From the NCBI GenBank assembly GCA_017620815.1, contig JAGAUI010000009.1:1-61755 (forward strand): DNA of 61,755 nucleotides, read 5' to 3'. The notes beneath the pieces were generated by a model. It was not told the DNA's origin and searched no databases. It was given only the letters and a program-made list of their open reading frames with translations. Below, in pieces: positions 1-61,755 of this stretch (the stretch's first letter is position 1; each line of letters opens with the position of its first letter). Made by a program: the position numbers and the translations under genes. The DNA is from Flavobacteriales bacterium (GTDB lineage Bacteria; Bacteroidota; Bacteroidia; Flavobacteriales; UBA1820).

Positions 1-361
1 CCTCGAAAACCAGCTTTGCTGTGCAAAGCAAAGTCTCGGCTCTTTTTCCAATTTTTTACCAAATTCTTCGGGAAAAACAAAGGGGACATTTTTTCCTCTC
101 GAGGAGAATATTTAAAACCGCCCGCAGGTGCTACCAGTCCCATTGACATTAAGAATGTACGCAGGATAGCCATACAAAATACGACCGAGACCTCATGTCC
201 GTAGCTTGTTAGACGAGCGTAGCGAGGCTAATAAAGCGAAGTTTGAGTGTGGGGAAGCCCCACTGCTAATTTTAAATCTGGCACCAGAGCCTCTCTGGGC
301 TTTTGCCTCTTTTCTTTGAAGCAGCAAAGAAAAGAGGAATAACGCAGGTATAATTTAAAAT
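1..361. other. Non-coding stretch left of mscL
   Basis: I see no gene here. An open frame at 16-204 exists, but it runs through a repeat that recurs in reverse at 20.3 kb, lacks a promoter and resembles no protein I know. The first 120 bases are AT-rich with no recognisable signal. The rest is repeat copy A (123-338). Confidence 0.6.
123..338 (+). repeat. Intergenic repeat, copy A
   Basis: Two blocks recur in reverse orientation near 20.3 kb. Block 1 (123-247) matches the reverse complement of 20356-20480 over 125 bp with one mismatch that I can find. Block 2 (300-338) matches the reverse complement of 20259-20297 over 39 bp and contains a perfect 13-bp stem (CCTCTTTTCTTTG / CAAAGAAAAGAGG) around an AAGCAG loop. 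The spacers between the blocks are unrelated in the two copies. Nature unknown; it looks like a dispersed, non-coding composite element. Confidence 0.85.
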
Positions 362-392
362 AAAGGCAGCCCGCAGGGCTGCCTTTTTTTTT
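362..392. terminator. Terminator after mscL
   Basis: An 8-bp GC stem (GGCAGCCC / GGGCTGCC) closes a GCA triloop and is flanked by AAA on the left and nine T on the right. It lies just past the mscL stop and could work in both directions; the longer T run is on the + strand. Confidence 0.8.
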
Positions 393-421
393 GCAGGTGC
401 TACCTGCCTATGATGAAATGC

Positions 422-853
422 TTATGCGTTTTTCTTTTTAATTTCTTCAAGGATTTCTTTAAGTAGCTTTTCTTCGGCAGAAGGCTCTGGAGCAGGTGCA
501 GGAGCAGCTGGTTTCTCTTCCTTCTTGCGGTTAAGAGTGTTCATAGCTTTTATAAGCAAGAAAATAGCAAATGCTATGATGACAAAGTCAAATACTACTT
601 GGATAAAATTACCATAATTGATGGTAACGGCTGGAGATATAAGCTGTTCGCCTTCCATTACAGCCTTTTTAAGAACTATCTTAAGGTCGGTAAAATTAAC
701 ACCTCCTACCAGAAGTCCTACGCCAGGCATGATGATGTCATTAACTACCGATGTTACTATCTTGCCAAATGCTCCACCTATGATGATACCGACAGCCATA
801 TCAACTACATTGCCTCGCATGGCAAATTGCTTAAACTCTTTTATGAATCCCAT
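422..853 (-). CDS. mscL: Large-conductance mechanosensitive channel MscL
   Basis: Inner-membrane emergency-release channel that opens under membrane tension during hypo-osmotic shock. The 143 residues show the MscL layout: the N-terminal amphipathic helix and the conserved start of TM1 ([20 protein letters not shown], residues about 10-29), a periplasmic loop, TM2 at about 80-103 and a charged C-terminal helix after an Ala/Pro-rich linker. The length is normal for the family. It is a single gene with its own -7 box (907-914) and terminator. The TetR gene ends 72 bp upstream on the same strand, so read-through is possible. Confidence 0.97.
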
Positions 854-906
854 GATGTTTTGTTTTTAAGTGTTATTGTATATTTATGTTTAATGTTTTG
901 CTTCTG

Positions 907-914
907 CAAAAGTA
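907..914 (-). promoter_or_regulatory. Promoter -7 box for mscL
   Basis: TACTTTTG on the minus strand, between the TetR stop and the mscL start, giving a leader of about 50 nt. No clear -33 element. Confidence 0.6.
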
Positions 915-925
915 ATAATGTTTAT

Positions 926-1561
926 TTATTTTTCTAGAGATTTAAGAATGTTGTTTATAAAAGTTTCTTTGCGGGAACGCATCTTTTGGTTAAACTCTTC
1001 ATCTGGCACATCAAATACGCGTTGCCATAGACCTCTGTTGAGGAATGGATACATACATACAGATTCTATATCCATAAGAAACTCCATTAGGTTCACACTG
1101 CGTATGTTACCCTTGCTTACTTCATCTTTGAGTTGAGATTCTAGAACGGCAGCAGCTTTGAATAATTGTTCTCTATATGGAGCAAATTTCTGTCTAGCCT
1201 CTTTGTCCTTTATGTCATTTTTGGTTATCTCACGAATGAGAAAGCCCGGAAGTAGTGGATTTTCTGTAAGCGAAGATATGTATTGGTCCACTATGGCAAT
1301 GATTTTATCGTGGATATTCATATCGCGAGATGATAGTATTTTAAGTATCTCTCCATATACATTTTCAAATGCACGACTGAAGGCTATATCAAAAAGATTG
1401 TCTTTGCTACGATAATAGTAGTGTAGCATAGAGATGTTAATGTCTGCTCGTGAGGCTATATCACGCATTTTGGCTCCCTCATATCCTTTCTCTACAAATG
1501 TATGGTAGGCGGCATCTAGGATGCGTTCTTCTACTGTTTTTTCTGTGTTATTCATATTCAT
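926..1561 (-). CDS. TetR/AcrR family transcriptional regulator
   Basis: One-component repressor of 211 residues. Residues about 12-57 form the TetR helix-turn-helix (AAYHTFVEKGYEGAKMRDIA, then ADINISMLHYYYRSKDNLF), the best conserved part of the family. The rest is the variable ligand-binding and dimerisation helical domain, from which I cannot predict the ligand. A perfect 12-bp inverted repeat just upstream (1599-1631) covers the -33 region of its own promoter, which suggests autorepression. The divergent neighbour is a DUF4369 lipoprotein gene. No efflux pump gene is adjacent, so the regulated function is open. Confidence 0.92.
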   Translation of the reverse strand: MNMNNTEKTVEERILDAAYHTFVEKGYEGAKMRDIASRADINISMLHYYYRSKDNLFDIAFSRAFENVYGEILKILSSRDMNIHDKIIAIVDQYISSLTENPLLPGFLIREITKNDIKDKEARQKFAPYREQLFKAAAVLESQLKDEVSKGNIRSVNLMEFLMDIESVCMYPFLNRGLWQRVFDVPDEEFNQKMRSRKETFINNILKSLEK

Positions 1562-1575
1562 TTAATTTATCGCTG

Positions 1576-1604
1576 CAAATGTACAAATTTTATTTTTTAT
1601 CCAA
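1576..1604 (-). promoter_or_regulatory. Promoter of the TetR gene
   Basis: On the minus strand, TTG (1604-1602), an 18-bp spacer, then TACATTTG (1583-1576). The -33 element lies inside the left arm of the adjacent palindrome. Confidence 0.7.
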
Positions 1605-1631
1605 TCATTTCACTAAATCAAATGATTGGAT
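1599..1631. promoter_or_regulatory. Putative TetR operator (palindrome)
   Basis: ATCCAATCATTT (1599-1610) and AAATGATTGGAT (1620-1631) are perfect reverse complements separated by 9 bp. The size and symmetry fit a dimeric TetR site. Because it overlaps the -33 element of the regulator gene, binding should block its promoter. It lies about 55 bp upstream of the -33 element of the divergent lipoprotein promoter, so control of that gene is possible but less direct. Confidence 0.65.
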
Positions 1632-1684
1632 GCTTATTTTAAGAATTATTTAATATCTATCTACCACAAAAACCGATGTGTAGA

Positions 1685-1717
1685 TTTGTGTGGTATCTTA
1701 TAAAATGGTTACCTTTG
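1685..1717 (+). promoter_or_regulatory. Promoter for the DUF4369 lipoprotein pair
   Basis: TTTG (1685-1688), 21 bp, TACCTTTG (1710-1717); leader of about 28 nt to the ATG at 1751. Confidence 0.75.
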
Positions 1718-1750
1718 CTCGTTGTTTAAATATAGTTTAAAATTATAGCA

Positions 1751-2863
1751 ATGATTAGAAAATCAATTTTATTCATACTAGGTATGGTTATGCTCGCTTC
1801 TTGTAGTTCAAAAGAAGGAGTAAAGGTAAGCGGCGAGATAAAAGGAGCCAAAAACGGCACTATATATCTCATGGGAGAAACAGAAGAAGGAGAACTTATA
1901 GTAGTAGATTCTGTAGATATGCAGAAGGACGGCAAATTTGTTCTATATGCTCCACAGGGAGATGCAAAACTGTATTCTGTGTCATTTGACCGCAATGTGC
2001 CTTCGCGTTCATTTTTTATAGAGGGTGTTCCTGTGTCCATAAACGGAGTAGTGGACAGCCTTTCTTCTGCCGAAGTAGTGGGAGGAGAGAACCAACGTCT
2101 ATATAGTGAGCTGGCAGTGTTCCTCAATGATTTCAAAGCCAAAAAATCTGACCTATACATCAAGATACTTACCCATAGTGCAGAAACGGGAGATAAAGAT
2201 TCGTTGGCGTATTATGTGTCTTCATATAACAAAGCATCACGTCTAGAGACTCAATATATAACCAATTTTGCACTAGTAAATGGAGGATATGAAGTATCTC
2301 CATTGGTGGCTCTTACTTTCCTTACAGTGGGTGCATATTCGCCTATACTGGATAGCATTGCGTCTAGATTTTCTCCTAGTGTAAGTGAGAGTACTTATGG
2401 AAAAGAATATATAGACTTTATAACTCGTGCTCGTAAAGCACAGGTAGGACAGAAAGCAGCAGAGTGGGAAGTGGTTAAAGACAGTGTTACATATAACAAT
2501 GCCACATATGCTGGTAAAAATGTCTTTATGGTGCTATGGACAGACTCTTCCAACGCTTGTTATGAATACCTTTTTGAACTTAAAAAAATATATGAAAAAT
2601 GGAACAAAAAGGGTTTAGAGGTAGTGTCGGTATGTATGAGTGATGACAAGATGGCTTATGAACACGATATATTCTATCTTAATATGCCTTGGGTGGACGT
2701 CATGATGCCAAAATCCAAAAATAATCCACTAGTAAAATCTATGGCATTGGTGGGGGATTATCCTATAGGTGTCCTTATAGATAAAGATGGAATGATATAT
2801 GCTCGTTATATCTCCCCATCAGACCTAGAAAACATAATGAAAGACTTTAACAAGAGAAAGTAA
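1751..2863 (+). CDS. DUF4369 lipoprotein with thioredoxin-like C-terminal domain
   Basis: Predicted outer-envelope lipoprotein of 370 residues. The signal peptide ends in a lipobox (MLASC, Cys at about 18). Residues about 24-95 look like the DUF4369 beta domain common in Bacteroidetes thiol-disulfide lipoproteins (KGAKNGTIYLMGETEEGELI). The C-terminal 140 residues have the TlpA/AhpC-like pattern (KNVFMVLWTDSSNACYEYLF, GLEVVSVCMSD, then PIGVLIDKDGMIYARY), but the CxxC active site is absent: the motif reads SNAC, with one Cys. A resolving thiol-disulfide role is therefore doubtful. It is followed 20 bp later by a related lipoprotein, probably as an operon. Confidence 0.85.
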   Translation: MIRKSILFILGMVMLASCSSKEGVKVSGEIKGAKNGTIYLMGETEEGELIVVDSVDMQKDGKFVLYAPQGDAKLYSVSFDRNVPSRSFFIEGVPVSINGVVDSLSSAEVVGGENQRLYSELAVFLNDFKAKKSDLYIKILTHSAETGDKDSLAYYVSSYNKASRLETQYITNFALVNGGYEVSPLVALTFLTVGAYSPILDSIASRFSPSVSESTYGKEYIDFITRARKAQVGQKAAEWEVVKDSVTYNNATYAGKNVFMVLWTDSSNACYEYLFELKKIYEKWNKKGLEVVSVCMSDDKMAYEHDIFYLNMPWVDVMMPKSKNNPLVKSMALVGDYPIGVLIDKDGMIYARYISPSDLENIMKDFNKRK

Positions 2864-2883
2864 CCAGATAACCATAAATAAAA

Positions 2884-3969
2884 ATGAAAAAAATACTCGT
2901 AACTATTTCTGCGATATGTGCAGTTTTATTTATAGCATCTTGTAATAGTGATAAATTTACTATCAAAGCCAAAATAGCTCATCTGGCAGACCAGAAAGTA
3001 ATACTTAACCGCCCAGGAATGTATGGTCTAGAACCAGTGGATACAGTAGAGTCTGTAGATGGAGAATTTATATTTACCGGCAAACTAGATAGAAATGACT
3101 ACCGTATCATTACATTTGAAGATGCTTCGGGAGAGATAGACCTATATATAGATAATTCCGATATTAAAGTTACAGGCGACTATGTTCATCTAGATTCTGT
3201 AGAGGTTAAAGGCAGCCCAGCTATGGAATACTATGAAGAATTTGCCGAAGTACAGCGTGAACACAATTCTTATGTAAATGGAAAAGTTGAGGAACTTCAG
3301 CAAGCACAAATAGATGGCGATACAGCAAAGGTAGATGCTATATATGCAGAATATCTTGAAAAACAGAAAGAGTTTGTAAGGGATAATTTTGAGCTTGCCA
3401 AAAAACGCCCTGCCGATATGATATCCATCTTTGCAGTGATGAATAGTATGGCGTTCTCTACTCCAGACGAATTGAAAGAATTTTATGATGCAGTACCCAA
3501 AGATGTAAAAGAAGACCCTCGTGTGGGAGAGACCATAGCACAAATGGAACGTGTCGTAAAACTATCCAAAGGAAATCCTTTCCCAGAATTTACTCTATAT
3601 TCATATGATGGTAAAGACACTGTTACACAAAAATCATTTGAAGGAAAGACCTCTCTTGTGTATATTACTACACCAGATGTGAAAGAAAATGATATCATCT
3701 ATCCTCAGCTTCATAAAGCTAGCCAGAAAGGTATTTCTGTCTATATAGTTATGATGCTTAGTAGCGAAGAGCATTATTTCCTATATGAAGACTATGTGAA
3801 AGATATGGGACTAGATAAATTAAATGTTTTGACTGGTAGCGAAGATTTTGTAGAAACGACTTATGCTGTTTCTCCTCGTGTTTTAGCGGTAGATAGTAAA
3901 AGCAACTATCTAGGCACTGCCATCGAGACCGATGATATTAAGGATATGATAGACAATATCTTAAAATAA
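2884..3969 (+). CDS. DUF4369 lipoprotein, thioredoxin-like, second of a pair
   Basis: A 361-residue lipoprotein (lipobox FIASC, Cys at about 20) with the same plan as the gene before it. A DUF4369-like N-terminal domain (AKIAHLADQKVILNRPGMYG) is followed by a helical middle rich in Glu and Lys, and a degenerate thioredoxin-like end (EFTLYSYDGKDTVTQKSFEG, then ISVYIVMMLSSEEHYF). There is no CxxC; the only Cys residues are in the signal region. The pair may have arisen by duplication, with this copy more diverged. Function unknown; a structural or binding role in the envelope is as likely as redox chemistry. Confidence 0.8.
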   Translation: MKKILVTISAICAVLFIASCNSDKFTIKAKIAHLADQKVILNRPGMYGLEPVDTVESVDGEFIFTGKLDRNDYRIITFEDASGEIDLYIDNSDIKVTGDYVHLDSVEVKGSPAMEYYEEFAEVQREHNSYVNGKVEELQQAQIDGDTAKVDAIYAEYLEKQKEFVRDNFELAKKRPADMISIFAVMNSMAFSTPDELKEFYDAVPKDVKEDPRVGETIAQMERVVKLSKGNPFPEFTLYSYDGKDTVTQKSFEGKTSLVYITTPDVKENDIIYPQLHKASQKGISVYIVMMLSSEEHYFLYEDYVKDMGLDKLNVLTGSEDFVETTYAVSPRVLAVDSKSNYLGTAIETDDIKDMIDNILK

Positions 3970-3981
3970 TTTATACTCTAT

Positions 3982-4021
3982 AAAAACCGCCCGACTTACA
4001 TGTAAGTCGGGCGGTTTTTTT
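3982..4021. terminator. Bidirectional terminator (lipoprotein pair / lrgB)
   Basis: AAAAACCGCCCGACTTA and its exact complement flank a CATG centre, giving a near loop-free perfect hairpin of about 17-19 bp with A and T tracts on either side. It sits between convergent genes and serves both. Confidence 0.9.
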
Positions 4022-4032
4022 ATGCCATATTT

Positions 4033-4728
4033 TTAATCCCATAGGAACATATCCATTATCCCTACCATCACCACCGTAGCTATACCAGCTATGCCTATGG
4101 TCAGACTGCTCATAGCACCTATTCTTTCTCCCATCTCAAGAGCTTTGCTGGTGCCTATAGCGTGAGAAGAGACGCCTATGCTCACTCCTTTGGCTACGTC
4201 GTGTTTAATCCCTAGAACCTTAAAAATAACAGGAGCAAATATAGCCCCTATAAATCCTGTGCTGATGATAGAAAGTATCGTAATACCTTCTATACCTCCT
4301 ATCATTTGCGTTATCTCTATACCTATAGGAGCTGTAATGCTTTTGGATATCATAGACTTTTCTATCATTATGTCCATATCACATAACCTAGATATGGCAA
4401 ATATGCTCACTAGTGCGGCTATCACTCCTGTGCTTATACCTACTGCTATCGCACCATAATACCTATTAAGCATATTGCGATGGCGGTATAGAGGAACTGC
4501 CAGTATTACAGTAACAGGGCTTAGGAACATATTGATAAGGTCCCCTCCAGCCTTAAAGTGAGAGTAGGGGATACCAGTTATAGATAAAAATAGTATTATA
4601 AGTATAGTCGCCACCACAAACGGATTGGCATACATGCTCCTTGTCTTATGACGAATGTATAGTGCTGTACTATATGCTCCTACACATAGTAGCACACCCA
4701 TAAGAGGAGAAGAGGTAATCTGTGTCAT
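4033..4728 (-). CDS. lrgB: LrgB/CidB family membrane protein
   Basis: Polytopic inner-membrane protein of 231 residues, almost entirely hydrophobic segments. Conserved LrgB features include the start (SSPLMGVLLCVGAYSTALYI) and the late Gly/Ser-rich block (GVSIGVSSHAIGTSKALEMG). LrgB works with LrgA; the pair is classically described as a holin/antiholin-like system affecting autolysis and in some bacteria linked to pyruvate or glycolate transport. The start codon overlaps the lrgA stop by 4 bp, indicating translational coupling. Confidence 0.93.
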   Translation of the reverse strand: MTQITSSPLMGVLLCVGAYSTALYIRHKTRSMYANPFVVATILIILFLSITGIPYSHFKAGGDLINMFLSPVTVILAVPLYRHRNMLNRYYGAIAVGISTGVIAALVSIFAISRLCDMDIMIEKSMISKSITAPIGIEITQMIGGIEGITILSIISTGFIGAIFAPVIFKVLGIKHDVAKGVSIGVSSHAIGTSKALEMGERIGAMSSLTIGIAGIATVVMVGIMDMFLWD

Positions 4729-5108
4729 AGTTTGGGTGGGTTATCGTTATAAGAGCATTTTCTGTCCTTACGGGCTGCCATATATTCTACCAGTATAGCT
4801 GTTATAGCCATCACTATGATGGTAGTTATAAAAATAAGCGATACACCAGCTATATAATATCCTTCCAGATAATGGTATGTCGCCATAATACTTACCCCCA
4901 CAGGTATAAAGAAAAATGTCATGTTTTCCAGCAGGAAATCGGCAGTGGTTTCTATGGCTTTAAGAGGAAGGACTTTGGTTTTGAGTAGGACTAGGAGTAT
5001 GACCATACCTATGATATTACCCGGTATGGGTAATGACAATAATCCACTTACCACCTCACCCACAAATGCTATGAGCAAAATGATACATAATTGATAGAAT
5101 ATCTTCAT
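4725..5108 (-). CDS. lrgA: LrgA/CidA family membrane protein
   Basis: Small holin-like membrane protein (127 residues) with four predicted membrane segments. It carries the LrgA signature LLSLPIPGNIIGMVILLVLL near residue 25. It precedes and overlaps lrgB by 4 bp and begins 9 bp after the prfC stop, so the three genes should be one transcript. No LytTR-type regulator gene is nearby, unlike the Gram-positive lrgAB loci. Confidence 0.92.
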   Translation of the reverse strand: MKIFYQLCIILLIAFVGEVVSGLLSLPIPGNIIGMVILLVLLKTKVLPLKAIETTADFLLENMTFFFIPVGVSIMATYHYLEGYYIAGVSLIFITTIIVMAITAILVEYMAARKDRKCSYNDNPPKL

Positions 5109-5117
5109 GCCTATATC

Positions 5118-6704
5118 TTAAAATTCAGATGTAAAGTGCAGACGTACCGTAGGGTATTTCTCTTGAGCCATAGTTATAGAGAAAGCACTATCGGCTAGGA
5201 AGACTTGTTTGCCGTCTTTATCTCGTGCCATAAAACGACTCTTAACACGTAAGAAATCGGCATATTCATCATTGGTAGGGTCCATAGGCTCCACCCAACA
5301 AGCTTTATATACAGGCACTGGTTCATATGTGCAGGAGGCGTTGTATTCGTGTTCTAGACGATACTGTATAACTTCATACTGTAGAGCCCCCACAGTACCT
5401 ATTATCTTACGTCCATTGAGGTCTAGTGTAAAGAGCTGTGCCACACCTTCGTCCATCAGCTGGTCAATGCCTTTGGCAAGTTGTTTGGCTTTCATAGGGT
5501 CGGCATTGTTCACATAACGGAAGTGTTCTGGTGAGAATGCTGGTATGCCTTTGAAGTTCATTGTTTCGCCTTCGGTAAGAGTATCTCCTATCTTGAAGTT
5601 TCCAGTATCGTGAAGACCTACTATATCACCGGGGAACGATTCCTCTATGACTTGTTTCTTTTCTGCAAAAAAGGCATTGGGGCTGGAGAATTTCATCATC
5701 TTGCCTTGGCGGACGTGCAGGTAATTTACATTGCGGCGGAAAACACCCGATACTATCTTGACAAATGCTAGACGGTCACGATGTTTTGGGTCCATATTGG
5801 CGTGGATTTTAAATACAAAACCGCTGAAAGATTTGTCATCGGCTTCTACCATTCGTTTATCGGTTTCCTTGCCTCGTGGACTAGGGGCTATCTCTACAAA
5901 TGCGTCCAGTAGTTCTGCCACACCAAAGTTGTTCAATGCACTACCAAAGAACACTGGTTGTTGCTCTCCACTTAAATATTTCTCTACATCAAAATCTGGA
6001 TATATCCCCAGTGCCAATTCTAGGTCTTCGCGTAGTTTTTCGGCCGAACGAGAAGATAAGAGTTCATCTAGTTCGCCAGATGATAGGTCGTCTATCTTTA
6101 TAGTTTCTTCTATGCGTTGTTTGTTTGAGCCAGTAAAGAGACGTACGTTTTTCTCCCATATGTTATATATCCCTTTAAAGTCTGCTCCCATACCTATGGG
6201 GAAACTCATAGGTGTAACTTTAAGACCCAATTTCTGTTCCACTTCATCCATCAGGTCAAATGCGTCACGACCTTCGCGGTCTAGTTTATTTATAAATACT
6301 ATCATAGGGATATTACGCATACGACATACTCCAACGAGTTTTTCTGTCTGCTCCTCCACACCTTTGGCAACGTCTATGACTACTATCACGCTATCTACAG
6401 CGGTAAGTGTGCGGTATGTATCCTCGGCAAAATCCTTGTGACCGGGAGTGTCCAGTATGTTTATCTTATATCCTTTATACTCAAACGCCATAACCGATGT
6501 AGCTACCGATATACCACGCTGACGTTCTATCTCCATAAAGTCTGATGCTGCTCCTTTTTTTATCTTGTTGGATTTTACGGCACCTGCTTCCTGTATAGCA
6601 CCACCAAATAACAGTAGTTTTTCTGTAAGAGTGGTTTTACCTGCGTCTGGGTGGCTTATGATACCAAATGTACGACGGCGTTTAATTTCTTCTATATATC
6701 CCAT
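5118..6704 (-). CDS. prfC: Peptide chain release factor 3 (RF3)
   Basis: GTPase that recycles RF1 and RF2 from the ribosome after termination. The GTP-binding motifs are clear: SHPDAGKTTL (G1), DTPGHKDF (G3) and NKLDREG (G4), followed by EF-G-like domains II and III, for 528 residues in all, the usual size. I place the start at 6704 (MGYIEEIKRR). An upstream in-frame ATG at 6758 would add 18 residues, but it lies upstream of the expected transcription start set by the -7 box at 6748-6755. It leads an operon with lrgA and lrgB. Confidence 0.96.
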   Translation of the reverse strand: MGYIEEIKRRRTFGIISHPDAGKTTLTEKLLLFGGAIQEAGAVKSNKIKKGAASDFMEIERQRGISVATSVMAFEYKGYKINILDTPGHKDFAEDTYRTLTAVDSVIVVIDVAKGVEEQTEKLVGVCRMRNIPMIVFINKLDREGRDAFDLMDEVEQKLGLKVTPMSFPIGMGADFKGIYNIWEKNVRLFTGSNKQRIEETIKIDDLSSGELDELLSSRSAEKLREDLELALGIYPDFDVEKYLSGEQQPVFFGSALNNFGVAELLDAFVEIAPSPRGKETDKRMVEADDKSFSGFVFKIHANMDPKHRDRLAFVKIVSGVFRRNVNYLHVRQGKMMKFSSPNAFFAEKKQVIEESFPGDIVGLHDTGNFKIGDTLTEGETMNFKGIPAFSPEHFRYVNNADPMKAKQLAKGIDQLMDEGVAQLFTLDLNGRKIIGTVGALQYEVIQYRLEHEYNASCTYEPVPVYKACWVEPMDPTNDEYADFLRVKSRFMARDKDGKQVFLADSAFSITMAQEKYPTVRLHFTSEF

Positions 6705-6747
6705 AATATGTATTAAAAAGACATTTGTTTCCTGTGTAATATGCCTG

Positions 6748-6755
6748 CAAAGGTA
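6748..6755 (-). promoter_or_regulatory. Promoter -7 box for prfC-lrgA-lrgB
   Basis: TACCTTTG on the minus strand. Transcription would begin near 6742, which rules out the ATG at 6758 and supports the start at 6704. Confidence 0.65.
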
Positions 6756-6791
6756 CAAAAAGAAAAATATGATATGAAATGTGATATAAGA

Positions 6792-6824
6792 TTTGCAATT
6801 ACAATATTTTTACGATATTTTTGT
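6792..6824 (+). promoter_or_regulatory. Promoter for the GT4 glycosyltransferase
   Basis: TTTG (6792-6795), 21 bp, TATTTTTG (6817-6824). The leader to the TTG start at 6851 would be only about 20 nt. Confidence 0.7.
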
Positions 6825-6850
6825 ATGATTGAAAAATCTCTACGATAAAA

Positions 6851-8014
6851 TTGAAATTAAAGATAGGATACGACGCTAAACGACTGTTTAACAATAGGTC
6901 GGGGTTAGGAAATTACAGCCGTACATTGGTCAGGGATATACTGTCTCGCCATACCAATGATGTGTGCTATCTTTTTACCCCCAAACGTAGTGTGGAGGTG
7001 GATTTCTTACCTTCCACACAGTGCCGTGTCGTTATGCCAAGAGGCGGATGGAAATTGTTGAAGAGTCTGTGGCGTACAGTACGTATAGCTCCCAAATGTA
7101 GAAAAGAGAAAATAAATGTCTTTCATGGTTTGTCTCACGAACTCCCATATGGAATAGAAAAAATGGGGGTAAAAACCGTTCTTACGGTACATGACCTTAT
7201 TTTCATGAGACATCCAGAGTTTTATAATCGTACAGACGTAAAAATCCACACAAAAAAGATACGTTATGCCGTTCAGGTGGCAGATGTTATAATAGCTATA
7301 AGCAACCAGACAAAGGTTGATATCATGGAGCTGTTGGGAGTGGAAGAGGAAAAGATACGGGTGGTGTATCAGGGTATTACTAGACATTCTCTTTATGATA
7401 TGTCGCTTAAAGAGGCCGAAGAAGAACTTAAAAGTTTTCTTCTCCCTACCAAATACATCCTGTGTGTGGGAACGATGGAAGAGCGTAAAAACCAACTCAA
7501 ACTATGTCAAGCCCTTAAAAATATACCAGAGGCTCACCTGGTGATAGTGGGACGTAGCAGTGGCGGTTATGGACAGATGTTACATCGTTATATAAGAGAG
7601 AATGACATAGCAGACCGCGTCAAGATATTCAGCGATGTTACAGACTCCCAACTATCTGCATTTTATAAAAAATGTCTGTATGTGGTATATCCTAGCGTTT
7701 ACGAAGGATTTGGATTGCCTATTGTGGAGGCTATGGCTTATGGTAAACCGGTGCTTACTACACGCGGAGGCTGTTTTGAAGAAGCAGGGGGACGTGCAGC
7801 ATGGTATATGGATAGTAGTGATGTAAATGATATCGCACGTTGTATAAGAAGACTATGGGCAGATGGTTTTGCTCGTGATATATTGAGAGAGAATGCACGT
7901 GAACAGCTCAAGAAATTCTCGGCCGAAAATACCAGCGAAAAAATATATGAGATATACCGTTCTTTAGTAGAGGGAAAAGAAGAAATAGACGCTCAAAACG
8001 ATGAAAAAGAGTGA
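6851..8014 (+). CDS. GT4-type glycosyltransferase
   Basis: A GT-B fold glycosyltransferase of 387 residues, probably cytoplasmic and acting on a surface glycan or lipid-linked acceptor; donor and acceptor cannot be read from the sequence. The N-terminal acceptor domain begins KIGYDAKRLFNNRSGLGNYS, typical of mannosyltransferase-like GT4 enzymes. The C-terminal donor domain has CVGTMEERKN and the E-x7-E motif in YEGFGLPIVEAMAYGKPV. The start is a TTG: an ATG frame just upstream ends at 6848 and no in-frame ATG lies nearby. It is a single gene before the rimP operon. Confidence 0.9.
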   Translation: MKLKIGYDAKRLFNNRSGLGNYSRTLVRDILSRHTNDVCYLFTPKRSVEVDFLPSTQCRVVMPRGGWKLLKSLWRTVRIAPKCRKEKINVFHGLSHELPYGIEKMGVKTVLTVHDLIFMRHPEFYNRTDVKIHTKKIRYAVQVADVIIAISNQTKVDIMELLGVEEEKIRVVYQGITRHSLYDMSLKEAEEELKSFLLPTKYILCVGTMEERKNQLKLCQALKNIPEAHLVIVGRSSGGYGQMLHRYIRENDIADRVKIFSDVTDSQLSAFYKKCLYVVYPSVYEGFGLPIVEAMAYGKPVLTTRGGCFEEAGGRAAWYMDSSDVNDIARCIRRLWADGFARDILRENAREQLKKFSAENTSEKIYEIYRSLVEGKEEIDAQNDEKE

Positions 8015-8020
8015 AAAAAC

Positions 8021-8051
8021 TTGTTTTTCTCGTTATAAAGATATACTTTTG
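8021..8051 (+). promoter_or_regulatory. Promoter for rimP-nusA-infB
   Basis: TTG (8021-8023), 20 bp, TACTTTTG (8044-8051), directly after the glycosyltransferase stop. Transcription should start near 8056, upstream of the hairpin at 8077-8106. Confidence 0.75.
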
Positions 8052-8076
8052 CACTCGTAATTATGACAAGAGGGAT

Positions 8077-8106
8077 TTGGGGAGCGTGAGGCTCCCCAAG
8101 TTTTTT
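8077..8106 (+). terminator. Terminator-like hairpin in the rimP leader
   Basis: TTGGGGAGC and GCTCCCCAA form a perfect 9-bp stem with a 5-nt loop, followed by G and six T. It lies after the good promoter at 8021-8051 and 17 bp before the rimP ATG. It may terminate the glycosyltransferase transcript, act as an attenuator of the rimP-nusA-infB operon, or both. Confidence 0.75.
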
Positions 8107-8122
8107 AAATATAGTACAAGAG

Positions 8123-8596
8123 ATGATAAATAAAGAATTCATTACACGACTAGCCATTGACGCATTACGGGAGAATGAAAGTCTTTTCTTGATAGATGTA
8201 AAGATAAGCAAGTCAATGGATATAACGGTAGTTATAGATGGTGATGAAGGTGTTGACCTAGAGGAGATTATACGCATATCTCGTGCCATAGAACACGCCG
8301 AAGGCATGGATAGAGAAACAGAAGATTTTTCACTGGAGGTAACTACTCCGGGTATAGATGCTCCCTTGTGTAAGGCTCGTCAATATATAAAGAATATAGG
8401 TCGCACACTTAACGTGATAATGACAGATGGTAAAGAATATGAAGGTGAGATAGTAGATGCAGGGGAAGAAAGCGTAAGTATAGAGTGGGTTACCCGCGAA
8501 GCAAAACCAGTGGGAAAAGGTAAAATTAATGTTACACACAATGCCACACTCCTATATTCAGACATTAAAAAAGCTACGATAGTAATCAAATTTTAG
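8123..8596 (+). CDS. rimP: Ribosome maturation factor RimP
   Basis: Binds the 30S subunit and assists its late maturation. The 157 residues include the family's hallmark segment SRAIEHAEGMDRETEDFSLE with VTTPGIDAPL immediately after (about residues 54-80), then an SH3-like C-terminal domain (GKEYEGEIVDAGEESVSIEW). It is the first gene of the conserved rimP-nusA-infB cluster; nusA begins 41 bp later. Confidence 0.95.
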   Translation: MINKEFITRLAIDALRENESLFLIDVKISKSMDITVVIDGDEGVDLEEIIRISRAIEHAEGMDRETEDFSLEVTTPGIDAPLCKARQYIKNIGRTLNVIMTDGKEYEGEIVDAGEESVSIEWVTREAKPVGKGKINVTHNATLLYSDIKKATIVIKF

Positions 8597-8637
8597 AAAT
8601 AAATAAACAAAACATATCACTTAATCGACAGATTGCA

Positions 8638-9879
8638 ATGGATAATTTGGCACTTATAGATTCTTTTTCAGAATTTAAGGAAAGCAAAAAAATAGACCGT
8701 GTAACACTTACGGCTATACTGGAAGAAGTATTTCGTACTGCACTTAAAAAGAAATTTGGTACAGACGACAACTTCAATATCATCGTAAACCCAGACAAGG
8801 GCGATATGCAGATATGGCGTAACCGTGTGGTAGTAGCCGATGGCGAAGTAGAAGACCCTGCCGCACAGATACCACTTAGCGAGGCTCGTAAGATTCAGGA
8901 CGACTTTGAGGTGGGAGAAGATGTATCGGAAGAAGTTAAAATAGCAGACCTAGGCCGTCGTGCTATATTGGCTCTACGTCAGAATCTTCAAGCTCGTATA
9001 TTTGAACACGACAACGCTACCATAATGAAGCGTTTTGAAAACCTACAAGGCACTATCATCACTGGTGAAGTGCATCACGATGTACGTCACAAGATGACTA
9101 TCATACATGATGATTATCAGAATGAATTAGTACTTCCTCGTGAAGAACAAATCCCTGGTGATGTATTCCGCAAGGGTGAGCCTGTACGTGCATTGGTAAA
9201 AGCGGTAGAGATACGCGGTACCAAACCAAATGTAATCCTTTCTCGTACAGACCCACGTTTCTTGGAACTGCTCTTTGAACAGGAAATCCCAGAAATAGCC
9301 GATGGTCTTATAATGATTAAAAAGGTGGTGCGTATCCCCGGTGAAAAAGCCAAAGTAGCAGTAGAATCTTATGACGACCGCATAGACCCAGTAGGTGCTT
9401 GTGTGGGAATGAAAGGTTCACGTATCCATGGTATAGTACGCGAACTATGTGGAGAAAACATAGACGTTATCAACTATACCAATAATATCCAGCTATATGT
9501 TACTAGAGCATTGGCTCCAGCACATCTTTCAAGCATAGAGGTAGATGAAGAAAAACGCCATATATCTGTCTATGTAGCACCAGAAGAAGTATCCAAAGCG
9601 ATAGGTAAAAATGGACAAAACATACGTCTAGCTACCAAATTGATAGGATATGAAATAGATATCTACCGCGAGGGTTCAGATGATTTGGATCTTTCAGAAT
9701 TTTCAGATGAAATAGAACAGTGGGTTATAGATAGCCTACGTGCCATAGGTTGTGATTCAGCCAAGAGCGTACTAGAACTATCCAAAGAAGAACTCATTCG
9801 CCGTACAGACCTCGAAGAAGAAACCGTTGATTATGTAATCAATGTCATCTCTTATGAACTTAACAGTCAGGAAAACTAG
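8638..9879 (+). CDS. nusA: Transcription termination/antitermination factor NusA
   Basis: RNA-polymerase-binding factor that modulates pausing, termination and antitermination. In order: N-terminal RNAP-binding domain (residues 1 to about 125), S1 domain (about 135-205, GEVHHDVRHKMTIIHDDYQN), KH1 with GACVGMKGSRIHGIVREL, KH2 with SKAIGKNGQNIRLATKLIGY, then a short helical end (about 355-413). At 413 residues it lacks the second acidic repeat of the E. coli protein, as is usual outside gammaproteobacteria. NusA could itself act on the terminator-like hairpin in this operon's leader. Confidence 0.97.
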   Translation: MDNLALIDSFSEFKESKKIDRVTLTAILEEVFRTALKKKFGTDDNFNIIVNPDKGDMQIWRNRVVVADGEVEDPAAQIPLSEARKIQDDFEVGEDVSEEVKIADLGRRAILALRQNLQARIFEHDNATIMKRFENLQGTIITGEVHHDVRHKMTIIHDDYQNELVLPREEQIPGDVFRKGEPVRALVKAVEIRGTKPNVILSRTDPRFLELLFEQEIPEIADGLIMIKKVVRIPGEKAKVAVESYDDRIDPVGACVGMKGSRIHGIVRELCGENIDVINYTNNIQLYVTRALAPAHLSSIEVDEEKRHISVYVAPEEVSKAIGKNGQNIRLATKLIGYEIDIYREGSDDLDLSEFSDEIEQWVIDSLRAIGCDSAKSVLELSKEELIRRTDLEEETVDYVINVISYELNSQEN

Positions 9880-9989
9880 ACTGTAAGATACATTACGACC
9901 GTCTGCCATAGTGCAGAGATTATCTATGACTATAATAAACCTTACAAGGATTTATAGACACAAAATTTTTAAAGAGAAAAGAATTTAAT

Positions 9990-12836
9990 ATGGCTGAAAA
10001 CGTAACAAAACGCCTCAATAAAGTATTAACTGAACTGAACATTTCGATGGATAGGGCAGTGGAGTACCTTGCCAAAAAAGGTATTCAGATAGACCCCAAT
10101 CCAAATACTAAATTGGATGCTCATACAGTAGAAGTGCTAGAACAGGGCTTCCAGCAGGACAAAAATAAAAAACAACTCATAGAAGAGGTCAATCAGGCAA
10201 AACGTGAGGAAAAAGAAAAACAACGATTGGCTAAGGAAGCAGCTGCCGCAGCCGCTACTGCCGAAACAGAGCCAACACCTCCCGCTCCTCTACAGCCTGC
10301 ACCCAAAGCTCCTGCTACAGAAACAGCAGTAGAAAAACCTCAAGAAAAACAAGACCCCGTTGTAAAACTCAAAACAGTGGGTAAAATAGACCTTGAAACT
10401 CTCAATCGTCCTGTCAAAAAAACTACACAAGAGCCCAAAAAAGAGGAAAAACCAGCACCAAAGGTTGAAAAAACTTCTGCTCCCAAAAAAGAGAAAAAAC
10501 AGGATAAACCAAAACCTGCTCAAGTGCCAGCCCCTGCCCCTGTAGTAGAAAAGAAAAAAGAAGAGAAAGCTCCAGAGGAAAAGAAAACAGAGGCACCTGT
10601 TACCAAGATTGAGACCCAATATCAGAAACTGGAAGGTATCAAGACTCTAGGTAAGATAGATTTGAGTATCTATGATAAACCAAAGACTGCCCCTGCCCCT
10701 AAAAAACCGGTAGGTGCTGTATCATCAGACCAGAAAAAACGCAAACGCAAACGCGGTGAAAAAGTAACTGGTCAAGAGATGAACTCTATGCCTGCCCCAG
10801 AAAAACAGAATAATAAACCTGCCAAAGAACATGGCGGTGGTAATAATAACAATAACCGTTCTCACGGTAAAAACGACAAGAAAAATGCTCCACGCCCTGC
10901 TGCTCGCAAGGTAGTAGAACACGTTGAGCCTAGCGAGGAAGAAATAGCACGTCAGATACGTGAAACGCTAGACAAACTCACTGCTGGTAAAGCAAGCCGC
11001 AACAAGGCCGCCAAATACCGTAAAGAGAAACGTCTTTCACGCCGTGAAGAAGCCAACCGTGAAGCAGAACGCGAGGCAGAAGAGAGCAGAATCATCAAGG
11101 TTACAGAATTTGTAACAGTGAGTGAGGTGGCAACGATGATGGATGTGCCTGTAACACAGGTTATATCTTCATGTATGCAACTAGGCATTATGGCCTCTAT
11201 GAACCAACGTCTAGATGCCGATACTCTTTCTGTGGTAGCCGATGAGTTTGGGTATGAGGTGCAGTTTGTAGATGCAGAAATAGAAGAAGCTATACAAGAG
11301 GTTCAAGACGATGAAAAAGACCTTAAGCGTCGTGCTCCTATAGTAACGGTTATGGGACACGTTGACCATGGTAAGACTTCGCTTTTGGACTACATCCGCC
11401 GTTCAAATGTCATAGCTGGTGAGGCTGGTGGTATCACACAGCACATAGCTGCTTATGGTGTTAAACTGGAAGATGGTCAGCGTATAACATTCCTAGATAC
11501 TCCTGGTCACGAAGCCTTTACCGCTATGCGTGCTCGTGGTGCACAGGTTACAGACATAGCTATCATAGTTATAGCTGCCGATAGTGATGTTATGCCTCAA
11601 ACCAAAGAGGCTATATCTCACGCCCAAGCAGCCGGCGTGCCTATGGTCATAGCTATAAACAAAGTGGACCTACCTACTGCCAACCCAGACAAGATACGTG
11701 AAAGTCTGGCACAGATGAATATATTGGTAGAAGAGTGGGGTGGTAAGGTTCAGTGCCAAGAAATATCTGCCAAAAAGGGTATTGCGGTAAATGAACTTCT
11801 AGAAAAAGTGCTGCTAGAGGCAGAAATGCTTGACCTTAAAGCCAATCCTTCGCGTAAGGCTGTGGGTACAGTTATAGAGGCTTCGCTGGACAAGGGTCGT
11901 GGTTATCAAGCTACGGTGCTGGTACAGAATGGTACGTTGAGAGTGGGGGATTATGCTCTATCTGGTCAATACACAGGTAAAGTTAAAGCTATGTTTGACG
12001 AACGTGGTAACAAACTAGAAAAAGCTGTTCCTTCTCAACCCGTATTGGTTCTAGGTCTGGATGGCTCTCCACAAGCTGGTGATAAGTTCATGATATTTGA
12101 AGATGAAAAAGAAGCCAAACAGATAGCTGCTCGTCGTACACAGCTTAAACGTGAACAGAACGTCCGCACTAGCAAACACATAACTCTTGATGAGATAGGT
12201 CGTCGTATAGCTATAGGAGACTTTAAGGAACTTAATATCATCATCAAGGGTGACGTAGATGGTTCGGTAGAAGCTCTTACAGATAGCCTAGAACGTCTTT
12301 CTACCGATAAAATCCATATCAATATCATACACCGTGCCGTAGGTGCTATTACAGAAAGTGATGTACTTCTTGCATCGGCATCAGAGGCTATTATCATTGG
12401 ATTTAACGTTCGTCCTGCTGCTGGTGCTCGCCGTATAGCCGAAAGCGAAGCGATAGACATACGTACATACTCTATCATCTATGATGCTATAAACGAAGTC
12501 AAAGATGCTATGGAGGGTCTTCTTGCTCCTGAATTTAAGGAAGAAGTTGTGGGTAATGTCGAGATACGACAAGTCTATAAAATATCCAAAGTTGGTAGCG
12601 TAGCAGGTTGTATGGTAACAGATGGTAAAATTACCCGTCAGAGCAAAATCCGCGTTATACGCGATGGAGTGGTGGTACACACCGGCGAATTGGAATCTCT
12701 TAAACGTTATAAAGATGACGTGAAAGAAGTAACCAAGGGTTATGAGTGTGGTTTGAGCGTTGCCAAATATAACGATATAATGGAAGGCGACGTGATAGAG
12801 GTTTACCAGATGGTAGAAGTAAAAGCCAAATTGTAA
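9990..12836 (+). CDS. infB: Translation initiation factor IF-2
   Basis: GTPase that places initiator tRNA on the ribosome. The 948 residues comprise an IF2N-like start ([20 protein letters not shown]), a long low-complexity linker rich in Lys, Pro, Ala and Glu (about 60-330), a second IF2N-type segment ([20 protein letters not shown]), the GTPase core with [14 protein letters not shown] near residue 455, DTPGHEAF and NKVD, then domains II, III and C2. It is separated from nusA by 110 bp that hold no gene. Confidence 0.97.
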
Positions 12837-12860
12837 AATATCATATAGATATGACTCTGT

Positions 12861-12895
12861 AAACCGAGCCCCGCAGGGGCTCGGTTTCATTTTAT
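12861..12895 (+). terminator. Terminator of rimP-nusA-infB
   Basis: A perfect 12-bp stem AAACCGAGCCCC / GGGGCTCGGTTT around a GCA triloop, followed by CATTTTAT, 25 bp after the infB stop. Confidence 0.85.
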
Positions 12896-12913
12896 GGTAT
12901 GTGTATTTTTCAT

Positions 12914-12921
12914 TACATTTG
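12914..12921 (+). promoter_or_regulatory. Promoter -7 box for the SGNH gene
   Basis: TACATTTG, 24 bp before the ATG at 12946; the -33 region is T-rich but not canonical. Confidence 0.55.
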
Positions 12922-12945
12922 CCGTAAAGATAAAAATTTTGAATT

Positions 12946-14241
12946 ATGATAAGATTTCTAGTTACATTTATCCTATGGAGTATGTCTATGGTATTTGCCG
13001 TAGGTCAAGAAGTTAAACATTATCCTTCTCGAGTGGGTTATCCCACATATTGGGGGCAACGCTATACGCAGTTTGTAGCTCTAGGAGTAGAGAGTACAGA
13101 TATCGTTATGATGGGTGATGATTTCATGGACAGAGGTATATGGAATGAATTTTTTGGCAATGAATATATAAAAAACAGAGGTATAGCAGGAGATGTGATA
13201 TCGGCTATGGATTATCGTCTTGATGATGTTTTAAAAGGTCGTCCATCACATATTTATATCTACATAGGCAAACGCGATATTAAAATAGGTGTGAGTCCAG
13301 AATCGGCAGCACATTCTGTGCAGGATATCATCTCTCGCATACACGATAAATCACGTCGTACACGAGTATCGGTTATAAGTATTTTGCCAGAAAAGAACAC
13401 ATCAGATGAACTTTTATCAAAATATATGGCATATAATGAGAGTATGAAAAACGCATCATTAGCAGGGGATTACACATACATAGATATACTCCCTGCTCTT
13501 ACAGGTGATGATAAAAGACTGAAAGAAGAATTTACATATAATTCGGGGACTACACTCAATGGACGAGGATACTATGCTGTATGCAAAGCTCTAGAACCAT
13601 ATATATGTAAAAGTAATATGGTCGCCGAAGGCATAAAAGAGGACTACAAGCTAGCTGGATTTATAAAAGAAAGAAATAGCATAATAGAGTATCTGCCTAC
13701 TCGTAGTGATGATATATTGATGATAGGTAATAGCATTACCAATATAGGTGAATGGGCAGAATTTATACCTTATGCACATTTGCGGAACAGAGGTATAAGC
13801 AGTGATATGACATCGGGAGTGCTAGAGCGTTTGCCACATATGCTGGAGGTGTCGCCTCGTGCAGTATTTTTAATGATAGGGATAAATGATTTGGGGGCAG
13901 GAAAAGACAAAGACTATGTAGCAAATAATATATTAAAGATAGTTGCCGAAATAAAACGTCTTTCGCCTCGTACAGCTATCTATGTAGAGAGTATCCTTCC
14001 TGTCAATCCTACATTTACAGTCTTTAAGACACATATAGACCAAAGCACCTCTATAAAATATGTAAATGCCATACTTGAAAAAGAGGCTTCGCGGGCGGGA
14101 TATACATACATAAATCTACATCGCAGTATGTGTGATAGAGATGGTTACCTCTCTTCAAAATACACCAATGATGGATTGCATTTGTGTTGGGAGGGGTATC
14201 GACTATGGAGAGAGATACTCACCTCATATATACCTAGATGA
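12946..14241 (+). CDS. Exported protein with two tandem SGNH/GDSL hydrolase domains
   Basis: A 431-residue secreted protein (signal peptide to about residue 20, ending FAVGQ) with two SGNH-like domains. The second domain (about 245-431) has intact motifs: MIGNSITNIGEW with the nucleophile Ser, NRGISSD, MIGINDLGAG with Asn, and DGLHLCWEGY with Asp-x-x-His. The first domain (about 50-225) follows the same order but reads MMGDDFMDRG (Ser replaced by Asp), YIGKRDIK (Asn replaced) and NGRGYY where DxxH should be, so it looks catalytically dead. Such enzymes deacylate or deacetylate glycans or lipids; the substrate is unknown. Single gene. Confidence 0.88.
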   Translation: MIRFLVTFILWSMSMVFAVGQEVKHYPSRVGYPTYWGQRYTQFVALGVESTDIVMMGDDFMDRGIWNEFFGNEYIKNRGIAGDVISAMDYRLDDVLKGRPSHIYIYIGKRDIKIGVSPESAAHSVQDIISRIHDKSRRTRVSVISILPEKNTSDELLSKYMAYNESMKNASLAGDYTYIDILPALTGDDKRLKEEFTYNSGTTLNGRGYYAVCKALEPYICKSNMVAEGIKEDYKLAGFIKERNSIIEYLPTRSDDILMIGNSITNIGEWAEFIPYAHLRNRGISSDMTSGVLERLPHMLEVSPRAVFLMIGINDLGAGKDKDYVANNILKIVAEIKRLSPRTAIYVESILPVNPTFTVFKTHIDQSTSIKYVNAILEKEASRAGYTYINLHRSMCDRDGYLSSKYTNDGLHLCWEGYRLWREILTSYIPR

Positions 14242-14252
14242 TGACAACACAT

Positions 14253-14284
14253 AAAAAAGGGCACCCGCAGGGTGCCCTTTTTTA
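14253..14284. terminator. Bidirectional terminator (SGNH gene / small lipoprotein)
   Basis: AAAAAAGGGCACCC, loop GCA, GGGTGCCCTTTTTT: a 14-bp stem including the A/T tracts, between convergent genes. Confidence 0.9.
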
Positions 14285-14302
14285 TGTGTTCTGTGTAGAA
14301 CA

Positions 14303-14500
14303 TTATTCTGCTTTGGCAGTAGAATCACATACAGCAGTTGAATCGCAACAAGCCTCTTGGCAAGCAGTGCTATCGGCAGCAGCTTCTACAACTTCTACAG
14401 CTGCATCTTCTACTACAGCTTCTTCTGCTTTTGGTTCAGAAGCACATGATGTAAATACTGCAACAACAGCAAATGATAGAACGAAAGCTAATTTTTTCAT
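14303..14500 (-). CDS. Tiny Cys-rich lipoprotein
   Basis: A 65-residue predicted lipoprotein: signal MKKLAFVLSFAVVAVFTSC with the lipobox Cys at 19, then an Ala/Glu/Val-rich acidic stretch, then a Cys-containing end in which DSTA occurs three times (DSTACQEACCDSTAVCDSTA). The mature part would hold four further cysteines, which could bind metal or form disulfides. Its own promoter (14574-14581) and the shared terminator mark it as a real expressed gene. I recognise no family. Confidence 0.75.
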   Translation of the reverse strand: MKKLAFVLSFAVVAVFTSCASEPKAEEAVVEDAAVEVVEAAADSTACQEACCDSTAVCDSTAKAE

Positions 14501-14573
14501 TATGATATCTTTTTTAATTATTGAATATTTAATTAAATGTTTCTCTTCTTAAAAACTTTCTTTTAAGACGAGG

Positions 14574-14581
14574 CAAATATA
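14574..14581 (-). promoter_or_regulatory. Promoter -7 box for the small lipoprotein
   Basis: TATATTTG on the minus strand. The leader of about 65 nt starts with a 7-bp hairpin (CTTAAAA/TTTTAAG, 14548-14567) that may protect the transcript's 5' end. Confidence 0.6.
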
Positions 14582-14637
14582 CATATTTTATATTTTATAA
14601 AACAAATTTTAATGTAAATATCTCAATAATATAATTG

Positions 14638-15837
14638 CTATAAAAGTCCTTCTTTATCCATAAGGTCTAGTTCTTCACATATCATTCGGCAGCCATATAT
14701 GATTTCTTCCTCACTAATGGTAAGCGGAGGAGATAGGCGTAGAGCATGTTTTTCATACAGTAAAAGGAATGTGATAACGCCTTTGGGTAGTAGGCGAGTC
14801 ATAAGAAGGGTAGAGGTGTCATCTCGTTCAAACATAGGAGCAAGCATAAGTCCCATACCTCTTACTTCCTTGATAGCTGGGTGAACAAGATGTTTTCTGA
14901 ATATCTGTTCTTTTACCATCGTCTGTGGTATGATATCGCCTTCGGTGAGGATACGCAATGTCTCTAGGCAGGATGCTGCCACCACAGGATTCCCTCCAAA
15001 TGTGGTTACATGTCCCATCTTGGGGTCGTGAGTGAGTAATTTCATCTTCTCTAGTGAAGATATAAAGCCTCCCACTGGCAATCCTCCACCCATAGCTTTT
15101 CCTACTGCTACTATGTCTGGAACTATATCAAAATTTTGATATCCCATCAGTTTACCACAACGTCCAAATCCGGGTTGTATTTCATCTATGATGAGCTGGG
15201 CTCCTACTTGTGTACAACGTTCACGTACAGCCTTTAACCAACCATCTTTTGGAAGGATAAAACCAGCTCCTCCTTGGATGGATTCTAGAAGTACTCCTGC
15301 TGTACGTTCTGTAATCATCTCTATGTCTTCCCAGTTGTTATAACGCATAAAGCGTATCCCCGGTATAAGTGGACGGAAAGCACTTTTCTGACCTTCTACT
15401 CCCAGCATACTCAACGAACCCTGTGTGTTCCCATGATAAGCATAAAGAGCCCCTACCATTTCTGTACGACCTGTAACACGTTTGGCTAGTTTTATGCTGG
15501 CTTCTATAGCTTCGGTACCGCTATTTACCATATACACACAGTTGAGTTCTGGTTCAAGTAGGGTAGAAAGCATACGGCAATACTCCAACGGAGCGTCTTG
15601 TATAAACTCTCCATATACCATTACGTGCATATAACGATCCACTTGGTCTTTGATGGCTTTAACCACTCGCGGATTTGAGTGTCCTATGACATTGGCCGAA
15701 ACACCTGCTTCTAGGTCTAGATATTTTTTACCACTCTTATCCCATATCCAACAACCCTCGGCACGGTCTATGTCTAGACCCAGAGGATAGGGTGTAGTCT
15801 GGGCTTGGTATTTTTTGAATTGTTCTAGTCTATCCAT
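14638..15837 (-). CDS. Class-III PLP-dependent aminotransferase
   Basis: Fold-type I PLP enzyme of 399 residues related to acetylornithine/ornithine and omega-amino acid aminotransferases. Visible features are NSGTEAIEASIKLAKRVTGR (phosphate-binding region), the aspartate motif IIDEIQPGFGRCG and the Schiff-base lysine in VAVGKAMGGGLPVG. The exact substrate is not evident; no arginine-biosynthesis genes are adjacent. The start is set at 15837 (MDRLEQFKKY). The in-frame ATG at 15858 overlaps the -7 box (15856-15863) and would lie upstream of the transcript start. Confidence 0.9.
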   Translation of the reverse strand: MDRLEQFKKYQAQTTPYPLGLDIDRAEGCWIWDKSGKKYLDLEAGVSANVIGHSNPRVVKAIKDQVDRYMHVMVYGEFIQDAPLEYCRMLSTLLEPELNCVYMVNSGTEAIEASIKLAKRVTGRTEMVGALYAYHGNTQGSLSMLGVEGQKSAFRPLIPGIRFMRYNNWEDIEMITERTAGVLLESIQGGAGFILPKDGWLKAVRERCTQVGAQLIIDEIQPGFGRCGKLMGYQNFDIVPDIVAVGKAMGGGLPVGGFISSLEKMKLLTHDPKMGHVTTFGGNPVVAASCLETLRILTEGDIIPQTMVKEQIFRKHLVHPAIKEVRGMGLMLAPMFERDDTSTLLMTRLLPKGVITFLLLYEKHALRLSPPLTISEEEIIYGCRMICEELDLMDKEGLL

Positions 15838-15855
15838 GATGATATTTTCTTTCTG

Positions 15856-15863
15856 CAAAAATA
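15856..15863 (-). promoter_or_regulatory. Promoter -7 box for the aminotransferase
   Basis: TATTTTTG on the minus strand; transcription near 15850 leaves a leader of about 12 nt to the ATG at 15837. Confidence 0.6.
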
Positions 15864-15901
15864 ATGATAATTGTTTTTATTTTGATAGTTTACTTTATCA
15901 T

Positions 15902-15930
15902 AAAACCGCCGCCCTGAAAGGGCGGCGGTT
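15902..15930 (-). terminator. Terminator of ffh-folD
   Basis: AACCGCCGCCC and GGGCGGCGGTT form an 11-bp stem with a 5-nt loop; on the minus strand it is followed by TTATGATAA. Confidence 0.8.
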
Positions 15931-15945
15931 ATCATTGAGTTTTAA

Positions 15946-16833
15946 CTATTTGTTTTTCTTTTGACGTATCTTCATAGCAGTGAGTGTGTTTTTCATAAGC
16001 ATTGCTATGGTCATAGGCCCTACACCACCCGGTACAGGAGTGATGTATTCGCATTTGGGTGCTACGGCATCATAATCTACATCTCCTTTTATAGAGAAAC
16101 CGCTCTTTTTGCTTTCATCTGCCACACGAGTGATACCCACATCTATAACGGTAGCTCCTTCTTTTACCATATCGGCAGTGATGAAATGAGGAACGCCTAT
16201 AGCTGCTACTAGGATGTCGGCTTGGCGAGTTATCTCTGGGAGGTTCTGTGTCTTGCTGTGGCATATAGTAACAGTACAGTTTCCTTTTTTGTATTTGCCA
16301 GAAAGAAGCAATGATACAGGTATGCCAACTATGTTACTACGACCTACAACCACTGCATGGCGACCTTCGGTGGGGATATCATAACGCTCCAGTATCTCTA
16401 TTATACCAGCAGGAGTAGCAGGAACCAACTGTCCTTGTCCCAATGCCAATGCACCCATATTTACAGGATGGAAACCATCTACGTCCTTTTCTGGAGCTAT
16501 GCTTTCTGTGATAAGTGTCTCGTTAATATGACGGGGTAGTGGCAACTGAACTATAAATCCGTCTATGGTAGGGTCGGCGTTTAGTTCTGTGATTTTGGAA
16601 AGGAGCTCCTTTTCTGTAACCGTCTCAGGAAATTTTATAAGCGAAGATTTAAATCCTACCTCGTGGCATGATTTTACTTTGTTATTGACATATGTTACGC
16701 TAGCTCCATTATCTCCCACCAGTATTGCAGCTAGGTGTGGAGGGCGTCCTCCTGCAGCAACTATTGCTTCCACTTCACTACGGATGTCTGCTTTAAGAGC
16801 AGCCGATGTAGCTTTTCCGTCTAAAATTTTCAT
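15946..16833 (-). CDS. folD: Bifunctional methylene-THF dehydrogenase/cyclohydrolase FolD
   Basis: Cytoplasmic enzyme interconverting 5,10-methylene- and 10-formyl-tetrahydrofolate with NADP. The motifs include SVTYVNNKVKSCHEVG with the catalytic Lys, FIVQLPLPRHIN, the PEKDVDGFHPVNMG signature, the Rossmann segment VVGRSNIVGIPVS, and TPVPGGVGPMT near the end. Of 295 residues, close to the family norm. I use the ATG at 16833; an upstream ATG at 16887 would overlap ffh and add 18 atypical residues. It lies 31 bp after ffh, so the two are probably co-transcribed. Confidence 0.95.
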   Translation of the reverse strand: MKILDGKATSAALKADIRSEVEAIVAAGGRPPHLAAILVGDNGASVTYVNNKVKSCHEVGFKSSLIKFPETVTEKELLSKITELNADPTIDGFIVQLPLPRHINETLITESIAPEKDVDGFHPVNMGALALGQGQLVPATPAGIIEILERYDIPTEGRHAVVVGRSNIVGIPVSLLLSGKYKKGNCTVTICHSKTQNLPEITRQADILVAAIGVPHFITADMVKEGATVIDVGITRVADESKKSGFSIKGDVDYDAVAPKCEYITPVPGGVGPMTIAMLMKNTLTAMKIRQKKNK

Positions 16834-16864
16834 CTGTTTATTATCTATTTGGTTTTGGAATTTA

Positions 16865-18211
16865 TTATCTACGCATACCCATTCCACGACCGCCGCCCAT
16901 CATTTTCATCATATTTGAAGCTCCCGGGCCGCTCATCATCTTCATCATCTTTTTCATATCCTCAAACTGTTTCATAAGACGATTTACTTCCTCTAGTGAA
17001 CGACCACTACCACGAGCTATACGGTTCTTACGCGAAGGGTTTATAATGTCTGGGTTACGACGTTCTTCTGGGGTCATGGATTTGATTATGGCTTCTACGT
17101 GTTTGAAAGCATCGTCTGGTATATCTACGTCTTTGAGGGCTTTACCCATACCGGGTAGCATACCAAGCAAGTCTTTCATATTGCCCAGTTTCTTTATCTG
17201 CTGTATCTGTGATAGAAAATCATCAAATCCAAACTGGTTCTTACGGAATTTCTTTTCTAGTTCTTTGGCTTTGGCGTCATCATATTGAGCATTGACCTTT
17301 TCAACGAGAGAAACTATATCTCCCATGCCTAGGATTCTATCGGCTAGACGTTCTGGATGGAATACATCCAGAGCCTCCATCTTTTCTCCAGTAGAAGAGA
17401 ATTTGATAGGTTTGTTTACCGTAGCCTTGATAGACAGGGCAGCACCACCACGGGTATCACCATCTAGTTTGGTAAGTACTACACCGTCAAAATTAAGCAC
17501 ATCATTAAACGCCTTGGCGGTATTGACAGCATCCTGACCTGTCATAGAGTCCACTACAAATAGTGTTTCTGATGGTTTTACAGCAGCATGTATGCGGCTT
17601 ATCTCATCCATCATCTGTTCATCTACCGCTAGACGACCAGCAGTATCGACTATCACAGTATCCAGACCTTTTTCACGAGCGTATGCTATACCATTTTCGG
17701 CTATCTGTACAGGGTTTTTGTTGCCTTCTTCTGTATAAACTTCTACATTTATACCTTCGGCCAAAACCTTCAACTGGTCTATCGCAGCAGGGCGATAAAC
17801 GTCACCAGCAACTAAAAGCACGCGGCGGTTTTTCTTGCTTTTAAGGAAAAGAGCAAGTTTACCAGAAAAAGTAGTTTTACCAGAACCCTGCAGACCTGCT
17901 ATAAGTATAACAGCTGGTTTACCGGCTAGGTTTATCTCACTAGCTCCGCCGCCCATAAGGGCAGTAAGTTCGTCTTTTACTATCTTGATAAATACCTGAC
18001 GAGGATTAAGCGAAGTATGCACGCGGGCACCTATGGCTTTTTCCTTTACACGGTCTGTGAATTCTTTGGCTATCTTGTAGTTGACGTCGGCATCTACTAG
18101 TACGCGGCGTATTTCTTTGGCTGTTTCGGCTATCTTGATTTCGCTTATCTTGTGGTCGCCTTTGAGGACCTGTAACGCTCGGTCAAATTTCTCGCTTAAA
18201 TTTTCAAACAT
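16865..18211 (-). CDS. ffh: Signal recognition particle GTPase Ffh
   Basis: Protein component of SRP, which delivers nascent inner-membrane proteins to FtsY. The 448 residues show the N domain helices, the SRP GTPase G domain (GLQGSGKTTFSGKLALFL, DTAGRLAVDEQMM, TKLDGDTRGGAALS) and a methionine-rich M domain whose end is MKKMMKMMSGPGASNMMKMM with a Gly/Arg tail. It is the first gene of a two-gene unit with folD. Confidence 0.97.
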   Translation of the reverse strand: MFENLSEKFDRALQVLKGDHKISEIKIAETAKEIRRVLVDADVNYKIAKEFTDRVKEKAIGARVHTSLNPRQVFIKIVKDELTALMGGGASEINLAGKPAVILIAGLQGSGKTTFSGKLALFLKSKKNRRVLLVAGDVYRPAAIDQLKVLAEGINVEVYTEEGNKNPVQIAENGIAYAREKGLDTVIVDTAGRLAVDEQMMDEISRIHAAVKPSETLFVVDSMTGQDAVNTAKAFNDVLNFDGVVLTKLDGDTRGGAALSIKATVNKPIKFSSTGEKMEALDVFHPERLADRILGMGDIVSLVEKVNAQYDDAKAKELEKKFRKNQFGFDDFLSQIQQIKKLGNMKDLLGMLPGMGKALKDVDIPDDAFKHVEAIIKSMTPEERRNPDIINPSRKNRIARGSGRSLEEVNRLMKQFEDMKKMMKMMSGPGASNMMKMMGGGRGMGMRR

Positions 18212-18252
18212 ATCTTATGTGGTGTCTTTACTTTCTGTTAATTACCAAATGG

Positions 18253-18260
18253 CAAAATTA
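18253..18260 (-). promoter_or_regulatory. Promoter -7 box for ffh-folD
   Basis: TAATTTTG on the minus strand, about 40 nt upstream of the ffh ATG and just downstream of the transketolase terminator. Confidence 0.55.
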
Positions 18261-18271
18261 GTGATTTTATA

Positions 18272-18300
18272 TGAAAAAAGCACGCCTTTTGGCGTGCTTT
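18272..18300 (-). terminator. Terminator of the transketolase genes
   Basis: AAAGCACGCC, loop TTTT, GGCGTGCTTT; on the minus strand followed by TTTCATAT. Confidence 0.85.
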
Positions 18301-18319
18301 GTGTGTATATCTAGAATAA

Positions 18320-19282
18320 TTATTTATTCTTTCTAGCTATGACCTTTTCTGCCTTTTCTACTATCGCATCGGCATCCAGATGGTATTTCTTCATAAGACG
18401 AGCAGGAGTACCACTCTCTCCAAATACATCATTTACCGCTACAAATTCCTGTGGAGTAGGGCACTCTTGTGCTAGAAGAGATGAAATGCTTTCTCCTAGA
18501 CCACCTACTATATTGTGTTCTTCGGCAGTAACTATACATCCTGTAACTTTTACAGAATCTATGATAGCTGCAGCATCTAGAGGTTTGATAGTGTGGATAT
18601 TGATAAGGTCCACAGAAATGCCTTTTTCTTCCAGTATTTCGGCAGCCTGTACAGCTTCCCATACCAAATGTCCTGTAGCAACGATAGTAACGTCTTTACC
18701 TTCGTTAAGTTTAACCGCCTTACCTATTTCAAATGGCATGTCTTCTGGAATGAATACAGGCACTTTTGGACGACCAAAACGCAAATATACAGGGCCTACA
18801 TATTCGGCTACGGCACGGGTAGCGGCCTTGGTCTGGTTATAGTCGCAAGGGTTGATTACCACCATACCTGGTAGCATTTTCATCATTCCTATATCTTCTA
18901 GTGTCTGGTGTGTAGCACCGTCTTCACCTAGTGTAAGACCAGCGTGAGAAGCACATATTTTTACATTCTTTTCAGAATAAGCTACACTTTGACGTATCTG
19001 GTCATAGACACGTGCAGTAGAGAAGTTTGCAAATGTGCCTGTGAAAGGGATTTTACCACCTATGGTAAGACCTGCCGCCATACATATCATATTGGCTTCG
19101 GCTATACCTGTCTGGAAGAAACGGTCTGGGTGTTCCGATGCAAATTTGTCCATCTTGAGCGATTCTGTCAAGTCTGCACACAGAGCCACTATATTTGGAT
19201 TTTCATTACCCAATTCGGCTAGAGCATCACCAAAACCACTGCGGGTATCTTTACTGCCCAATATTTCGTATTTTTTCATCAT
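18320..19282 (-). CDS. Transketolase, C-terminal subunit
   Basis: Second half of a split transketolase (320 residues): pyrimidine-binding domain (GIAEANMICMAAGLTIGGKI, FANFSTARVYDQIRQSVAYS) and the C-terminal transketolase domain (VTAEEHNIVGGLGESISSLL). With the N-terminal subunit encoded 21 bp upstream it should form a ThDP-dependent heteromer transferring two-carbon units in the non-oxidative pentose phosphate pathway. Split transketolases are common among Bacteroidetes and other bacteria. Confidence 0.92.
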   Translation of the reverse strand: MMKKYEILGSKDTRSGFGDALAELGNENPNIVALCADLTESLKMDKFASEHPDRFFQTGIAEANMICMAAGLTIGGKIPFTGTFANFSTARVYDQIRQSVAYSEKNVKICASHAGLTLGEDGATHQTLEDIGMMKMLPGMVVINPCDYNQTKAATRAVAEYVGPVYLRFGRPKVPVFIPEDMPFEIGKAVKLNEGKDVTIVATGHLVWEAVQAAEILEEKGISVDLINIHTIKPLDAAAIIDSVKVTGCIVTAEEHNIVGGLGESISSLLAQECPTPQEFVAVNDVFGESGTPARLMKKYHLDADAIVEKAEKVIARKNK

Positions 19283-19303
19283 AATGTTCTCTGGTTAAAG
19301 ATA

Positions 19304-20152
19304 TTAGTAATCTCCCAATATAGTTTCTGGGTTCTGTGCCAATGCTATCTCTAGCTGTTCCTGTGAAGGAGCTTTGCCGTGCCATTTGTGGGTGTGCATC
19401 ATAAAGTCAACACCATGACCCATCATAGTCTTCATAAGAACAACTACTGGTTTTCCTTTTCCAGAAAGGGCTTTGGCTTTACCTAGAGCAAATGTTACCT
19501 GTTCTATATCATTACCATCACCTACTGGAACTACATCCCAACCGAATGCTTTGAATTTATTTTCTAGGTTACCCAATGCCAATACTTGGTCTGTAGTACC
19601 ATCTATCTGACATCCATTGGCATCTATCGTAGCTATGATATTATCAACGCCTTTAGCACCGGCATACATCACAGCTTCCCATATCTGACCTTCCTGAATT
19701 TCTCCATCACCGTGCAGAGTATAAACCAAATGTTTATCTCCGTTGAGTTTTTTGGCTAGAGCAGTACCTATCGCTACCGATAGACCTTGACCTAGACTAC
19801 CTGATGCCATACGTATGCCTTCTAGACCTTGGTGGCAAGTAGGGTGACCTTGTAGGCGGGAGTTGATGTGGCGGAATGTAAAAAGTTCTGAAACAGGGAA
19901 ATAACCACAACGTGCTAGGACAGAATACCATACCGATGACAAATGTCCATTGGATAGGAAGAAGACGTCTTGGTCGCGACCATCTGGGTCCCATGAGTTG
20001 GGGTTGTGCTCCATTATCTTGTGATAAAGAGCTACCATAAATTCTGTGCATCCCAATGCTCCGCCTGGGTGTCCAGAATTGACTGCCGTAATCATTCTCA
20101 ATATATCACGGCGTGTCTGTGTGCAAATATCTTTAAGAGTAGGTTTAGACAT
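19304..20152 (-). CDS. Transketolase, N-terminal subunit
   Basis: ThDP-binding half of the split enzyme (282 residues). It carries VNSGHPGGALGCTEFMVALY, the diphosphate-binding segment LHGDGEIQEGQIWEAVMYAG followed by IATIDANGCQ, and a C-terminal MMGHGVDFMMHTHKWHGKAP. It is transcribed first, from the -7 box at 20182-20189, and followed 21 bp later by the C-terminal subunit. Confidence 0.93.
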   Translation of the reverse strand: MSKPTLKDICTQTRRDILRMITAVNSGHPGGALGCTEFMVALYHKIMEHNPNSWDPDGRDQDVFFLSNGHLSSVWYSVLARCGYFPVSELFTFRHINSRLQGHPTCHQGLEGIRMASGSLGQGLSVAIGTALAKKLNGDKHLVYTLHGDGEIQEGQIWEAVMYAGAKGVDNIIATIDANGCQIDGTTDQVLALGNLENKFKAFGWDVVPVGDGNDIEQVTFALGKAKALSGKGKPVVVLMKTMMGHGVDFMMHTHKWHGKAPSQEQLEIALAQNPETILGDY

Positions 20153-20181
20153 TTAAATAGTGTATTATATTTGTGTAGATG

Positions 20182-20189
20182 CAAAGGTA
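20182..20189 (-). promoter_or_regulatory. Promoter -7 box for the transketolase genes
   Basis: TACCTTTG on the minus strand, about 30 bp before the ATG at 20152. The upstream region is AT-rich without a clear TTTG. Confidence 0.65.
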
Positions 20190-20258
20190 ATCATTTTATA
20201 TATAAATACTATATAAAAAGTATATTTTTTTGACGGGGAATCCACCATGGCGGACATC

Positions 20259-20480
20259 TCCTCTTTTCTTTGCTGCTTCAAAGAAAAGAGGCAAAAGAAA
20301 CAAGCTTATGTCCCAGTGACCAGAAGTACGCAGTATACGCCCAAAATACCCTCACCTCAAACTTCGCTTTATTAGCCTCGCTACGCTCGTCTAACAAGCT
20401 ACGGACATGAGGTCTCGGTCGTATTTTGTATGGCTATCCTGCGTACGTTCTTAATGTCAATGGGACTGGTAGCACCTGCG
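20259..20480 (-). repeat. Intergenic repeat, copy B (inverted relative to copy A)
   Basis: Reverse-complement counterpart of 123-338: the 39-bp hairpin block at 20259-20297 and the 125-bp block at 20356-20480, with a 58-bp spacer that differs from copy A (52 bp). It fills the gap between the transketolase promoter and the DUF5606 terminator. I see no gene in this roughly 435-bp interval; beyond the repeat, 20481-20542 shows nothing but a run of nine G at 20511-20519. Confidence 0.85.
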
Positions 20481-20542
20481 TGCGTTATTAACGTCAGAGG
20501 TCGGCGTGATAGGGGGGGGTAAATTGTGATGTATAAATGAAA

Positions 20543-20570
20543 AGGCAGCCCTACGGGCTGCCTTCCTTTT
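20543..20570 (-). terminator. Terminator of kdsC-maf-ruvX-def-DUF5606
   Basis: AAGGCAGCCC, loop TAC (GTA on the transcript), GGGCTGCCTT; on the minus strand followed by TTCATTTAT. Confidence 0.8.
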
Positions 20571-20587
20571 TATAGAGGAGAATGTGA

Positions 20588-21010
20588 TTATTCTTCTGTT
20601 TCGTTTTCTTCTGCTACTTCTTCATTAACAGCATCTACCAGCCCAGCAGCCTGTAGAACGTTGTACCATTGGAATAATTTTTTGATGTGAGAATCATATA
20701 CTCTCTCACGGTCAAAATCGGGTACTATCTCACCGAAGTATTCTCTTACTACCTCACCTTCGCTCTTGTGTGAAGGAGCAGGACCATTGTTTTCCTTTTC
20801 TGCTATACGACGCATTATCTCACATATAGGAAGTTCGCCGTATTCTGTGTACATAGCCACTTCTTCTAGGGCACTTATGCTATTGGTAGCAGAGATAGGC
20901 ATACGTTTGCCATCTGCTATTGATTCTACTATCACACCTGTACGTGTGCGTCCTAGTAGTTTATAAAGTCCGCTTTTGCCTGCTATGGCTAGAATGTTTT
21001 TAAGATTCAT
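20588..21010 (-). CDS. DUF5606 family protein
   Basis: A 140-residue cytoplasmic protein of a family widespread in Bacteroidetes and usually next to def. Residues 1-60 form a small beta-rich domain (LKNILAIAGKSGLYKLLGRT, then GVIVESIADGKRMPISATNS) followed by a helical part and an acidic Glu-rich tail. Its role is not established. It is the last gene of the operon and starts 26 bp after def, which may point to a function in translation or protein quality control, but that is only association. Confidence 0.85.
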   Translation of the reverse strand: MNLKNILAIAGKSGLYKLLGRTRTGVIVESIADGKRMPISATNSISALEEVAMYTEYGELPICEIMRRIAEKENNGPAPSHKSEGEVVREYFGEIVPDFDRERVYDSHIKKLFQWYNVLQAAGLVDAVNEEVAEENETEE

Positions 21011-21036
21011 CGTTTTTTATTATTATGTTTTTATGG

Positions 21037-21618
21037 TTATTTTCTACGAGCAAAACGCATAGGATAACGAGTGTTTATACGCCCTTCGGCTATGCAGGAT
21101 AGACGTTTCTGTATCATACGACGTGTAAGAGGAGAGAGATGGTCTGTAAAGACTTTACCATCCAAATGGTCGTATTCGTGCTGGATAACACGGGCTGCTA
21201 ATCCAGAAAACTCATCGGTATGCTCCTCCCAGTTCTCGTCATAGTAGGTCATGAGGATACTTTCTGGGCGGAAGACTTTCTCATGTATGCCGGGAAGAGA
21301 TAGACAGCCTTCCTCAAAACCCCATGGAGTCCCCCAACGTTCGGTAATGATGGGGTTTATGAATACGCGTTTGAATTTTTTGAGATAATCTCTTTCTGTT
21401 TTAGGTAGGGAGTCATCCTCTGCAAATGGCGAAGCGTCAACTACCGCCATGCGTATGTTAAGCCCTACCTGTGGAGCAGCTAGTCCTACGCCTTCGGCAC
21501 TGTACATAGTCTCAAACATGTTTTCTATGAGTGCTTTAAGGTCTGGATAATCTGGTGTGATGTCCTGTGTTACTTTTTTTAATACGGGGTCTCCGTATGC
21601 TGTAATTGGTAATATCAT
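21037..21618 (-). CDS. def: Peptide deformylase
   Basis: Metalloenzyme removing the N-formyl group from nascent proteins. All three family motifs are present in 193 residues: GVGLAAPQVG (motif 1), EEGCLSLPG (motif 2, metal-binding Cys) and QHEYDHLDG (motif 3, two metal-binding His and catalytic Glu). It is flanked by ruvX 26 bp upstream and DUF5606 26 bp downstream. Confidence 0.97.
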   Translation of the reverse strand: MILPITAYGDPVLKKVTQDITPDYPDLKALIENMFETMYSAEGVGLAAPQVGLNIRMAVVDASPFAEDDSLPKTERDYLKKFKRVFINPIITERWGTPWGFEEGCLSLPGIHEKVFRPESILMTYYDENWEEHTDEFSGLAARVIQHEYDHLDGKVFTDHLSPLTRRMIQKRLSCIAEGRINTRYPMRFARRK

Positions 21619-21644
21619 CTTATAATAATTTTTACTTTATGGTC

Positions 21645-22067
21645 TTACCTGCGAGATTGCATATAGTCTTGCAGGATAATGGTGGCACTGGTCATATCCA
21701 ATACTCCTTTCTCTTGACGGCGAGACTTTTTCATTCCTCCAGCTACCAATGCACGAGAGGCTATCATCGAAGTAAAGCGTTCGTCATAACGTTCTATCTT
21801 TACCTCTGGGGGAATGACAGCTTTAAGGCGTTCTATAAATACCACTATGTCTTTTTCTACTTCCACACTCTCCTCTATGCTGTGGGTATGATGTGGCTCA
21901 CCTATCACTATTGCTTCGACGGTTTCATCGTGGCATTTTTTACCTAGAAAGGATAGTGCTTCTATGGGAGAGAGGGTGCATAGTGGGCTAGCTATTATCT
22001 GCAAAGGGTCGCTTTCTGCTATCCCTACACGTCTTGTCCCGTAATCTAGAGCTATGAGTATTGCCAT
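21645..22067 (-). CDS. ruvX: Putative pre-16S rRNA nuclease YqgF/RuvX
   Basis: RNase H-like protein of 140 residues implicated in 16S rRNA 5'-end maturation, originally proposed as a Holliday-junction resolvase. It begins ILIALDYGTRRVGIAESD with the first catalytic Asp, and has IVIGEPHHT and the late acidic strand YDERFTS. Usual length. Fourth-from-last in the kdsC operon, between maf and def. Confidence 0.94.
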   Translation of the reverse strand: MAILIALDYGTRRVGIAESDPLQIIASPLCTLSPIEALSFLGKKCHDETVEAIVIGEPHHTHSIEESVEVEKDIVVFIERLKAVIPPEVKIERYDERFTSMIASRALVAGGMKKSRRQEKGVLDMTSATIILQDYMQSRR

Positions 22068-22112
22068 CTTTCAATGTCTTTATATACCGCTGCAAATGTC
22101 CGACATTTAGTC

Positions 22113-22706
22113 TTATTCTACAAACGTTTTAAGAGTGGAATAAAGTTGTGCCATAGGCATACCTACTACGTTGTGGTATGAACCATTGATATGTGTGATA
22201 CCTATCTCTCCTATCCATTCCTGTATGGCATATGCTCCAGCCTTGTCCATAGGTGAAAATGTATCTACATAGTATTCTATGTCCATGTCTTCTATCGTGT
22301 CAAATGTAACACTCGTAGTGCAATGGAAAGAGAGTTCCTTATTTGCCGAACGAATGGTTACACCTGTTATCACATCGTGTGTCCCACCAGATAGTGTTTT
22401 AAGGATATGTATAGCGTCTTGACGGCTGGATGGTTTGCCTAACACTTCGTCTTGTGTACATACTATGGTATCGGCAGTGATGACTATGTCTTTTTCTGAA
22501 TGTAGTTCTACGGCACGAGCTTTGATGCGGCTCAAGTATTGCGGGATTTCTATATGGGATAATGATGGGGGGTAGCTCTCATCTACATCTGGCGAAATGG
22601 TGGTGAATTCTATCCCTAATGAGGAAAAGAACTCACGACGACGAGGACTCCCCGATGCCAATATAATATTATATCCGCATAGAGATTTCTGGAGGCTATT
22701 GGTCAT
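22113..22706 (-). CDS. maf: Maf-like nucleoside triphosphate pyrophosphatase
   Basis: House-cleaning NTP pyrophosphatase (197 residues) that hydrolyses modified or canonical nucleotides such as dTTP/UTP. It shows the N-terminal substrate loop LASGSPRRREFFSSLG, DVDESYP, the catalytic ITADTIV with LGKPSSRQDA, and the SFSPMDKAGAYAIQEW block. It lies 18 bp after kdsC and before ruvX. Confidence 0.95.
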   Translation of the reverse strand: MTNSLQKSLCGYNIILASGSPRRREFFSSLGIEFTTISPDVDESYPPSLSHIEIPQYLSRIKARAVELHSEKDIVITADTIVCTQDEVLGKPSSRQDAIHILKTLSGGTHDVITGVTIRSANKELSFHCTTSVTFDTIEDMDIEYYVDTFSPMDKAGAYAIQEWIGEIGITHINGSYHNVVGMPMAQLYSTLKTFVE

Positions 22707-22724
22707 AATTATAGAGGAATGGAT

Positions 22725-23258
22725 TTATGCATTGTAACTTTTAAAGTCATCTTCTCCCCACAGTCCTTGTATTTTAAGGGTTTGTTCTATGATATCACGT
22801 ACAGCACCATGTCCGCCTTTATAAGGGGATATGTAGTCGGATACGGCTATCACATCGCTACAAGCATCGGCAGGGCAAGTGGCGAGTCCTACTTCACGCA
22901 TAGGCTCTATGTCTGGCACGTCATCTCCCATGTAAAGCATCTGTGAATATGGTATGTCATACATAAGAGAGTATTCATACAGACGGTCCATCTTGTCGTG
23001 GGTGTTGAGAGATACGTCAAATATGCCTAGACGGTTCAGTCTTATCTTTATAGACTCATCTCTTCCGCCCGTAATGACAAATATTTTCAGCCCTCTTTTT
23101 ATAGCCAATTGCATGGCGTATCCGTCTTTTACACTCATCTGACGTATGAATTCACCATTTGGAAATATGGTTGCCATTCCGTCTGTCATCACTCCGTCCA
23201 CGTCCAGTACAAATGCTCGTATATCTCGTAGTTTTTCTTTATGGTTCTTGCCGCTCAT
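22725..23258 (-). CDS. kdsC: KDO-8-phosphate phosphatase (HAD family) KdsC
   Basis: HAD phosphatase of 177 residues without a cap domain, releasing KDO from KDO-8-P for the LPS inner core. It shows motif I (LDVDGVMTDG), motif II (FVITGGRDE), the conserved Lys region and motif III (YMGDDVPDIEPM). The tetrameric KdsC-type subgroup has this size. It heads the operon kdsC-maf-ruvX-def-DUF5606; its promoter overlaps that of the divergent miaA. Confidence 0.92.
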   Translation of the reverse strand: MSGKNHKEKLRDIRAFVLDVDGVMTDGMATIFPNGEFIRQMSVKDGYAMQLAIKRGLKIFVITGGRDESIKIRLNRLGIFDVSLNTHDKMDRLYEYSLMYDIPYSQMLYMGDDVPDIEPMREVGLATCPADACSDVIAVSDYISPYKGGHGAVRDIIEQTLKIQGLWGEDDFKSYNA

Positions 23259-23296
23259 GGGAGATAAATGTATTTAATATGTCTTTAATTTGAACA

Positions 23297-23328
23297 CAAA
23301 AGTACTCATAAAATCGTACATTTGCAAA
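23297..23328 (-). promoter_or_regulatory. Promoter of the kdsC operon
   Basis: On the minus strand, TTTG (23328-23325), 20 bp, TACTTTTG (23304-23297). Its -33 element directly abuts the -7 box of the divergent miaA promoter. Confidence 0.75.
23317..23324 (+). promoter_or_regulatory. Promoter -7 box for miaA
   Basis: TACATTTG only 7 bp before the ATG at 23332, so the miaA mRNA should be leaderless or nearly so. Confidence 0.6.
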
Positions 23329-23331
23329 AGT

Positions 23332-24177
23332 ATGAAACAAGAGGAAAAATATAAAATAATAGCTGTAACAGGTGCAACGGCATCGGGTAAGACGGCTCGA
23401 GCCATAGAGATAGCTAGGGAATGGAATGCCGAGATAGTATCCTATGATTCCCGCCAATTCTATGAAAAAATGGACATAGGCACTGCCAAACCTACTGCAG
23501 ATGAACTGTCTCAAGCTGTGCATCATTTCATAGGACATCTACCCATAGAGAGAGATTATTCCATAGGAGAGTATGAAAAAGACGCATTGGAATGTATAGA
23601 AGAAATACATTCTAGGGGTAAAAATGTAGTGATGGTAGGAGGTTCGGGTTTATACTTACAGGCGGTAGAGTGTGGTATAGATGATTTTCCAGATGTCCCA
23701 CAGTCTGTAAGAGAACAGCTTAATGATATGTGGAAGGAGAAAGGACTGGAATATATACAGACTTTATTAAAAGAAAAAGACCCAGTGTACTATGAAAAAG
23801 TAGATACAAAAAATCCACGCCGTGTATTAAGAGCATTGGAGGTGTGTGAGGCATCGGGCAGGGCATATAGTTCGTTTCTAGGTGTCAAGAAAAACAGCCG
23901 ACCTTTCTATATAGAGAAAGTATATATGGATATGCCACGCGAAGAGCTATATAAGCGTATAGACCGCCGTGTGGATATGATGATGGAAGCGGGACTGCTG
24001 GAGGAGGTGAAATCTCTGCTGCCATATCGTCATACCAATGCTATGCAAAGCGTAGGCTACCGCGAGTTTTTTGATTATTTTGATGGTAAAATAACGCTAG
24101 AAGAAGCAGTAGATAAGGTTAAACAGAACTCCCGTAACTATGCCAAACGTCAGGTAACTTGGTTTACGCGACATTAA
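23332..24177 (+). CDS. miaA: tRNA dimethylallyltransferase MiaA
   Basis: Adds dimethylallyl to A37 of tRNAs reading UNN codons. The P-loop reads AVTGATASGKTARA, followed by YDSRQFYEKMDIGTAKPT, VGGSGLYLQAV, TKNPRRVLRALEV and the C-terminal QNSRNYAKRQVTWF, for 281 residues. I choose the ATG at 23332 (MKQEEKYKII); the one at 23290 would lie upstream of the expected transcription start. The last codons are part of the left arm of a 21-bp terminator stem. Confidence 0.95.
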   Translation: MKQEEKYKIIAVTGATASGKTARAIEIAREWNAEIVSYDSRQFYEKMDIGTAKPTADELSQAVHHFIGHLPIERDYSIGEYEKDALECIEEIHSRGKNVVMVGGSGLYLQAVECGIDDFPDVPQSVREQLNDMWKEKGLEYIQTLLKEKDPVYYEKVDTKNPRRVLRALEVCEASGRAYSSFLGVKKNSRPFYIEKVYMDMPREELYKRIDRRVDMMMEAGLLEEVKSLLPYRHTNAMQSVGYREFFDYFDGKITLEEAVDKVKQNSRNYAKRQVTWFTRH

Positions 24178-24212
24178 AAAGGCGAGCCGCAGGCTCGCCT
24201 TTTTAATGTCGC
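24168..24212. terminator. Bidirectional terminator (miaA / TrmH gene)
   Basis: A perfect 21-bp stem around a GCA triloop: the core AAAAAGGCGAGCC / GGCTCGCCTTTTT is extended outward by GCGACATT, which includes the last miaA codons, and its complement AATGTCGC. Convergent genes share it. Confidence 0.9.
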
Positions 24213-24217
24213 TCGTT

Positions 24218-24955
24218 CTACCTACGCCATAGTCCTAGCAGTATGGCTGTCGCCATGGCAGCGTTGAGACTTTCTGTGCGGGATTCCCCAAAACGAGGTA
24301 TGGTTACGCGTTCGCGACAGAGAGCTTCTATGGCAGGGGATATGCCGTGGGCTTCGTTGCCAATGACCATTACGGCTCCCATAGGCAGGGTTTTATTATA
24401 TATGTTTTCTCCGTTGAGGAAAGTGCCAAAGACAGGAACAGGGCAACGTGATAGAGTAGTAGGCAAGTCCACATAATGAACCCTAACGCGTGCTATGGAA
24501 CCCATAGTGGAGGCTATGGTTTTAGGGTTGTAAACATCTACCGTGTCATTTGAACAGATGATGTCTCTCACCCCAAACCAGTCTGCCAGACGAATGATAG
24601 TCCCTAGATTACCGGGGTCGCGTACACCGTCCAGTGCTATATACAGCGTGTCTTTTTCCCATTCTGGAAGATGGTGTGAAGGCATTTGACATACGGCTAG
24701 TACGCCTTCGGGGGAGGATTGAGAACTCATCTGTTTTATCTCTTCGGGGGAGATTATCTGCAAGATGTGGGAGTAGCACTCTGGTATATTTTTTGCCATA
24801 GAATCTATGGCATATAGCTCTTTGATAATAATTGTACCCTCATTTGCAATTTCTTTTACAGATTTTATGCCTTCTATGGTAAATAATTGCGATATTTGCC
24901 TAGATTTTTTGTCCTTGAGGGAATATATATTCTTTATATGTGCTTTGCTTGGCAT
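24218..24955 (-). CDS. SpoU/TrmH family RNA 2'-O-methyltransferase
   Basis: A 245-residue SPOUT methyltransferase acting on tRNA or rRNA; the exact target nucleotide is not evident. An N-terminal L30e-like substrate-binding domain (SKAHIKNIYSLKDKKSRQIS, LFTIEGIKSVKE) precedes the knotted SPOUT domain: ALDGVRDPGNLGTIIRLADW (motif 1), VIGNEAHGIS (motif 2) and the PRFGESRTESLNAAMATAIL end (motif 3). I start at 24955 (MPSKAHIK), as the upstream ATG at 25003 adds an unlikely hydrophobic stretch and overlaps tamL. Only 17 bp separate it from the divergent tamL start. Confidence 0.92.
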   Translation of the reverse strand: MPSKAHIKNIYSLKDKKSRQISQLFTIEGIKSVKEIANEGTIIIKELYAIDSMAKNIPECYSHILQIISPEEIKQMSSQSSPEGVLAVCQMPSHHLPEWEKDTLYIALDGVRDPGNLGTIIRLADWFGVRDIICSNDTVDVYNPKTIASTMGSIARVRVHYVDLPTTLSRCPVPVFGTFLNGENIYNKTLPMGAVMVIGNEAHGISPAIEALCRERVTIPRFGESRTESLNAAMATAILLGLWRR

Positions 24956-24972
24956 TATAAGACTAGAGTATA

Positions 24973-27561
24973 GTGAGTAAATTGATAAAAAATAACATAG
25001 CAAAGATAAGCATTTCTATCGTTATGATAGGAATAATTATTCTTATGCTTTTTACTTCGTGTGCGGTAAGTAAAAAAGTCCCCGAAGGCGAACACCTAGT
25101 CTCCTCCAATAAAGTCATAGTCAATGACAAGGTAAATATCAATCCTCTCTATGATGAATACATACGTCAGCACCCCAATAAAAAATTTCTAGGATTGGTG
25201 CCGTTTAAGATGAACCTGTATAATTCTGCATCTGAAGACCCGCAACAGGCGTTTGAAAAATGGGAGGAGCGTAATAAAGCGGGAGTGGCAGTCTTGAGAG
25301 CGTTGTTCTCACAGAAAGGTATAGACAGGATAGACTCCACATATGTGGGATACACCGAAGTGCTTAAATCACTAGGCGAAGCACCTGTGTACTATGATGA
25401 ATCTCTTACATCTCGTAGTGAAAAAAACATAGGAGCATATTATTTCCAACGCGGTTACTTCAATGTAGATGTAGCCACATCGGTAAAATATAAAGAGGAC
25501 AAGGCCGATGTTACATATAGTGTAACTACTGGACGTCAGTATGTGATAGATAGTATAAATACCGATATAGAAAGTGCTGCATTACGCCGTCTTTATAACC
25601 GTTCCAAAAGCGAAAGCCTTATTAAGACAGGGGATGCTTATTCTCAAGAAGCATTGGAAGAGGAAGCCGAACGCCTGTCTTTATACTTCAAACAAAATGG
25701 GGTCTATGACTTCCTTACAGACTATATCAAATACTATGTAGATACCAACGGCTATAAAGGTCGTGCACAGGTGCTTATAAGTATAAAAAACCAAGAGCGT
25801 GAAACTCCACAGGGTGTGATGTCTGTACCTTTCCATACGTGGAAGGTAAGTAATATAAATGTCTTTGCAGACTATAAATATGGCTCTACCATGCAGAACA
25901 TAACAGATACTCTGCTCTATAACGGACTTAACATCTATGGGGAAGGCGAGATTAAGTATAAACCTCGTGTGCTTTCAGACGCTATATTTATACGCAAAGG
26001 AGAGATGTTCTCACTTTCAGACTATACAGATACATATAAAAGTCTCCGAGCATTGCGAATGTTCTCATCGGTAAATATAACGATGAGTCCAGACTCACTC
26101 AACCCTTCCGAAGACATAGAGGCCAATATATATCTGGTGCCTATAAAAAAATATTCTGCCAATGCCAGTTTTGAGGTGTCGCGTTCATCGCTGCTAGGTA
26201 TAGGAACTTCGCTTAATCTGCAACTCAATAAGTATAACGCATTCCGCGGAGGAGAGATATGGAGTAATACATTACGTGCGACCATAGGTAGTTATAATGC
26301 TCCCGATGGTACTCGTGATTTCTTCAATGCTTATGAGATAAACCTCACCACATCGCTTATATTCCCACGTTTTATCCTCCCTATAAAAAAAGATGCCATC
26401 CCCAAAAGCTATATGCCAAAAACTACGGCCTCTCTGGGATTTGGGTTACAGAAGAATGTAGGTCTAGATAGAAATTATTTCAATATAGACTGGGAGTATA
26501 GTTGGGAGACTAGCCGGGAGATACAGCACAAGGTGGGGTTGTTAAAGTTTGCATATCTTACCAATACCAATAAACTTAATTATTTCAGTGTCTTTTCATC
26601 AGACAAAAGAGACGAAGCAATAGATGATTATCTCTCTACTCATCCAGAATATAACAACGGCGGTAATGTTTCCAATGAATGGATTTATGATATGGAACAG
26701 ACTATCTATGCCGATAAATCATACGAAGCCTCTTCTCCAGAGAACTACCGCATCATAGCCGATGACCTGTTCCAGTACACTCGTTATACGTCAGATTTTG
26801 TGATACCTGCCATATCATATACTTTTACATATAACACCCAACGCTATGATAAATCACGAGATTTTAATTACCTACAAGCCGAAGTCAAACTAGCAGGTAA
26901 CCTTACTCGTGCCATGGCAGCAGTATTTGATTTTCCTACTACCTCTCTTCCTACAGGAGAGAGTGTATATGAACTGTTTGGTGTGCCATTTGCTCAGTTT
27001 GCAAAGGTAAACGTGAACTATTCTAGGCATCTGCAACTAGGTCAGAACCCTGCTAGTGTGCTGGCATGGAGGGTTTATTTTGGACTTACGCTGCCATATG
27101 GAAACTCAAAGACCCAAATACCATTTTCAGAGATGTATTTCGGCGGTGGAGTGAACTATGAACGCGGATGGTTGGCTTATGACCTAGGGCCCGGAAGTGT
27201 ACAGGGCAAAACCAATTCCTATAACATAGGTAACCTTAAACTAACGGCTTCCCTAGAGTATCGTTTCCCCATATATCGTTCGTTGCACGGGGCAGTATTC
27301 TGTGATATAGGTAACGTGTGGTACACTTCTAGTAAGATGTATAGCGACCCTCGTGGAGTATTTAAGATAGATAGATTTTATAAGGACCTCTCACTTACTA
27401 CTGGGTTAGGTATAAGATATGATTTTACATATTTCATAGGACGTATAGATGTAGGATTTAAGACTATAGACCCTACACTGCCTCGTGCCGATAGATTCTG
27501 TCTGTTCCGCTATGGATTTAGTGGGGCGGCATTGCAGTTTGCACTGGCATATCCATTCTGA
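24973..27561 (+). CDS. tamL: TamL-type outer-membrane assembly lipoprotein (BamA/TamA family)
   Basis: An 862-residue Omp85-family protein. It begins with a GTG and a lipoprotein signal (FTSC, Cys at about 31), the mark of Bacteroidetes TamL as opposed to TamA. POTRA-like repeats fill the N-terminal half (KKVPEGEHLVSSNKVIVND, then ALYNRSKSESLIKTGDAYSQ type segments) and a 16-strand beta-barrel the C-terminal half, with the family's lid-lock-type segments YFGGGVNYERGW and DPTLPRADRF and a final aromatic (AYPF). It probably inserts proteins in the outer membrane. No tamB lies next to it. Confidence 0.9.
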   Translation: MSKLIKNNIAKISISIVMIGIIILMLFTSCAVSKKVPEGEHLVSSNKVIVNDKVNINPLYDEYIRQHPNKKFLGLVPFKMNLYNSASEDPQQAFEKWEERNKAGVAVLRALFSQKGIDRIDSTYVGYTEVLKSLGEAPVYYDESLTSRSEKNIGAYYFQRGYFNVDVATSVKYKEDKADVTYSVTTGRQYVIDSINTDIESAALRRLYNRSKSESLIKTGDAYSQEALEEEAERLSLYFKQNGVYDFLTDYIKYYVDTNGYKGRAQVLISIKNQERETPQGVMSVPFHTWKVSNINVFADYKYGSTMQNITDTLLYNGLNIYGEGEIKYKPRVLSDAIFIRKGEMFSLSDYTDTYKSLRALRMFSSVNITMSPDSLNPSEDIEANIYLVPIKKYSANASFEVSRSSLLGIGTSLNLQLNKYNAFRGGEIWSNTLRATIGSYNAPDGTRDFFNAYEINLTTSLIFPRFILPIKKDAIPKSYMPKTTASLGFGLQKNVGLDRNYFNIDWEYSWETSREIQHKVGLLKFAYLTNTNKLNYFSVFSSDKRDEAIDDYLSTHPEYNNGGNVSNEWIYDMEQTIYADKSYEASSPENYRIIADDLFQYTRYTSDFVIPAISYTFTYNTQRYDKSRDFNYLQAEVKLAGNLTRAMAAVFDFPTTSLPTGESVYELFGVPFAQFAKVNVNYSRHLQLGQNPASVLAWRVYFGLTLPYGNSKTQIPFSEMYFGGGVNYERGWLAYDLGPGSVQGKTNSYNIGNLKLTASLEYRFPIYRSLHGAVFCDIGNVWYTSSKMYSDPRGVFKIDRFYKDLSLTTGLGIRYDFTYFIGRIDVGFKTIDPTLPRADRFCLFRYGFSGAALQFALAYPF

Positions 27562-27581
27562 TAATACACACAATAGAAAAT

Positions 27582-28703
27582 ATGATAACGATAGAAAAAG
27601 TTAAAGACAAAAAATCACTCAAAGCATTTGTTAAATATCCATTTGACTTGTATCGTGGCAGTAAATATTGGGTGCCACCACTAGTTGCGGGAGAGATGAG
27701 GACTTTTGACAAGGAACATAACCCTACTCTGGAATTTTGTGATGTAGAGCTACTCGTTGCCAAAAAAGAAGGTCGTATAGTGGGACGTGTAGCCCTAATA
27801 GTAAACCGCCGTGAAAACGAGATATTGGGTGAGAAAAAGATGAGGTTTGGCTGGTTGGATTTTGATGATGATAAAGAGGTTACAGCTGCTCTTTTTGCCG
27901 AGGCAGAAAAATGGGCTAGAGAGAAGGGTATGGAATATATGGAAGGCCCAGTGGGTTTCTGTAATCTAGATAAAGCAGCTCTTCTTACGTTTGGATTTGA
28001 TGAACTGTCAAACACTACAGCTCTTTATAACTATCCTTATTATGAGTCTCATATGTTGGCTTGTGGTTTTGACCACTGCACACAATGGGTAGAGACAGAA
28101 ATGAAAACGCCAGCAGTGGTGCCAGAAAAAATTAAACGTTTTTCTGTCCTGCTCAAGGAAAAATATATGCTTTCTACTCCAGATTTACGTTCAAAATCTG
28201 CCATAAAGAAATACATACCACAGGTATTTGATATACTTAACCAGACATACAGTGTACTGGAAAACTTTGTGCCACTCACAGAAAAACAACAAGCGTTCTA
28301 TGCGGCACAATTTATGGATGTCATCAATCCCGAATACGTGAGCTGTGTGCTAGATAAGGATGGAAACATGATAGCCTTTGGTGTGGCGATACCATATATG
28401 GCATCGGCATTGCAGAAGGCGGGAGGCAGTCTTTTACCATTTGGCTGGTGGCATCTATTGCGTGCACACAAGCATAATGACCGAGCCGAATTATTGCTCA
28501 TAGGGGTAGTTCCTGCATGGCAACGAAAGGGTGTAACAGCTCTTATATTTGACGAGGTGATGCGTCGTTTTATGAAAAACCACATAGTGTATGTAGAGTC
28601 CAATCCCGAACAGGAAAAAAATGCACAGGTTCGTTCGTTGTGGAAAGAGTATGAAAGCCGTCATCACAAGGCACGTTGGACGTTTATAAAACATATTAAA
28701 TAG
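27582..28703 (+). CDS. Acetyltransferase-like (GNAT-fold) protein
   Basis: A 373-residue cytoplasmic protein of a family I know from Bacteroidetes as conserved hypothetical with GNAT resemblance. It opens MITIEKVKDKKSLKAFVKYP and has YRGSKYWVPPL, a GRIVGRVALIVN strand and, near residue 305, AELLLIGVVPAWQRKGVTAL, which fits the acetyl-CoA-binding V-x-x-x-x-Q/R-x-x-G/A motif. Substrate unknown. It lies 20 bp after tamL and 7 bp before rsmG, so the three may share a transcript. Confidence 0.8.
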   Translation: MITIEKVKDKKSLKAFVKYPFDLYRGSKYWVPPLVAGEMRTFDKEHNPTLEFCDVELLVAKKEGRIVGRVALIVNRRENEILGEKKMRFGWLDFDDDKEVTAALFAEAEKWAREKGMEYMEGPVGFCNLDKAALLTFGFDELSNTTALYNYPYYESHMLACGFDHCTQWVETEMKTPAVVPEKIKRFSVLLKEKYMLSTPDLRSKSAIKKYIPQVFDILNQTYSVLENFVPLTEKQQAFYAAQFMDVINPEYVSCVLDKDGNMIAFGVAIPYMASALQKAGGSLLPFGWWHLLRAHKHNDRAELLLIGVVPAWQRKGVTALIFDEVMRRFMKNHIVYVESNPEQEKNAQVRSLWKEYESRHHKARWTFIKHIK

Positions 28704-28710
28704 TAATCAG

Positions 28711-29331
28711 ATGGAGGTCCTGCTCAAGTATTTTCCATATCTGTCTCCCGAAAAAATAGAACGTTACAGACGTATGGGAGAGCTATATGCACACTGGAAT
28801 GCGATAATAAATGTCATTTCCCGTAAGGATATGGAGCATTTTTACACTCGTCATGTGCTGCATAGTCTAGCCATAGCACGTGTGATGCAGTTTGCAGCGG
28901 GCAGTCGTGTGATGGATGTGGGAACTGGAGGGGGGTTCCCGGGTATCCCACTAGCGGTGATGTTCCCCGATGTAGAGTTCACTCTGGTGGATAGCATAGG
29001 CAAAAAGACCAAAGTAGCTAGTGCTGTAGCCGGTGAATTGGGACTTGAAAATGTGAGAGTGATAAATAGTAGGGTGGAGGCGATAGATGAAAAATTTGAT
29101 TTTGTAGTATCTAGAGCCGTTACTACTATGGAGAATTTTGTGCCATGGGTAAAAGGCAAATTCCTTCACTCAAACCGCAACTCAATGCCCAATGGAATAC
29201 TATATCTCAAGGGTGGAGACCTAAGTGATGAACTTAAAAAATTCCCACAAAGTGAGATATATGACATATCTCGTGATTTTTGTGAAGATTTTTTTGAAAC
29301 AAAGCGTGTAGTTTATCTTCCTATTGATTAA
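28711..29331 (+). CDS. rsmG: 16S rRNA (guanine-527-N7)-methyltransferase RsmG
   Basis: SAM-dependent methyltransferase (206 residues) acting on G527 of 16S rRNA. Characteristic segments are YAHWNAIINVISRKD, the SAM-binding RVMDVGTGGGFPGIPLAVMF, LVDSIGKKTKVA and VVSRAVTTMENFVPW. It follows the acetyltransferase-like gene by 7 bp. Its stop codon overlaps the -7 box proposed for pgk. Confidence 0.95.
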   Translation: MEVLLKYFPYLSPEKIERYRRMGELYAHWNAIINVISRKDMEHFYTRHVLHSLAIARVMQFAAGSRVMDVGTGGGFPGIPLAVMFPDVEFTLVDSIGKKTKVASAVAGELGLENVRVINSRVEAIDEKFDFVVSRAVTTMENFVPWVKGKFLHSNRNSMPNGILYLKGGDLSDELKKFPQSEIYDISRDFCEDFFETKRVVYLPID

Positions 29332-29336
29332 CTTTG
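29329..29336 (+). promoter_or_regulatory. Promoter -7 box for pgk
   Basis: TAACTTTG; its TAA is the rsmG stop codon. The leader to the ATG at 29400 is about 58 nt. Confidence 0.6.
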
Positions 29337-29399
29337 CAAGCATCACAGGAAGTGATTATTTTTACAAACTGAATATAAGAAACAACAAAACAATAAGAT

Positions 29400-30590
29400 A
29401 TGAAAACAATCAACGATTTTAATTTTGCTGGTAAGAAAGCAATAGCTCGTGTGGACTTTAACGTTCCATATGATGAAAACTTCACTATCACAGACGATAC
29501 ACGTATTCAGGCTGTGGTTCCTACTGTTAAAAAGATATTGGCAGATGGAGGTAGTGTTATCCTTATGTCTCACCTAGGTCGTCCAAAAGGTCAGGTTACA
29601 GACAAATACTCTCTATCCCATATAGTGGACCACGTTTCCAAAGTCCTAGGTGTTCCTGTAAAATTTGCTTCGGACTGTGTAGGTGCTCCAGCCCAAGAAG
29701 CTGCTGCTGCTCTTAAACCAGGAGAAGTACTACTACTAGAAAACCTACGTTTCCACCCAGAAGAAGAAAAAGGAGATGAGGAATTTGCCAAGGAGTTAGC
29801 ATCACTTGCCGATATTTATGTAAATGACGCTTTTGGTACTGCTCACCGTGCTCATGCTTCTACTGCTATCATAGCCAAATATATGGGTGAAAACAAATGC
29901 TTCGGCTTGCTAATGGCTAAAGAAGTAGAGTCTATCAAAAAAGTACTAGAAACAGGTGAACACCCAGTGTGTGCTATACTAGGTGGTTCAAAAGTGTCTT
30001 CCAAACTTCCTATCATCTACAAGATGCTAGAGTCTGTAGATAATCTTATCATAGGCGGTGGTATGGCATATACTTTCATCAAAGCCCTAGGCGGTAACAT
30101 AGGTAATTCTCTACAAGAACCAGACTATATGCAGATATCTCTTGAGATACTTGAAAAAGCCAAAGAACGTGGCGTTAAAGTATATATCACAAAAGATGCT
30201 GTTACTACTCAGGAGTTCTCTGACACATGTCCTACACGCGTATTTGACGCAGACAAGATAGAAGACGGTTGGGGTGCTATGGACATTGCCGAAAAGACTA
30301 TGAAGTACTTTGGCGATGTGATTAAAGAATCCAAGACTATACTTTGGAATGGTCCTATGGGTGTATTTGAAATGGATAAATATGCCGTGGGTACTATCGC
30401 TATGGCCAAAGCTATAGAAGAAGCTACTGCCGCAGGTGCTTTCTCACTAGTAGGTGGTGGTGATAGCGTAGCAGCCGTTAAGAAATTTGGTTATGAAGAT
30501 AAAGTATCATACGTTTCTACCGGTGGTGGTGCTATGCTTGAATCTCTAGAAGGTAAAATCCTTCCAGGTATTGCAGCTATAGGAGAATAA
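29400..30590 (+). CDS. pgk: Phosphoglycerate kinase
   Basis: Glycolytic enzyme transferring phosphate between 1,3-bisphosphoglycerate and ADP. Complete at 396 residues: RVDFNVPYD at the N-terminus, [43 protein letters not shown] and the C-terminal nucleotide-binding [13 protein letters not shown] with STGGGAMLE. It is a single transcription unit with strong synonymous-codon regularity typical of a highly expressed gene. Confidence 0.98.
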
Positions 30591-30611
30591 TCTCTTTAAG
30601 ATACATTTGTG

Positions 30612-30648
30612 AAAAAAAAGCGGTGCGTGAAACGCACCGCTTTTTTTA
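30612..30648. terminator. Bidirectional terminator (pgk / 30649 gene)
   Basis: AAAAAAAAGCGGTGCGT, loop GAA, ACGCACCGCTTTTTTT: a 16-bp or longer stem between convergent genes, abutting the stop codon of the minus-strand gene. Confidence 0.9.
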
Positions 30649-31332
30649 TCATAAGAAATTATATCCAAATGTGAAGTTGTTTATGTGTGTACGTTCTATG
30701 TTTTTGAAGTCTTGTGCTACCTCATGTGAGAGGGCTAGGTAAATGTGTGAGGATAGGGTTATGTTCAGTTTGAGTTTGAGTTTATATTTCTCTATGGAAT
30801 TGTCTTGTATGTTGTGTGGGAAGGTACATTGGGCACTTATACTCATCACGTCCTTGATGGCTTCTACTTTTACACCGGCCATGTAGTTAAAGTGAGGGTC
30901 GGTAAGGTGGTCGTGGTATGACATACGGCGGGAAGAGGAGAACTTAAATTCACCATAGACGGTAAATCTTTTATATGTGTATTTGGGATTGGCAGAAAGG
31001 TATGCACATAGTATGGTCTCACCTCCGCGGGTGAAATCCACTTCGGCATCGGCAGAAAACGACATAAAACTCCATGGAGAATAGGTATAACATAATTCTA
31101 CTTCGTTACCTGTGTAAGAACTTATGTTGTCGCTCTTGCGGTGGTCGCTGAATACAGAACGTATAGATGGAGATAGGCTGTGCTTGCCATTTTTTCCTAG
31201 TGGGATATTGAATTCTGCACCCAATTTATTTTCAATGGATTTTGAACGGGTGTCTGAACTGTTCTGGGCATATATAGTTCCCCAGCCTATTATTATAAAG
31301 GTGATAGATAGTAATAATGATTGTAGTTTCAT
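30649..31332 (-). CDS. Predicted outer-membrane beta-barrel protein (DUF2490-like)
   Basis: A 227-residue exported protein (signal MKLQSLLLSITFIIIGWGTI, ending YAQ). The mature part consists of alternating amphipathic strands, and the protein ends in aromatic-rich strands (NNFTFGYNFL), as expected for an outer-membrane barrel with terminal aromatic. Its order of strands resembles the DUF2490 family, but I cannot confirm that. I place the start at 31332; the ATG at 31383 lies upstream of the -7 box at 31359-31366. Single gene, function unknown. Confidence 0.75.
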   Translation of the reverse strand: MKLQSLLLSITFIIIGWGTIYAQNSSDTRSKSIENKLGAEFNIPLGKNGKHSLSPSIRSVFSDHRKSDNISSYTGNEVELCYTYSPWSFMSFSADAEVDFTRGGETILCAYLSANPKYTYKRFTVYGEFKFSSSRRMSYHDHLTDPHFNYMAGVKVEAIKDVMSISAQCTFPHNIQDNSIEKYKLKLKLNITLSSHIYLALSHEVAQDFKNIERTHINNFTFGYNFL

Positions 31333-31358
31333 AAAGGGAAAAAAGATTTTGTGAAATA

Positions 31359-31366
31359 CAAATATA
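31359..31366 (-). promoter_or_regulatory. Promoter -7 box for the beta-barrel gene
   Basis: TATATTTG on the minus strand, 26 bp before the ATG at 31332. Confidence 0.6.
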
Positions 31367-31491
31367 GTTTTTTGTAAAAACAAATGTGCAGTTTTTGTGA
31401 AAAAATCATCACTTTCAAATAATTGTCAAAAGAAGTGTGGGTATAATAGTTTAATTTGTAAATTAGCAAAATGATATAATATGATGTGCTT

Positions 31492-32328
31492 ATGAAAAGA
31501 TATGTGTGGGCAATAGTGATAATAGTGGCTCTTGTAGCCATCTATGAGGTATTACAGAAGTGGAATGCCCTGCCATGCCGCTACCAATACATAGAATATA
31601 AACGTGCATATACTCCACAAAATGATACCACTACATACGGTACATATGTGGTGAGTTATCCTGTTTTTTCTCGCCGTATAATGACAGATGAAGCCGTAGA
31701 ATGTATAAATAGTATGGTGGAAAAAATCGCTGTACAGGATAGTGTGGATATGGATAGATTATCGGGGGAGTTTATAGATGCGTGCAAGGAATATATAGAC
31801 TATAAAAAGAGTGATGTGGCTAGGTATTATGATGACGAGGAGGCTGTAATCCCTAGTTGGTATTATGATAGTCAAACGTATGTCCTTATAAATGGTAGCA
31901 AACTCATAGTTACAGAAACAGAGATAGATTCTTACCAAGGAGGAGCTCATAGCAACTATGGTTCATATTTTGCCAACTATGACGTTAAAACAGGTAAAAT
32001 GCTATCTATAGATGACGTCTTTACCGATGTCATGGCTGTAAGTGAGGCTATCACCAGATACTTTATAGAACAATATGCTCTAGATGATAGCACGTCTCTT
32101 TCTCAACAGGGATTTTATGTAGAAAAACATCAACTGCCTATCACCTCCAATTTTGCCCTGCTGCCAGAAGGTGTACTTTTTGCATATAATATATATGAGA
32201 TAGCTCCTTATGCGTTTGGAAAGAGTGAGGTAACGGTTCCGTATTCGGCGTTAAGAGCTGTGATGAAATATCGTCCAGACTTCCGTAAAGCCGACGTTAT
32301 ACGTCAAGAAATAATATCTGAATGGTAG
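31492..32328 (+). CDS. Membrane-anchored RsiV/DUF3298-like protein
   Basis: A 278-residue protein with one N-terminal transmembrane anchor (VWAIVIIVALVAIYEVLQ) and a periplasmic part resembling the DUF4163 plus DUF3298 arrangement known from the anti-sigma factor RsiV and lysozyme-binding relatives. The diagnostic stretch is EIDSYQGGAHSNYGSYFANY, followed by VKTGKMLSIDDVF and FALLPEGVLFAYNIYEIAPY. There is no adjacent sigma factor, so an anti-sigma role is not implied. I use the ATG at 31492 rather than the GTG two codons earlier. First gene of a tightly packed four-gene unit ending in pyrD. Confidence 0.8.
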   Translation: MKRYVWAIVIIVALVAIYEVLQKWNALPCRYQYIEYKRAYTPQNDTTTYGTYVVSYPVFSRRIMTDEAVECINSMVEKIAVQDSVDMDRLSGEFIDACKEYIDYKKSDVARYYDDEEAVIPSWYYDSQTYVLINGSKLIVTETEIDSYQGGAHSNYGSYFANYDVKTGKMLSIDDVFTDVMAVSEAITRYFIEQYALDDSTSLSQQGFYVEKHQLPITSNFALLPEGVLFAYNIYEIAPYAFGKSEVTVPYSALRAVMKYRPDFRKADVIRQEIISEW

Positions 32329-32332
32329 AAAT

Positions 32333-33064
32333 ATGAGCTCTAGAATAAGTATATGTATATTTGCCCTGTGTGTGATGATAGTATCATCTTGTGAGAGTAT
32401 CACTAGGTATGATATGATGCACTATGATGGGAAAAAGACAGATATGACGGGAGAGATGTTGCTCGCATCTTTGCAGGTGGATTATGCGGTATTCCCTCAT
32501 ATGAAGACGCTAAATGATAGCATATTGTCATATGTGATGATGGGTAGGGATAGAGGCGAAGACCTGCTAGAGGATTTATATAAAGGCTATATGGCGACTA
32601 TGGAATATCACAAGGAAGAACATTCGCATGATGATGCCCATATGGAAGAAGAGGAAGAATCGGTAGAGTCATCATGGTATTATACCGCTACATCAAATGT
32701 CTGCTACAGCGATGATAAGTATATATCCATAGATATGTCCCGCCGTACAAATGCTTATGAAGATGTCCTAGAGGAAAAAAGATATGTTACTTGGAATGTG
32801 AAAGAGGATAAAAAAGCTGGTGCTGAAGATGTGTTTAATGACATAGAAGCATTAAGAAATATGATATCTATGCTGTATATGGAAGATGGGGATATATTGT
32901 CTAGTTATGATAGTGTAAACCTTTTCCCTATCACCGATGAGTTTATAATAGATGACAGTGGTGTTACTTTCCTCTATAAAGGGGAAGAACTAGATTTATA
33001 TGATGGTGGATATAAAGAGGTTTTTGTACCTTTGCATTATATAGAAGAGTTATATAAAAAATAA
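32333..33064 (+). CDS. Lipoprotein, diverged DUF3298-like
   Basis: A 243-residue lipoprotein (lipobox IVSSC, Cys at about 20). The organisation parallels the gene before it: a helical segment, SWYYTATSNVCYSDDKYISI matching the SWYYDSQTYVLINGSKLIVT segment of the neighbour, an ending with FIIDDSGVTFLYKGEELDLY, and PLHYIEELYK. The GGAHSN signature is missing. A His/Asp/Glu-rich patch (HKEEHSHDDAHMEEEEES, about residues 96-113) could bind metal. It starts 4 bp after its neighbour, so it looks like a tandem duplicate that has drifted. Confidence 0.65.
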   Translation: MSSRISICIFALCVMIVSSCESITRYDMMHYDGKKTDMTGEMLLASLQVDYAVFPHMKTLNDSILSYVMMGRDRGEDLLEDLYKGYMATMEYHKEEHSHDDAHMEEEEESVESSWYYTATSNVCYSDDKYISIDMSRRTNAYEDVLEEKRYVTWNVKEDKKAGAEDVFNDIEALRNMISMLYMEDGDILSSYDSVNLFPITDEFIIDDSGVTFLYKGEELDLYDGGYKEVFVPLHYIEELYKK

Positions 33065-33068
33065 TGAT

Positions 33069-33602
33069 ATGGACGCGGTAGATGCTGTAATAGGATTCTG
33101 TGAGAGTGGGCAATATAGCGGTCTGAGCTCTGGGTGTGGGTATGATGATGTATGCCGAGCATTGGGCGAAGCCGATAATGTGTCCAGTAGAAAATCCAGT
33201 CAGATGATGTCTTACCCGTGGGGCGAAGTTCTTATAGAGAACCATAGTTTACGTCAGATGACATTTGATGGGTTGAGCATAGAAGAGAAGAGTCGTCTAT
33301 ATGATTATATAAAAGGAAAGACAACGGTAGAGATAGAGCGTATAGAAGGCTATGGCCGTTATTATAGACTGGAAGAGGTACACGCTGGTATAGAAAGTGT
33401 GGTGTGTCTTTCTTCCGATGTTGATTCTATGCCATGTGCTGTGGCTATACTCTTTCCTCTTTCTGTGATGGAAAGCCTTACTCTTTCTCTTTCCAAAGAT
33501 ATGATGGATGCATTGAGAAATATGTCGTCTGCCAATCGTATAAGCATACAGGAAATATGCTCCAACATTATAGAAGAACATATAAAAAAACATAAAAAAT
33601 GA
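33069..33602 (+). CDS. Small cytoplasmic protein, unknown function
   Basis: A 177-residue protein with no signal peptide. The N-terminal 75 residues ([40 protein letters not shown]) have the look of small immunity-type or antitoxin-associated domains that compute as mixed alpha/beta, but I do not recognise a family. The last 40 residues ([20 protein letters not shown] followed by [16 protein letters not shown]) resemble a ribbon-helix-helix segment. It starts 4 bp after the preceding gene and overlaps pyrD by 4 bp, so it is translationally coupled. Confidence 0.6.
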
Positions 33603-34645
33603 ATTTATATAAGATATTTGCTCGTCCTATCCTATTCCGTCACCAAGCCGAGACAGCTCACTCTCTTACGTTTAAGGGGCTTAAAATCCTTCAAAAGATA
33701 CCATTTGCACTATCTATCATGCGTAGTATGTATGCTCGTCATGATAAACGTCTGGAACGAGAGGTTTTTGGTATAAAGTTCCCTTCGCCAGTGGGTCTGG
33801 CGGCAGGACTAGATAAAGATGCCGAATTGTATGATGTTCTTTATAGTATGGGATTTGCGTTTGTAGAGATAGGTACTATCACGCCAAAGGCTCAACCGGG
33901 GAATCCTGCTCCACGACTCTTCCGTCTTATAAGCGATAAGGCTATCATTAACCGTATGGGATTTAATAACAGCGGAGTAGAGGCAGCGGTAGAGAGATTG
34001 CGTCGCCGTAAAACACCAGTTGTCATAGGAGGTAACATAGGAAAAAACAAGGTTACTCCCAACGAAGAAGCCGTATCAGATTATCTCAAATGCTTTGATG
34101 CACTATATCCTTATGTGGATTATTTTGCGGTGAATGTCTCTTCTCCCAATACTCCAAACTTGCGAGCATTACAGGAAAAAGAACCTCTTAAAGCTCTCCT
34201 AGCCTCTCTTATGAAACGCAATGGAGAGAAACCCTCACCCAAACCTATCCTGCTTAAAATAGCACCAGACCTTACATGTGAACAGCTAGATGATATAATA
34301 GAGATAGTAGATGAGGTAGGAGTATCTGGTGTTATAGCTACCAATACTACGATAGGTCGTGACCTACTATTTAATACACCTGCATCACGAGTAGAGGAGA
34401 TAGGGGCAGGAGGACTTTCAGGGCAGCCACTTACAGAAAAAAGCACAGAAATCATACGCTATCTACATACCCGTAGCGGAGGTAGTTTTCCTATCATAGG
34501 CGTGGGTGGTATCATGACAGCCGATGATGCGATAGAAAAGATAAAGGCAGGTGCATCGTTGGTGCAGCTTTATACGGGCTTTGTATATGAAGGGCCAACT
34601 CTTATTAAGAGTATAGAAAAAGCAATTATAGAAGAAGGACTGTAA
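33599..34645 (+). CDS. pyrD: Dihydroorotate dehydrogenase (quinone), class 2
   Basis: FMN enzyme of pyrimidine synthesis, membrane-associated and quinone-dependent. The N-terminal amphipathic extension ([20 protein letters not shown]) and the catalytic Ser in NVSSPNT identify class 2. [31 protein letters not shown] and [11 protein letters not shown] complete the barrel. Its 348 residues match the class. Its start overlaps the previous gene by 4 bp, an uncommon partnership for pyrD. Confidence 0.95.
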
Positions 34646-34650
34646 ACGAT

Positions 34651-34703
34651 GATGACGATAAAAAAAGCGAGCCGCATAGCGGCTCGCTTTTTTTATCGTC
34701 ATC
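34651..34703. terminator. Bidirectional terminator (pyrD / serS), 25-bp stem
   Basis: Left arm 34651-34675 and right arm 34679-34703 are perfect complements over 25 bp, with an ATA triloop. The core is AAAAAAAGCGAGCCGC and its complement, extended by GATGACGAT on the outside. Confidence 0.92.
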
Positions 34704-34711
34704 GACAATTC

Positions 34712-35986
34712 CTAGTCTATGTATTCAAATCCTGTGTAAGGAACAAGAGCCTTAGGTATGCGTATGCCACGTTCAGTCTGGTTGTTTTCTAGCAGAGCTG
34801 CTACTATACGAGGCAGTGCTAGCGAAGAACCATTCAGTGTATGTGCCAATCCCTTGTTTCCGTTTTCATCTTTGTAACGCAAGTGAAGGCGGTTGGCTTG
34901 GAATGTTTCAAAGTTTGATACAGAAGATACTTCTAACCAACGTCCTTGTGCTGCAGAATACACCTCAAAGTCAAATGTCATAGCCGATGTAAAGCCCATA
35001 TCTCCACCGCATAGACGTAGTATGTGGTATGGTAGTTCTAGGTCTTTGAGGATGCCTTTGACGTGTTCTAGCATACCGTCTAGTGCAGCATATGAATTCT
35101 CGGGAAGTTCTACACGTACTATTTCTACCTTGTCAAACTGATGCAGACGGTTAAGACCTCTCACATCTTTACCATATGAACCAGCTTCGCGTCGGAAACA
35201 AGGTGTGTATGCGGTGCAACATATAGGTAGCTGAGCTGCATCTACCATCACATCGCGGAATATATTGGTTACAGGGACTTCGGCGGTAGGTATCATGTAT
35301 AGGTTATCCACTTGATTGTGGTACATCTGTCCTTCCTTGTCTGGTAACTGTCCTGTACCATATCCCGATGCTTCGTTTACCATGTGAGGAGGTTCTATTT
35401 CTGTGTAACCAGCAGCGGTATTGCGGTCTAGGAAGAAGTTTACAAGGGCACGTTGTAGGCGAGCTCCTTTGCCTTTATAGACAGGGAAGCCAGCACCAGT
35501 TATCTTTACACCTAGTTTGAAGTCTATGATGTCGTACTTTTCTGCTAGTTCCCAGTGAGGTAGAGGGTTTTCTCCTAGGTCTGGAACTGTACCTTCTTCA
35601 TAAACAACTTGGTTGTCTTCTGCTCCATAACCATGTACCACGTCTTTATAAGGTACGTTTGGAATGAGGTAAAGTAGCTCTTGAAGGTCTTTTTCTATAA
35701 CGGCCAATTTTTCTTCCAGTTCTTTGGAAGATGATTTAAGGGCTGCTGTTTTTTCTTTGAGGGCTGCTGCTTCACTGCCACGACCACTTTTGAACATATC
35801 ACCTATCTCTTTGGCAAGGGCATTCTGTTGTGATAGTGTAGTGTCTAGTGCATTTTGTGTGCTACGGCGTGCATCATCTAGTTCTAGCACGCGTTCTATC
35901 ATAACGGCGGCATCATCAAAATTTCTTTTGGCAAGGCCTTCTAGAACTTTTTCTTTGTTTTCGCGTATGTAAGCTGTCTGTAACAT
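34712..35986 (-). CDS. serS: Seryl-tRNA synthetase
   Basis: Class II aminoacyl-tRNA synthetase (424 residues). The N-terminal long coiled-coil arm (residues about 25-105) binds tRNA-Ser; the catalytic core has IPTAEVPVTN, motif 2 CFRREAGSYG, and motif 3 in LNGSSLALPRIVAALLENNQ. Complete. Single gene with its own -7 box at 36025-36032. Confidence 0.97.
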   Translation of the reverse strand: MLQTAYIRENKEKVLEGLAKRNFDDAAVMIERVLELDDARRSTQNALDTTLSQQNALAKEIGDMFKSGRGSEAAALKEKTAALKSSSKELEEKLAVIEKDLQELLYLIPNVPYKDVVHGYGAEDNQVVYEEGTVPDLGENPLPHWELAEKYDIIDFKLGVKITGAGFPVYKGKGARLQRALVNFFLDRNTAAGYTEIEPPHMVNEASGYGTGQLPDKEGQMYHNQVDNLYMIPTAEVPVTNIFRDVMVDAAQLPICCTAYTPCFRREAGSYGKDVRGLNRLHQFDKVEIVRVELPENSYAALDGMLEHVKGILKDLELPYHILRLCGGDMGFTSAMTFDFEVYSAAQGRWLEVSSVSNFETFQANRLHLRYKDENGNKGLAHTLNGSSLALPRIVAALLENNQTERGIRIPKALVPYTGFEYID

Positions 35987-36024
35987 ATTATTGTATGTGT
36001 TTATTCTAACGTCTTATGAGACTA

Positions 36025-36032
36025 CAAAAGTA
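36025..36032 (-). promoter_or_regulatory. Promoter -7 box for serS
   Basis: TACTTTTG on the minus strand; leader of about 35 nt. Confidence 0.65.
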
Positions 36033-36136
36033 CTAACTTTTAGTTTACTTTACTCACTTTTGATACAGAAAAAACATTCTTTTTAAAAACAAACCTTTTT
36101 ATCACCTCAAACGAGGTTTTTCAAGAGATAATATAC

Positions 36137-36144
36137 TATATTTG
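36137..36144 (+). promoter_or_regulatory. Promoter -7 box for comM
   Basis: TATATTTG, 29 bp before the ATG at 36174. This places the in-frame ATG at 36144 inside the promoter and argues against it. Confidence 0.6.
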
Positions 36145-36173
36145 TGGTATTAAATACCATATATATAAATACT

Positions 36174-37712
36174 ATGCTAGTTAAAACATACGGTAGTGCG
36201 CTCTATGGCGTAGATGCACAGACCATAACCATAGAGGTCAATATATCCAAAGGTGTAGGCTATAATCTGGTGGGACTGCCAGACAATGCAGTTAAGGAGT
36301 CATCTCATCGTATCAATGCCGCATTTGAGACCAATGGTTTCCGTTGGCCGGGTAAAAAAATAACAGTCAATATGGCTCCTGCCGATATGCGTAAAGAGGG
36401 AGCAGCGTTTGACCTGCCGCTATCTATAGCCATACTCGCTGCATCGGGACAACTACCAGATGATAGACTAGATAAACTCCTTATAATGGGAGAATTATCT
36501 CTAGATGGTACACTTAAAGGCATCCGTGGGGCTCTACCTATTGCGGTACAGGCACAGAAAGAGGGTTTCAGCGGTATAATACTACCGCGAGAGAATGCTA
36601 TGGAAGCAGCAGTGGTGACTGGTATAGATGTATATGGTATGAGTACTCTGGAAGAAGTAGTTTCTTTTTTAAGAGGTACATATGACCCCGACCCCGATGT
36701 TGTGGACATAGATGCTATATTTGAAAGTAATGAAGTCAATAGTCATCTGGATTTTGCCGATGTAAAGGGACAGGAAAATATAAAACGCGCTCTTGAGGTG
36801 GCCGCCGCAGGCGGACACAATATCATCATGGTAGGCCCTCCCGGAGCAGGTAAAACAATGCTTGCCAAACGCATATCATCTATCCTCCCTCCTCTTACAC
36901 TGGAAGAAGCACTAGAAACCACCAAGATACATTCTGTGGCAGGACGTATAGATGCTCACCAAGGGTTGATGACCGTACGCCCTTTCCGTAGTCCTCACCA
37001 CACTATATCCAATGTCGCTATGGTAGGTGGTGGTCAATTTCCTCAGCCGGGTGAAATATCATTGGCACATAATGGAGTGCTGTTCCTAGATGAATTGCCT
37101 GAATTTCAAAAGACTGTTCTAGAGGTTCTACGTCAGCCGTTAGAAGACCGTGAAGTATCCATCTCCCGTGCCAAACAGTCTGTGTGCTATCCAGCATCGT
37201 TTATGCTTATAGCATCGATGAACCCAAGTCCTTCGGGGGGATTTGCAGACCCTGCCAATGCGTTCTCTTCTTCCACAGCCGAGATTCACCGCTATTTGAG
37301 TAAAATATCGGGCCCTCTTCTAGACCGTATAGACATACACATAGAAGTGGCTCCTGTAAATTTTGACCAACTTTCAGAAGAACGTCGTGGAGAACCATCA
37401 CGAGAGGTGCGTAAACGTGTGGTAGCAGCTAGAAAGATACAGCAGAAGAGATTTGAAGGGATGCCGCATATCAACTACAACGCACAGATGGATACCCGTG
37501 CTATGGATGAGTTCTGTACACTGGACGATGCTAGCAGAAACCTTATCAAAGTGGCAATGGAACGTCTGGGGCTTTCTGCTCGTGCATATGACCGTATTCT
37601 CAAGGTAGCCCGCACCATAGCCGACCTTTCAAGTTCAGAAAAAATACTTCCTTCCCACATAGCCGAGGCTATATCATACCGTAGCCTAGATAGAGAGGGA
37701 TTCCTTAAATAA
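36174..37712 (+). CDS. comM: ComM/YifB-family AAA+ ATPase (Mg-chelatase-like)
   Basis: A 512-residue hexameric helicase-type ATPase; ComM promotes branch migration during natural transformation in Vibrio. It has the Lon-protease-like N-terminal domain (VGLPDNAVKESSHRINAAFE), Walker A MVGPPGAGKTMLAKRI, Walker B VLFLDELPEF, and PFRSPHHTIS. The stretch usually written NPCPCG with two later Cys reads NPSPSGGFADPANAFSSS here, so the four-Cys cluster is replaced by Ser. The start at 36174 (MLVKTYGSALYG) matches the family. A GNAT gene follows 10 bp later. Confidence 0.94.
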   Translation: MLVKTYGSALYGVDAQTITIEVNISKGVGYNLVGLPDNAVKESSHRINAAFETNGFRWPGKKITVNMAPADMRKEGAAFDLPLSIAILAASGQLPDDRLDKLLIMGELSLDGTLKGIRGALPIAVQAQKEGFSGIILPRENAMEAAVVTGIDVYGMSTLEEVVSFLRGTYDPDPDVVDIDAIFESNEVNSHLDFADVKGQENIKRALEVAAAGGHNIIMVGPPGAGKTMLAKRISSILPPLTLEEALETTKIHSVAGRIDAHQGLMTVRPFRSPHHTISNVAMVGGGQFPQPGEISLAHNGVLFLDELPEFQKTVLEVLRQPLEDREVSISRAKQSVCYPASFMLIASMNPSPSGGFADPANAFSSSTAEIHRYLSKISGPLLDRIDIHIEVAPVNFDQLSEERRGEPSREVRKRVVAARKIQQKRFEGMPHINYNAQMDTRAMDEFCTLDDASRNLIKVAMERLGLSARAYDRILKVARTIADLSSSEKILPSHIAEAISYRSLDREGFLK

Positions 37713-37722
37713 ACTCACTCCT

Positions 37723-38226
37723 ATGCAGAAAATAGAATTCCGTCTAGCTACCCATGATGACATTATCCCCGTAAGGCAAATGATAGAACGCCGTATAAAT
37801 TACCTACGGGATAGGGATATACACCCCTCGTGGGCAGACCGTGATTACCTGAATGTATTTCCTGTGGAGTATTTTGAGAGGGTGGTAAGAGATGGAGTGC
37901 TGCATGTGGGGGATATGGGTGGAGAGATAATAGCTTGTGCGACACTGCATCATGGGGATTTCCCGCGTTGGGAGGATGATGGTCTAGAGGCATACTATGT
38001 GCATAATCTGGCATCAGACCCTAGATTCAGCGGACTAGGTGGGGTGATGTTGGACTATTGCGAGAGAGTAGCTGTAAATACAGGACGTAAGGCTTTGCGG
38101 TTGGATAGCATCAAAGGCAACGATTTTCTGGAAAATTTTTATAGAAAGAGAGGTTTTGCATTTGTGAAAAAGACCTGTGATAGAGGTTTTTACTGTACAT
38201 TGTGGGAAAAAAGAGTAGGGGAGTAG
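37723..38226 (+). CDS. GNAT family N-acetyltransferase
   Basis: A 167-residue acetyl-CoA-dependent acyltransferase. The fold signature is visible: RLATHDDIIPVRQMIERR (strand 1 and helix 1), GEIIACATLHHG (strand 4), VHNLASDPRFSGLGGVMLDY with the acetyl-CoA pyrophosphate loop, and ENFYRKRGFAFVKK at the end. The substrate cannot be inferred. Probably co-transcribed with comM. Confidence 0.85.
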   Translation: MQKIEFRLATHDDIIPVRQMIERRINYLRDRDIHPSWADRDYLNVFPVEYFERVVRDGVLHVGDMGGEIIACATLHHGDFPRWEDDGLEAYYVHNLASDPRFSGLGGVMLDYCERVAVNTGRKALRLDSIKGNDFLENFYRKRGFAFVKKTCDRGFYCTLWEKRVGE

Positions 38227-38230
38227 AGTA

Positions 38231-38262
38231 TTTGCACATTTGGCATAAAGGGAGTATCTTTA
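38231..38262 (+). promoter_or_regulatory. Promoter for the M3 peptidase gene
   Basis: TTTG (38231-38234), 20 bp, TATCTTTA (38255-38262), a one-base variant of the usual -7 element. Leader of about 45 nt. Confidence 0.55.
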
Positions 38263-38312
38263 CAGCCGTTTTTTAAGAGGTGTAAAAACATAAATTATAT
38301 CATCATATCATA

Positions 38313-40406
38313 ATGAAAAAAAGTATCGTAGCAATGGCGGCACTAGGACTTATGTGTGCTTGTGCCCCACAAAATTCAGAAGAAATGAATCCATTTTTCG
38401 CCGAGTATGACACCCCACATGCGGTGCCTGCTTTTGACAAAATTAAAAACGAACACTATATGCCTGCATTCCAGAAGGGTATGGAACTTCACGATAAGGA
38501 TATAGCAGCTATAGTAAACAATAGCGAGGAACCTACATTTGAAAATACTATCCTTGCTTACGAAAATAGTGGTGAGATGTTAAACCGTGTGTCATACGTT
38601 TTCTTTAATGTAAACGAAGCCCACACCAATGACACCCTTAATGCCATAGCCGAAGAGGTAACTCCTCTTATTTCTGCACATAGCGACAACATCGCCCTTA
38701 ACGAAGCCCTATTTGCTCGTATCAAGTCTGTGTATGACCGTATGGAAGAACTAGGACTAGAAGGAGAAGAAGCTCGTCTTACCGAAGTTATCTACAAAGG
38801 TTTTGAACGTAGCGGTATCAACCTCCCAGCCGAAAAGAAAGAAAAACTCAAAGAGATAAATTCAAAATTGGCATCTCTTTCTCTTACATTTGGAAACAAT
38901 GTACTTAAAGAGACCAACGATTATCTGCTAGTTCTTACAGAAAACGACCTAGATGGTCTGCCAGAAGATGTTAAACTATCTATGGCTGCCGATGCCAAAG
39001 CACTAGGCAAAGAAGGATATGTGGTAACTATGCAGAAACCATCGTGGATACCATTTGTTACATATTCTACACGCCGCGACCTACGCGAAGCAGTTATCAA
39101 GGCCTATGTTTCTCGTGGTAACCACGACAACGATGCCGATAACAAAGCCAATGCTGCACAGATGGTAAACCTACGCGTAGAAAAAGCTCAGCTGCTAGGA
39201 TTTGATACATGGGGAGCATATCAGTTGGATGAAAATATGGCAAAAACTCCAGAGGCAGCATATGAGCTTATGCGTCAGGTATGGACTCCAGCCCTTAAAA
39301 AAGCCAAAGAGGAATTGCGTGATATGCAGAAAATAGCCGACCGTGAAAAAGCCGGTTACAAGATAGAGGCTTGGGACTGGTGGTACTATGCAGAAAAACT
39401 ACGTGCCGAAAAATATGCCCTTTCTGAAGAAATCACCAAACCTTATTTCACACTTGAAAACACTACCAAAGGTATATTTGCAGTGTGTGATTCTCTATAT
39501 GGTATATCATTTGTAGAGCGTGGAGATATGCCTGTTTTTCACCCAGATGTAAAAGTTTATGAGGTATGGGACGGAGAGACTCTTATGGGTGTTCTATATT
39601 GCGACTATTTTGTACGTGAAAGCAAACGTCCAGGTGCTTGGATGACAGACTACCGCGGTGAGAAATATGTGGATGGTGTACGCCAGATACCTGTAGTATC
39701 TCTTACATGTAATTTCCCAAAACCTGTGGGAGACACACCTTCGCTACTTTCTATAGATGATGTTAAGACATATTTCCACGAGTTTGGTCACTGTCTGCAC
39801 AGCCTACTTACCGATGTTAAATACGGCACACTTGCTGGTACCAATGTTCAGCATGATTTTGTGGAACTATTCTCACAGATAATGGAACGTTGGGCTATGC
39901 ACCCAGAAGTTCTTAAACTATATGCTGTACACTATCAAACTGGCGAAGTTATCCCTAGTGATATAGTTAAGAAAATAGAGGCTTCATCATCATACGGTCA
40001 AGGTTTTGCTACTACCGAATTCCTAGCTGCTGGTATCCTAGATATGGATTGGCATACACGCACAGCGGTAGAGGAGTATGATGTAAACGCATTTGAGGCA
40101 GAATCTATGAAACAGATAGGTCTTATAAAAGAGATATATCCTCGTTACTGCACTACATACTATAACCACATATTCTCTGGTGGATATTCTGCTGGTTATT
40201 ACGCATACCTATGGGCAGAAGTTCTAGATGCCGATGCGTTTGAATCATTTGTAGAGAATGGTATATTTGACCCAGAGACAGCCAAAGCATTCCGCGAGAA
40301 GATGCTATCCAAAGGTAACACACGCGATGCTATGGAGCTATTTGTGGACTTCAAGGGAGCAGAGCCATCTGTAAAACCACTTCTTAAATCAAGAGGTCTT
40401 CTATAA
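38313..40406 (+). CDS. dcp: M3 family peptidyl-dipeptidase (Dcp-like) lipoprotein
   Basis: Zinc metallopeptidase of 697 residues, predicted to be a periplasmic-facing lipoprotein (signal to about residue 17, lipobox region LMCAC). The active site HEFGHCLHSLL, with the downstream Glu in FVELFSQIMERW, and the late YCTTYYNHIFSGGYSAGYYA are those of the oligopeptidase/Dcp branch. The family cleaves dipeptides or oligopeptides; Dcp against OpdA specificity is not settled by eye. Single gene. Confidence 0.93.
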   Translation: MKKSIVAMAALGLMCACAPQNSEEMNPFFAEYDTPHAVPAFDKIKNEHYMPAFQKGMELHDKDIAAIVNNSEEPTFENTILAYENSGEMLNRVSYVFFNVNEAHTNDTLNAIAEEVTPLISAHSDNIALNEALFARIKSVYDRMEELGLEGEEARLTEVIYKGFERSGINLPAEKKEKLKEINSKLASLSLTFGNNVLKETNDYLLVLTENDLDGLPEDVKLSMAADAKALGKEGYVVTMQKPSWIPFVTYSTRRDLREAVIKAYVSRGNHDNDADNKANAAQMVNLRVEKAQLLGFDTWGAYQLDENMAKTPEAAYELMRQVWTPALKKAKEELRDMQKIADREKAGYKIEAWDWWYYAEKLRAEKYALSEEITKPYFTLENTTKGIFAVCDSLYGISFVERGDMPVFHPDVKVYEVWDGETLMGVLYCDYFVRESKRPGAWMTDYRGEKYVDGVRQIPVVSLTCNFPKPVGDTPSLLSIDDVKTYFHEFGHCLHSLLTDVKYGTLAGTNVQHDFVELFSQIMERWAMHPEVLKLYAVHYQTGEVIPSDIVKKIEASSSYGQGFATTEFLAAGILDMDWHTRTAVEEYDVNAFEAESMKQIGLIKEIYPRYCTTYYNHIFSGGYSAGYYAYLWAEVLDADAFESFVENGIFDPETAKAFREKMLSKGNTRDAMELFVDFKGAEPSVKPLLKSRGLL

Positions 40407-40430
40407 GACATAGGATAAAAAGTCAAGGTA

Positions 40431-40480
40431 TTTAAAACCAAAACCCCGCCACCTTTCGGTGGCGGGGTTTTGGTTTTAAA
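40431..40480. terminator. Bidirectional terminator (M3 peptidase / Sel1 gene), 23-bp stem
   Basis: Left arm 40431-40453 and right arm 40458-40480 are perfect complements over 23 bp, loop TTTC. The core is ACCCCGCCACC and complement with AAAACCAAA outside. Confidence 0.92.
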
Positions 40481-40535
40481 GTATGGTATTTTTATTTTAC
40501 ATGATTGTGTTTACAAAATACTTATTAGAGAACCA

Positions 40536-41861
40536 CTAGTCTCTATATCCAGTACCATTGCAATAATTACATTTATGATGTGCATGAACTGTACCGTAGT
40601 TAAATGATTTGTTGCAGATATTACAATATACACGTGGTCCATTTAACCCAAAAGTAGCAGTTTGTTCATGTTGGATTATTTCTCCTGTTCCATTGCAATA
40701 ATGACATTTGTGACGTGTTGTTGTTTCTTGTTTTGGAGAGGAAGAGTATTGAGAAGAATTGTATGAGGAATTGTTGGATGAATAGTTATAGCTATTATTA
40801 TTTGAGTTATTATAATGTTTGTTAAATGAAGTTTTGCCTTTAGTCATAGCATAAGAGAAAGTGTCTGTGCTTGCAGTATATGAATTGAATGTGTCACAAT
40901 AGAAAGTCATATCATATGTTGTAGGATTTACTATATAGTAGTATAGAGAAGAGAGTATTTTCATGCCTTCATAGACTTTCATGCCGCTACTTGTAGTTCT
41001 GACATAATCAAATCTACCAATTCCAGGAGCTACCCCTTCTACCCATAAATAATCTTCATATATTTCTATTTCTACAGTATAATCATAGCGACCTGATTGT
41101 GTATATGTGCCGCCTTGTACATAATAGCCTTGCTCATTTATAGTATAAGTGCCCTTGTAGAGTAGTTTCTTGTCGGAAGATGAAGATTTACTATTTGAGG
41201 TAGAAGAAGTGGATGACGAGGTGCTTGCTGTGGCAGTAGATGATGATTTATCTCTAGGATGATAATGTACTCCCAAATTTCGCAGTTTTTCAGCTATATA
41301 TGTATCTTCACTTCCCTCTTCTTTATAATGAGCGTCCATAGCTTTTTTATACCAGTATATGGCTTCTTGATAATCTTTTTTATCTCTATAGTAATTACCA
41401 AGTTCTTCCATTGCTGTATCATATCCTCCATTGGCAGATTTCATGCACCATTTGAGAAATTCATTTTCATTTTTAGGTGTCACACCTTCTTCACCATGTT
41501 TGTATTGTAAAGCTAACATAGATTGTCCAAATTTATCTCCATTTTCTGCAGATTTTTTGATCCATTTAAATCCTTCCGCTTTATTTTCTACTTGTCCTAA
41601 CTTTCCATAATAAAAAGTAAAACCTAAACTCCGTTGTGCTTTTGCATATCCATTTTCTGCAGATTTTTTGAGCCAGTAAAAGGCTTTGGATTCATCTTCT
41701 GGAAAACCACCATACCCACCTTCATAATTCATGTACATATCAAATTGAGCTTCAGCATCACCTGCCTCGGCAGCTTTAAGTGTTTTGAGGCCAGCATCTG
41801 TCTGCCCATATGTCATAATATGGGTGCAGATAAAAAATAATATTAAAAGTGTTTTTTTCAT
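40536..41861 (-). CDS. Secreted Sel1-repeat protein with C-terminal zinc-finger-like motifs
   Basis: A 441-residue exported protein (signal to about residue 19, ending TYGQ). Residues about 25-190 are four to five Sel1-like repeats (AFYWLKKSAENGYAKAQRSL and similar). A Ser/Thr-rich linker follows (about 205-235), then a beta-rich domain (about 237-345), an Asn/Ser-rich stretch, and at the end two CxxCxGxG units (CHYCNGTG, CNYCNGTG) with CNIC between, like DnaJ zinc centres. I know no function for this arrangement; an adaptor or binding role in the envelope is plausible. Single gene. Confidence 0.8.
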   Translation of the reverse strand: MKKTLLILFFICTHIMTYGQTDAGLKTLKAAEAGDAEAQFDMYMNYEGGYGGFPEDESKAFYWLKKSAENGYAKAQRSLGFTFYYGKLGQVENKAEGFKWIKKSAENGDKFGQSMLALQYKHGEEGVTPKNENEFLKWCMKSANGGYDTAMEELGNYYRDKKDYQEAIYWYKKAMDAHYKEEGSEDTYIAEKLRNLGVHYHPRDKSSSTATASTSSSTSSTSNSKSSSSDKKLLYKGTYTINEQGYYVQGGTYTQSGRYDYTVEIEIYEDYLWVEGVAPGIGRFDYVRTTSSGMKVYEGMKILSSLYYYIVNPTTYDMTFYCDTFNSYTASTDTFSYAMTKGKTSFNKHYNNSNNNSYNYSSNNSSYNSSQYSSSPKQETTTRHKCHYCNGTGEIIQHEQTATFGLNGPRVYCNICNKSFNYGTVHAHHKCNYCNGTGYRD

Positions 41862-41929
41862 TGTTTAATATTTTATGTGTTATTGCAATATTGTCATTCT
41901 CTTTAAGCCTTTTTGCAATTTTTACACAT

Positions 41930-42102
41930 AAAAAAACGTGCACTTAAATTGCACGCCATCAAGGGCTACCACACCCTATAACCCAGCAAAGTAAGCACAC
42001 GTATAGACGGTACTTGCCTCTAATGGGTTTATATATGCCTGAATCTTTATCAGTGTGGTAGTTCGATGGCGATTAAGGCGGTATTGTCTTGTAATATGTC
42101 TT
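41930..42102 (-). ncRNA. ssrS: 6S-like structured RNA (Bacteroidales-1 type candidate)
   Basis: This gap has no gene, yet the minus strand has a strong -7 box (42107-42114), about 170 nt, and a terminator (CGTGCA/TGCACG stem then seven T). The predicted RNA folds into one long rod: GCCATC and CTACCACAC pair with GATGGC and GTGTGGTAG at the base, then AACCCA with TGGGTT, then GCAAGTA with TACTTTGC, with internal bulges. Length, rod shape and flanks fit 6S RNA, the inhibitor of housekeeping RNA polymerase, or the Bacteroidales-1 motif thought to be related. The roughly 40-nt unpaired 5' lead is unusual for 6S. Confidence 0.65.
41932..41957 (-). terminator. Terminator of the 6S-like RNA
   Basis: On the minus strand CGTGCA, loop ATTTAAG, TGCACG, followed by seven T. 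Confidence 0.7.
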
Positions 42103-42106
42103 TTGG

Positions 42107-42114
42107 CAAAAGTA
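42107..42114 (-). promoter_or_regulatory. Promoter -7 box for the 6S-like RNA
   Basis: TACTTTTG on the minus strand, with a TTTTTCTG-like stretch about 20 bp upstream. Confidence 0.65.
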
Positions 42115-42201
42115 AGAACTTTTCCCGATGCAGAAAAATAAAACTCATTATTTATCCTATGTGGTGAAAAAATTTATCGTAATAAATTTTTTACAAAAAC
42201 G

Positions 42202-42232
42202 TTTGCCGGTTGAAAATTATTTACTACTTTTG
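42202..42232 (+). promoter_or_regulatory. Promoter for the 112-residue protein
   Basis: TTTG (42202-42205), 19 bp, TACTTTTG (42225-42232): one of the best matches in the window. It sets the start at 42270, not 42210. Confidence 0.75.
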
Positions 42233-42269
42233 CCATCAAATAAAACTTTATAATAACAATATATATAGT

Positions 42270-42608
42270 ATGAAAATTGACGATTTCAGAAGAAAGTTAT
42301 TCACTCTTCCATTTGACAAAGGACATGACATGTGTGCTAGCCAGATACTGGATATGATGAAAAACAGTCGTTTTTTTCTTAATGAAGATAGAATACAGTT
42401 TTTCAATATAGTTTTTGAATATATAGACTTCTATAATAATGGGCACGATAATAATATAGGTAAAGAAGATATTAACCAACACTTGAGGATACTGCATTTA
42501 TGTAAATTGATACTTGCCAATGCTCCTATGCCATCGGCTTTGACAGACTATAAAATACTCATAAGAAAACATATCTCTACTTATAGTAAACAGTTGCGTA
42601 GTATCTAG
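42270..42608 (+). CDS. Small protein of unknown function
   Basis: A 112-residue, mostly helical cytoplasmic protein (MKIDDFRRKLFTLPFDKGHD; QFFNIVFEYIDFYNNG; LRILHLCKLILANAPMPSAL). No signal peptide or known motif. A full-match promoter and a normal leader support it being expressed. It lies alone between the 6S-like RNA and lysS. I recognise no family. Confidence 0.7.
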   Translation: MKIDDFRRKLFTLPFDKGHDMCASQILDMMKNSRFFLNEDRIQFFNIVFEYIDFYNNGHDNNIGKEDINQHLRILHLCKLILANAPMPSALTDYKILIRKHISTYSKQLRSI

Positions 42609-42645
42609 TTGTTTTACAAGTCTTTTGAGTTGGCTCCTTATTTTT

Positions 42646-42668
42646 TGGGATAAAGATACCATATCCCA
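42646..42668. promoter_or_regulatory. Inverted repeat in front of the lysS promoter
   Basis: TGGGATA (42646-42652) and TATCCCA (42662-42668) are exact complements with a 9-bp spacer, flanked by T and A tracts. The site covers the expected -33 region of lysS, so it could be an operator. It is not a terminator in either direction because no T run follows. Confidence 0.4.
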
Positions 42669-42679
42669 TAAAAAAACCG

Positions 42680-42687
42680 TATTTTTG
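42680..42687 (+). promoter_or_regulatory. Promoter -7 box for lysS
   Basis: TATTTTTG; leader of about 38 nt to the ATG at 42731. Confidence 0.6.
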
Positions 42688-42730
42688 CTCTTTAAAACTA
42701 GATATACATTTATACACAAGATATAAAAAT

Positions 42731-44443
42731 ATGAGCCATCTATCAGAACAAGAATTAGTACGTAGAGAATCTCTTAAAAAACTACGAGAACTAGGGATAG
42801 ACCCTTATCCTGCTGCCGAATATGTAACAACTCACCATACAGATGATATCAAAAATAATTTTGATGCACTGGAAGGTACTCGTGTAGCTCTGGCAGGACG
42901 AATGATGAGCCGCCGTATAATGGGTAAGGCATCATTTGCCGAAATAGCCGATAGCCGTTCTCGTCTGCAGTTCTACATAAGCCGTGACGATATAGAAAAC
43001 GGCGAAGTGATGTATAACACCGTTTTCAAAAAACTGCTTGACATAGGAGACTTTATAGGTATAGAAGGTAAAGTGTTCCGTACACAGATGGGTGAGATAT
43101 CTGTCCATGTGGACAAACTAACCCTTCTCTCAAAATCTCTCAAACCACTGCCCATAGTAAAAAAAGACAAGGAAGGTAACATATATGATGCATTCACCGA
43201 CCCTGAATTGCGTTATCGCCAGCGTTATGTGGACTTGGTAGTAAACGAAGGCGTGAGAGACGTTTTCCTTAAACGTACCAAGATTATAAACACTATGCGT
43301 GAGTTCTTTAATGGACTTGGTTGTCTAGAGGTGGATACTCCTGTGCTTCAGTCTATCCCCGGTGGAGCTACAGCACGTCCGTTTATCACTCACCACAATG
43401 CTCTAGACATACCTCTATATTTACGTATAGCCAACGAACTTTACTTGAAACGTCTTATAGTAGGTGGATTTGACGGGGTGTATGAATTCTCCAAAAACTT
43501 CCGCAACGAAGGTATGGACCGTACTCACAACCCAGAATTTACTTGTGTAGAGCTGTACATAGCATATAAAGACTATAACTGGATGATGGATATGACAGAA
43601 CGTCTGCTGGAAAAAGTATGTGTGGCTGTCAATGGTACTACCGAAATCCAGATAGGGGAAAACACCGTTAGCTTCCGTGCTCCGTTCCGCCGTATGACTA
43701 TGATAGAGTCCATAAAGGAATACACTGGTGTAGATATAACTGGTATGGATGAGGCTGCACTGCGTGAGGTGTGTGGAAGACTTAATGTAGAGATAGACGA
43801 TACTATGGGTGTAGGTAAACTCATAGATGAGATATTTGGCGAATATGTAGAAAAGAACCTCATACAGCCTACATTTATCACAGACTATCCTATAGAGATG
43901 TCTCCTCTTACCAAACGTCATAGAGATAATCCACAGCTTACAGAACGTTTTGAGCTGATGGTGGGAGGTAAAGAAGTAGCCAACTGCTATTCAGAGCTTA
44001 ACGACCCTATAGACCAACGTGAACGCTTTATGGCACAGATGGCTCTTTCTGAACGTGGAGATGACGAGGCTATGTTCATAGACCAAGACTTCTTGCGTGC
44101 ATTGGAATATGGTATGCCTCCTACAGGTGGTATAGGTATAGGTATAGACCGTCTAGTGATGATGATGACAGGTGCTCAATCTATCCAAGACGTGCTGTTC
44201 TTCCCACAGATGAAACCCGAAGTATGGGATATAGAACCAAAACTAGACACAGAGTCATTTAAGGCTATAGGTGTTCCCGATGTGTGGATAGAGCATGTGA
44301 TAGCTGCTGGTTATGCTACGGTAGAGGCTTTGAAAGAGAAAAAGGCTTCACAGATACAGCAGAACTTGAGCGGTTATCGCAAGAAAAACAAACTAGATAT
44401 ACCATCTCTTTCTATAGAAGATGTAGAAAAGTGGCTTGCATAG
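42731..44443 (+). CDS. lysS: Lysyl-tRNA synthetase, class II
   Basis: Complete enzyme: N-terminal OB-fold anticodon-binding domain ([20 protein letters not shown]), catalytic core with motif 1 region (ETPVLQ-like [18 protein letters not shown]), motif 2 [15 protein letters not shown] and motif 3 [13 protein letters not shown]. At 570 residues it is about 65 longer than E. coli LysS: after motif 3 there is a C-terminal extension (about 500-570, [20 protein letters not shown]) that looks like a helix-hairpin-helix-type module. Such extensions occur in Bacteroidetes LysS. Single gene. Confidence 0.97.
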
Positions 44444-44459
44444 GAAATTATGAACGAGA

Positions 44460-44498
44460 CGATAAAAAGCCGCACCCGCAGGGTGCGGCTTTTTATCG
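44460..44498 (+). terminator. Terminator of lysS
   Basis: CGATAAAAAGCCGCACCC and its exact complement, an 18-bp stem, with a GCA triloop. Confidence 0.88.
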
Positions 44499-44543
44499 CT
44501 CATAAATTTTTCATATCACATCTTTTTTTCCTCCCAAAATAGG

Positions 44544-44551
44544 TATATTTG
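44544..44551 (+). promoter_or_regulatory. Promoter -7 box for rsgA
   Basis: TATATTTG only 5 bp before the ATG at 44557, implying a near-leaderless mRNA. Confidence 0.55.
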
Positions 44552-44556
44552 TAACT

Positions 44557-45513
44557 ATGAATAAGGATAATAAAAAAGAAGGAACAGTAATATCGGCCAC
44601 TGGGCTATGGTGTGAGATACTCACAGATGAAAACACTATCATTAAGTGTCGCATCAAAGGCAATATGCGTATCAAGGGCATAAAAAGTACCAACCCAGTA
44701 GCTGTAGGAGACCGTGTAGTTTACTCTTGTGGTAATGACGCACAGGACGGTGTTATATCACAAGTGTGTGAACGCCGTAATTATATCGTCCGCCGTTCGG
44801 TAAACCTATCCAAACGTACGCATATCCTCGCAGCCAATATAGATATGGCATTTATCGTAGTGACGCTTGCTATGCCTACAACTACCACTACATTTATAGA
44901 CCGTTTTCTGGCATCGGCAAGGGCGTACGGGATAGATGCTACTCTAGTGTTTAACAAGATAGACATCTACACTCCCGAAGGCATAGAGGCGGTAGAAGAG
45001 ATGAGGAAACTCTATGAAAAGATAGGGTATCCTACTATTACCACCAGTGCTGTTACAGGTGAAGGTATAGAGCAACTACGGGAGGCTATGAAAGATAAGG
45101 TGTGTATGTTTGGAGGACATTCTGGTTGTGGAAAGAGCAGCCTTATAAATGCAGTAGAGCCTTCGCTAGACATACGCACAGGAGAGATATCTACTACTCA
45201 CGCTCAAGGACAGCATACTACTACATTTGCTCGTATGCACCTACTGCCCTTTGGCGGAGCGATAATAGATACTCCGGGGATAAGAGGGTTTGGTATGGTA
45301 GATATAAGCGGTGCCGAGGTAGGAGATTATTTCCCCGAGATTTTTGCTATAAAAGACCAGTGCCGTTTTAATAACTGCACCCATACAGAAGAGCCGGGTT
45401 GTGCGGTGCTAGTGGCTGTAGAGGAGGGTGAGATAGCAGTGTCTAGATATGAGAGTTACTTGAGTATATTGCGTGGTGATGAAGGGCCATATAGAGAAGA
45501 TATATACAAATGA
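44557..45513 (+). CDS. rsgA: Small-ribosomal-subunit biogenesis GTPase RsgA
   Basis: Circularly permuted GTPase that checks late 30S maturation. An OB-fold N-terminus (VISATGLWCEILTDENTIIK) precedes the permuted motifs in the order G4 (LVFNKIDIY), G1 (GHSGCGKSSLINAV), G3 (IDTPGIRGFG), followed by a zinc-binding segment (QCRFNNCTHTEEPGCAV). 318 residues, family-typical. The sirtuin gene starts 4 bp before its stop, so the two are coupled. Confidence 0.96.
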   Translation: MNKDNKKEGTVISATGLWCEILTDENTIIKCRIKGNMRIKGIKSTNPVAVGDRVVYSCGNDAQDGVISQVCERRNYIVRRSVNLSKRTHILAANIDMAFIVVTLAMPTTTTTFIDRFLASARAYGIDATLVFNKIDIYTPEGIEAVEEMRKLYEKIGYPTITTSAVTGEGIEQLREAMKDKVCMFGGHSGCGKSSLINAVEPSLDIRTGEISTTHAQGQHTTTFARMHLLPFGGAIIDTPGIRGFGMVDISGAEVGDYFPEIFAIKDQCRFNNCTHTEEPGCAVLVAVEEGEIAVSRYESYLSILRGDEGPYREDIYK

Positions 45514-46214
45514 GAAAAAAATTAGTCATATTTACAGGTGCTGGTATGAGTGCCGATAGTGGTATATCTACCTTCCGTGATGCCGATGGGTTATGGGATA
45601 AGTATCGTATAGAGGACGTATGCACTCCCGAAGCCTTACTTAAAAACCGAAACATCGTCATAGAGTTCTATAACAAACGCCGCAAAGAGATATATGAAAA
45701 ATCTCCCAATGCAGCCCACAAGGCATTGGTAGAACTGGAGGATTATTTTGATGTGGAGATAATCACCCAAAATATAGATAATCTACACGAGAGAGCAGGC
45801 TCACATAATATCACTCACTTACATGGAGAGATAGGCAGGTTGCGTAGCAGTGTCAATCCCGATGTCATATTTGACCTAGAGGGTGAGGAACAATCGCTCA
45901 CTCTTAAAGCTCCCGATGGCTCGCTCGCCCGTCCACATATAGTTTTCTTTGGTGAGGCGGTGCCTATGTTTGAGCGTGCGGTAGAAATAGCTCGCCGAGC
46001 CGATATTTTTGTGGTTATAGGTACTTCGTTGGCGGTATATCCTGCGGCTTCTCTTCTGTACTACATAGATAGTTCTATCCCCAAATATCTGGTTGACCCC
46101 GGTGAGCCAGATTTAAGAGGTGTCGCTGGAAAGATAAATGTAATAAAGGAGCGTGCTGCCAGTGGTGTACCCCTACTTGTCAAGCATCTTATAAAGGAAT
46201 ATGGAGATAAATAA
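45510..46214 (+). CDS. cobB: Sir2-family NAD-dependent protein deacylase
   Basis: A 234-residue sirtuin removing acyl groups from lysines with NAD. NAD-binding GAGMSADSGISTFRDADGLW, QNIDNLHERAGS and the catalytic His in THLHGEIG are present, as are HIVFFGEAVP and VVIGTSLAVYPAASL. The four zinc cysteines that usually follow the catalytic His are missing: the segment between HLHGE and RPHIVFFGE contains none. Zinc-less variants seem common among Bacteroides-type sirtuins. It overlaps rsgA by 4 bp. Confidence 0.92.
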   Translation: MRKKLVIFTGAGMSADSGISTFRDADGLWDKYRIEDVCTPEALLKNRNIVIEFYNKRRKEIYEKSPNAAHKALVELEDYFDVEIITQNIDNLHERAGSHNITHLHGEIGRLRSSVNPDVIFDLEGEEQSLTLKAPDGSLARPHIVFFGEAVPMFERAVEIARRADIFVVIGTSLAVYPAASLLYYIDSSIPKYLVDPGEPDLRGVAGKINVIKERAASGVPLLVKHLIKEYGDK

Positions 46215-46242
46215 TCAAGTATAACTCTTAAAACATACCATT

Positions 46243-47562
46243 ATGACAAAATTTTTACTATTACTCCCAGTTCTGCTACTTACACTATCTTGTGGCAATA
46301 GTAACGACACCGTATATACCGGCCCCATCAAGACGATAAAAATAGATGTTTCATCGGCCGAAAAGTTCAAAGACCTATCTTATATGTATGACACGTCTCA
46401 CTATAAAATAGTCGCCCTGGAAACGAGAAATGACGCTCTTTTAGGGAACAAGGTAACAGATATTTTTTATAGAAACGGACGCCTGTACATAGCAGAATCA
46501 CAGTCAAATGCTCTATTTATGTTTGACGATAATGGCAAATTCATTAAAAAGATACACAACGTAGGCGAAGGTCCTATGGATTATCGCAACATAGGCACCA
46601 TACGCATAACCGATGACAGAATATACCTCATAGAACAGTATGGCACCAAAGTCCTATGCTATGATATGGACCTTAACTACATAGGACAGACTTCGCTTAA
46701 AAAGTTACGTGAGAAAAACATATTCTACCCTTCATCTACATTTGCCATAGGGGATAAGATGTTCTATGCCAATGTTTATTGCACGAGCAGCGACACAGAT
46801 TTATGTGGTGATGTACCTTACAAGATATGCTCTACCGATATGGATTTGAGTAACGTAAAATACCATCTGCCCATAGATAAAAAGAGCGAGACTGCCCCTG
46901 CTTCGCCATTCTTTTTAAGAGAGCAGGAATACACAGATATAAATGGCAAAGTTCACTTGATGTGTTCTTCTTATGACACGATATACGTAGCCTCTCGTGA
47001 TACGATAGTCCCAGAATACGTATTTGATTTTGGAGAGAACCAGTTGCCTTCTTCTCTTGCCAAGACCGAAGACGTACGCAGTATGTTAAGAAATCCCGAA
47101 TATGACAAATATGTACGCATATCTTCTATGAAAGAAACCAACCGCTATATGATATTCTCATTTGTGATGGGAGGGCGTAGTTTTGACCCAAGACAATTGG
47201 CTAAAATGCCCGAAGACATACGCATGGACCCTATAAAGAGTGATCTTTGGCTTAACGAGAACCAAGCGTTTAACGGTTATAATATCTTCTATGATAAGAT
47301 AAAAGAAGAGGCTACGCTGGTCAATGGTTACAAGATAGAAAAATTTGCCAAATATCGTTTATCGGGAATATCTCACTATGACGGAGATTATATGATATCG
47401 GTAGAGGGCGTTTCTCCATATTCTTTTGATAAAGAGAACAAATACATTGTTAAAACTACGGAAAATCACCCATACCCCGCATATGAAAAAGATAAAAACG
47501 AAGTCTTGAAAACCCTCACACCAAATAGTAATCCTGTCGTCTATATCTATAAATTAAAATAG
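46243..47562 (+). CDS. 6-bladed beta-propeller lipoprotein
   Basis: A 439-residue lipoprotein (lipobox LTLSC, Cys at about 17). After an N-terminal lead, repeats of NHL/6-bladed type follow: DIFYRNGRLYIAESQSNALF, FDDNGKFIKKIHNVGEGPMD, IRITDDRIYLIEQYGTKVLC. This matches the abundant Bacteroides 6-bladed beta-propeller lipoprotein family, which is of unknown or polysaccharide-related role. It lies 28 bp after the sirtuin gene, with no clear promoter of its own, and ends in a palindromic terminator. Confidence 0.88.
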   Translation: MTKFLLLLPVLLLTLSCGNSNDTVYTGPIKTIKIDVSSAEKFKDLSYMYDTSHYKIVALETRNDALLGNKVTDIFYRNGRLYIAESQSNALFMFDDNGKFIKKIHNVGEGPMDYRNIGTIRITDDRIYLIEQYGTKVLCYDMDLNYIGQTSLKKLREKNIFYPSSTFAIGDKMFYANVYCTSSDTDLCGDVPYKICSTDMDLSNVKYHLPIDKKSETAPASPFFLREQEYTDINGKVHLMCSSYDTIYVASRDTIVPEYVFDFGENQLPSSLAKTEDVRSMLRNPEYDKYVRISSMKETNRYMIFSFVMGGRSFDPRQLAKMPEDIRMDPIKSDLWLNENQAFNGYNIFYDKIKEEATLVNGYKIEKFAKYRLSGISHYDGDYMISVEGVSPYSFDKENKYIVKTTENHPYPAYEKDKNEVLKTLTPNSNPVVYIYKLK

Positions 47563-47599
47563 AAATCCATCTTGTAAATAAAGAGCATACACTTAAAAA

Positions 47600-47632
47600 A
47601 CAACAGCCGCCCCAATTGGGGCGGCTGTTTAC
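47600..47632. terminator. Bidirectional terminator (beta-propeller / CoA-transferase)
   Basis: ACAGCCGCCCCAA followed immediately by TTGGGGCGGCTGT, a loop-less perfect palindrome of 26 bp with short A and T tracts beside it. Confidence 0.8.
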
Positions 47633-47649
47633 ATCGCGTCATTATATGG

Positions 47650-49131
47650 TTAGATTTTAGCTTTACGCATATCGCCTTCTGCCTCAAATGCCTGGTGGAA
47701 TGACAGTGCAGATTCTAGACATATAGGAGTGTGAGCGTCTTTGGTCTTGCTCAAGTATTCGCGTAGAAGTGGACGATAGTCTGGGTGGACTACGTTCTCT
47801 ATTATCTCTTCGGCACGTTGGATAGGAGATTTACCGCGTAGGTCGGCAACACCATATTCGCTGATGATGATTTTAACAGAATGTTCTGAATGGTCGGTAT
47901 GTGATACCATAGGTACAAATGCCGATATACATCCGTTTTTGGCAGTAGATGGAGTAGTGTAGATAGAAATGTATGCGTTGCGTGTGAAGTCACCAGAACC
48001 ACCTATACCGTTCATCATCTTTTTACCCATTATGTGAGTAGAGTTGATGTTGCCAAAAATATCTGCTTCGATAGCGGTGTTAATAGTGATAAGACCCATA
48101 CGGCGTACCATTTCTGGGTTGTTTGAAAGTTCCTGTGGACGTAGAACGACTTTGTCTTTGAAGAATTCTATATCGTCATAAAGTTCTTTCATAGCTCCGT
48201 CACTCAATGTAAGAGAGCAGCCGCTGGCAAATTTACAACGTCCTTCTTTCATAAGTCCTACCACAGAATCCTGTATCACTTCGGTGTACATTTCAAATGG
48301 TGGTATGTCTTTGTTTTCGCCTAGGCAACCAAGTACGGCATTGGCTATGTTACCTACGCCAGACTGTATAGGTAGGAATGTAGATGGTATGCGACCTTCT
48401 TTCATTTCTTTGGCTAGGAAGTCGGCAACGTTTTTACCTATCTTCATAGTAGTCTCATCTAGCGGAGTAAATGGAGCTACACCATCGGAACAGTTGGTTT
48501 CTACTATACCTACTATCTTTTTTGGGTCAACTTTTACCGTTGCTGTACCTATACGGTCTGATGGAGTATAGATAGGTATTTCACGACGGCAAGGAGGGTC
48601 GGCAGGCTCATAAATATCGTGCAGACCTTTAAGTGCTTTTGGGTGGTAGGAGTTAAGTTCTATGATTATTTTTTTGGCTAGACGAGCATATGTAGGAGTG
48701 TTACCCACACCCGAAGTAAGAGTTATTTCACCGTCTTCGGTTACATCACAAGCCTCTATTACAGCCACGTCAACATCTCCCAAGAATCCATAGCGAATGT
48801 CCTGTGCTAGTTGAGATAGATGGTAGTCATAGTAATGTACTTCGTGGCGGTTAAGGGCTGCACGAGAGTCTTTGTTTGACTGGTAAGGTGTGCGGAATTT
48901 CATCGCACCTGCACGAGCCAAAGCTCCGTCTAGGTGGTCTGATGTAGAAGCACCGGTAAATACACCTACTTGAAATGGTTCGCCTTTTTCGTGGGCAGCG
49001 ATAGCTCTTTTGGCAAGAGCTTCACTTACAGCCTTTGGACTACCAGCAGCAGTAAATCCACTGAAACCTATGTTATCACCATGGTTGATGTGTGATGCAG
49101 CTTCTTCGGCCGATATGATTTTGTATGACAT
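47650..49131 (-). CDS. Succinate/acetyl-CoA CoA-transferase
   Basis: A 493-residue CoA-transferase of the acetyl-CoA hydrolase/transferase family (SCACT type). Such enzymes move CoA between acetate/propionate and succinate; this fits succinate/propionate fermentation in Bacteroidetes. The conserved blocks are NIGFSGFTAAGSPKAVSEAL, GVGNTPTYARLAKK, IPIQSGVGNIANAVLG-like LPIQSGVGNIANAVLGCL, the catalytic Glu in MYTEVIQDS, and GIGGSGDFTRNAYISIY. Single gene. Confidence 0.93.
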   Translation of the reverse strand: MSYKIISAEEAASHINHGDNIGFSGFTAAGSPKAVSEALAKRAIAAHEKGEPFQVGVFTGASTSDHLDGALARAGAMKFRTPYQSNKDSRAALNRHEVHYYDYHLSQLAQDIRYGFLGDVDVAVIEACDVTEDGEITLTSGVGNTPTYARLAKKIIIELNSYHPKALKGLHDIYEPADPPCRREIPIYTPSDRIGTATVKVDPKKIVGIVETNCSDGVAPFTPLDETTMKIGKNVADFLAKEMKEGRIPSTFLPIQSGVGNIANAVLGCLGENKDIPPFEMYTEVIQDSVVGLMKEGRCKFASGCSLTLSDGAMKELYDDIEFFKDKVVLRPQELSNNPEMVRRMGLITINTAIEADIFGNINSTHIMGKKMMNGIGGSGDFTRNAYISIYTTPSTAKNGCISAFVPMVSHTDHSEHSVKIIISEYGVADLRGKSPIQRAEEIIENVVHPDYRPLLREYLSKTKDAHTPICLESALSFHQAFEAEGDMRKAKI

Positions 49132-49198
49132 AATACAGTTAATGTTTAAGTTTTTATTTATGTGTGATTATATTCTAGTGTGTCTAGTACATTATATG

Positions 49199-49206
49199 CA
49201 AAGGTA
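49199..49206 (-). promoter_or_regulatory. Promoter -7 box for the CoA-transferase
   Basis: TACCTTTG on the minus strand; leader of about 60 nt. Confidence 0.65.
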
Positions 49207-49343
49207 TGTATTCTTTCTCAAAGAAATCTCTTTATTTTTGGCTTTTTTATATCCTATTTCCATATTATTTATCACAATACTCCACAGTGATTTTTATATG
49301 AAAATAAAGTCTGTGATAATGCTGTGAGGGAATTAAAAAACCA

Positions 49344-49351
49344 TACCTTTG
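49344..49351 (+). promoter_or_regulatory. Promoter -7 box for the esterase
   Basis: TACCTTTG, 25 bp before the ATG at 49377. Confidence 0.65.
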
Positions 49352-49376
49352 TAGTGATAGAAAAAACACGTTTATC

Positions 49377-50255
49377 ATGAAAAAAATATCAACACTTATT
49401 TTATCGTTTATATGTGCATTGTCCACATATGCAGCAAATGAAAAAGACGGTACAGGAACACTTACCCAACACACTTATTCACATCGTGGTATAGAGTACA
49501 CCTACTACCTTTATAAACCACAGAACCTGCCTGCTGGGGCTCCTCTGGTGATGGTATTCCACGGCTATGGGGCTGGTTCTACTCCCCCTCTTTATTACGG
49601 TATCAATCCTGTGGCAGACCGCGAGGGATTTGCTGTGTGCTATCCTACGGGGCCTAAAGATTTCAGAGGAAATCATTGTTGGGCGGTGGGGTATTCGTTC
49701 CATACAGAAAAAGGTTGGGATAGAGATGACGTAGGATTTACCCGCAGACTGGTTAAACACTTACAAAAAGAGCACAATTTTTCAAAACATAACGTATTTG
49801 CTACGGGACATTCAAATGGTGGCGAGATGAGTTACCTGCTGGCATATACATTGCCAGATGTATTTGCTGCGGTGGCTCCTATATCTGGACTTACTATGGA
49901 GTGGATGTATAGAGATTTGAAAGCCAAAAAACCTATACCTCTACTGGAAATACACGGTACCAAAGACATGACCTCCAAATGGAATGGTGACCCAGATAAC
50001 AAAGACGGATGGGGAGAATACATAGCTGTACCTCGTGCTGTATCTCTATGGGCAGCTGTTAATCGTTGTACACACGAGGTAAGAGAGGAACTGCCCGTGG
50101 TGAGAAACCGAGTTATAGCACATCGTTATGTAGATGGCACTGGTGGTAACCAAGTATGGTTATATGAAGTGGTGGGGGCAGGACATGCTTGGCCAAATGG
50201 GGATATGGATACAGCTAGTGAGATATGGAAATTTTTTAAGATGTATCTTAAATAA
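49377..50255 (+). CDS. Secreted alpha/beta-hydrolase, PHB-depolymerase/LpqC-like esterase
   Basis: A 292-residue exported esterase (signal ending STYAA near residue 21) of the CE1/LpqC type. Oxyanion region MVFHGYGAGS, nucleophile elbow ATGHSNGGEMSYLL, Asp in EIHGTKDMTSKW and His in VGAGHAWPNGDMD complete the triad. Homologues act on feruloyl/acetyl esters of plant glycans or polyesters; the actual substrate is unknown. It stands alone and no PUL genes are nearby. Confidence 0.9.
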   Translation: MKKISTLILSFICALSTYAANEKDGTGTLTQHTYSHRGIEYTYYLYKPQNLPAGAPLVMVFHGYGAGSTPPLYYGINPVADREGFAVCYPTGPKDFRGNHCWAVGYSFHTEKGWDRDDVGFTRRLVKHLQKEHNFSKHNVFATGHSNGGEMSYLLAYTLPDVFAAVAPISGLTMEWMYRDLKAKKPIPLLEIHGTKDMTSKWNGDPDNKDGWGEYIAVPRAVSLWAAVNRCTHEVREELPVVRNRVIAHRYVDGTGGNQVWLYEVVGAGHAWPNGDMDTASEIWKFFKMYLK

Positions 50256-50262
50256 ACACACA

Positions 50263-50299
50263 ATAAAAAAAGGAGCGTCCCAGACGCTCCTTTTTTTAT
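50263..50299 (+). terminator. Terminator of the esterase gene
   Basis: ATAAAAAAAGGAGCGTC, loop CCA, GACGCTCCTTTTTTTAT: a perfect 17-bp stem. Confidence 0.9.
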
Positions 50300-50385
50300 A
50301 TCCATATATACCATAATGATGAAAAAATGAACTAAAAAAAGACATTTGTTTACACATTTGATACTGCAATGTAAGCAAATATAGG

Positions 50386-50393
50386 TATATTTG
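50386..50393 (+). promoter_or_regulatory. Promoter -7 box for the rlmN-to-comEC operon
   Basis: TATATTTG only 6 bp before the rlmN ATG, implying a leaderless or nearly leaderless transcript. Confidence 0.6.
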
Positions 50394-50398
50394 CAGTT

Positions 50399-51451
50399 AT
50401 GGAAAGCGGTAAAAAGGACATACGCTCTATGAGCGAGGCTCAGCTGAGAGATTTTTTCTCTTCTAGAGGATTAGGTGCATATCGTGGCAGTCAAGTCCAC
50501 CAATGGCTTTGGCAGAAAGGGGCATCTACATTTGAAGAGATGACCTCTCTATCTCGTGCAGTGAGAGATGAACTGGATAAGGAGTTCTTTATCCCCAAGG
50601 CTCGTATCCCTCATTGCCAGCATAGTAGCGATGGTACTATAAAAAATGCCATAGAACTACCCGATGGTCTTATAGTAGAAAGTGTTCTTATCCCTGCCGA
50701 TGGCCGTACGACGCTGTGTGTGTCCTGCCAAGTAGGATGTGCTATGGGCTGTGCTTTCTGTGCAACAGCACGTCTTAAACGTACACGAGACCTTACCGCA
50801 GCCGAAATCTATGACCAAGTATTACTTGCCGAAGCTCAAAGCATTGAGTATTTCTCCCGCCCACTTTCCAATATAGTGTTCATGGGTATGGGAGAACCTA
50901 CTATGAATTACAGCCAAGTGATGAGAGCCATAGAGCTTATAACGTCTGATGCCGCTCTAGGAATGTCCCCTCGCCGTATAACTGTATCAACTGTAGGTAA
51001 TGCACGTATGATACGCCGTATGGCAGATGATGGAGCTCGTTTCCATCTAGCGGTATCACTACACTGGGCTATTCAGGAAAAACGTGCAACTATAATGCCT
51101 ATTGCTCAAAGTGTACCCCTAGATGAACTATTGGATTCTCTTAACTATTGGTATTCAAAAACCAAATCACGAGTAACGCTAGAGTATGTCATATGGAAAG
51201 GTCTTAATGATGGCATAGAAGACGTAAAGGCTCTTATAGCATTTGCTCGTAGAGTGCCTAGCAAGGTAAATCTCATAGAGTATAACGATATAGGTGATGA
51301 GAGATTTTCTACGGCTTCGAGAGAGGTTACACGGATGTACATAGATGCACTGGAAGCTGCTGGTATTACCACCGTAGTGCGTTATTCCAAAGGTCGAGAT
51401 ATAGACGCTGCCTGTGGACAATTGGCAGGGAAGCGTGAAAACAAAGAATAA
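50399..51451 (+). CDS. rlmN: Dual-specificity 23S rRNA/tRNA adenine-C2 methyltransferase RlmN
   Basis: Radical-SAM methyltransferase making 2-methyladenosine in 23S rRNA (A2503) and tRNA (A37). The Cx3Cx2C cluster motif lies in CQVGCAMGCAFCATAR, followed by VFMGMGEPTMNY, TVSTVGNARMIRRMA and the C-terminal methyl-carrying Cys in DIDAACGQLAG. 350 residues, typical. It leads a five-gene unit. Confidence 0.96.
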   Translation: MESGKKDIRSMSEAQLRDFFSSRGLGAYRGSQVHQWLWQKGASTFEEMTSLSRAVRDELDKEFFIPKARIPHCQHSSDGTIKNAIELPDGLIVESVLIPADGRTTLCVSCQVGCAMGCAFCATARLKRTRDLTAAEIYDQVLLAEAQSIEYFSRPLSNIVFMGMGEPTMNYSQVMRAIELITSDAALGMSPRRITVSTVGNARMIRRMADDGARFHLAVSLHWAIQEKRATIMPIAQSVPLDELLDSLNYWYSKTKSRVTLEYVIWKGLNDGIEDVKALIAFARRVPSKVNLIEYNDIGDERFSTASREVTRMYIDALEAAGITTVVRYSKGRDIDAACGQLAGKRENKE

Positions 51452-51469
51452 AAAATACATATAAATAAA

Positions 51470-52453
51470 ATGGGAGCAGTAGATAAAATACGTCGTCCTA
51501 TAGAAAAAGAGATGGAAGTCTTTGAAGATAAATTCCGTGAGAATATGTCTTCGGGGGTGGCTATGCTGGATAGAGTGCTGTATTATTTGGTAGGTCGTAA
51601 AGGTAAACAGATGCGACCTATGTTTGTCTTCCTTACTGCCAAGATGATAGCCGGTGAAGACAAACCCACACTGGACTCTACATACCGTGCAGCTAGCCTT
51701 ATAGAACTGGGGCATACAGCTTCGCTAGTGCATGATGACGTGGTGGATGATAGTGATAAATGCCGTAATTTCTTTTCGGTCAATGCTATATGGAAAAACA
51801 AGATAGCTGTATTGGTAGGTGATTTTATGCTCACAAGAGCCCTCACACTTGCCATAGACAATGAAGAGTTTGATATGTTGCGTGTGGTGGGGCATACGGC
51901 ACAGAGCATGGCAGAAGGTGAACTACTCCAGATAGAAAAAGCCAAACACCTCAATATCACCGAAGAAGTTTATTATGAAGTCATAAGGGGTAAGACTGCT
52001 GTTCTCATCTCTTCGTGTTGTGCTATAGGAGCTATATCGGTAGGGGCAAGCAAAGATATGGTAGAACTTATGAGTCGTTTTGGACTGCTATGTGGTATGG
52101 CTTTCCAGATAAAAGACGACCTTTTTGACTATACCGAAGACCATATAGGTAAACCTACGGGTATAGACATTCGCGAGCAGAAGATGACGCTGCCTCTTAT
52201 CTATGTGCTTAATACCGTTAGTCGTGAGGAACGCAAATGGATGATAAACATAGTCAAAAAGCACAATAAGGATAAAAAACGTGTAAAAGAGCTTATAAAA
52301 TACGTCCAAGAACATGGAGGTCTGGAATATGCCACCGCCAAGATGAACGAATTTAAGGAACAGGCTCTCGATATCCTCAAATCTTTCCCAGAAAGCCCTG
52401 CACGACTATCACTAGAAGAAATGGTACGTTACTGCACAGAACGTAAATTATAA
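51470..52453 (+). CDS. ispB: Polyprenyl diphosphate synthase (trans, IspB-type)
   Basis: Chain-elongating prenyltransferase for the quinone side chain (327 residues). The core shows GRKGKQMRPM, the first Asp-rich motif in LVHDDVVDDSDKCR, GDFMLTRALTLA, EGELLQIEKA and the second Asp-rich motif in FQIKDDLFDYTED with KPTGIDIREQK. Product length (C40 to C55) cannot be told. It lies 18 bp after rlmN and 4 bp before surE. Confidence 0.92.
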   Translation: MGAVDKIRRPIEKEMEVFEDKFRENMSSGVAMLDRVLYYLVGRKGKQMRPMFVFLTAKMIAGEDKPTLDSTYRAASLIELGHTASLVHDDVVDDSDKCRNFFSVNAIWKNKIAVLVGDFMLTRALTLAIDNEEFDMLRVVGHTAQSMAEGELLQIEKAKHLNITEEVYYEVIRGKTAVLISSCCAIGAISVGASKDMVELMSRFGLLCGMAFQIKDDLFDYTEDHIGKPTGIDIREQKMTLPLIYVLNTVSREERKWMINIVKKHNKDKKRVKELIKYVQEHGGLEYATAKMNEFKEQALDILKSFPESPARLSLEEMVRYCTERKL

Positions 52454-52457
52454 CGAT

Positions 52458-53231
52458 ATGAATAAAGAAGAAAAACGTCCACTCATACTTATAAGCAATG
52501 ACGATGGAATAGATGCTCCGGGGATACGTTCACTTGTAGATTTTGTAAGTGATATGGGTGAAGTATGGGTAGTAGCACCATCTACCGTTCAGTCTGGTAA
52601 GGGACACGCTATAACACTGGATGGAATAATAAAAGTAGAAAAAGCCACCCCTCGCAATGGCAGCGTGGTAGAATACCGCTGTGCAGGAACCCCTGCCGAC
52701 TGTGTAAAAATAGCCAAAAACTCTCTCCTACCCCGTGTGCCAGATATATGCCTTTCGGGGATAAATCATGGGAGTAATGCGGCTATAAACGTCATATATT
52801 CGGGGACAATGGCAGCCGCTATAGAGGCTGGAGTGGAAGGAATACCTGCCATAGGATTTTCACTATGTGACCTAGATTGGGATGCACCAATGGGACATTT
52901 GCGAGAATACATAAGGCTTATAACTCATACAGCTCTAGAAAAAGGTCTTCCAGCACACACAGTTCTCAATGTGAATTTTCCTACTGGAGAGATAAAAGGC
53001 ATGAAGGTATGTCGTCAGGCTGCTACACGTTGGGAGAAGGAGTTTGAAAAGAGAAAAAATCCCCGCGGAGGTGATTACTATTGGATGGTAGGGCATCCTA
53101 TATGTCTAGAAGAAAACGGAGAGGATACAGACCACTGGGCTTTATCTCACGGCTATGTGTCCATCGTTCCTACCACATATGACCTTACAGCCCATAGCTC
53201 TATGTCTGTGATAGAGAAATGGGAACTATAA
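52458..53231 (+). CDS. surE: 5'-nucleotidase SurE
   Basis: Metal-dependent nucleoside monophosphatase (257 residues), linked to stationary-phase survival. It begins with the conserved ILISNDDGIDAPGIRSLVDF (metal-binding DD), followed by PSTVQSGKGHAITL, GTPADCVKIA and SGINHGSNAAINVIYSGTMA. Within the rlmN operon between the prenyl synthase and lpxB. Confidence 0.95.
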   Translation: MNKEEKRPLILISNDDGIDAPGIRSLVDFVSDMGEVWVVAPSTVQSGKGHAITLDGIIKVEKATPRNGSVVEYRCAGTPADCVKIAKNSLLPRVPDICLSGINHGSNAAINVIYSGTMAAAIEAGVEGIPAIGFSLCDLDWDAPMGHLREYIRLITHTALEKGLPAHTVLNVNFPTGEIKGMKVCRQAATRWEKEFEKRKNPRGGDYYWMVGHPICLEENGEDTDHWALSHGYVSIVPTTYDLTAHSSMSVIEKWEL

Positions 53232-53250
53232 CATCTTAACTGGTGATAAT

Positions 53251-54363
53251 ATGAAGTACTATATCATTTCTGGAGAAGCATCGGGAGACTTACACGGTAG
53301 TAACCTTATACGCGAGATAATAAAAAAAGACCCTGCCGCTCAAATAAGAGCATGGGGAGGAGATATGATGCGTGAAGCAGGTGCTACGGTAGTCAAGCAT
53401 TATAAGGATTTGGCATTTATGGGATTTGCAGAAGTCGTTGCCAATCTGCGTACCATACTGGGCAATATGTCATTCTGTAAAAAAGACATTAAGGAATTTG
53501 CTCCAGATGCTGTTATATTTATAGACTACCCGGGCTTTAATCTCAATATAGCCAGATGGTGTAAAGACAAAGGATACAAGACTATATACTACATATCTCC
53601 ACAGGTGTGGGCATGGAAGGAAGGACGAGTGAAAGGCATTCGTAGAAATGTGGACCATATGATTATAATCCTGCCATTTGAGAAGGAATTTTATGAAAAA
53701 CATCACTATCATGCAGACTATGTAGGACACCCTCTACTAGATGCCCTATCCCAACGTAAGGCTCCTGTGAGAGAAGATTTCTGCACAGAACATGATTTGG
53801 ATTCACGACCTATCATCGCACTTCTTCCGGGAAGTCGCCGTCAAGAGATAAGAGCAATGCTTCCCGTTATGGCTTCGCTTGTCAAGGATTATCCACAGTA
53901 CCAATGGGTGCTTGCTGCAGCTCCTTCTCAAAGCGTGGATTTCTATAAAAGTATCATAGGTTCATTGCCTGTAAAAATCATTGCAGGAGAGACTTATGCT
54001 ATACTATCGCTGGCACATGCAGCATTAGTAACATCGGGAACGGCAACACTTGAAACGGCACTTATAGGTACTCCCCAAGTGGTGTGTTATAAGGGTAATC
54101 CTATATCATACATTATAGGGCGTATGGTGGTCAAGGTCAAATACATCTCTCTGGTAAACCTCATAGCCAATGCTCCTGTAGTTACAGAACTCATACAGGG
54201 AGACCTTAATACTGCACGTCTGCATTATGAGTTCCGTCGTATCATAGATGGAGCCTCCCGCCAGAAGATGATAGACGATTATGCCAATATACGTCATATA
54301 TTGGGTGACGGAGGAGCTTCACAGCGTGCTGCCAGCCTTATAGTCAAATACACAGAAAGATAA
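53251..54363 (+). CDS. lpxB: Lipid-A-disaccharide synthase
   Basis: GT19 glycosyltransferase condensing UDP-2,3-diacylglucosamine and lipid X, an inner-membrane-associated step of lipid A synthesis. The 370 residues include ISGEASGDLHGSNLI, FIDYPGFNLNIARW, YYISPQVWAWKEGRVKGIRR, PFEKEFYEKH, LLPGSRRQEI and SGTATLETALIGTPQVVCYK. The length is standard. It lies 19 bp after surE and 11 bp before comEC. Confidence 0.97.
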   Translation: MKYYIISGEASGDLHGSNLIREIIKKDPAAQIRAWGGDMMREAGATVVKHYKDLAFMGFAEVVANLRTILGNMSFCKKDIKEFAPDAVIFIDYPGFNLNIARWCKDKGYKTIYYISPQVWAWKEGRVKGIRRNVDHMIIILPFEKEFYEKHHYHADYVGHPLLDALSQRKAPVREDFCTEHDLDSRPIIALLPGSRRQEIRAMLPVMASLVKDYPQYQWVLAAAPSQSVDFYKSIIGSLPVKIIAGETYAILSLAHAALVTSGTATLETALIGTPQVVCYKGNPISYIIGRMVVKVKYISLVNLIANAPVVTELIQGDLNTARLHYEFRRIIDGASRQKMIDDYANIRHILGDGGASQRAASLIVKYTER

Positions 54364-54374
54364 ATACTATACTC

Positions 54375-56252
54375 ATGTCCTCGCTAGTAGCATTTGTACT
54401 TTTTATAGCCTTTGCCTGCGGGGTTGCCTTGGGTGGAAGTACATCTCTAGGGGTGGCATTGCCTCTTGTGTTTATAGTGGGAGGCATCACGTTATGGGTG
54501 TATCGTTATCATAGCCCATCATACATTAAAACTCTTACCACAATAGTTCTTATTGTGTGTATAGGATTGTCTTATAGTAGCTATATAAACTACCGTCAAA
54601 AGGAGATAGATAGCACTCTGCCGTATTATATGGCGGTAGATATAAAAGGAAAGGTAAGTGAAGTGTCTTCTGTCAATGATTATGGTAGATGTAGGGTAAA
54701 GATAAATGGCATATCTTCTCCTCAACTTAAAGGCTTACACCAGTTATATGCTTTACATTCTTACATAGACTCTTCACGCAATGTGAAAAGAGGCGACAGC
54801 GTCAAGGTTCGCAGCCTGCTGATACCTATAAATGCGGCTCTTTCTCCAGATGAGGTAGATTATTCCCGCATCTTCAGAGCGGACGGCGTGATAGGGACTA
54901 TAAACGGTGATGATATGGATATAATTCCATCACCAGAGGGTGGAACTACATTGAGGGAGAGGATAATAAATAGCATAAATACATATCTAGATAAAGCGGG
55001 TCTTACGCCGTATGCGTGCGAGACTATACGAGCATTGCTGCTGGGAGATAAACAAGATATGTCTCCTAGTCTTAAATCCAGTCTGGCAGATGCTGGAGTG
55101 ATACATCTTTTTACCGTGTCTGGAATGCATGTTGCTATGATAGCGTTTATGATGTGGAATTTATTATTCTTTTTAAGGGGTAGAAAGATAATACGGTCAT
55201 CATTGGTGGTTGCTTCACTATTTTTCTATGGCTATCTTACAGCTTGGGAGGCACCTGTAACGCGTGCTGTGTGGACGTTTGCCATCATCACGCTAGCCTC
55301 TGCCAATCCTGAAAGAGGGAATAATTCGCTTTCTGCACTGGGTATAGCTGGGATACTCTATCTCATACTTTTCCCTACCGATATATCTAATGCGGGATTT
55401 GCTATGAGTTATACGGCTACTGCAGCCATTATTATTTTTTATAAACGGTATGGGGAGTGGAAAAAACGAATGCCTAGAATACCTGCCTATTTTACATCGG
55501 TGCTGTGTACTACACTATGTGCTCAGGTAGCTCTATTGCCATTTATACTTTATTATTTCGGAGGATTTAATCTCCTTTTTCCCCTTACCAATCTGCTGAT
55601 GATACCATATGTTACACTGTATCTCTTTCCGTTTTCGGCATTAGTAGTTATAATGGCTATATTTGGAGTAAAATGGGAATGGGTGTATGGAGCGTATGAA
55701 ACCTCGTGTGAATGGATATATGGTATAATAGAACGTGCTGCTATGTGGGACGAAGCCATGGTAAGAGGTGTAGATATAGACCTGTGGGGTGCTGTTGCAC
55801 TGGCAATGATGATATGGGGGGCATTGGTTTATGTGGTGGGAAAGAGAAAAATGGCTGCCTATATGCTAGTGCTAGGAGTAGTGATATCACTTGCTGGCTC
55901 TATAATAAAAAATGCAGATTCATACTCCCTGCTATGCTATGACAGAAATAAGAGAATGTTTTATATAGAAAATAACTCTCATGAAAAAATCCCATGTAGT
56001 TATGGTAGAAAAGCATTTGTCGGTACGCAGACTCTATGTATGGCAAATGACTGGCGTTATGAGTTCCCAGATGATGATAACTATGTCCTTGTTACAGAAC
56101 GGTTTTTCTATCCAGAAACCAAACCTGCAATAGTTGTAACATCCCCATATACTCCTTATAGTGATATGATAAAATGGAAAAAGTGGTGTGATAAGTATAA
56201 CATATTTCTCCACGATATGAAAGACAGTGGGTATTATGTCATCTATGACTGA
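54375..56252 (+). CDS. comEC: ComEC/Rec2-family DNA-uptake membrane protein
   Basis: A 625-residue polytopic inner-membrane protein related to the DNA-uptake channel ComEC. After two N-terminal membrane segments comes a DUF4131-like OB domain (about 70-175), then the competence core with LLLGDKQDMSPSLKSSLADA, GVIHLFTVSGMHVAMIAFMM and seven to eight further membrane segments. The C-terminal part (about 520-625) is soluble but shows no HxHxDH motif, so the metallo-beta-lactamase domain of longer ComEC proteins is absent. With comM elsewhere in the window it suggests natural transformation capacity, which is an inference. Confidence 0.92.
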   Translation: MSSLVAFVLFIAFACGVALGGSTSLGVALPLVFIVGGITLWVYRYHSPSYIKTLTTIVLIVCIGLSYSSYINYRQKEIDSTLPYYMAVDIKGKVSEVSSVNDYGRCRVKINGISSPQLKGLHQLYALHSYIDSSRNVKRGDSVKVRSLLIPINAALSPDEVDYSRIFRADGVIGTINGDDMDIIPSPEGGTTLRERIINSINTYLDKAGLTPYACETIRALLLGDKQDMSPSLKSSLADAGVIHLFTVSGMHVAMIAFMMWNLLFFLRGRKIIRSSLVVASLFFYGYLTAWEAPVTRAVWTFAIITLASANPERGNNSLSALGIAGILYLILFPTDISNAGFAMSYTATAAIIIFYKRYGEWKKRMPRIPAYFTSVLCTTLCAQVALLPFILYYFGGFNLLFPLTNLLMIPYVTLYLFPFSALVVIMAIFGVKWEWVYGAYETSCEWIYGIIERAAMWDEAMVRGVDIDLWGAVALAMMIWGALVYVVGKRKMAAYMLVLGVVISLAGSIIKNADSYSLLCYDRNKRMFYIENNSHEKIPCSYGRKAFVGTQTLCMANDWRYEFPDDDNYVLVTERFFYPETKPAIVVTSPYTPYSDMIKWKKWCDKYNIFLHDMKDSGYYVIYD

Positions 56253-56257
56253 TGAGT

Positions 56258-56300
56258 CTTCTGAACAATGGGCAGCCTACGGCTGCCCATTGTTCAGAAG
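56258..56300. repeat. 20-bp perfect hairpin between comEC and the OmpA-like gene
   Basis: Left arm 56258-56277 and right arm 56281-56300 are exact complements (CTTCTGAACAATGGGCAGCC), loop TAC. It lies between convergent genes where terminators occur elsewhere, but no T run follows on either strand. It may still end transcription weakly or stabilise 3' ends. Confidence 0.8.
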
Positions 56301-56305
56301 GATAT

Positions 56306-56785
56306 CTACTTATTTCTAATAGGAATAGCTATTGCTGTGTTGTCTTTTATTCTTTCGGCGGGGGAGAGTCCTATGTTTATACCTTCTATAAGGTATTGGT
56401 TTTGGTTTACTTTAAGTGTGGTCTTAAAATAGTCTTCTTTAATCCCTAGTGTCTTTATAAGGTAGGACTTAAGAGTAAGAGCACGTTTGCGGGCTAGACG
56501 TTCATATGAACGTTTGTTTTCATCTCCTTTTACACTGCTTACTACCGTTATAAGGTATTCGCCACTACGCAACTGTGCTATACATTTGTTAATGTGGCTG
56601 GAGAGGTTTTTAAGGGCATAACTGTTTTCTCCATATTCTTTATAGAGTGTGCTTTTACCTTCGGGGAACGATATTGAATATTTTGTGAACTGTGGTTCCT
56701 GTATTGCCGAAGAAGTTATCATATTCTGTGATAATGCACTCATAGCAAAACATAATAAAAGCGTGGCTGTAAATAATTTTTTCAT
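56306..56785 (-). CDS. Exported OmpA-C-like protein
   Basis: A 159-residue periplasmic protein (signal MKKLFTATLLLCFAMSALSQ). After a short beta part (YSISFPEGKSTLYKEYGENS) comes a region with the layout of an OmpA-type peptidoglycan-binding domain: a SSVKGDENKRSYERLARKRA segment and LTLKSYLIKTLGI, then a final strand. Similarity is distant. I start it at 56785, behind a -7 box at 56806-56813; the longer open frame upstream is antisense to the DUF456 gene and not real. Confidence 0.7.
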   Translation of the reverse strand: MKKLFTATLLLCFAMSALSQNMITSSAIQEPQFTKYSISFPEGKSTLYKEYGENSYALKNLSSHINKCIAQLRSGEYLITVVSSVKGDENKRSYERLARKRALTLKSYLIKTLGIKEDYFKTTLKVNQNQYLIEGINIGLSPAERIKDNTAIAIPIRNK

Positions 56786-56805
56786 AACGTTCTGTGTATT
56801 TGATA

Positions 56806-56813
56806 CAAATATA
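56806..56813 (-). promoter_or_regulatory. Promoter -7 box for the OmpA-like gene
   Basis: TATATTTG on the minus strand, 20 bp upstream of the ATG at 56785; divergent from the DUF456 promoter. Confidence 0.6.
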
Positions 56814-56866
56814 GACCAATATAGATATAGAACAAAATTTTTCTGCCTCAAAAATAAATTTATCGC

Positions 56867-56874
56867 TATATTTG
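56867..56874 (+). promoter_or_regulatory. Promoter -7 box for the DUF456 gene
   Basis: TATATTTG; leader of about 30 nt to the ATG at 56910. Confidence 0.6.
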
Positions 56875-56909
56875 GCATATTATTTGATATAAAACCAAAT
56901 CTTGCACCT

Positions 56910-57422
56910 ATGGATACACTTTGGATAATTATAGTTATCATTTTACAGATAGTAGCTATGGCAGGGACTATAATCCCCGTCCTGCCTAGTATCACGATAG
57001 CATGGGCTGGAATGCTTATGCTATACCTTTTAGTAGGCCCAGAAGCTATAAACGGGACTACATTTATATGGGCTAGTGTTGCCGCTATTGCAGCCAAAGC
57101 ACTAGACTTATTACTTCCTCTATGGGGAGTAAAACTATTCGGAGGAACCAAAAGCGGAGTCAATGGAGCAACGATAGGAATGGTGGTAGCTCTGCTGTGG
57201 TCGTTTACTCCGTTTGCGGCAATTATAAACCCTATCATAGCTATGGTGGTTTTTCCTATAATAGGTGCGTTTATAGGGGAGAAAAGAGCATCAGGAGGGG
57301 ACAATCGTAAGGCTTGGGGCGGAGCATGGGGTTCGTTGCTAGGATTTTTCCTTACTATCGGCATCAAGTTTATCCTTATAGCTTGGTATCTGTATATTAC
57401 GATAGCATATATTGTAAAATAG
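56910..57422 (+). CDS. DUF456 family membrane protein
   Basis: A 170-residue integral membrane protein with four to five hydrophobic segments. The start MDTLWIIIVIILQIVAMAGT and IIPVLPSITIAWAGMLMLYL, then GGTKSGVNGATIGMVVALLW and FPIIGAFIGEKRASG, match DUF456. Gly/Ala-rich loops with repeated small-residue patterns recall Gly-zipper proteins. Function unknown. I start it at 56910; the in-frame ATG at 56649 lies inside the opposite gene. Confidence 0.85.
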   Translation: MDTLWIIIVIILQIVAMAGTIIPVLPSITIAWAGMLMLYLLVGPEAINGTTFIWASVAAIAAKALDLLLPLWGVKLFGGTKSGVNGATIGMVVALLWSFTPFAAIINPIIAMVVFPIIGAFIGEKRASGGDNRKAWGGAWGSLLGFFLTIGIKFILIAWYLYITIAYIVK

Positions 57423-57437
57423 GTGTAACTGGTGAGC

Positions 57438-57490
57438 ATTGTCCCCAAAAATGGGCAGATGCAGGCTGCCCATTTTTGGGGACAATTTTT
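57438..57490 (+). terminator. Terminator of the DUF456 gene, 21-bp stem
   Basis: Left arm 57438-57458 and right arm 57466-57486 are exact complements (ATTGTCCCCAAAAATGGGCA plus G) around a 7-nt loop, followed by four T. Confidence 0.88.
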
Positions 57491-57503
57491 CCCATGTATC
57501 TCT

Positions 57504-57637
57504 ATAAAAAAAGAACTTGCCAAAAAGAAATACATCTATTGACAAGTCCTAAAAACTAACCTATACTAAAAAACTACAACTATGAAACTACTACTAACTT
57601 TTATATATGTATAATAACTACACTTTTCATTTTTAGC
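57504..57637 (-). ncRNA. Candidate small RNA
   Basis: The gap 57423-57918 holds no convincing gene. On the minus strand there is a full promoter (TTG 57673-57671, 21 bp, TATATTTG 57649-57642) followed about 90 nt later by a 9-bp stem (GGACTTGTC / GGCAAGTTC with two G-U pairs) and seven T, which fits a terminator. The transcript of about 130 nt would be AT-rich and contains only an 8-codon open frame. Whether it is functional or a decayed gene is open. Confidence 0.4.
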
Positions 57638-57641
57638 AGTG

Positions 57642-57673
57642 CAAATATACGCTATTTACTTCTTTAAATGCAA
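57642..57673 (-). promoter_or_regulatory. Promoter of the candidate small RNA
   Basis: Minus strand: TTG (57673-57671), 21 bp, TATATTTG (57649-57642). The remaining bases up to 57860 are AT-rich and show nothing I can name. Confidence 0.5.
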
Positions 57674-57865
57674 GATGTTTAAGTGTTTACATAGGAATGG
57701 AATTTGAATAAAGGTCTTTTCATTAACTTAAAGGGTTCTGTTTTTTTTGCAGAGAATACAAAAAATGCCCTCTGTTTTGTCGTTTCATTTTAATTTTGGG
57801 TAAGAGCTGTCATGATTTTTGCGTAGAAAATAAAAATATATAAGGCATAAAATTTAACACTACAC

Positions 57866-57900
57866 ATAAAAAAGCGAGGGGCAAAGCCCCTCGCTTTTAT
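57866..57900 (-). terminator. Terminator of the GH10-like gene
   Basis: AAAAGCGAGGGGC, loop AAA, GCCCCTCGCTTTT; on the minus strand followed by TTTATGTG. Confidence 0.85.
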
Positions 57901-57918
57901 CGTTTATATGTCCAGATG

Positions 57919-59109
57919 TTATTCAGCTACCTGTTCTTCTGGCACTCCTTCTTTATACATCTTGATAGCTTCCGCTACTTCATCCCAACGGTTGCCACCG
58001 CCGCGTTTGCGGTCTAGACCTTCCATAGAGAAGAAACAGAAACCTTTGGAACCGGCTTTACGAGTCATATCCATGAATTCGTATATTTTGCCTTCAGGCA
58101 TATGACCTACAAATAGACCAGAACATAGATATGCTGGGCTTCCTGCTGCAGCAAGAGCTTCAACGCCTTGAGTTGTAGCTGTAGCAACCATTTCATCCTC
58201 CCAACCATAATACTTGTGATAAATCATAGGCAGGATAACGTCAATGTTTTTGAAATTAGCCCAATCCTGACGTACAAGTTTTTTGGATTCTTCTGGAGAT
58301 GCAAATACAGCTGCTGTTGCCATTTTACCTTCGGCTTTGATAGCTTCACATACGTCAGAAGCCTGTTTTGCAAGTACATCCCAACGATACTGCATCCATT
58401 CTTCACACGCAGTAGGGTCTTCTAGCTCCATAGGGTCTATGCCGTGTAGTTCCTTAAATGCAGCACGACATGAATCACAGTAGCAAAAATCCCATAGAGG
58501 ATAAACTTTGTCCTGTACTACGCCACGGGATTCGTGAAGGGCATATGGAAGTATTACATCGGGATAACGTATAAAATCTAGGTGTACACCAGCTAGCCCG
58601 TCTATACGAGCCAATTCTGTGGCACGCTCTTTAAGGTATTCGGTAACTTCGCTACGGGATGGACATAGCCAACGGTAGTGTTCGCGACCATATAGTTTGA
58701 TGTCGTTGCAGGATTCTCCTTGTGCATTGACTTGGTACCAATCTGGGTGAGCCTCACGCAGATGTTTTTCACAACGGTTGGTAGTCCACATCCAAGCATG
58801 TAGTTCTATGCCGTATTTCTGTGCATAAGGAACAGCACGTTCTATGATTTTAATAGCAGCAGAATCTACAAATGTAGTGCTATCAAGTACTACAGGATAA
58901 CCACTATGGCATTCCATAATGATAGCGTCTATGCCTACAGAATCGGCTATGGCAAAATAGTGTTCAAGTTTCTCTTCGCTCATCTTAAGTGAACCCGAAA
59001 CCCAAGCCCATACTTTGTTTACAGCAGGGTCTTCTTCTTGCTGTGCAGGTGCGTTATCACAGGATATAAAAAGTCCCGCACACAGTAGTAGATAAAGTAT
59101 TTTTTTCAT
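57919..59109 (-). CDS. Lipoprotein, family-10-like glycosyl hydrolase (GHL10/DUF187 type)
   Basis: A 396-residue lipoprotein (lipobox LFISC, Cys at about 17) with a TIM-barrel-like domain. Segments typical of the GHL10 (YngK/DUF187) family are VWAWVSGSLKMSEEK, HAWMWTTNRCEKHL, WLCPSRSEVTEYLKERATEL, the acidic GVHLDFIRYPD and VILPMIYHKYYGWEDEMVAT. A CYCDSCRAAF motif near 232 is usual in this group. It may act on peptidoglycan or other glycans; the substrate is unproven. Single gene with a -7 box at 59156-59163. Confidence 0.85.
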   Translation of the reverse strand: MKKILYLLLCAGLFISCDNAPAQQEEDPAVNKVWAWVSGSLKMSEEKLEHYFAIADSVGIDAIIMECHSGYPVVLDSTTFVDSAAIKIIERAVPYAQKYGIELHAWMWTTNRCEKHLREAHPDWYQVNAQGESCNDIKLYGREHYRWLCPSRSEVTEYLKERATELARIDGLAGVHLDFIRYPDVILPYALHESRGVVQDKVYPLWDFCYCDSCRAAFKELHGIDPMELEDPTACEEWMQYRWDVLAKQASDVCEAIKAEGKMATAAVFASPEESKKLVRQDWANFKNIDVILPMIYHKYYGWEDEMVATATTQGVEALAAAGSPAYLCSGLFVGHMPEGKIYEFMDMTRKAGSKGFCFFSMEGLDRKRGGGNRWDEVAEAIKMYKEGVPEEQVAE

Positions 59110-59155
59110 TTTAATAAAGGATATTTATTGGTTTTCTATAAATTAGTCAAGTGTA

Positions 59156-59180
59156 CAAATATACATATTTCAATTGAAAT
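59156..59180 (-). promoter_or_regulatory. Promoter region of the GH10-like gene
   Basis: TATATTTG (59163-59156, minus strand). A 14-bp perfect palindrome ATTTCAATTGAAAT (59167-59180) sits in the spacer, where a regulator could bind. Up to the next terminator at 59276 I see only AT-rich sequence. Confidence 0.5.
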
Positions 59181-59275
59181 CAATGATTTTATTTTCTATT
59201 TTAAAATGTACATATAGTATCTGTTTAATGTGATATCTCTTTATAGGGCAGGTGTTTTACAGTAAATGAATTATT

Positions 59276-59304
59276 TAAAACAAAATCCCCACCCGAAGGG
59301 TGGG
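59276..59304 (-). terminator. Module terminator 1
   Basis: CCCACCC, loop GAA, GGGTGGG (59288-59304); on the minus strand followed by GGATTTTGTTTT. It closes the immunity gene at 59321-59740 and matches two further copies in the island. Confidence 0.8.
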
Positions 59305-59320
59305 AAATAAAATCATTTTT

Positions 59321-59740
59321 CTAATATTTTTTCCATTTTACATATTCTCCATCTGGTTTACCAGCATTTACCCAATCATCATATTTTTTATTGAAAATTT
59401 CAAATTTTTCCTTTATTTCTTGGCTTTCACTACTATATGAATATCCATAAAAAATATCACAATATACTTCTATATATTTATATAAGTTGAACTTTTCAAA
59501 TATTTTAAGTCCTAGTCCATATAATTTTTGTGCTATGTCAAAATCATATCCCCCATACCTTTCAGTATCCCATACATAATTTTTATATTCATTTAGGTAT
59601 TTAACAATGTCATTTTCTTTAAGGGCAACATTCCCAGCTAGGATATCTTCACCAAAAGATATAAGACTATTATATCTATACTGCATATCTCGACTTGTCT
59701 TCCCGTGACGAGCTTCACTCATAAGTTTTTCCAGTGTCAT
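59321..59740 (-). CDS. Probable immunity protein, copy 1
   Basis: A 139-residue helical, acidic cytoplasmic protein, roughly 70 % identical by eye to the product of 59972-60400. The first 30 residues (MTLEKLMSEARHGKTSRDMQ) and the centre (YVWDTERYGGYDFDIAQKLY) are almost identical and the C-terminal part is more divergent. I do not know the family. It starts 2 nt after the stop of an ATG-less toxin tail remnant, the standard order of polymorphic toxin and immunity genes, hence the call. It has no promoter that I trust beyond a -7-like motif inside the tail. Confidence 0.7.
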   Translation of the reverse strand: MTLEKLMSEARHGKTSRDMQYRYNSLISFGEDILAGNVALKENDIVKYLNEYKNYVWDTERYGGYDFDIAQKLYGLGLKIFEKFNLYKYIEVYCDIFYGYSYSSESQEIKEKFEIFNKKYDDWVNAGKPDGEYVKWKKY

Positions 59741-59742
59741 AT

Positions 59743-59895
59743 TTATTCTATTTTAAATTCTTCTATTTTTACGGCATCTGTCCATTGGCGTCTATTAGGA
59801 ATGAGGATTTGTTTAGCTCCGCCTTTTCTTTTTAAACTCCCTTGTCTGGAGGGAGCTATTTTGTTTTCAAAGATACGAATGTTTTTATGATAAAC
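59743..59895 (-). pseudogene. Orphan toxin tail, copy 1
   Basis: An open frame without ATG runs to the stop at 59743 and encodes KNIRIFENKIAPSRQGSLKR followed by KGGAKQILIPNRRQWTDAVK and IEEFKIE. It is 36 of 47 residues identical to the frame at 60403-60552. It begins right at the preceding terminator hairpin, so it cannot be a complete gene; I read it as the C-terminal stub of a toxin domain I do not recognise. Confidence 0.65.
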
Positions 59896-59904
59896 TATGT
59901 AGGC

Positions 59905-59932
59905 AAAAAAATCCCCACCCGAAAGGGTGGGG
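59905..59932 (-). terminator. Module terminator 2
   Basis: CCCCACCC, loop GAAA, GGGTGGGG; on the minus strand followed by ATTTTTTT. Second copy of the island terminator. Confidence 0.85.
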
Positions 59933-59971
59933 TAACATTTTTATTTATAGTGCAAATATGACAAATAGCGT

Positions 59972-60400
59972 CTATCTACCTTTAACATTTCTCCATCTCA
60001 CGTATTCTCCTTCTGGACTGCCAGCTTTTATCCAAGCATGATAAATCTTTAAGAATTCTTCATACTCATCTTTAATTTTTTGATTATTACTACTGTAAGA
60101 ATATCCTCGAAAGACATCGTGATAAACTTCTATATATTTATATAGATTAAATTTTTCAAAAATTTTAAGTCCTTGGCCATATAATTTTTGAGCTATATCA
60201 AAATCATATCCACCATACCTTTCTGTATCCCATACATATCTTAGACATTCATCAAGGTATTTTATAATTTCCTTTTCTGTAAGCTGAATTTTATCATTTA
60301 GGATATCTTCACCAAAGGATATAAGGCTGTTATATCTATACGGCATATCACGGCTTGTTTCACCATGACGGGCTTCACTCATAAGTTTTTCCAGTGTCAT
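59972..60400 (-). CDS. Probable immunity protein, copy 2
   Basis: A 142-residue paralogue of the 59321-59740 product with the same blocks (MTLEKLMSEARHGETSRDMP, SLISFGEDIL, GLKIFEKFNLYKYIEVYHDV) and a diverged end. It again starts 2 nt after the stop of a toxin tail remnant. Tandem duplication of the whole tail-plus-immunity module explains both. Keeping intact reading frames in both copies while the toxin parts are stubs suggests selection for immunity against neighbours. Confidence 0.7.
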   Translation of the reverse strand: MTLEKLMSEARHGETSRDMPYRYNSLISFGEDILNDKIQLTEKEIIKYLDECLRYVWDTERYGGYDFDIAQKLYGQGLKIFEKFNLYKYIEVYHDVFRGYSYSSNNQKIKDEYEEFLKIYHAWIKAGSPEGEYVRWRNVKGR

Positions 60401-60402
60401 AT

Positions 60403-60552
60403 TTATTCTATTTTAAGTTCTTCTATTTTTACAGCATCTGTCCATATACTTCTATCTGGAACGAGGATTTGTTTAGCTCCTCCTATTCTTTTTATCTCTC
60501 CTTGAGAGGAAGGAGCGATTATGCTTTCAAATATACGTATGTTTTTTGTAAT
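60403..60552 (-). pseudogene. Orphan toxin tail, copy 2
   Basis: ATG-less frame encoding KNIRIFESIIAPSSQGEIKR followed by IGGAKQILVPDRSIWTDAVK and IEELKIE, ending at 60403. It starts at module terminator 3. The changes against copy 1 keep the frame open and hydrophobicity similar, as expected for homologous toxin ends that diverged before truncation. Confidence 0.65.
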
Positions 60553-60559
60553 AACAGTG

Positions 60560-60586
60560 AAAAAAATCCCCACCCGAATGGTGGGG
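60560..60586 (-). terminator. Module terminator 3
   Basis: CCCCACC, loop CGAAT, GGTGGGG; on the minus strand followed by ATTTTTTT. It closes the gene at 60624-61007. Confidence 0.85.
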
Positions 60587-60623
60587 AGTTTATGATGGAA
60601 TAAATATTTTATTTCACAAATCT

Positions 60624-61007
60624 TTAGTCTTGAGGGAGAAGGGTGCCTTCTATATAGTATCTCTTAAAAAAGATTACCCATTTGCATAACATTTCATATA
60701 ATTCATCTGTATTTAATTGGCAAATTTCTTTATCTAGAAATCCAAATATGGTGTAATCTTTTTCACAGTCAAACCAACCCCATTCTTCACCAAATTCATA
60801 ATAATTTAATTCCCCAGCTACAACTTTAGTAAGATTTTCAATAACTTCATCTATGTAGTTCTTTATAAGTGGGATATAAGATATGTTTATGATGCTAGCT
60901 GCTATAAAATTATCATATTCTACTGAAGGATTAATTATGATTTCTATATTTGGGCTATTGTTTTTTGAGGATAGATATAGTTTATATTTAAGTGTATGTG
61001 TCTTCAT
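60624..61007 (-). CDS. Probable immunity protein for the EndoU-like toxin
   Basis: A 127-residue protein without signal peptide (MKTHTLKYKLYLSSKNNSPN; IPLIKNYIDEVIENLTKVVA; EFGEEWGWFDCEKDYTIFGF). No family recognised. It is AT-rich, acidic and directly follows, by 48 bp, the stop of the EndoU-like toxin, which is where the cognate immunity gene is expected. It shows no similarity to the other two immunity-like proteins, as expected for a different toxin type. Confidence 0.6.
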   Translation of the reverse strand: MKTHTLKYKLYLSSKNNSPNIEIIINPSVEYDNFIAASIINISYIPLIKNYIDEVIENLTKVVAGELNYYEFGEEWGWFDCEKDYTIFGFLDKEICQLNTDELYEMLCKWVIFFKRYYIEGTLLPQD

Positions 61008-61055
61008 TTTTTTTGTCTTTATTTTTATGGTTAAACAAAATTAATAATATTATAT

Positions 61056-61755
61056 TTAATTTGCAAGTGGATAGTGGGAGATAATAGTGTTATCTATAAT
61101 TATAAATTGAATTTTAATTTTTTCATTTGAAATACCAGTATAAATGTTATACTTTTTGTTAACGTGTATAATATTTTCAAGGGCAGATTTTACTTCTTGA
61201 TTGATTTTTTCTTGACTCCAAGATGCGGGGTATAGACTACTGTATCCATTATTTCCTCTTTTTGTAATCATATTTCCATTGTTATCAGTTATTGTAATTT
61301 TACGGGATATTACTCCGTTTTCGTGAACGATATCAGTATATGTATAAGAGTATCCCGTTGTGTTAGGATTTTTGTTTTTTAGATTTATAAAGTTTTCTGC
61401 CGCGTTTATGGTGTGTCCTCCTGTGAATTCGTATCTCTCTTTCTTTTTATTATATGTTACTTTATCTATGTTAATAACGTGTTTTTGTGTTACATCATCT
61501 ATTGACTCAATTATCTGTCTGGCTTCATCGGCATTTGAGGTTATGAGAGATGATACTTGTGGGGCTTTGTTTGTAGTCGCAGGCTGGTTATTTCCTATGA
61601 GTTTATCTATCTTTTTTTCGGCTTTGTAGGCATTTACCTTGATGTATTGTTCTGTTTTTTTGACAGCTTTATCTATGGATTCAAAGTCTATGATGCTGCT
61701 TTTATGTATATCTGGAGATAGGTTTGTGGGTTTGAAATACTTGTCAATAAGTTCA
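61056..61755 (-). CDS. Polymorphic toxin, C-terminal EndoU-like nuclease domain (partial)
   Basis: The frame is open to the window edge (232 residues visible, N-terminus missing). The last 120 or so residues fit the bacterial EndoU RNase family: a His in QKHVINIDKVTY, a second His in FTGGHTINAAENF, a Lys in RKITITDN or TKRGNNGY, the signature YSSLYPASWSQEKINQEVKS, GISNEKIKIQF and a final HYPLAN whose Tyr fits the C-terminal catalytic position. Upstream is a charged helical linker with an Asn/Thr-rich turn. EndoU toxins cut tRNA or other RNA in rival cells; the delivery route cannot be seen here. Confidence 0.65.
   Translation of the reverse strand, partial: ELIDKYFKPTNLSPDIHKSSIIDFESIDKAVKKTEQYIKVNAYKAEKKIDKLIGNNQPATTNKAPQVSSLITSNADEARQIIESIDDVTQKHVINIDKVTYNKKKERYEFTGGHTINAAENFINLKNKNPNTTGYSYTYTDIVHENGVISRKITITDNNGNMITKRGNNGYSSLYPASWSQEKINQEVKSALENIIHVNKKYNIYTGISNEKIKIQFIIIDNTIISHYPLAN

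Follow-up and report, generated by a model that had tools for sequence, protein, structure and literature searches.

Known attenuators of the rimP operon

The rimP-leader has been called the most ubiquitous transcription attenuator (PMC2965389). According to a review of earlier work, NusA of Bacillus subtilis is autoregulated through NusA-stimulated termination in the 5' leader (PMC12288461), and in Streptococcus agalactiae transcription of gbs0413-gbs0418 has been found to terminate 31 nt after its start, at a predicted intrinsic terminator, for which feedback by NusA was proposed (PMC4448216). Feedback by NusA in Escherichia coli, likewise as a proposal, is cited in two of these papers (PMC2965389, PMC4448216). 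In Flavobacterium psychrophilum rimP is preceded by a structured 5' element that recurs in other Flavobacteriaceae genera and has no Rfam hit; the section describing it gives no mechanism (PMC9723704). In the literature searched, nothing relevant to a Bacteroidota-specific account was found beyond this Flavobacterium paper, and the string 'bacteroid' has no occurrence in the main text of PMC2965389.

The element considered here is a hairpin situated directly 5' of rimP, nusA and infB, all three with Pfam matches, in the window, by which is meant the whole 61,755-nucleotide stretch of Flavobacteriales DNA analysed. This hairpin is probably a leader attenuator of the operon, and attenuation, as a prediction from sequence, is well supported by the anatomy of the site.

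Anatomy of the rimP leader

The features of the locus are collected in Table 1. An earlier note had claimed a promoter (TTG-N20-TACTTTTG) followed by a hairpin with six T residues ahead of rimP, and these coordinates were verified on the sequence; its spacing of 17 bp between hairpin and gene has to be amended, as 16 bases separate the last T (8106) from the rimP ATG (8123). The operon that it named, with NusA among its products, is borne out by the Pfam domains of all three genes. The pattern TTG-spacer-TAnnTTTG is taken here to be the promoter form of Bacteroidota. Read on the sequence, the hairpin core consists of TTGGGGAGC (8077-8085), the loop GTGAG (8086-8090) and GCTCCCCAA (8091-8099), in which GGGG at 8079-8082 pairs with CCCC at 8094-8097; a single G (8100) stands between the 3' arm and the T-run.

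Table 1. Features of the rimP-nusA-infB locus and its flanks (window coordinates)
Feature	Position	Strand	Basis
Glycosyltransferase gene, upstream, co-directional	6851..8014	+	Glycos_transf_1; ORF list
Promoter-like site, Bacteroidota form	8021..8051	+	TTG 8021-8023, 20-base spacer, TACTTTTG 8044-8051; read on sequence
Short leader from promoter to hairpin core, presumed to hold the transcription start	8052..8076	+	Position only
9-bp hairpin core with a 5-base loop; 5' arm rich in G, 3' arm in C	8077..8099	+	Fold; class conservation
Terminator T-run (T6), early termination expected	8101..8106	+	Sequence
rimP	8123..8596	+	PF02576 and PF17384 above cut-offs
nusA, likely feedback regulator	8638..9879	+	NusA_N and KH domains
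infB (IF2)	9990..12836	+	IF-2, IF2_N and GTPase domains
Probable operon end: terminator-like hairpin 3' of infB	12861..12887	+	Terminator scan

The RNA from 8056 to 8122 folds at -26.2 kcal/mol, against a mean of -10.2 kcal/mol for shuffled sequences (z = -6.68), and none of 200 shuffles folded as well. The list produced by a simple terminator scan of the window does not include the rimP leader hairpin, perhaps, as a guess, because an extension of the stem pairs the T-run with upstream G and A residues. The promoter consensus by itself is weak evidence, because TTG-N18..21-TAnnTTTG occurs 12 times on both strands of the window where 4.7 occurrences are expected; it is the conserved position of the element before the hairpin in relatives that carries the weight.

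The background was assessed on the window together with 20 further stretches of the same genome (L177-L196), amounting to 461,755 of 1,733,009 bases, or about a quarter. In these bases a promoter-like element followed by a strong hairpin with a T-run and then a start codon is found at three places, and the rimP site is the most stable of them. As a separate observation, a strong hairpin with a T-run at 13722-13752 of L187 lies between a promoter-like element and the start of an ORF (13808-14551) whose product, in our reading, looks like a deoxyribose-phosphate aldolase; it is a possible second leader terminator of this genome.

In the mechanism proposed, RNA polymerase would begin immediately past the promoter element (8044-8051) and, having made some 50 bases of leader, meet the intrinsic terminator at 8077-8106, where a fraction of transcripts would end while the rest would read through into rimP, nusA and infB. 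A start of rimP transcription downstream of 8106 appears unlikely, because the 16 bases between the T-run and the ATG contain no TAnnTTTG element and the upstream element is conserved. We infer that polymerase would terminate at this hairpin in cells.

Conservation of the promoter-hairpin arrangement

Regions upstream of rimP were collected from the genus and order (40, the window included, out of 44 matching genomes), the rest of the class (68, out of 131 matching genomes) and other classes of the phylum (39, from 75 genomes), mostly as one or a few loci per family. A strict test demanded TAnnTTTG and, within 8-70 bases, an unbroken hairpin of -9 kcal/mol or lower with a T-run. It was passed by 94 of the 108 class loci, representing 59 of 67 families, and by none of 735 shuffled sequences, five for each of 147 loci with the 39 from other classes included. 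By group, the window passed (1/1), as did all three other genus members, 30 of 36 loci in the order and 60 of 68 elsewhere in the class; among the loci from other classes six of 39 passed. The earlier note had named conservation of the promoter-then-hairpin order in relatives as a check on its claim of an attenuator in the rimP-nusA-infB leader; this order is present at the 94 class loci, and the attenuator claim gains support from an arrangement of promoter, hairpin, T-run and rimP that is conserved across the class.

The strict test failed at 14 of the 108 class loci. By eye, about 11 of these are variants, in which the loop is larger, the T-run or promoter is imperfect, the start codon lies further off or the hairpin has the shorter form found in one family (f6), and three (L116, L127 and L139) are without a convincing hairpin. 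The rimP leader hairpin of family f6 (L008, L011, L013, L015, L016 and L017) is different and weaker; in most of its members, judged by eye, TACG...A-run on one flank could pair with T-run...CGTA on the other, and the T-run would then be locked inside a longer helix.

When the promoter condition was dropped, hairpins were found at 34 of 40 loci in the genus and order (3/200 shuffles), at 63 of 68 in the rest of the class (8/340) and at 28 of 39 in other classes of the phylum (5/195). The hairpins with T-runs of the other classes (L088-L114, L163-L174) have different sequences and are sometimes C-first, for example in family f82.

At the 94 accepted class loci the distance from promoter element to loop centre ranges from 17 to 42 bases, with a median of 33, and at the 84 of them with a usable ATG the loop centre lies a median of 27 bases from the start codon. 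This closeness to the gene, like the 16 bases between T-run and ATG in the window, would also suit a stem at the 5' end of the mature mRNA that protects this mRNA or tunes translation of rimP without any termination. Such a role is improbable: a conserved T-run immediately after a GC-rich stem is the signature of a terminator and would be unneeded for protection, and the short form seen by RNA-seq in S. agalactiae ends at the predicted intrinsic terminator before rimP (PMC4448216).

The gene on the other side of the hairpin offers a further explanation. The glycosyltransferase gene is co-directional and its stop codon (8012-8014) lies 6 bases 5' of the promoter-like site, and the terminator scan lists no other hairpin before the promoter, as would be the case if the hairpin were the ordinary 3' terminator of that gene, with transcription of rimP depending on read-through or on a start that went unseen. 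Long flanks were available for 52 accepted loci, and the closest ORF upstream of these is co-directional in 30, divergent in 17 and not found in five. Since the hairpin is kept at the 17 loci with a divergent neighbour, it is not in general the terminator of the upstream gene, and its short and similar distance behind the promoter element across the class also argues against this assignment, which we regard as unlikely. In the window itself the hairpin could nonetheless have a dual role and serve the glycosyltransferase gene as well.

Polarity and sequence of the stem

The 5' arm of the hairpin is richer in G than in C at all 94 accepted class loci, with a mixed core in L066, and 96 hairpins were G-first and one C-first in the order and class when the promoter condition was removed. 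Of the 122 3' terminators predicted in the window's genome, which provide the background of one genome, 84 are C-first, 27 G-first and 11 even. Leader hairpins thus have the opposite arm polarity to most predicted 3' terminators of the same genome, a further point against the hairpin being the terminator of the glycosyltransferase gene. Of the hairpins from other classes that were found when no promoter was demanded, 17 are G-first, 10 C-first and one even; within the phylum, strong G-first polarity was seen only in the class of the window.

A GGG...CCC core is shared by 89 of the 94 class loci, the window included; 51 have GGGGAC...GTCCCC and 13 GGGC...GCCC. In an alignment of 78 stretches (A1) two-sided changes occur at all eight modelled pairs, in 58 cells as against 18 in shuffles. 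As the rows were chosen for having a hairpin, this covariation leans towards structure, and the shuffles of the strict test are the fairer control. One other genus member (G003) carries a G-C pair in place of the A-T pair that adjoins GGGG in the window.

A more speculative extension, to which we attach modest weight, is that the class hairpin (GRGGGGAC-loop-GTCCCCTC-T-run) might be a sequence-specific recognition element. Its G-first polarity would then be read on the nascent RNA by a protein, through the KH and S1 domains of NusA or by RimP, and the leader, about 50 bases long and lacking an antiterminator, would work as a protein-gated terminator throughout the class.

Searches with Rfam and a covariance model

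An Rfam search of the window gave no match at the gathering score, and with E-values up to 10 the eight weak matches near the site, within 7990-8200, do not include RF01770, the Rho-independent terminator of the rimP operon. None of 60 genomes, that of the window among them, has a match to RF01770 over the gathering cut-off, and the window's rimP site is absent from the RF01770 matches listed for these genomes. The RF01770 model has 102 positions and concerns the same operon.

A covariance model of the rimP leader (R1) matched in 142 of 149 genomes of the class. It scores the window's rimP site at 18.7 bits, against 27.3 bits for the best match in 461,755 bases of the same genome. Hairpins at 30608-30653 and 50258-50305 of the window score 27.3 and 24.2 bits, above the rimP leader. 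Among the matches listed, a best R1 match is given for 85 genomes, 82 of them with a RimP_N match; in these 82 the best match listed is at rimP in 47 and elsewhere in 35, and in the 43 of them that have no row in A1 the best listed is at rimP in 20 and elsewhere in 23. Because best matches are so often away from rimP, the motif alone is not specific. R1 was rejected as a detector of rimP leaders: it acts largely as a general terminator model, and the window's own rimP site is outscored.

Candidate sensors

On the assumption that transcription begins 5 bases beyond the promoter element, the nascent RNA preceding the 3' arm has a median length of 30 bases and a median folding energy of 0.0 kcal/mol at the 94 class loci; in the window it likewise folds at 0.0 kcal/mol, that is, with no stable fold. 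No antiterminator was found in the window. In the class, 20 of the 94 loci have four or more 5'-arm bases that could pair with the leader, and a single one of these loci reaches -5 kcal/mol. The leader is too short to hold a convincing antiterminator.

Several loci of the order have an AUG just 5' of the hairpin, which was rejected as a start codon as the frames disagree by eye. In the window a short ORF at 8063-8089, with an ATG, eight codons and a stop in the loop, would allow attenuation through a leader peptide, and it recurs in one other genus member (G002) with one residue changed. By eye the frame is lost in the other two, the ATG of G001 opening a different frame of 19 codons and that of G003 leading to a stop after two, and this ORF was rejected as a candidate; control by a leader peptide is very improbable.

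Since there is little room for an antiterminator, and no convincing sign of one, the signal to the attenuator would most likely be a protein acting on polymerase and the hairpin. As neither a convincing antiterminator nor a known riboswitch nor a conserved leader peptide was seen, the simplest sensor is a trans-acting factor working on the terminator. The best candidate is NusA, itself a product of the operon: more NusA would give more termination and hence less operon transcript. For NusA as the sensor of the rimP leader attenuator the case is evenly balanced. It is usually the weaker terminators that depend on NusA, and the high stability of the window hairpin (-20.3 kcal/mol, second of the 94 accepted class loci, whose median is -15.6 kcal/mol) counts against it. 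An attenuator that is sensed by another factor, such as RimP, NusG, IF2 or an effect of growth rate on polymerase speed, or that sets a constant read-through, overlaps with the attenuation reading and differs from it only in the sensor. Such alternatives are rather unlikely, as it is for NusA, among the products of the operon, that the literature consulted reports feedback of this kind (PMC12288461, PMC4448216, PMC2965389).

Attenuation at this hairpin would bring the Bacteroidota, a less studied phylum, into the feedback loop on NusA and IF2 that has been proposed as near-universal. The locus also makes a compact test case, with a single promoter and a single hairpin, no convincing sign of an antiterminator, and an arm polarity that is strongly conserved. 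The Bacteroidota include culturable laboratory species. Were NusA the reader of this polarity, the way in which it selects terminators would become testable.

Comparison with known systems

Judged on its sequence, the window element is most likely a Bacteroidota form of a known attenuator. The rimP-leader described by Naville and Gautheret in 2010 has, like the window, a G-rich 5' arm, a C-rich 3' arm and a T-run before rimP-nusA-infB, and its general form, again like the window's, is without an antiterminator and has the gene start within 4-130 bases (PMC2965389). The published stem is GGGc...gCCC, with c...g less conserved (PMC2965389), compared with GGGGAGC...GCTCCCC in the window and, often, GGGGAC...GTCCCC in its class; AGC...GCT follows GGGG... 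in the window, placing the C-G pair two pairs further in than the published c...g. The present analysis adds the breadth of the element in the class, its G-first polarity against the background of the window's genome and the observation that the leader leaves an antiterminator too little room.

The F. psychrophilum element precedes the same gene as that of the window, to which it is likened by its description (PMC9723704) rather than by comparison of sequences. The leader of S. agalactiae resembles the window in having a predicted intrinsic terminator before rimP, nusA and the IF2 gene, with termination seen there by RNA-seq and in Streptococcus (PMC4448216). In B. subtilis the rimP leader, at 180 nt, is longer than that of the window (PMC2965389), while the operon and the logic of NusA autoregulation are as proposed here, an experimental result in that species (PMC12288461) and a proposal for the window.
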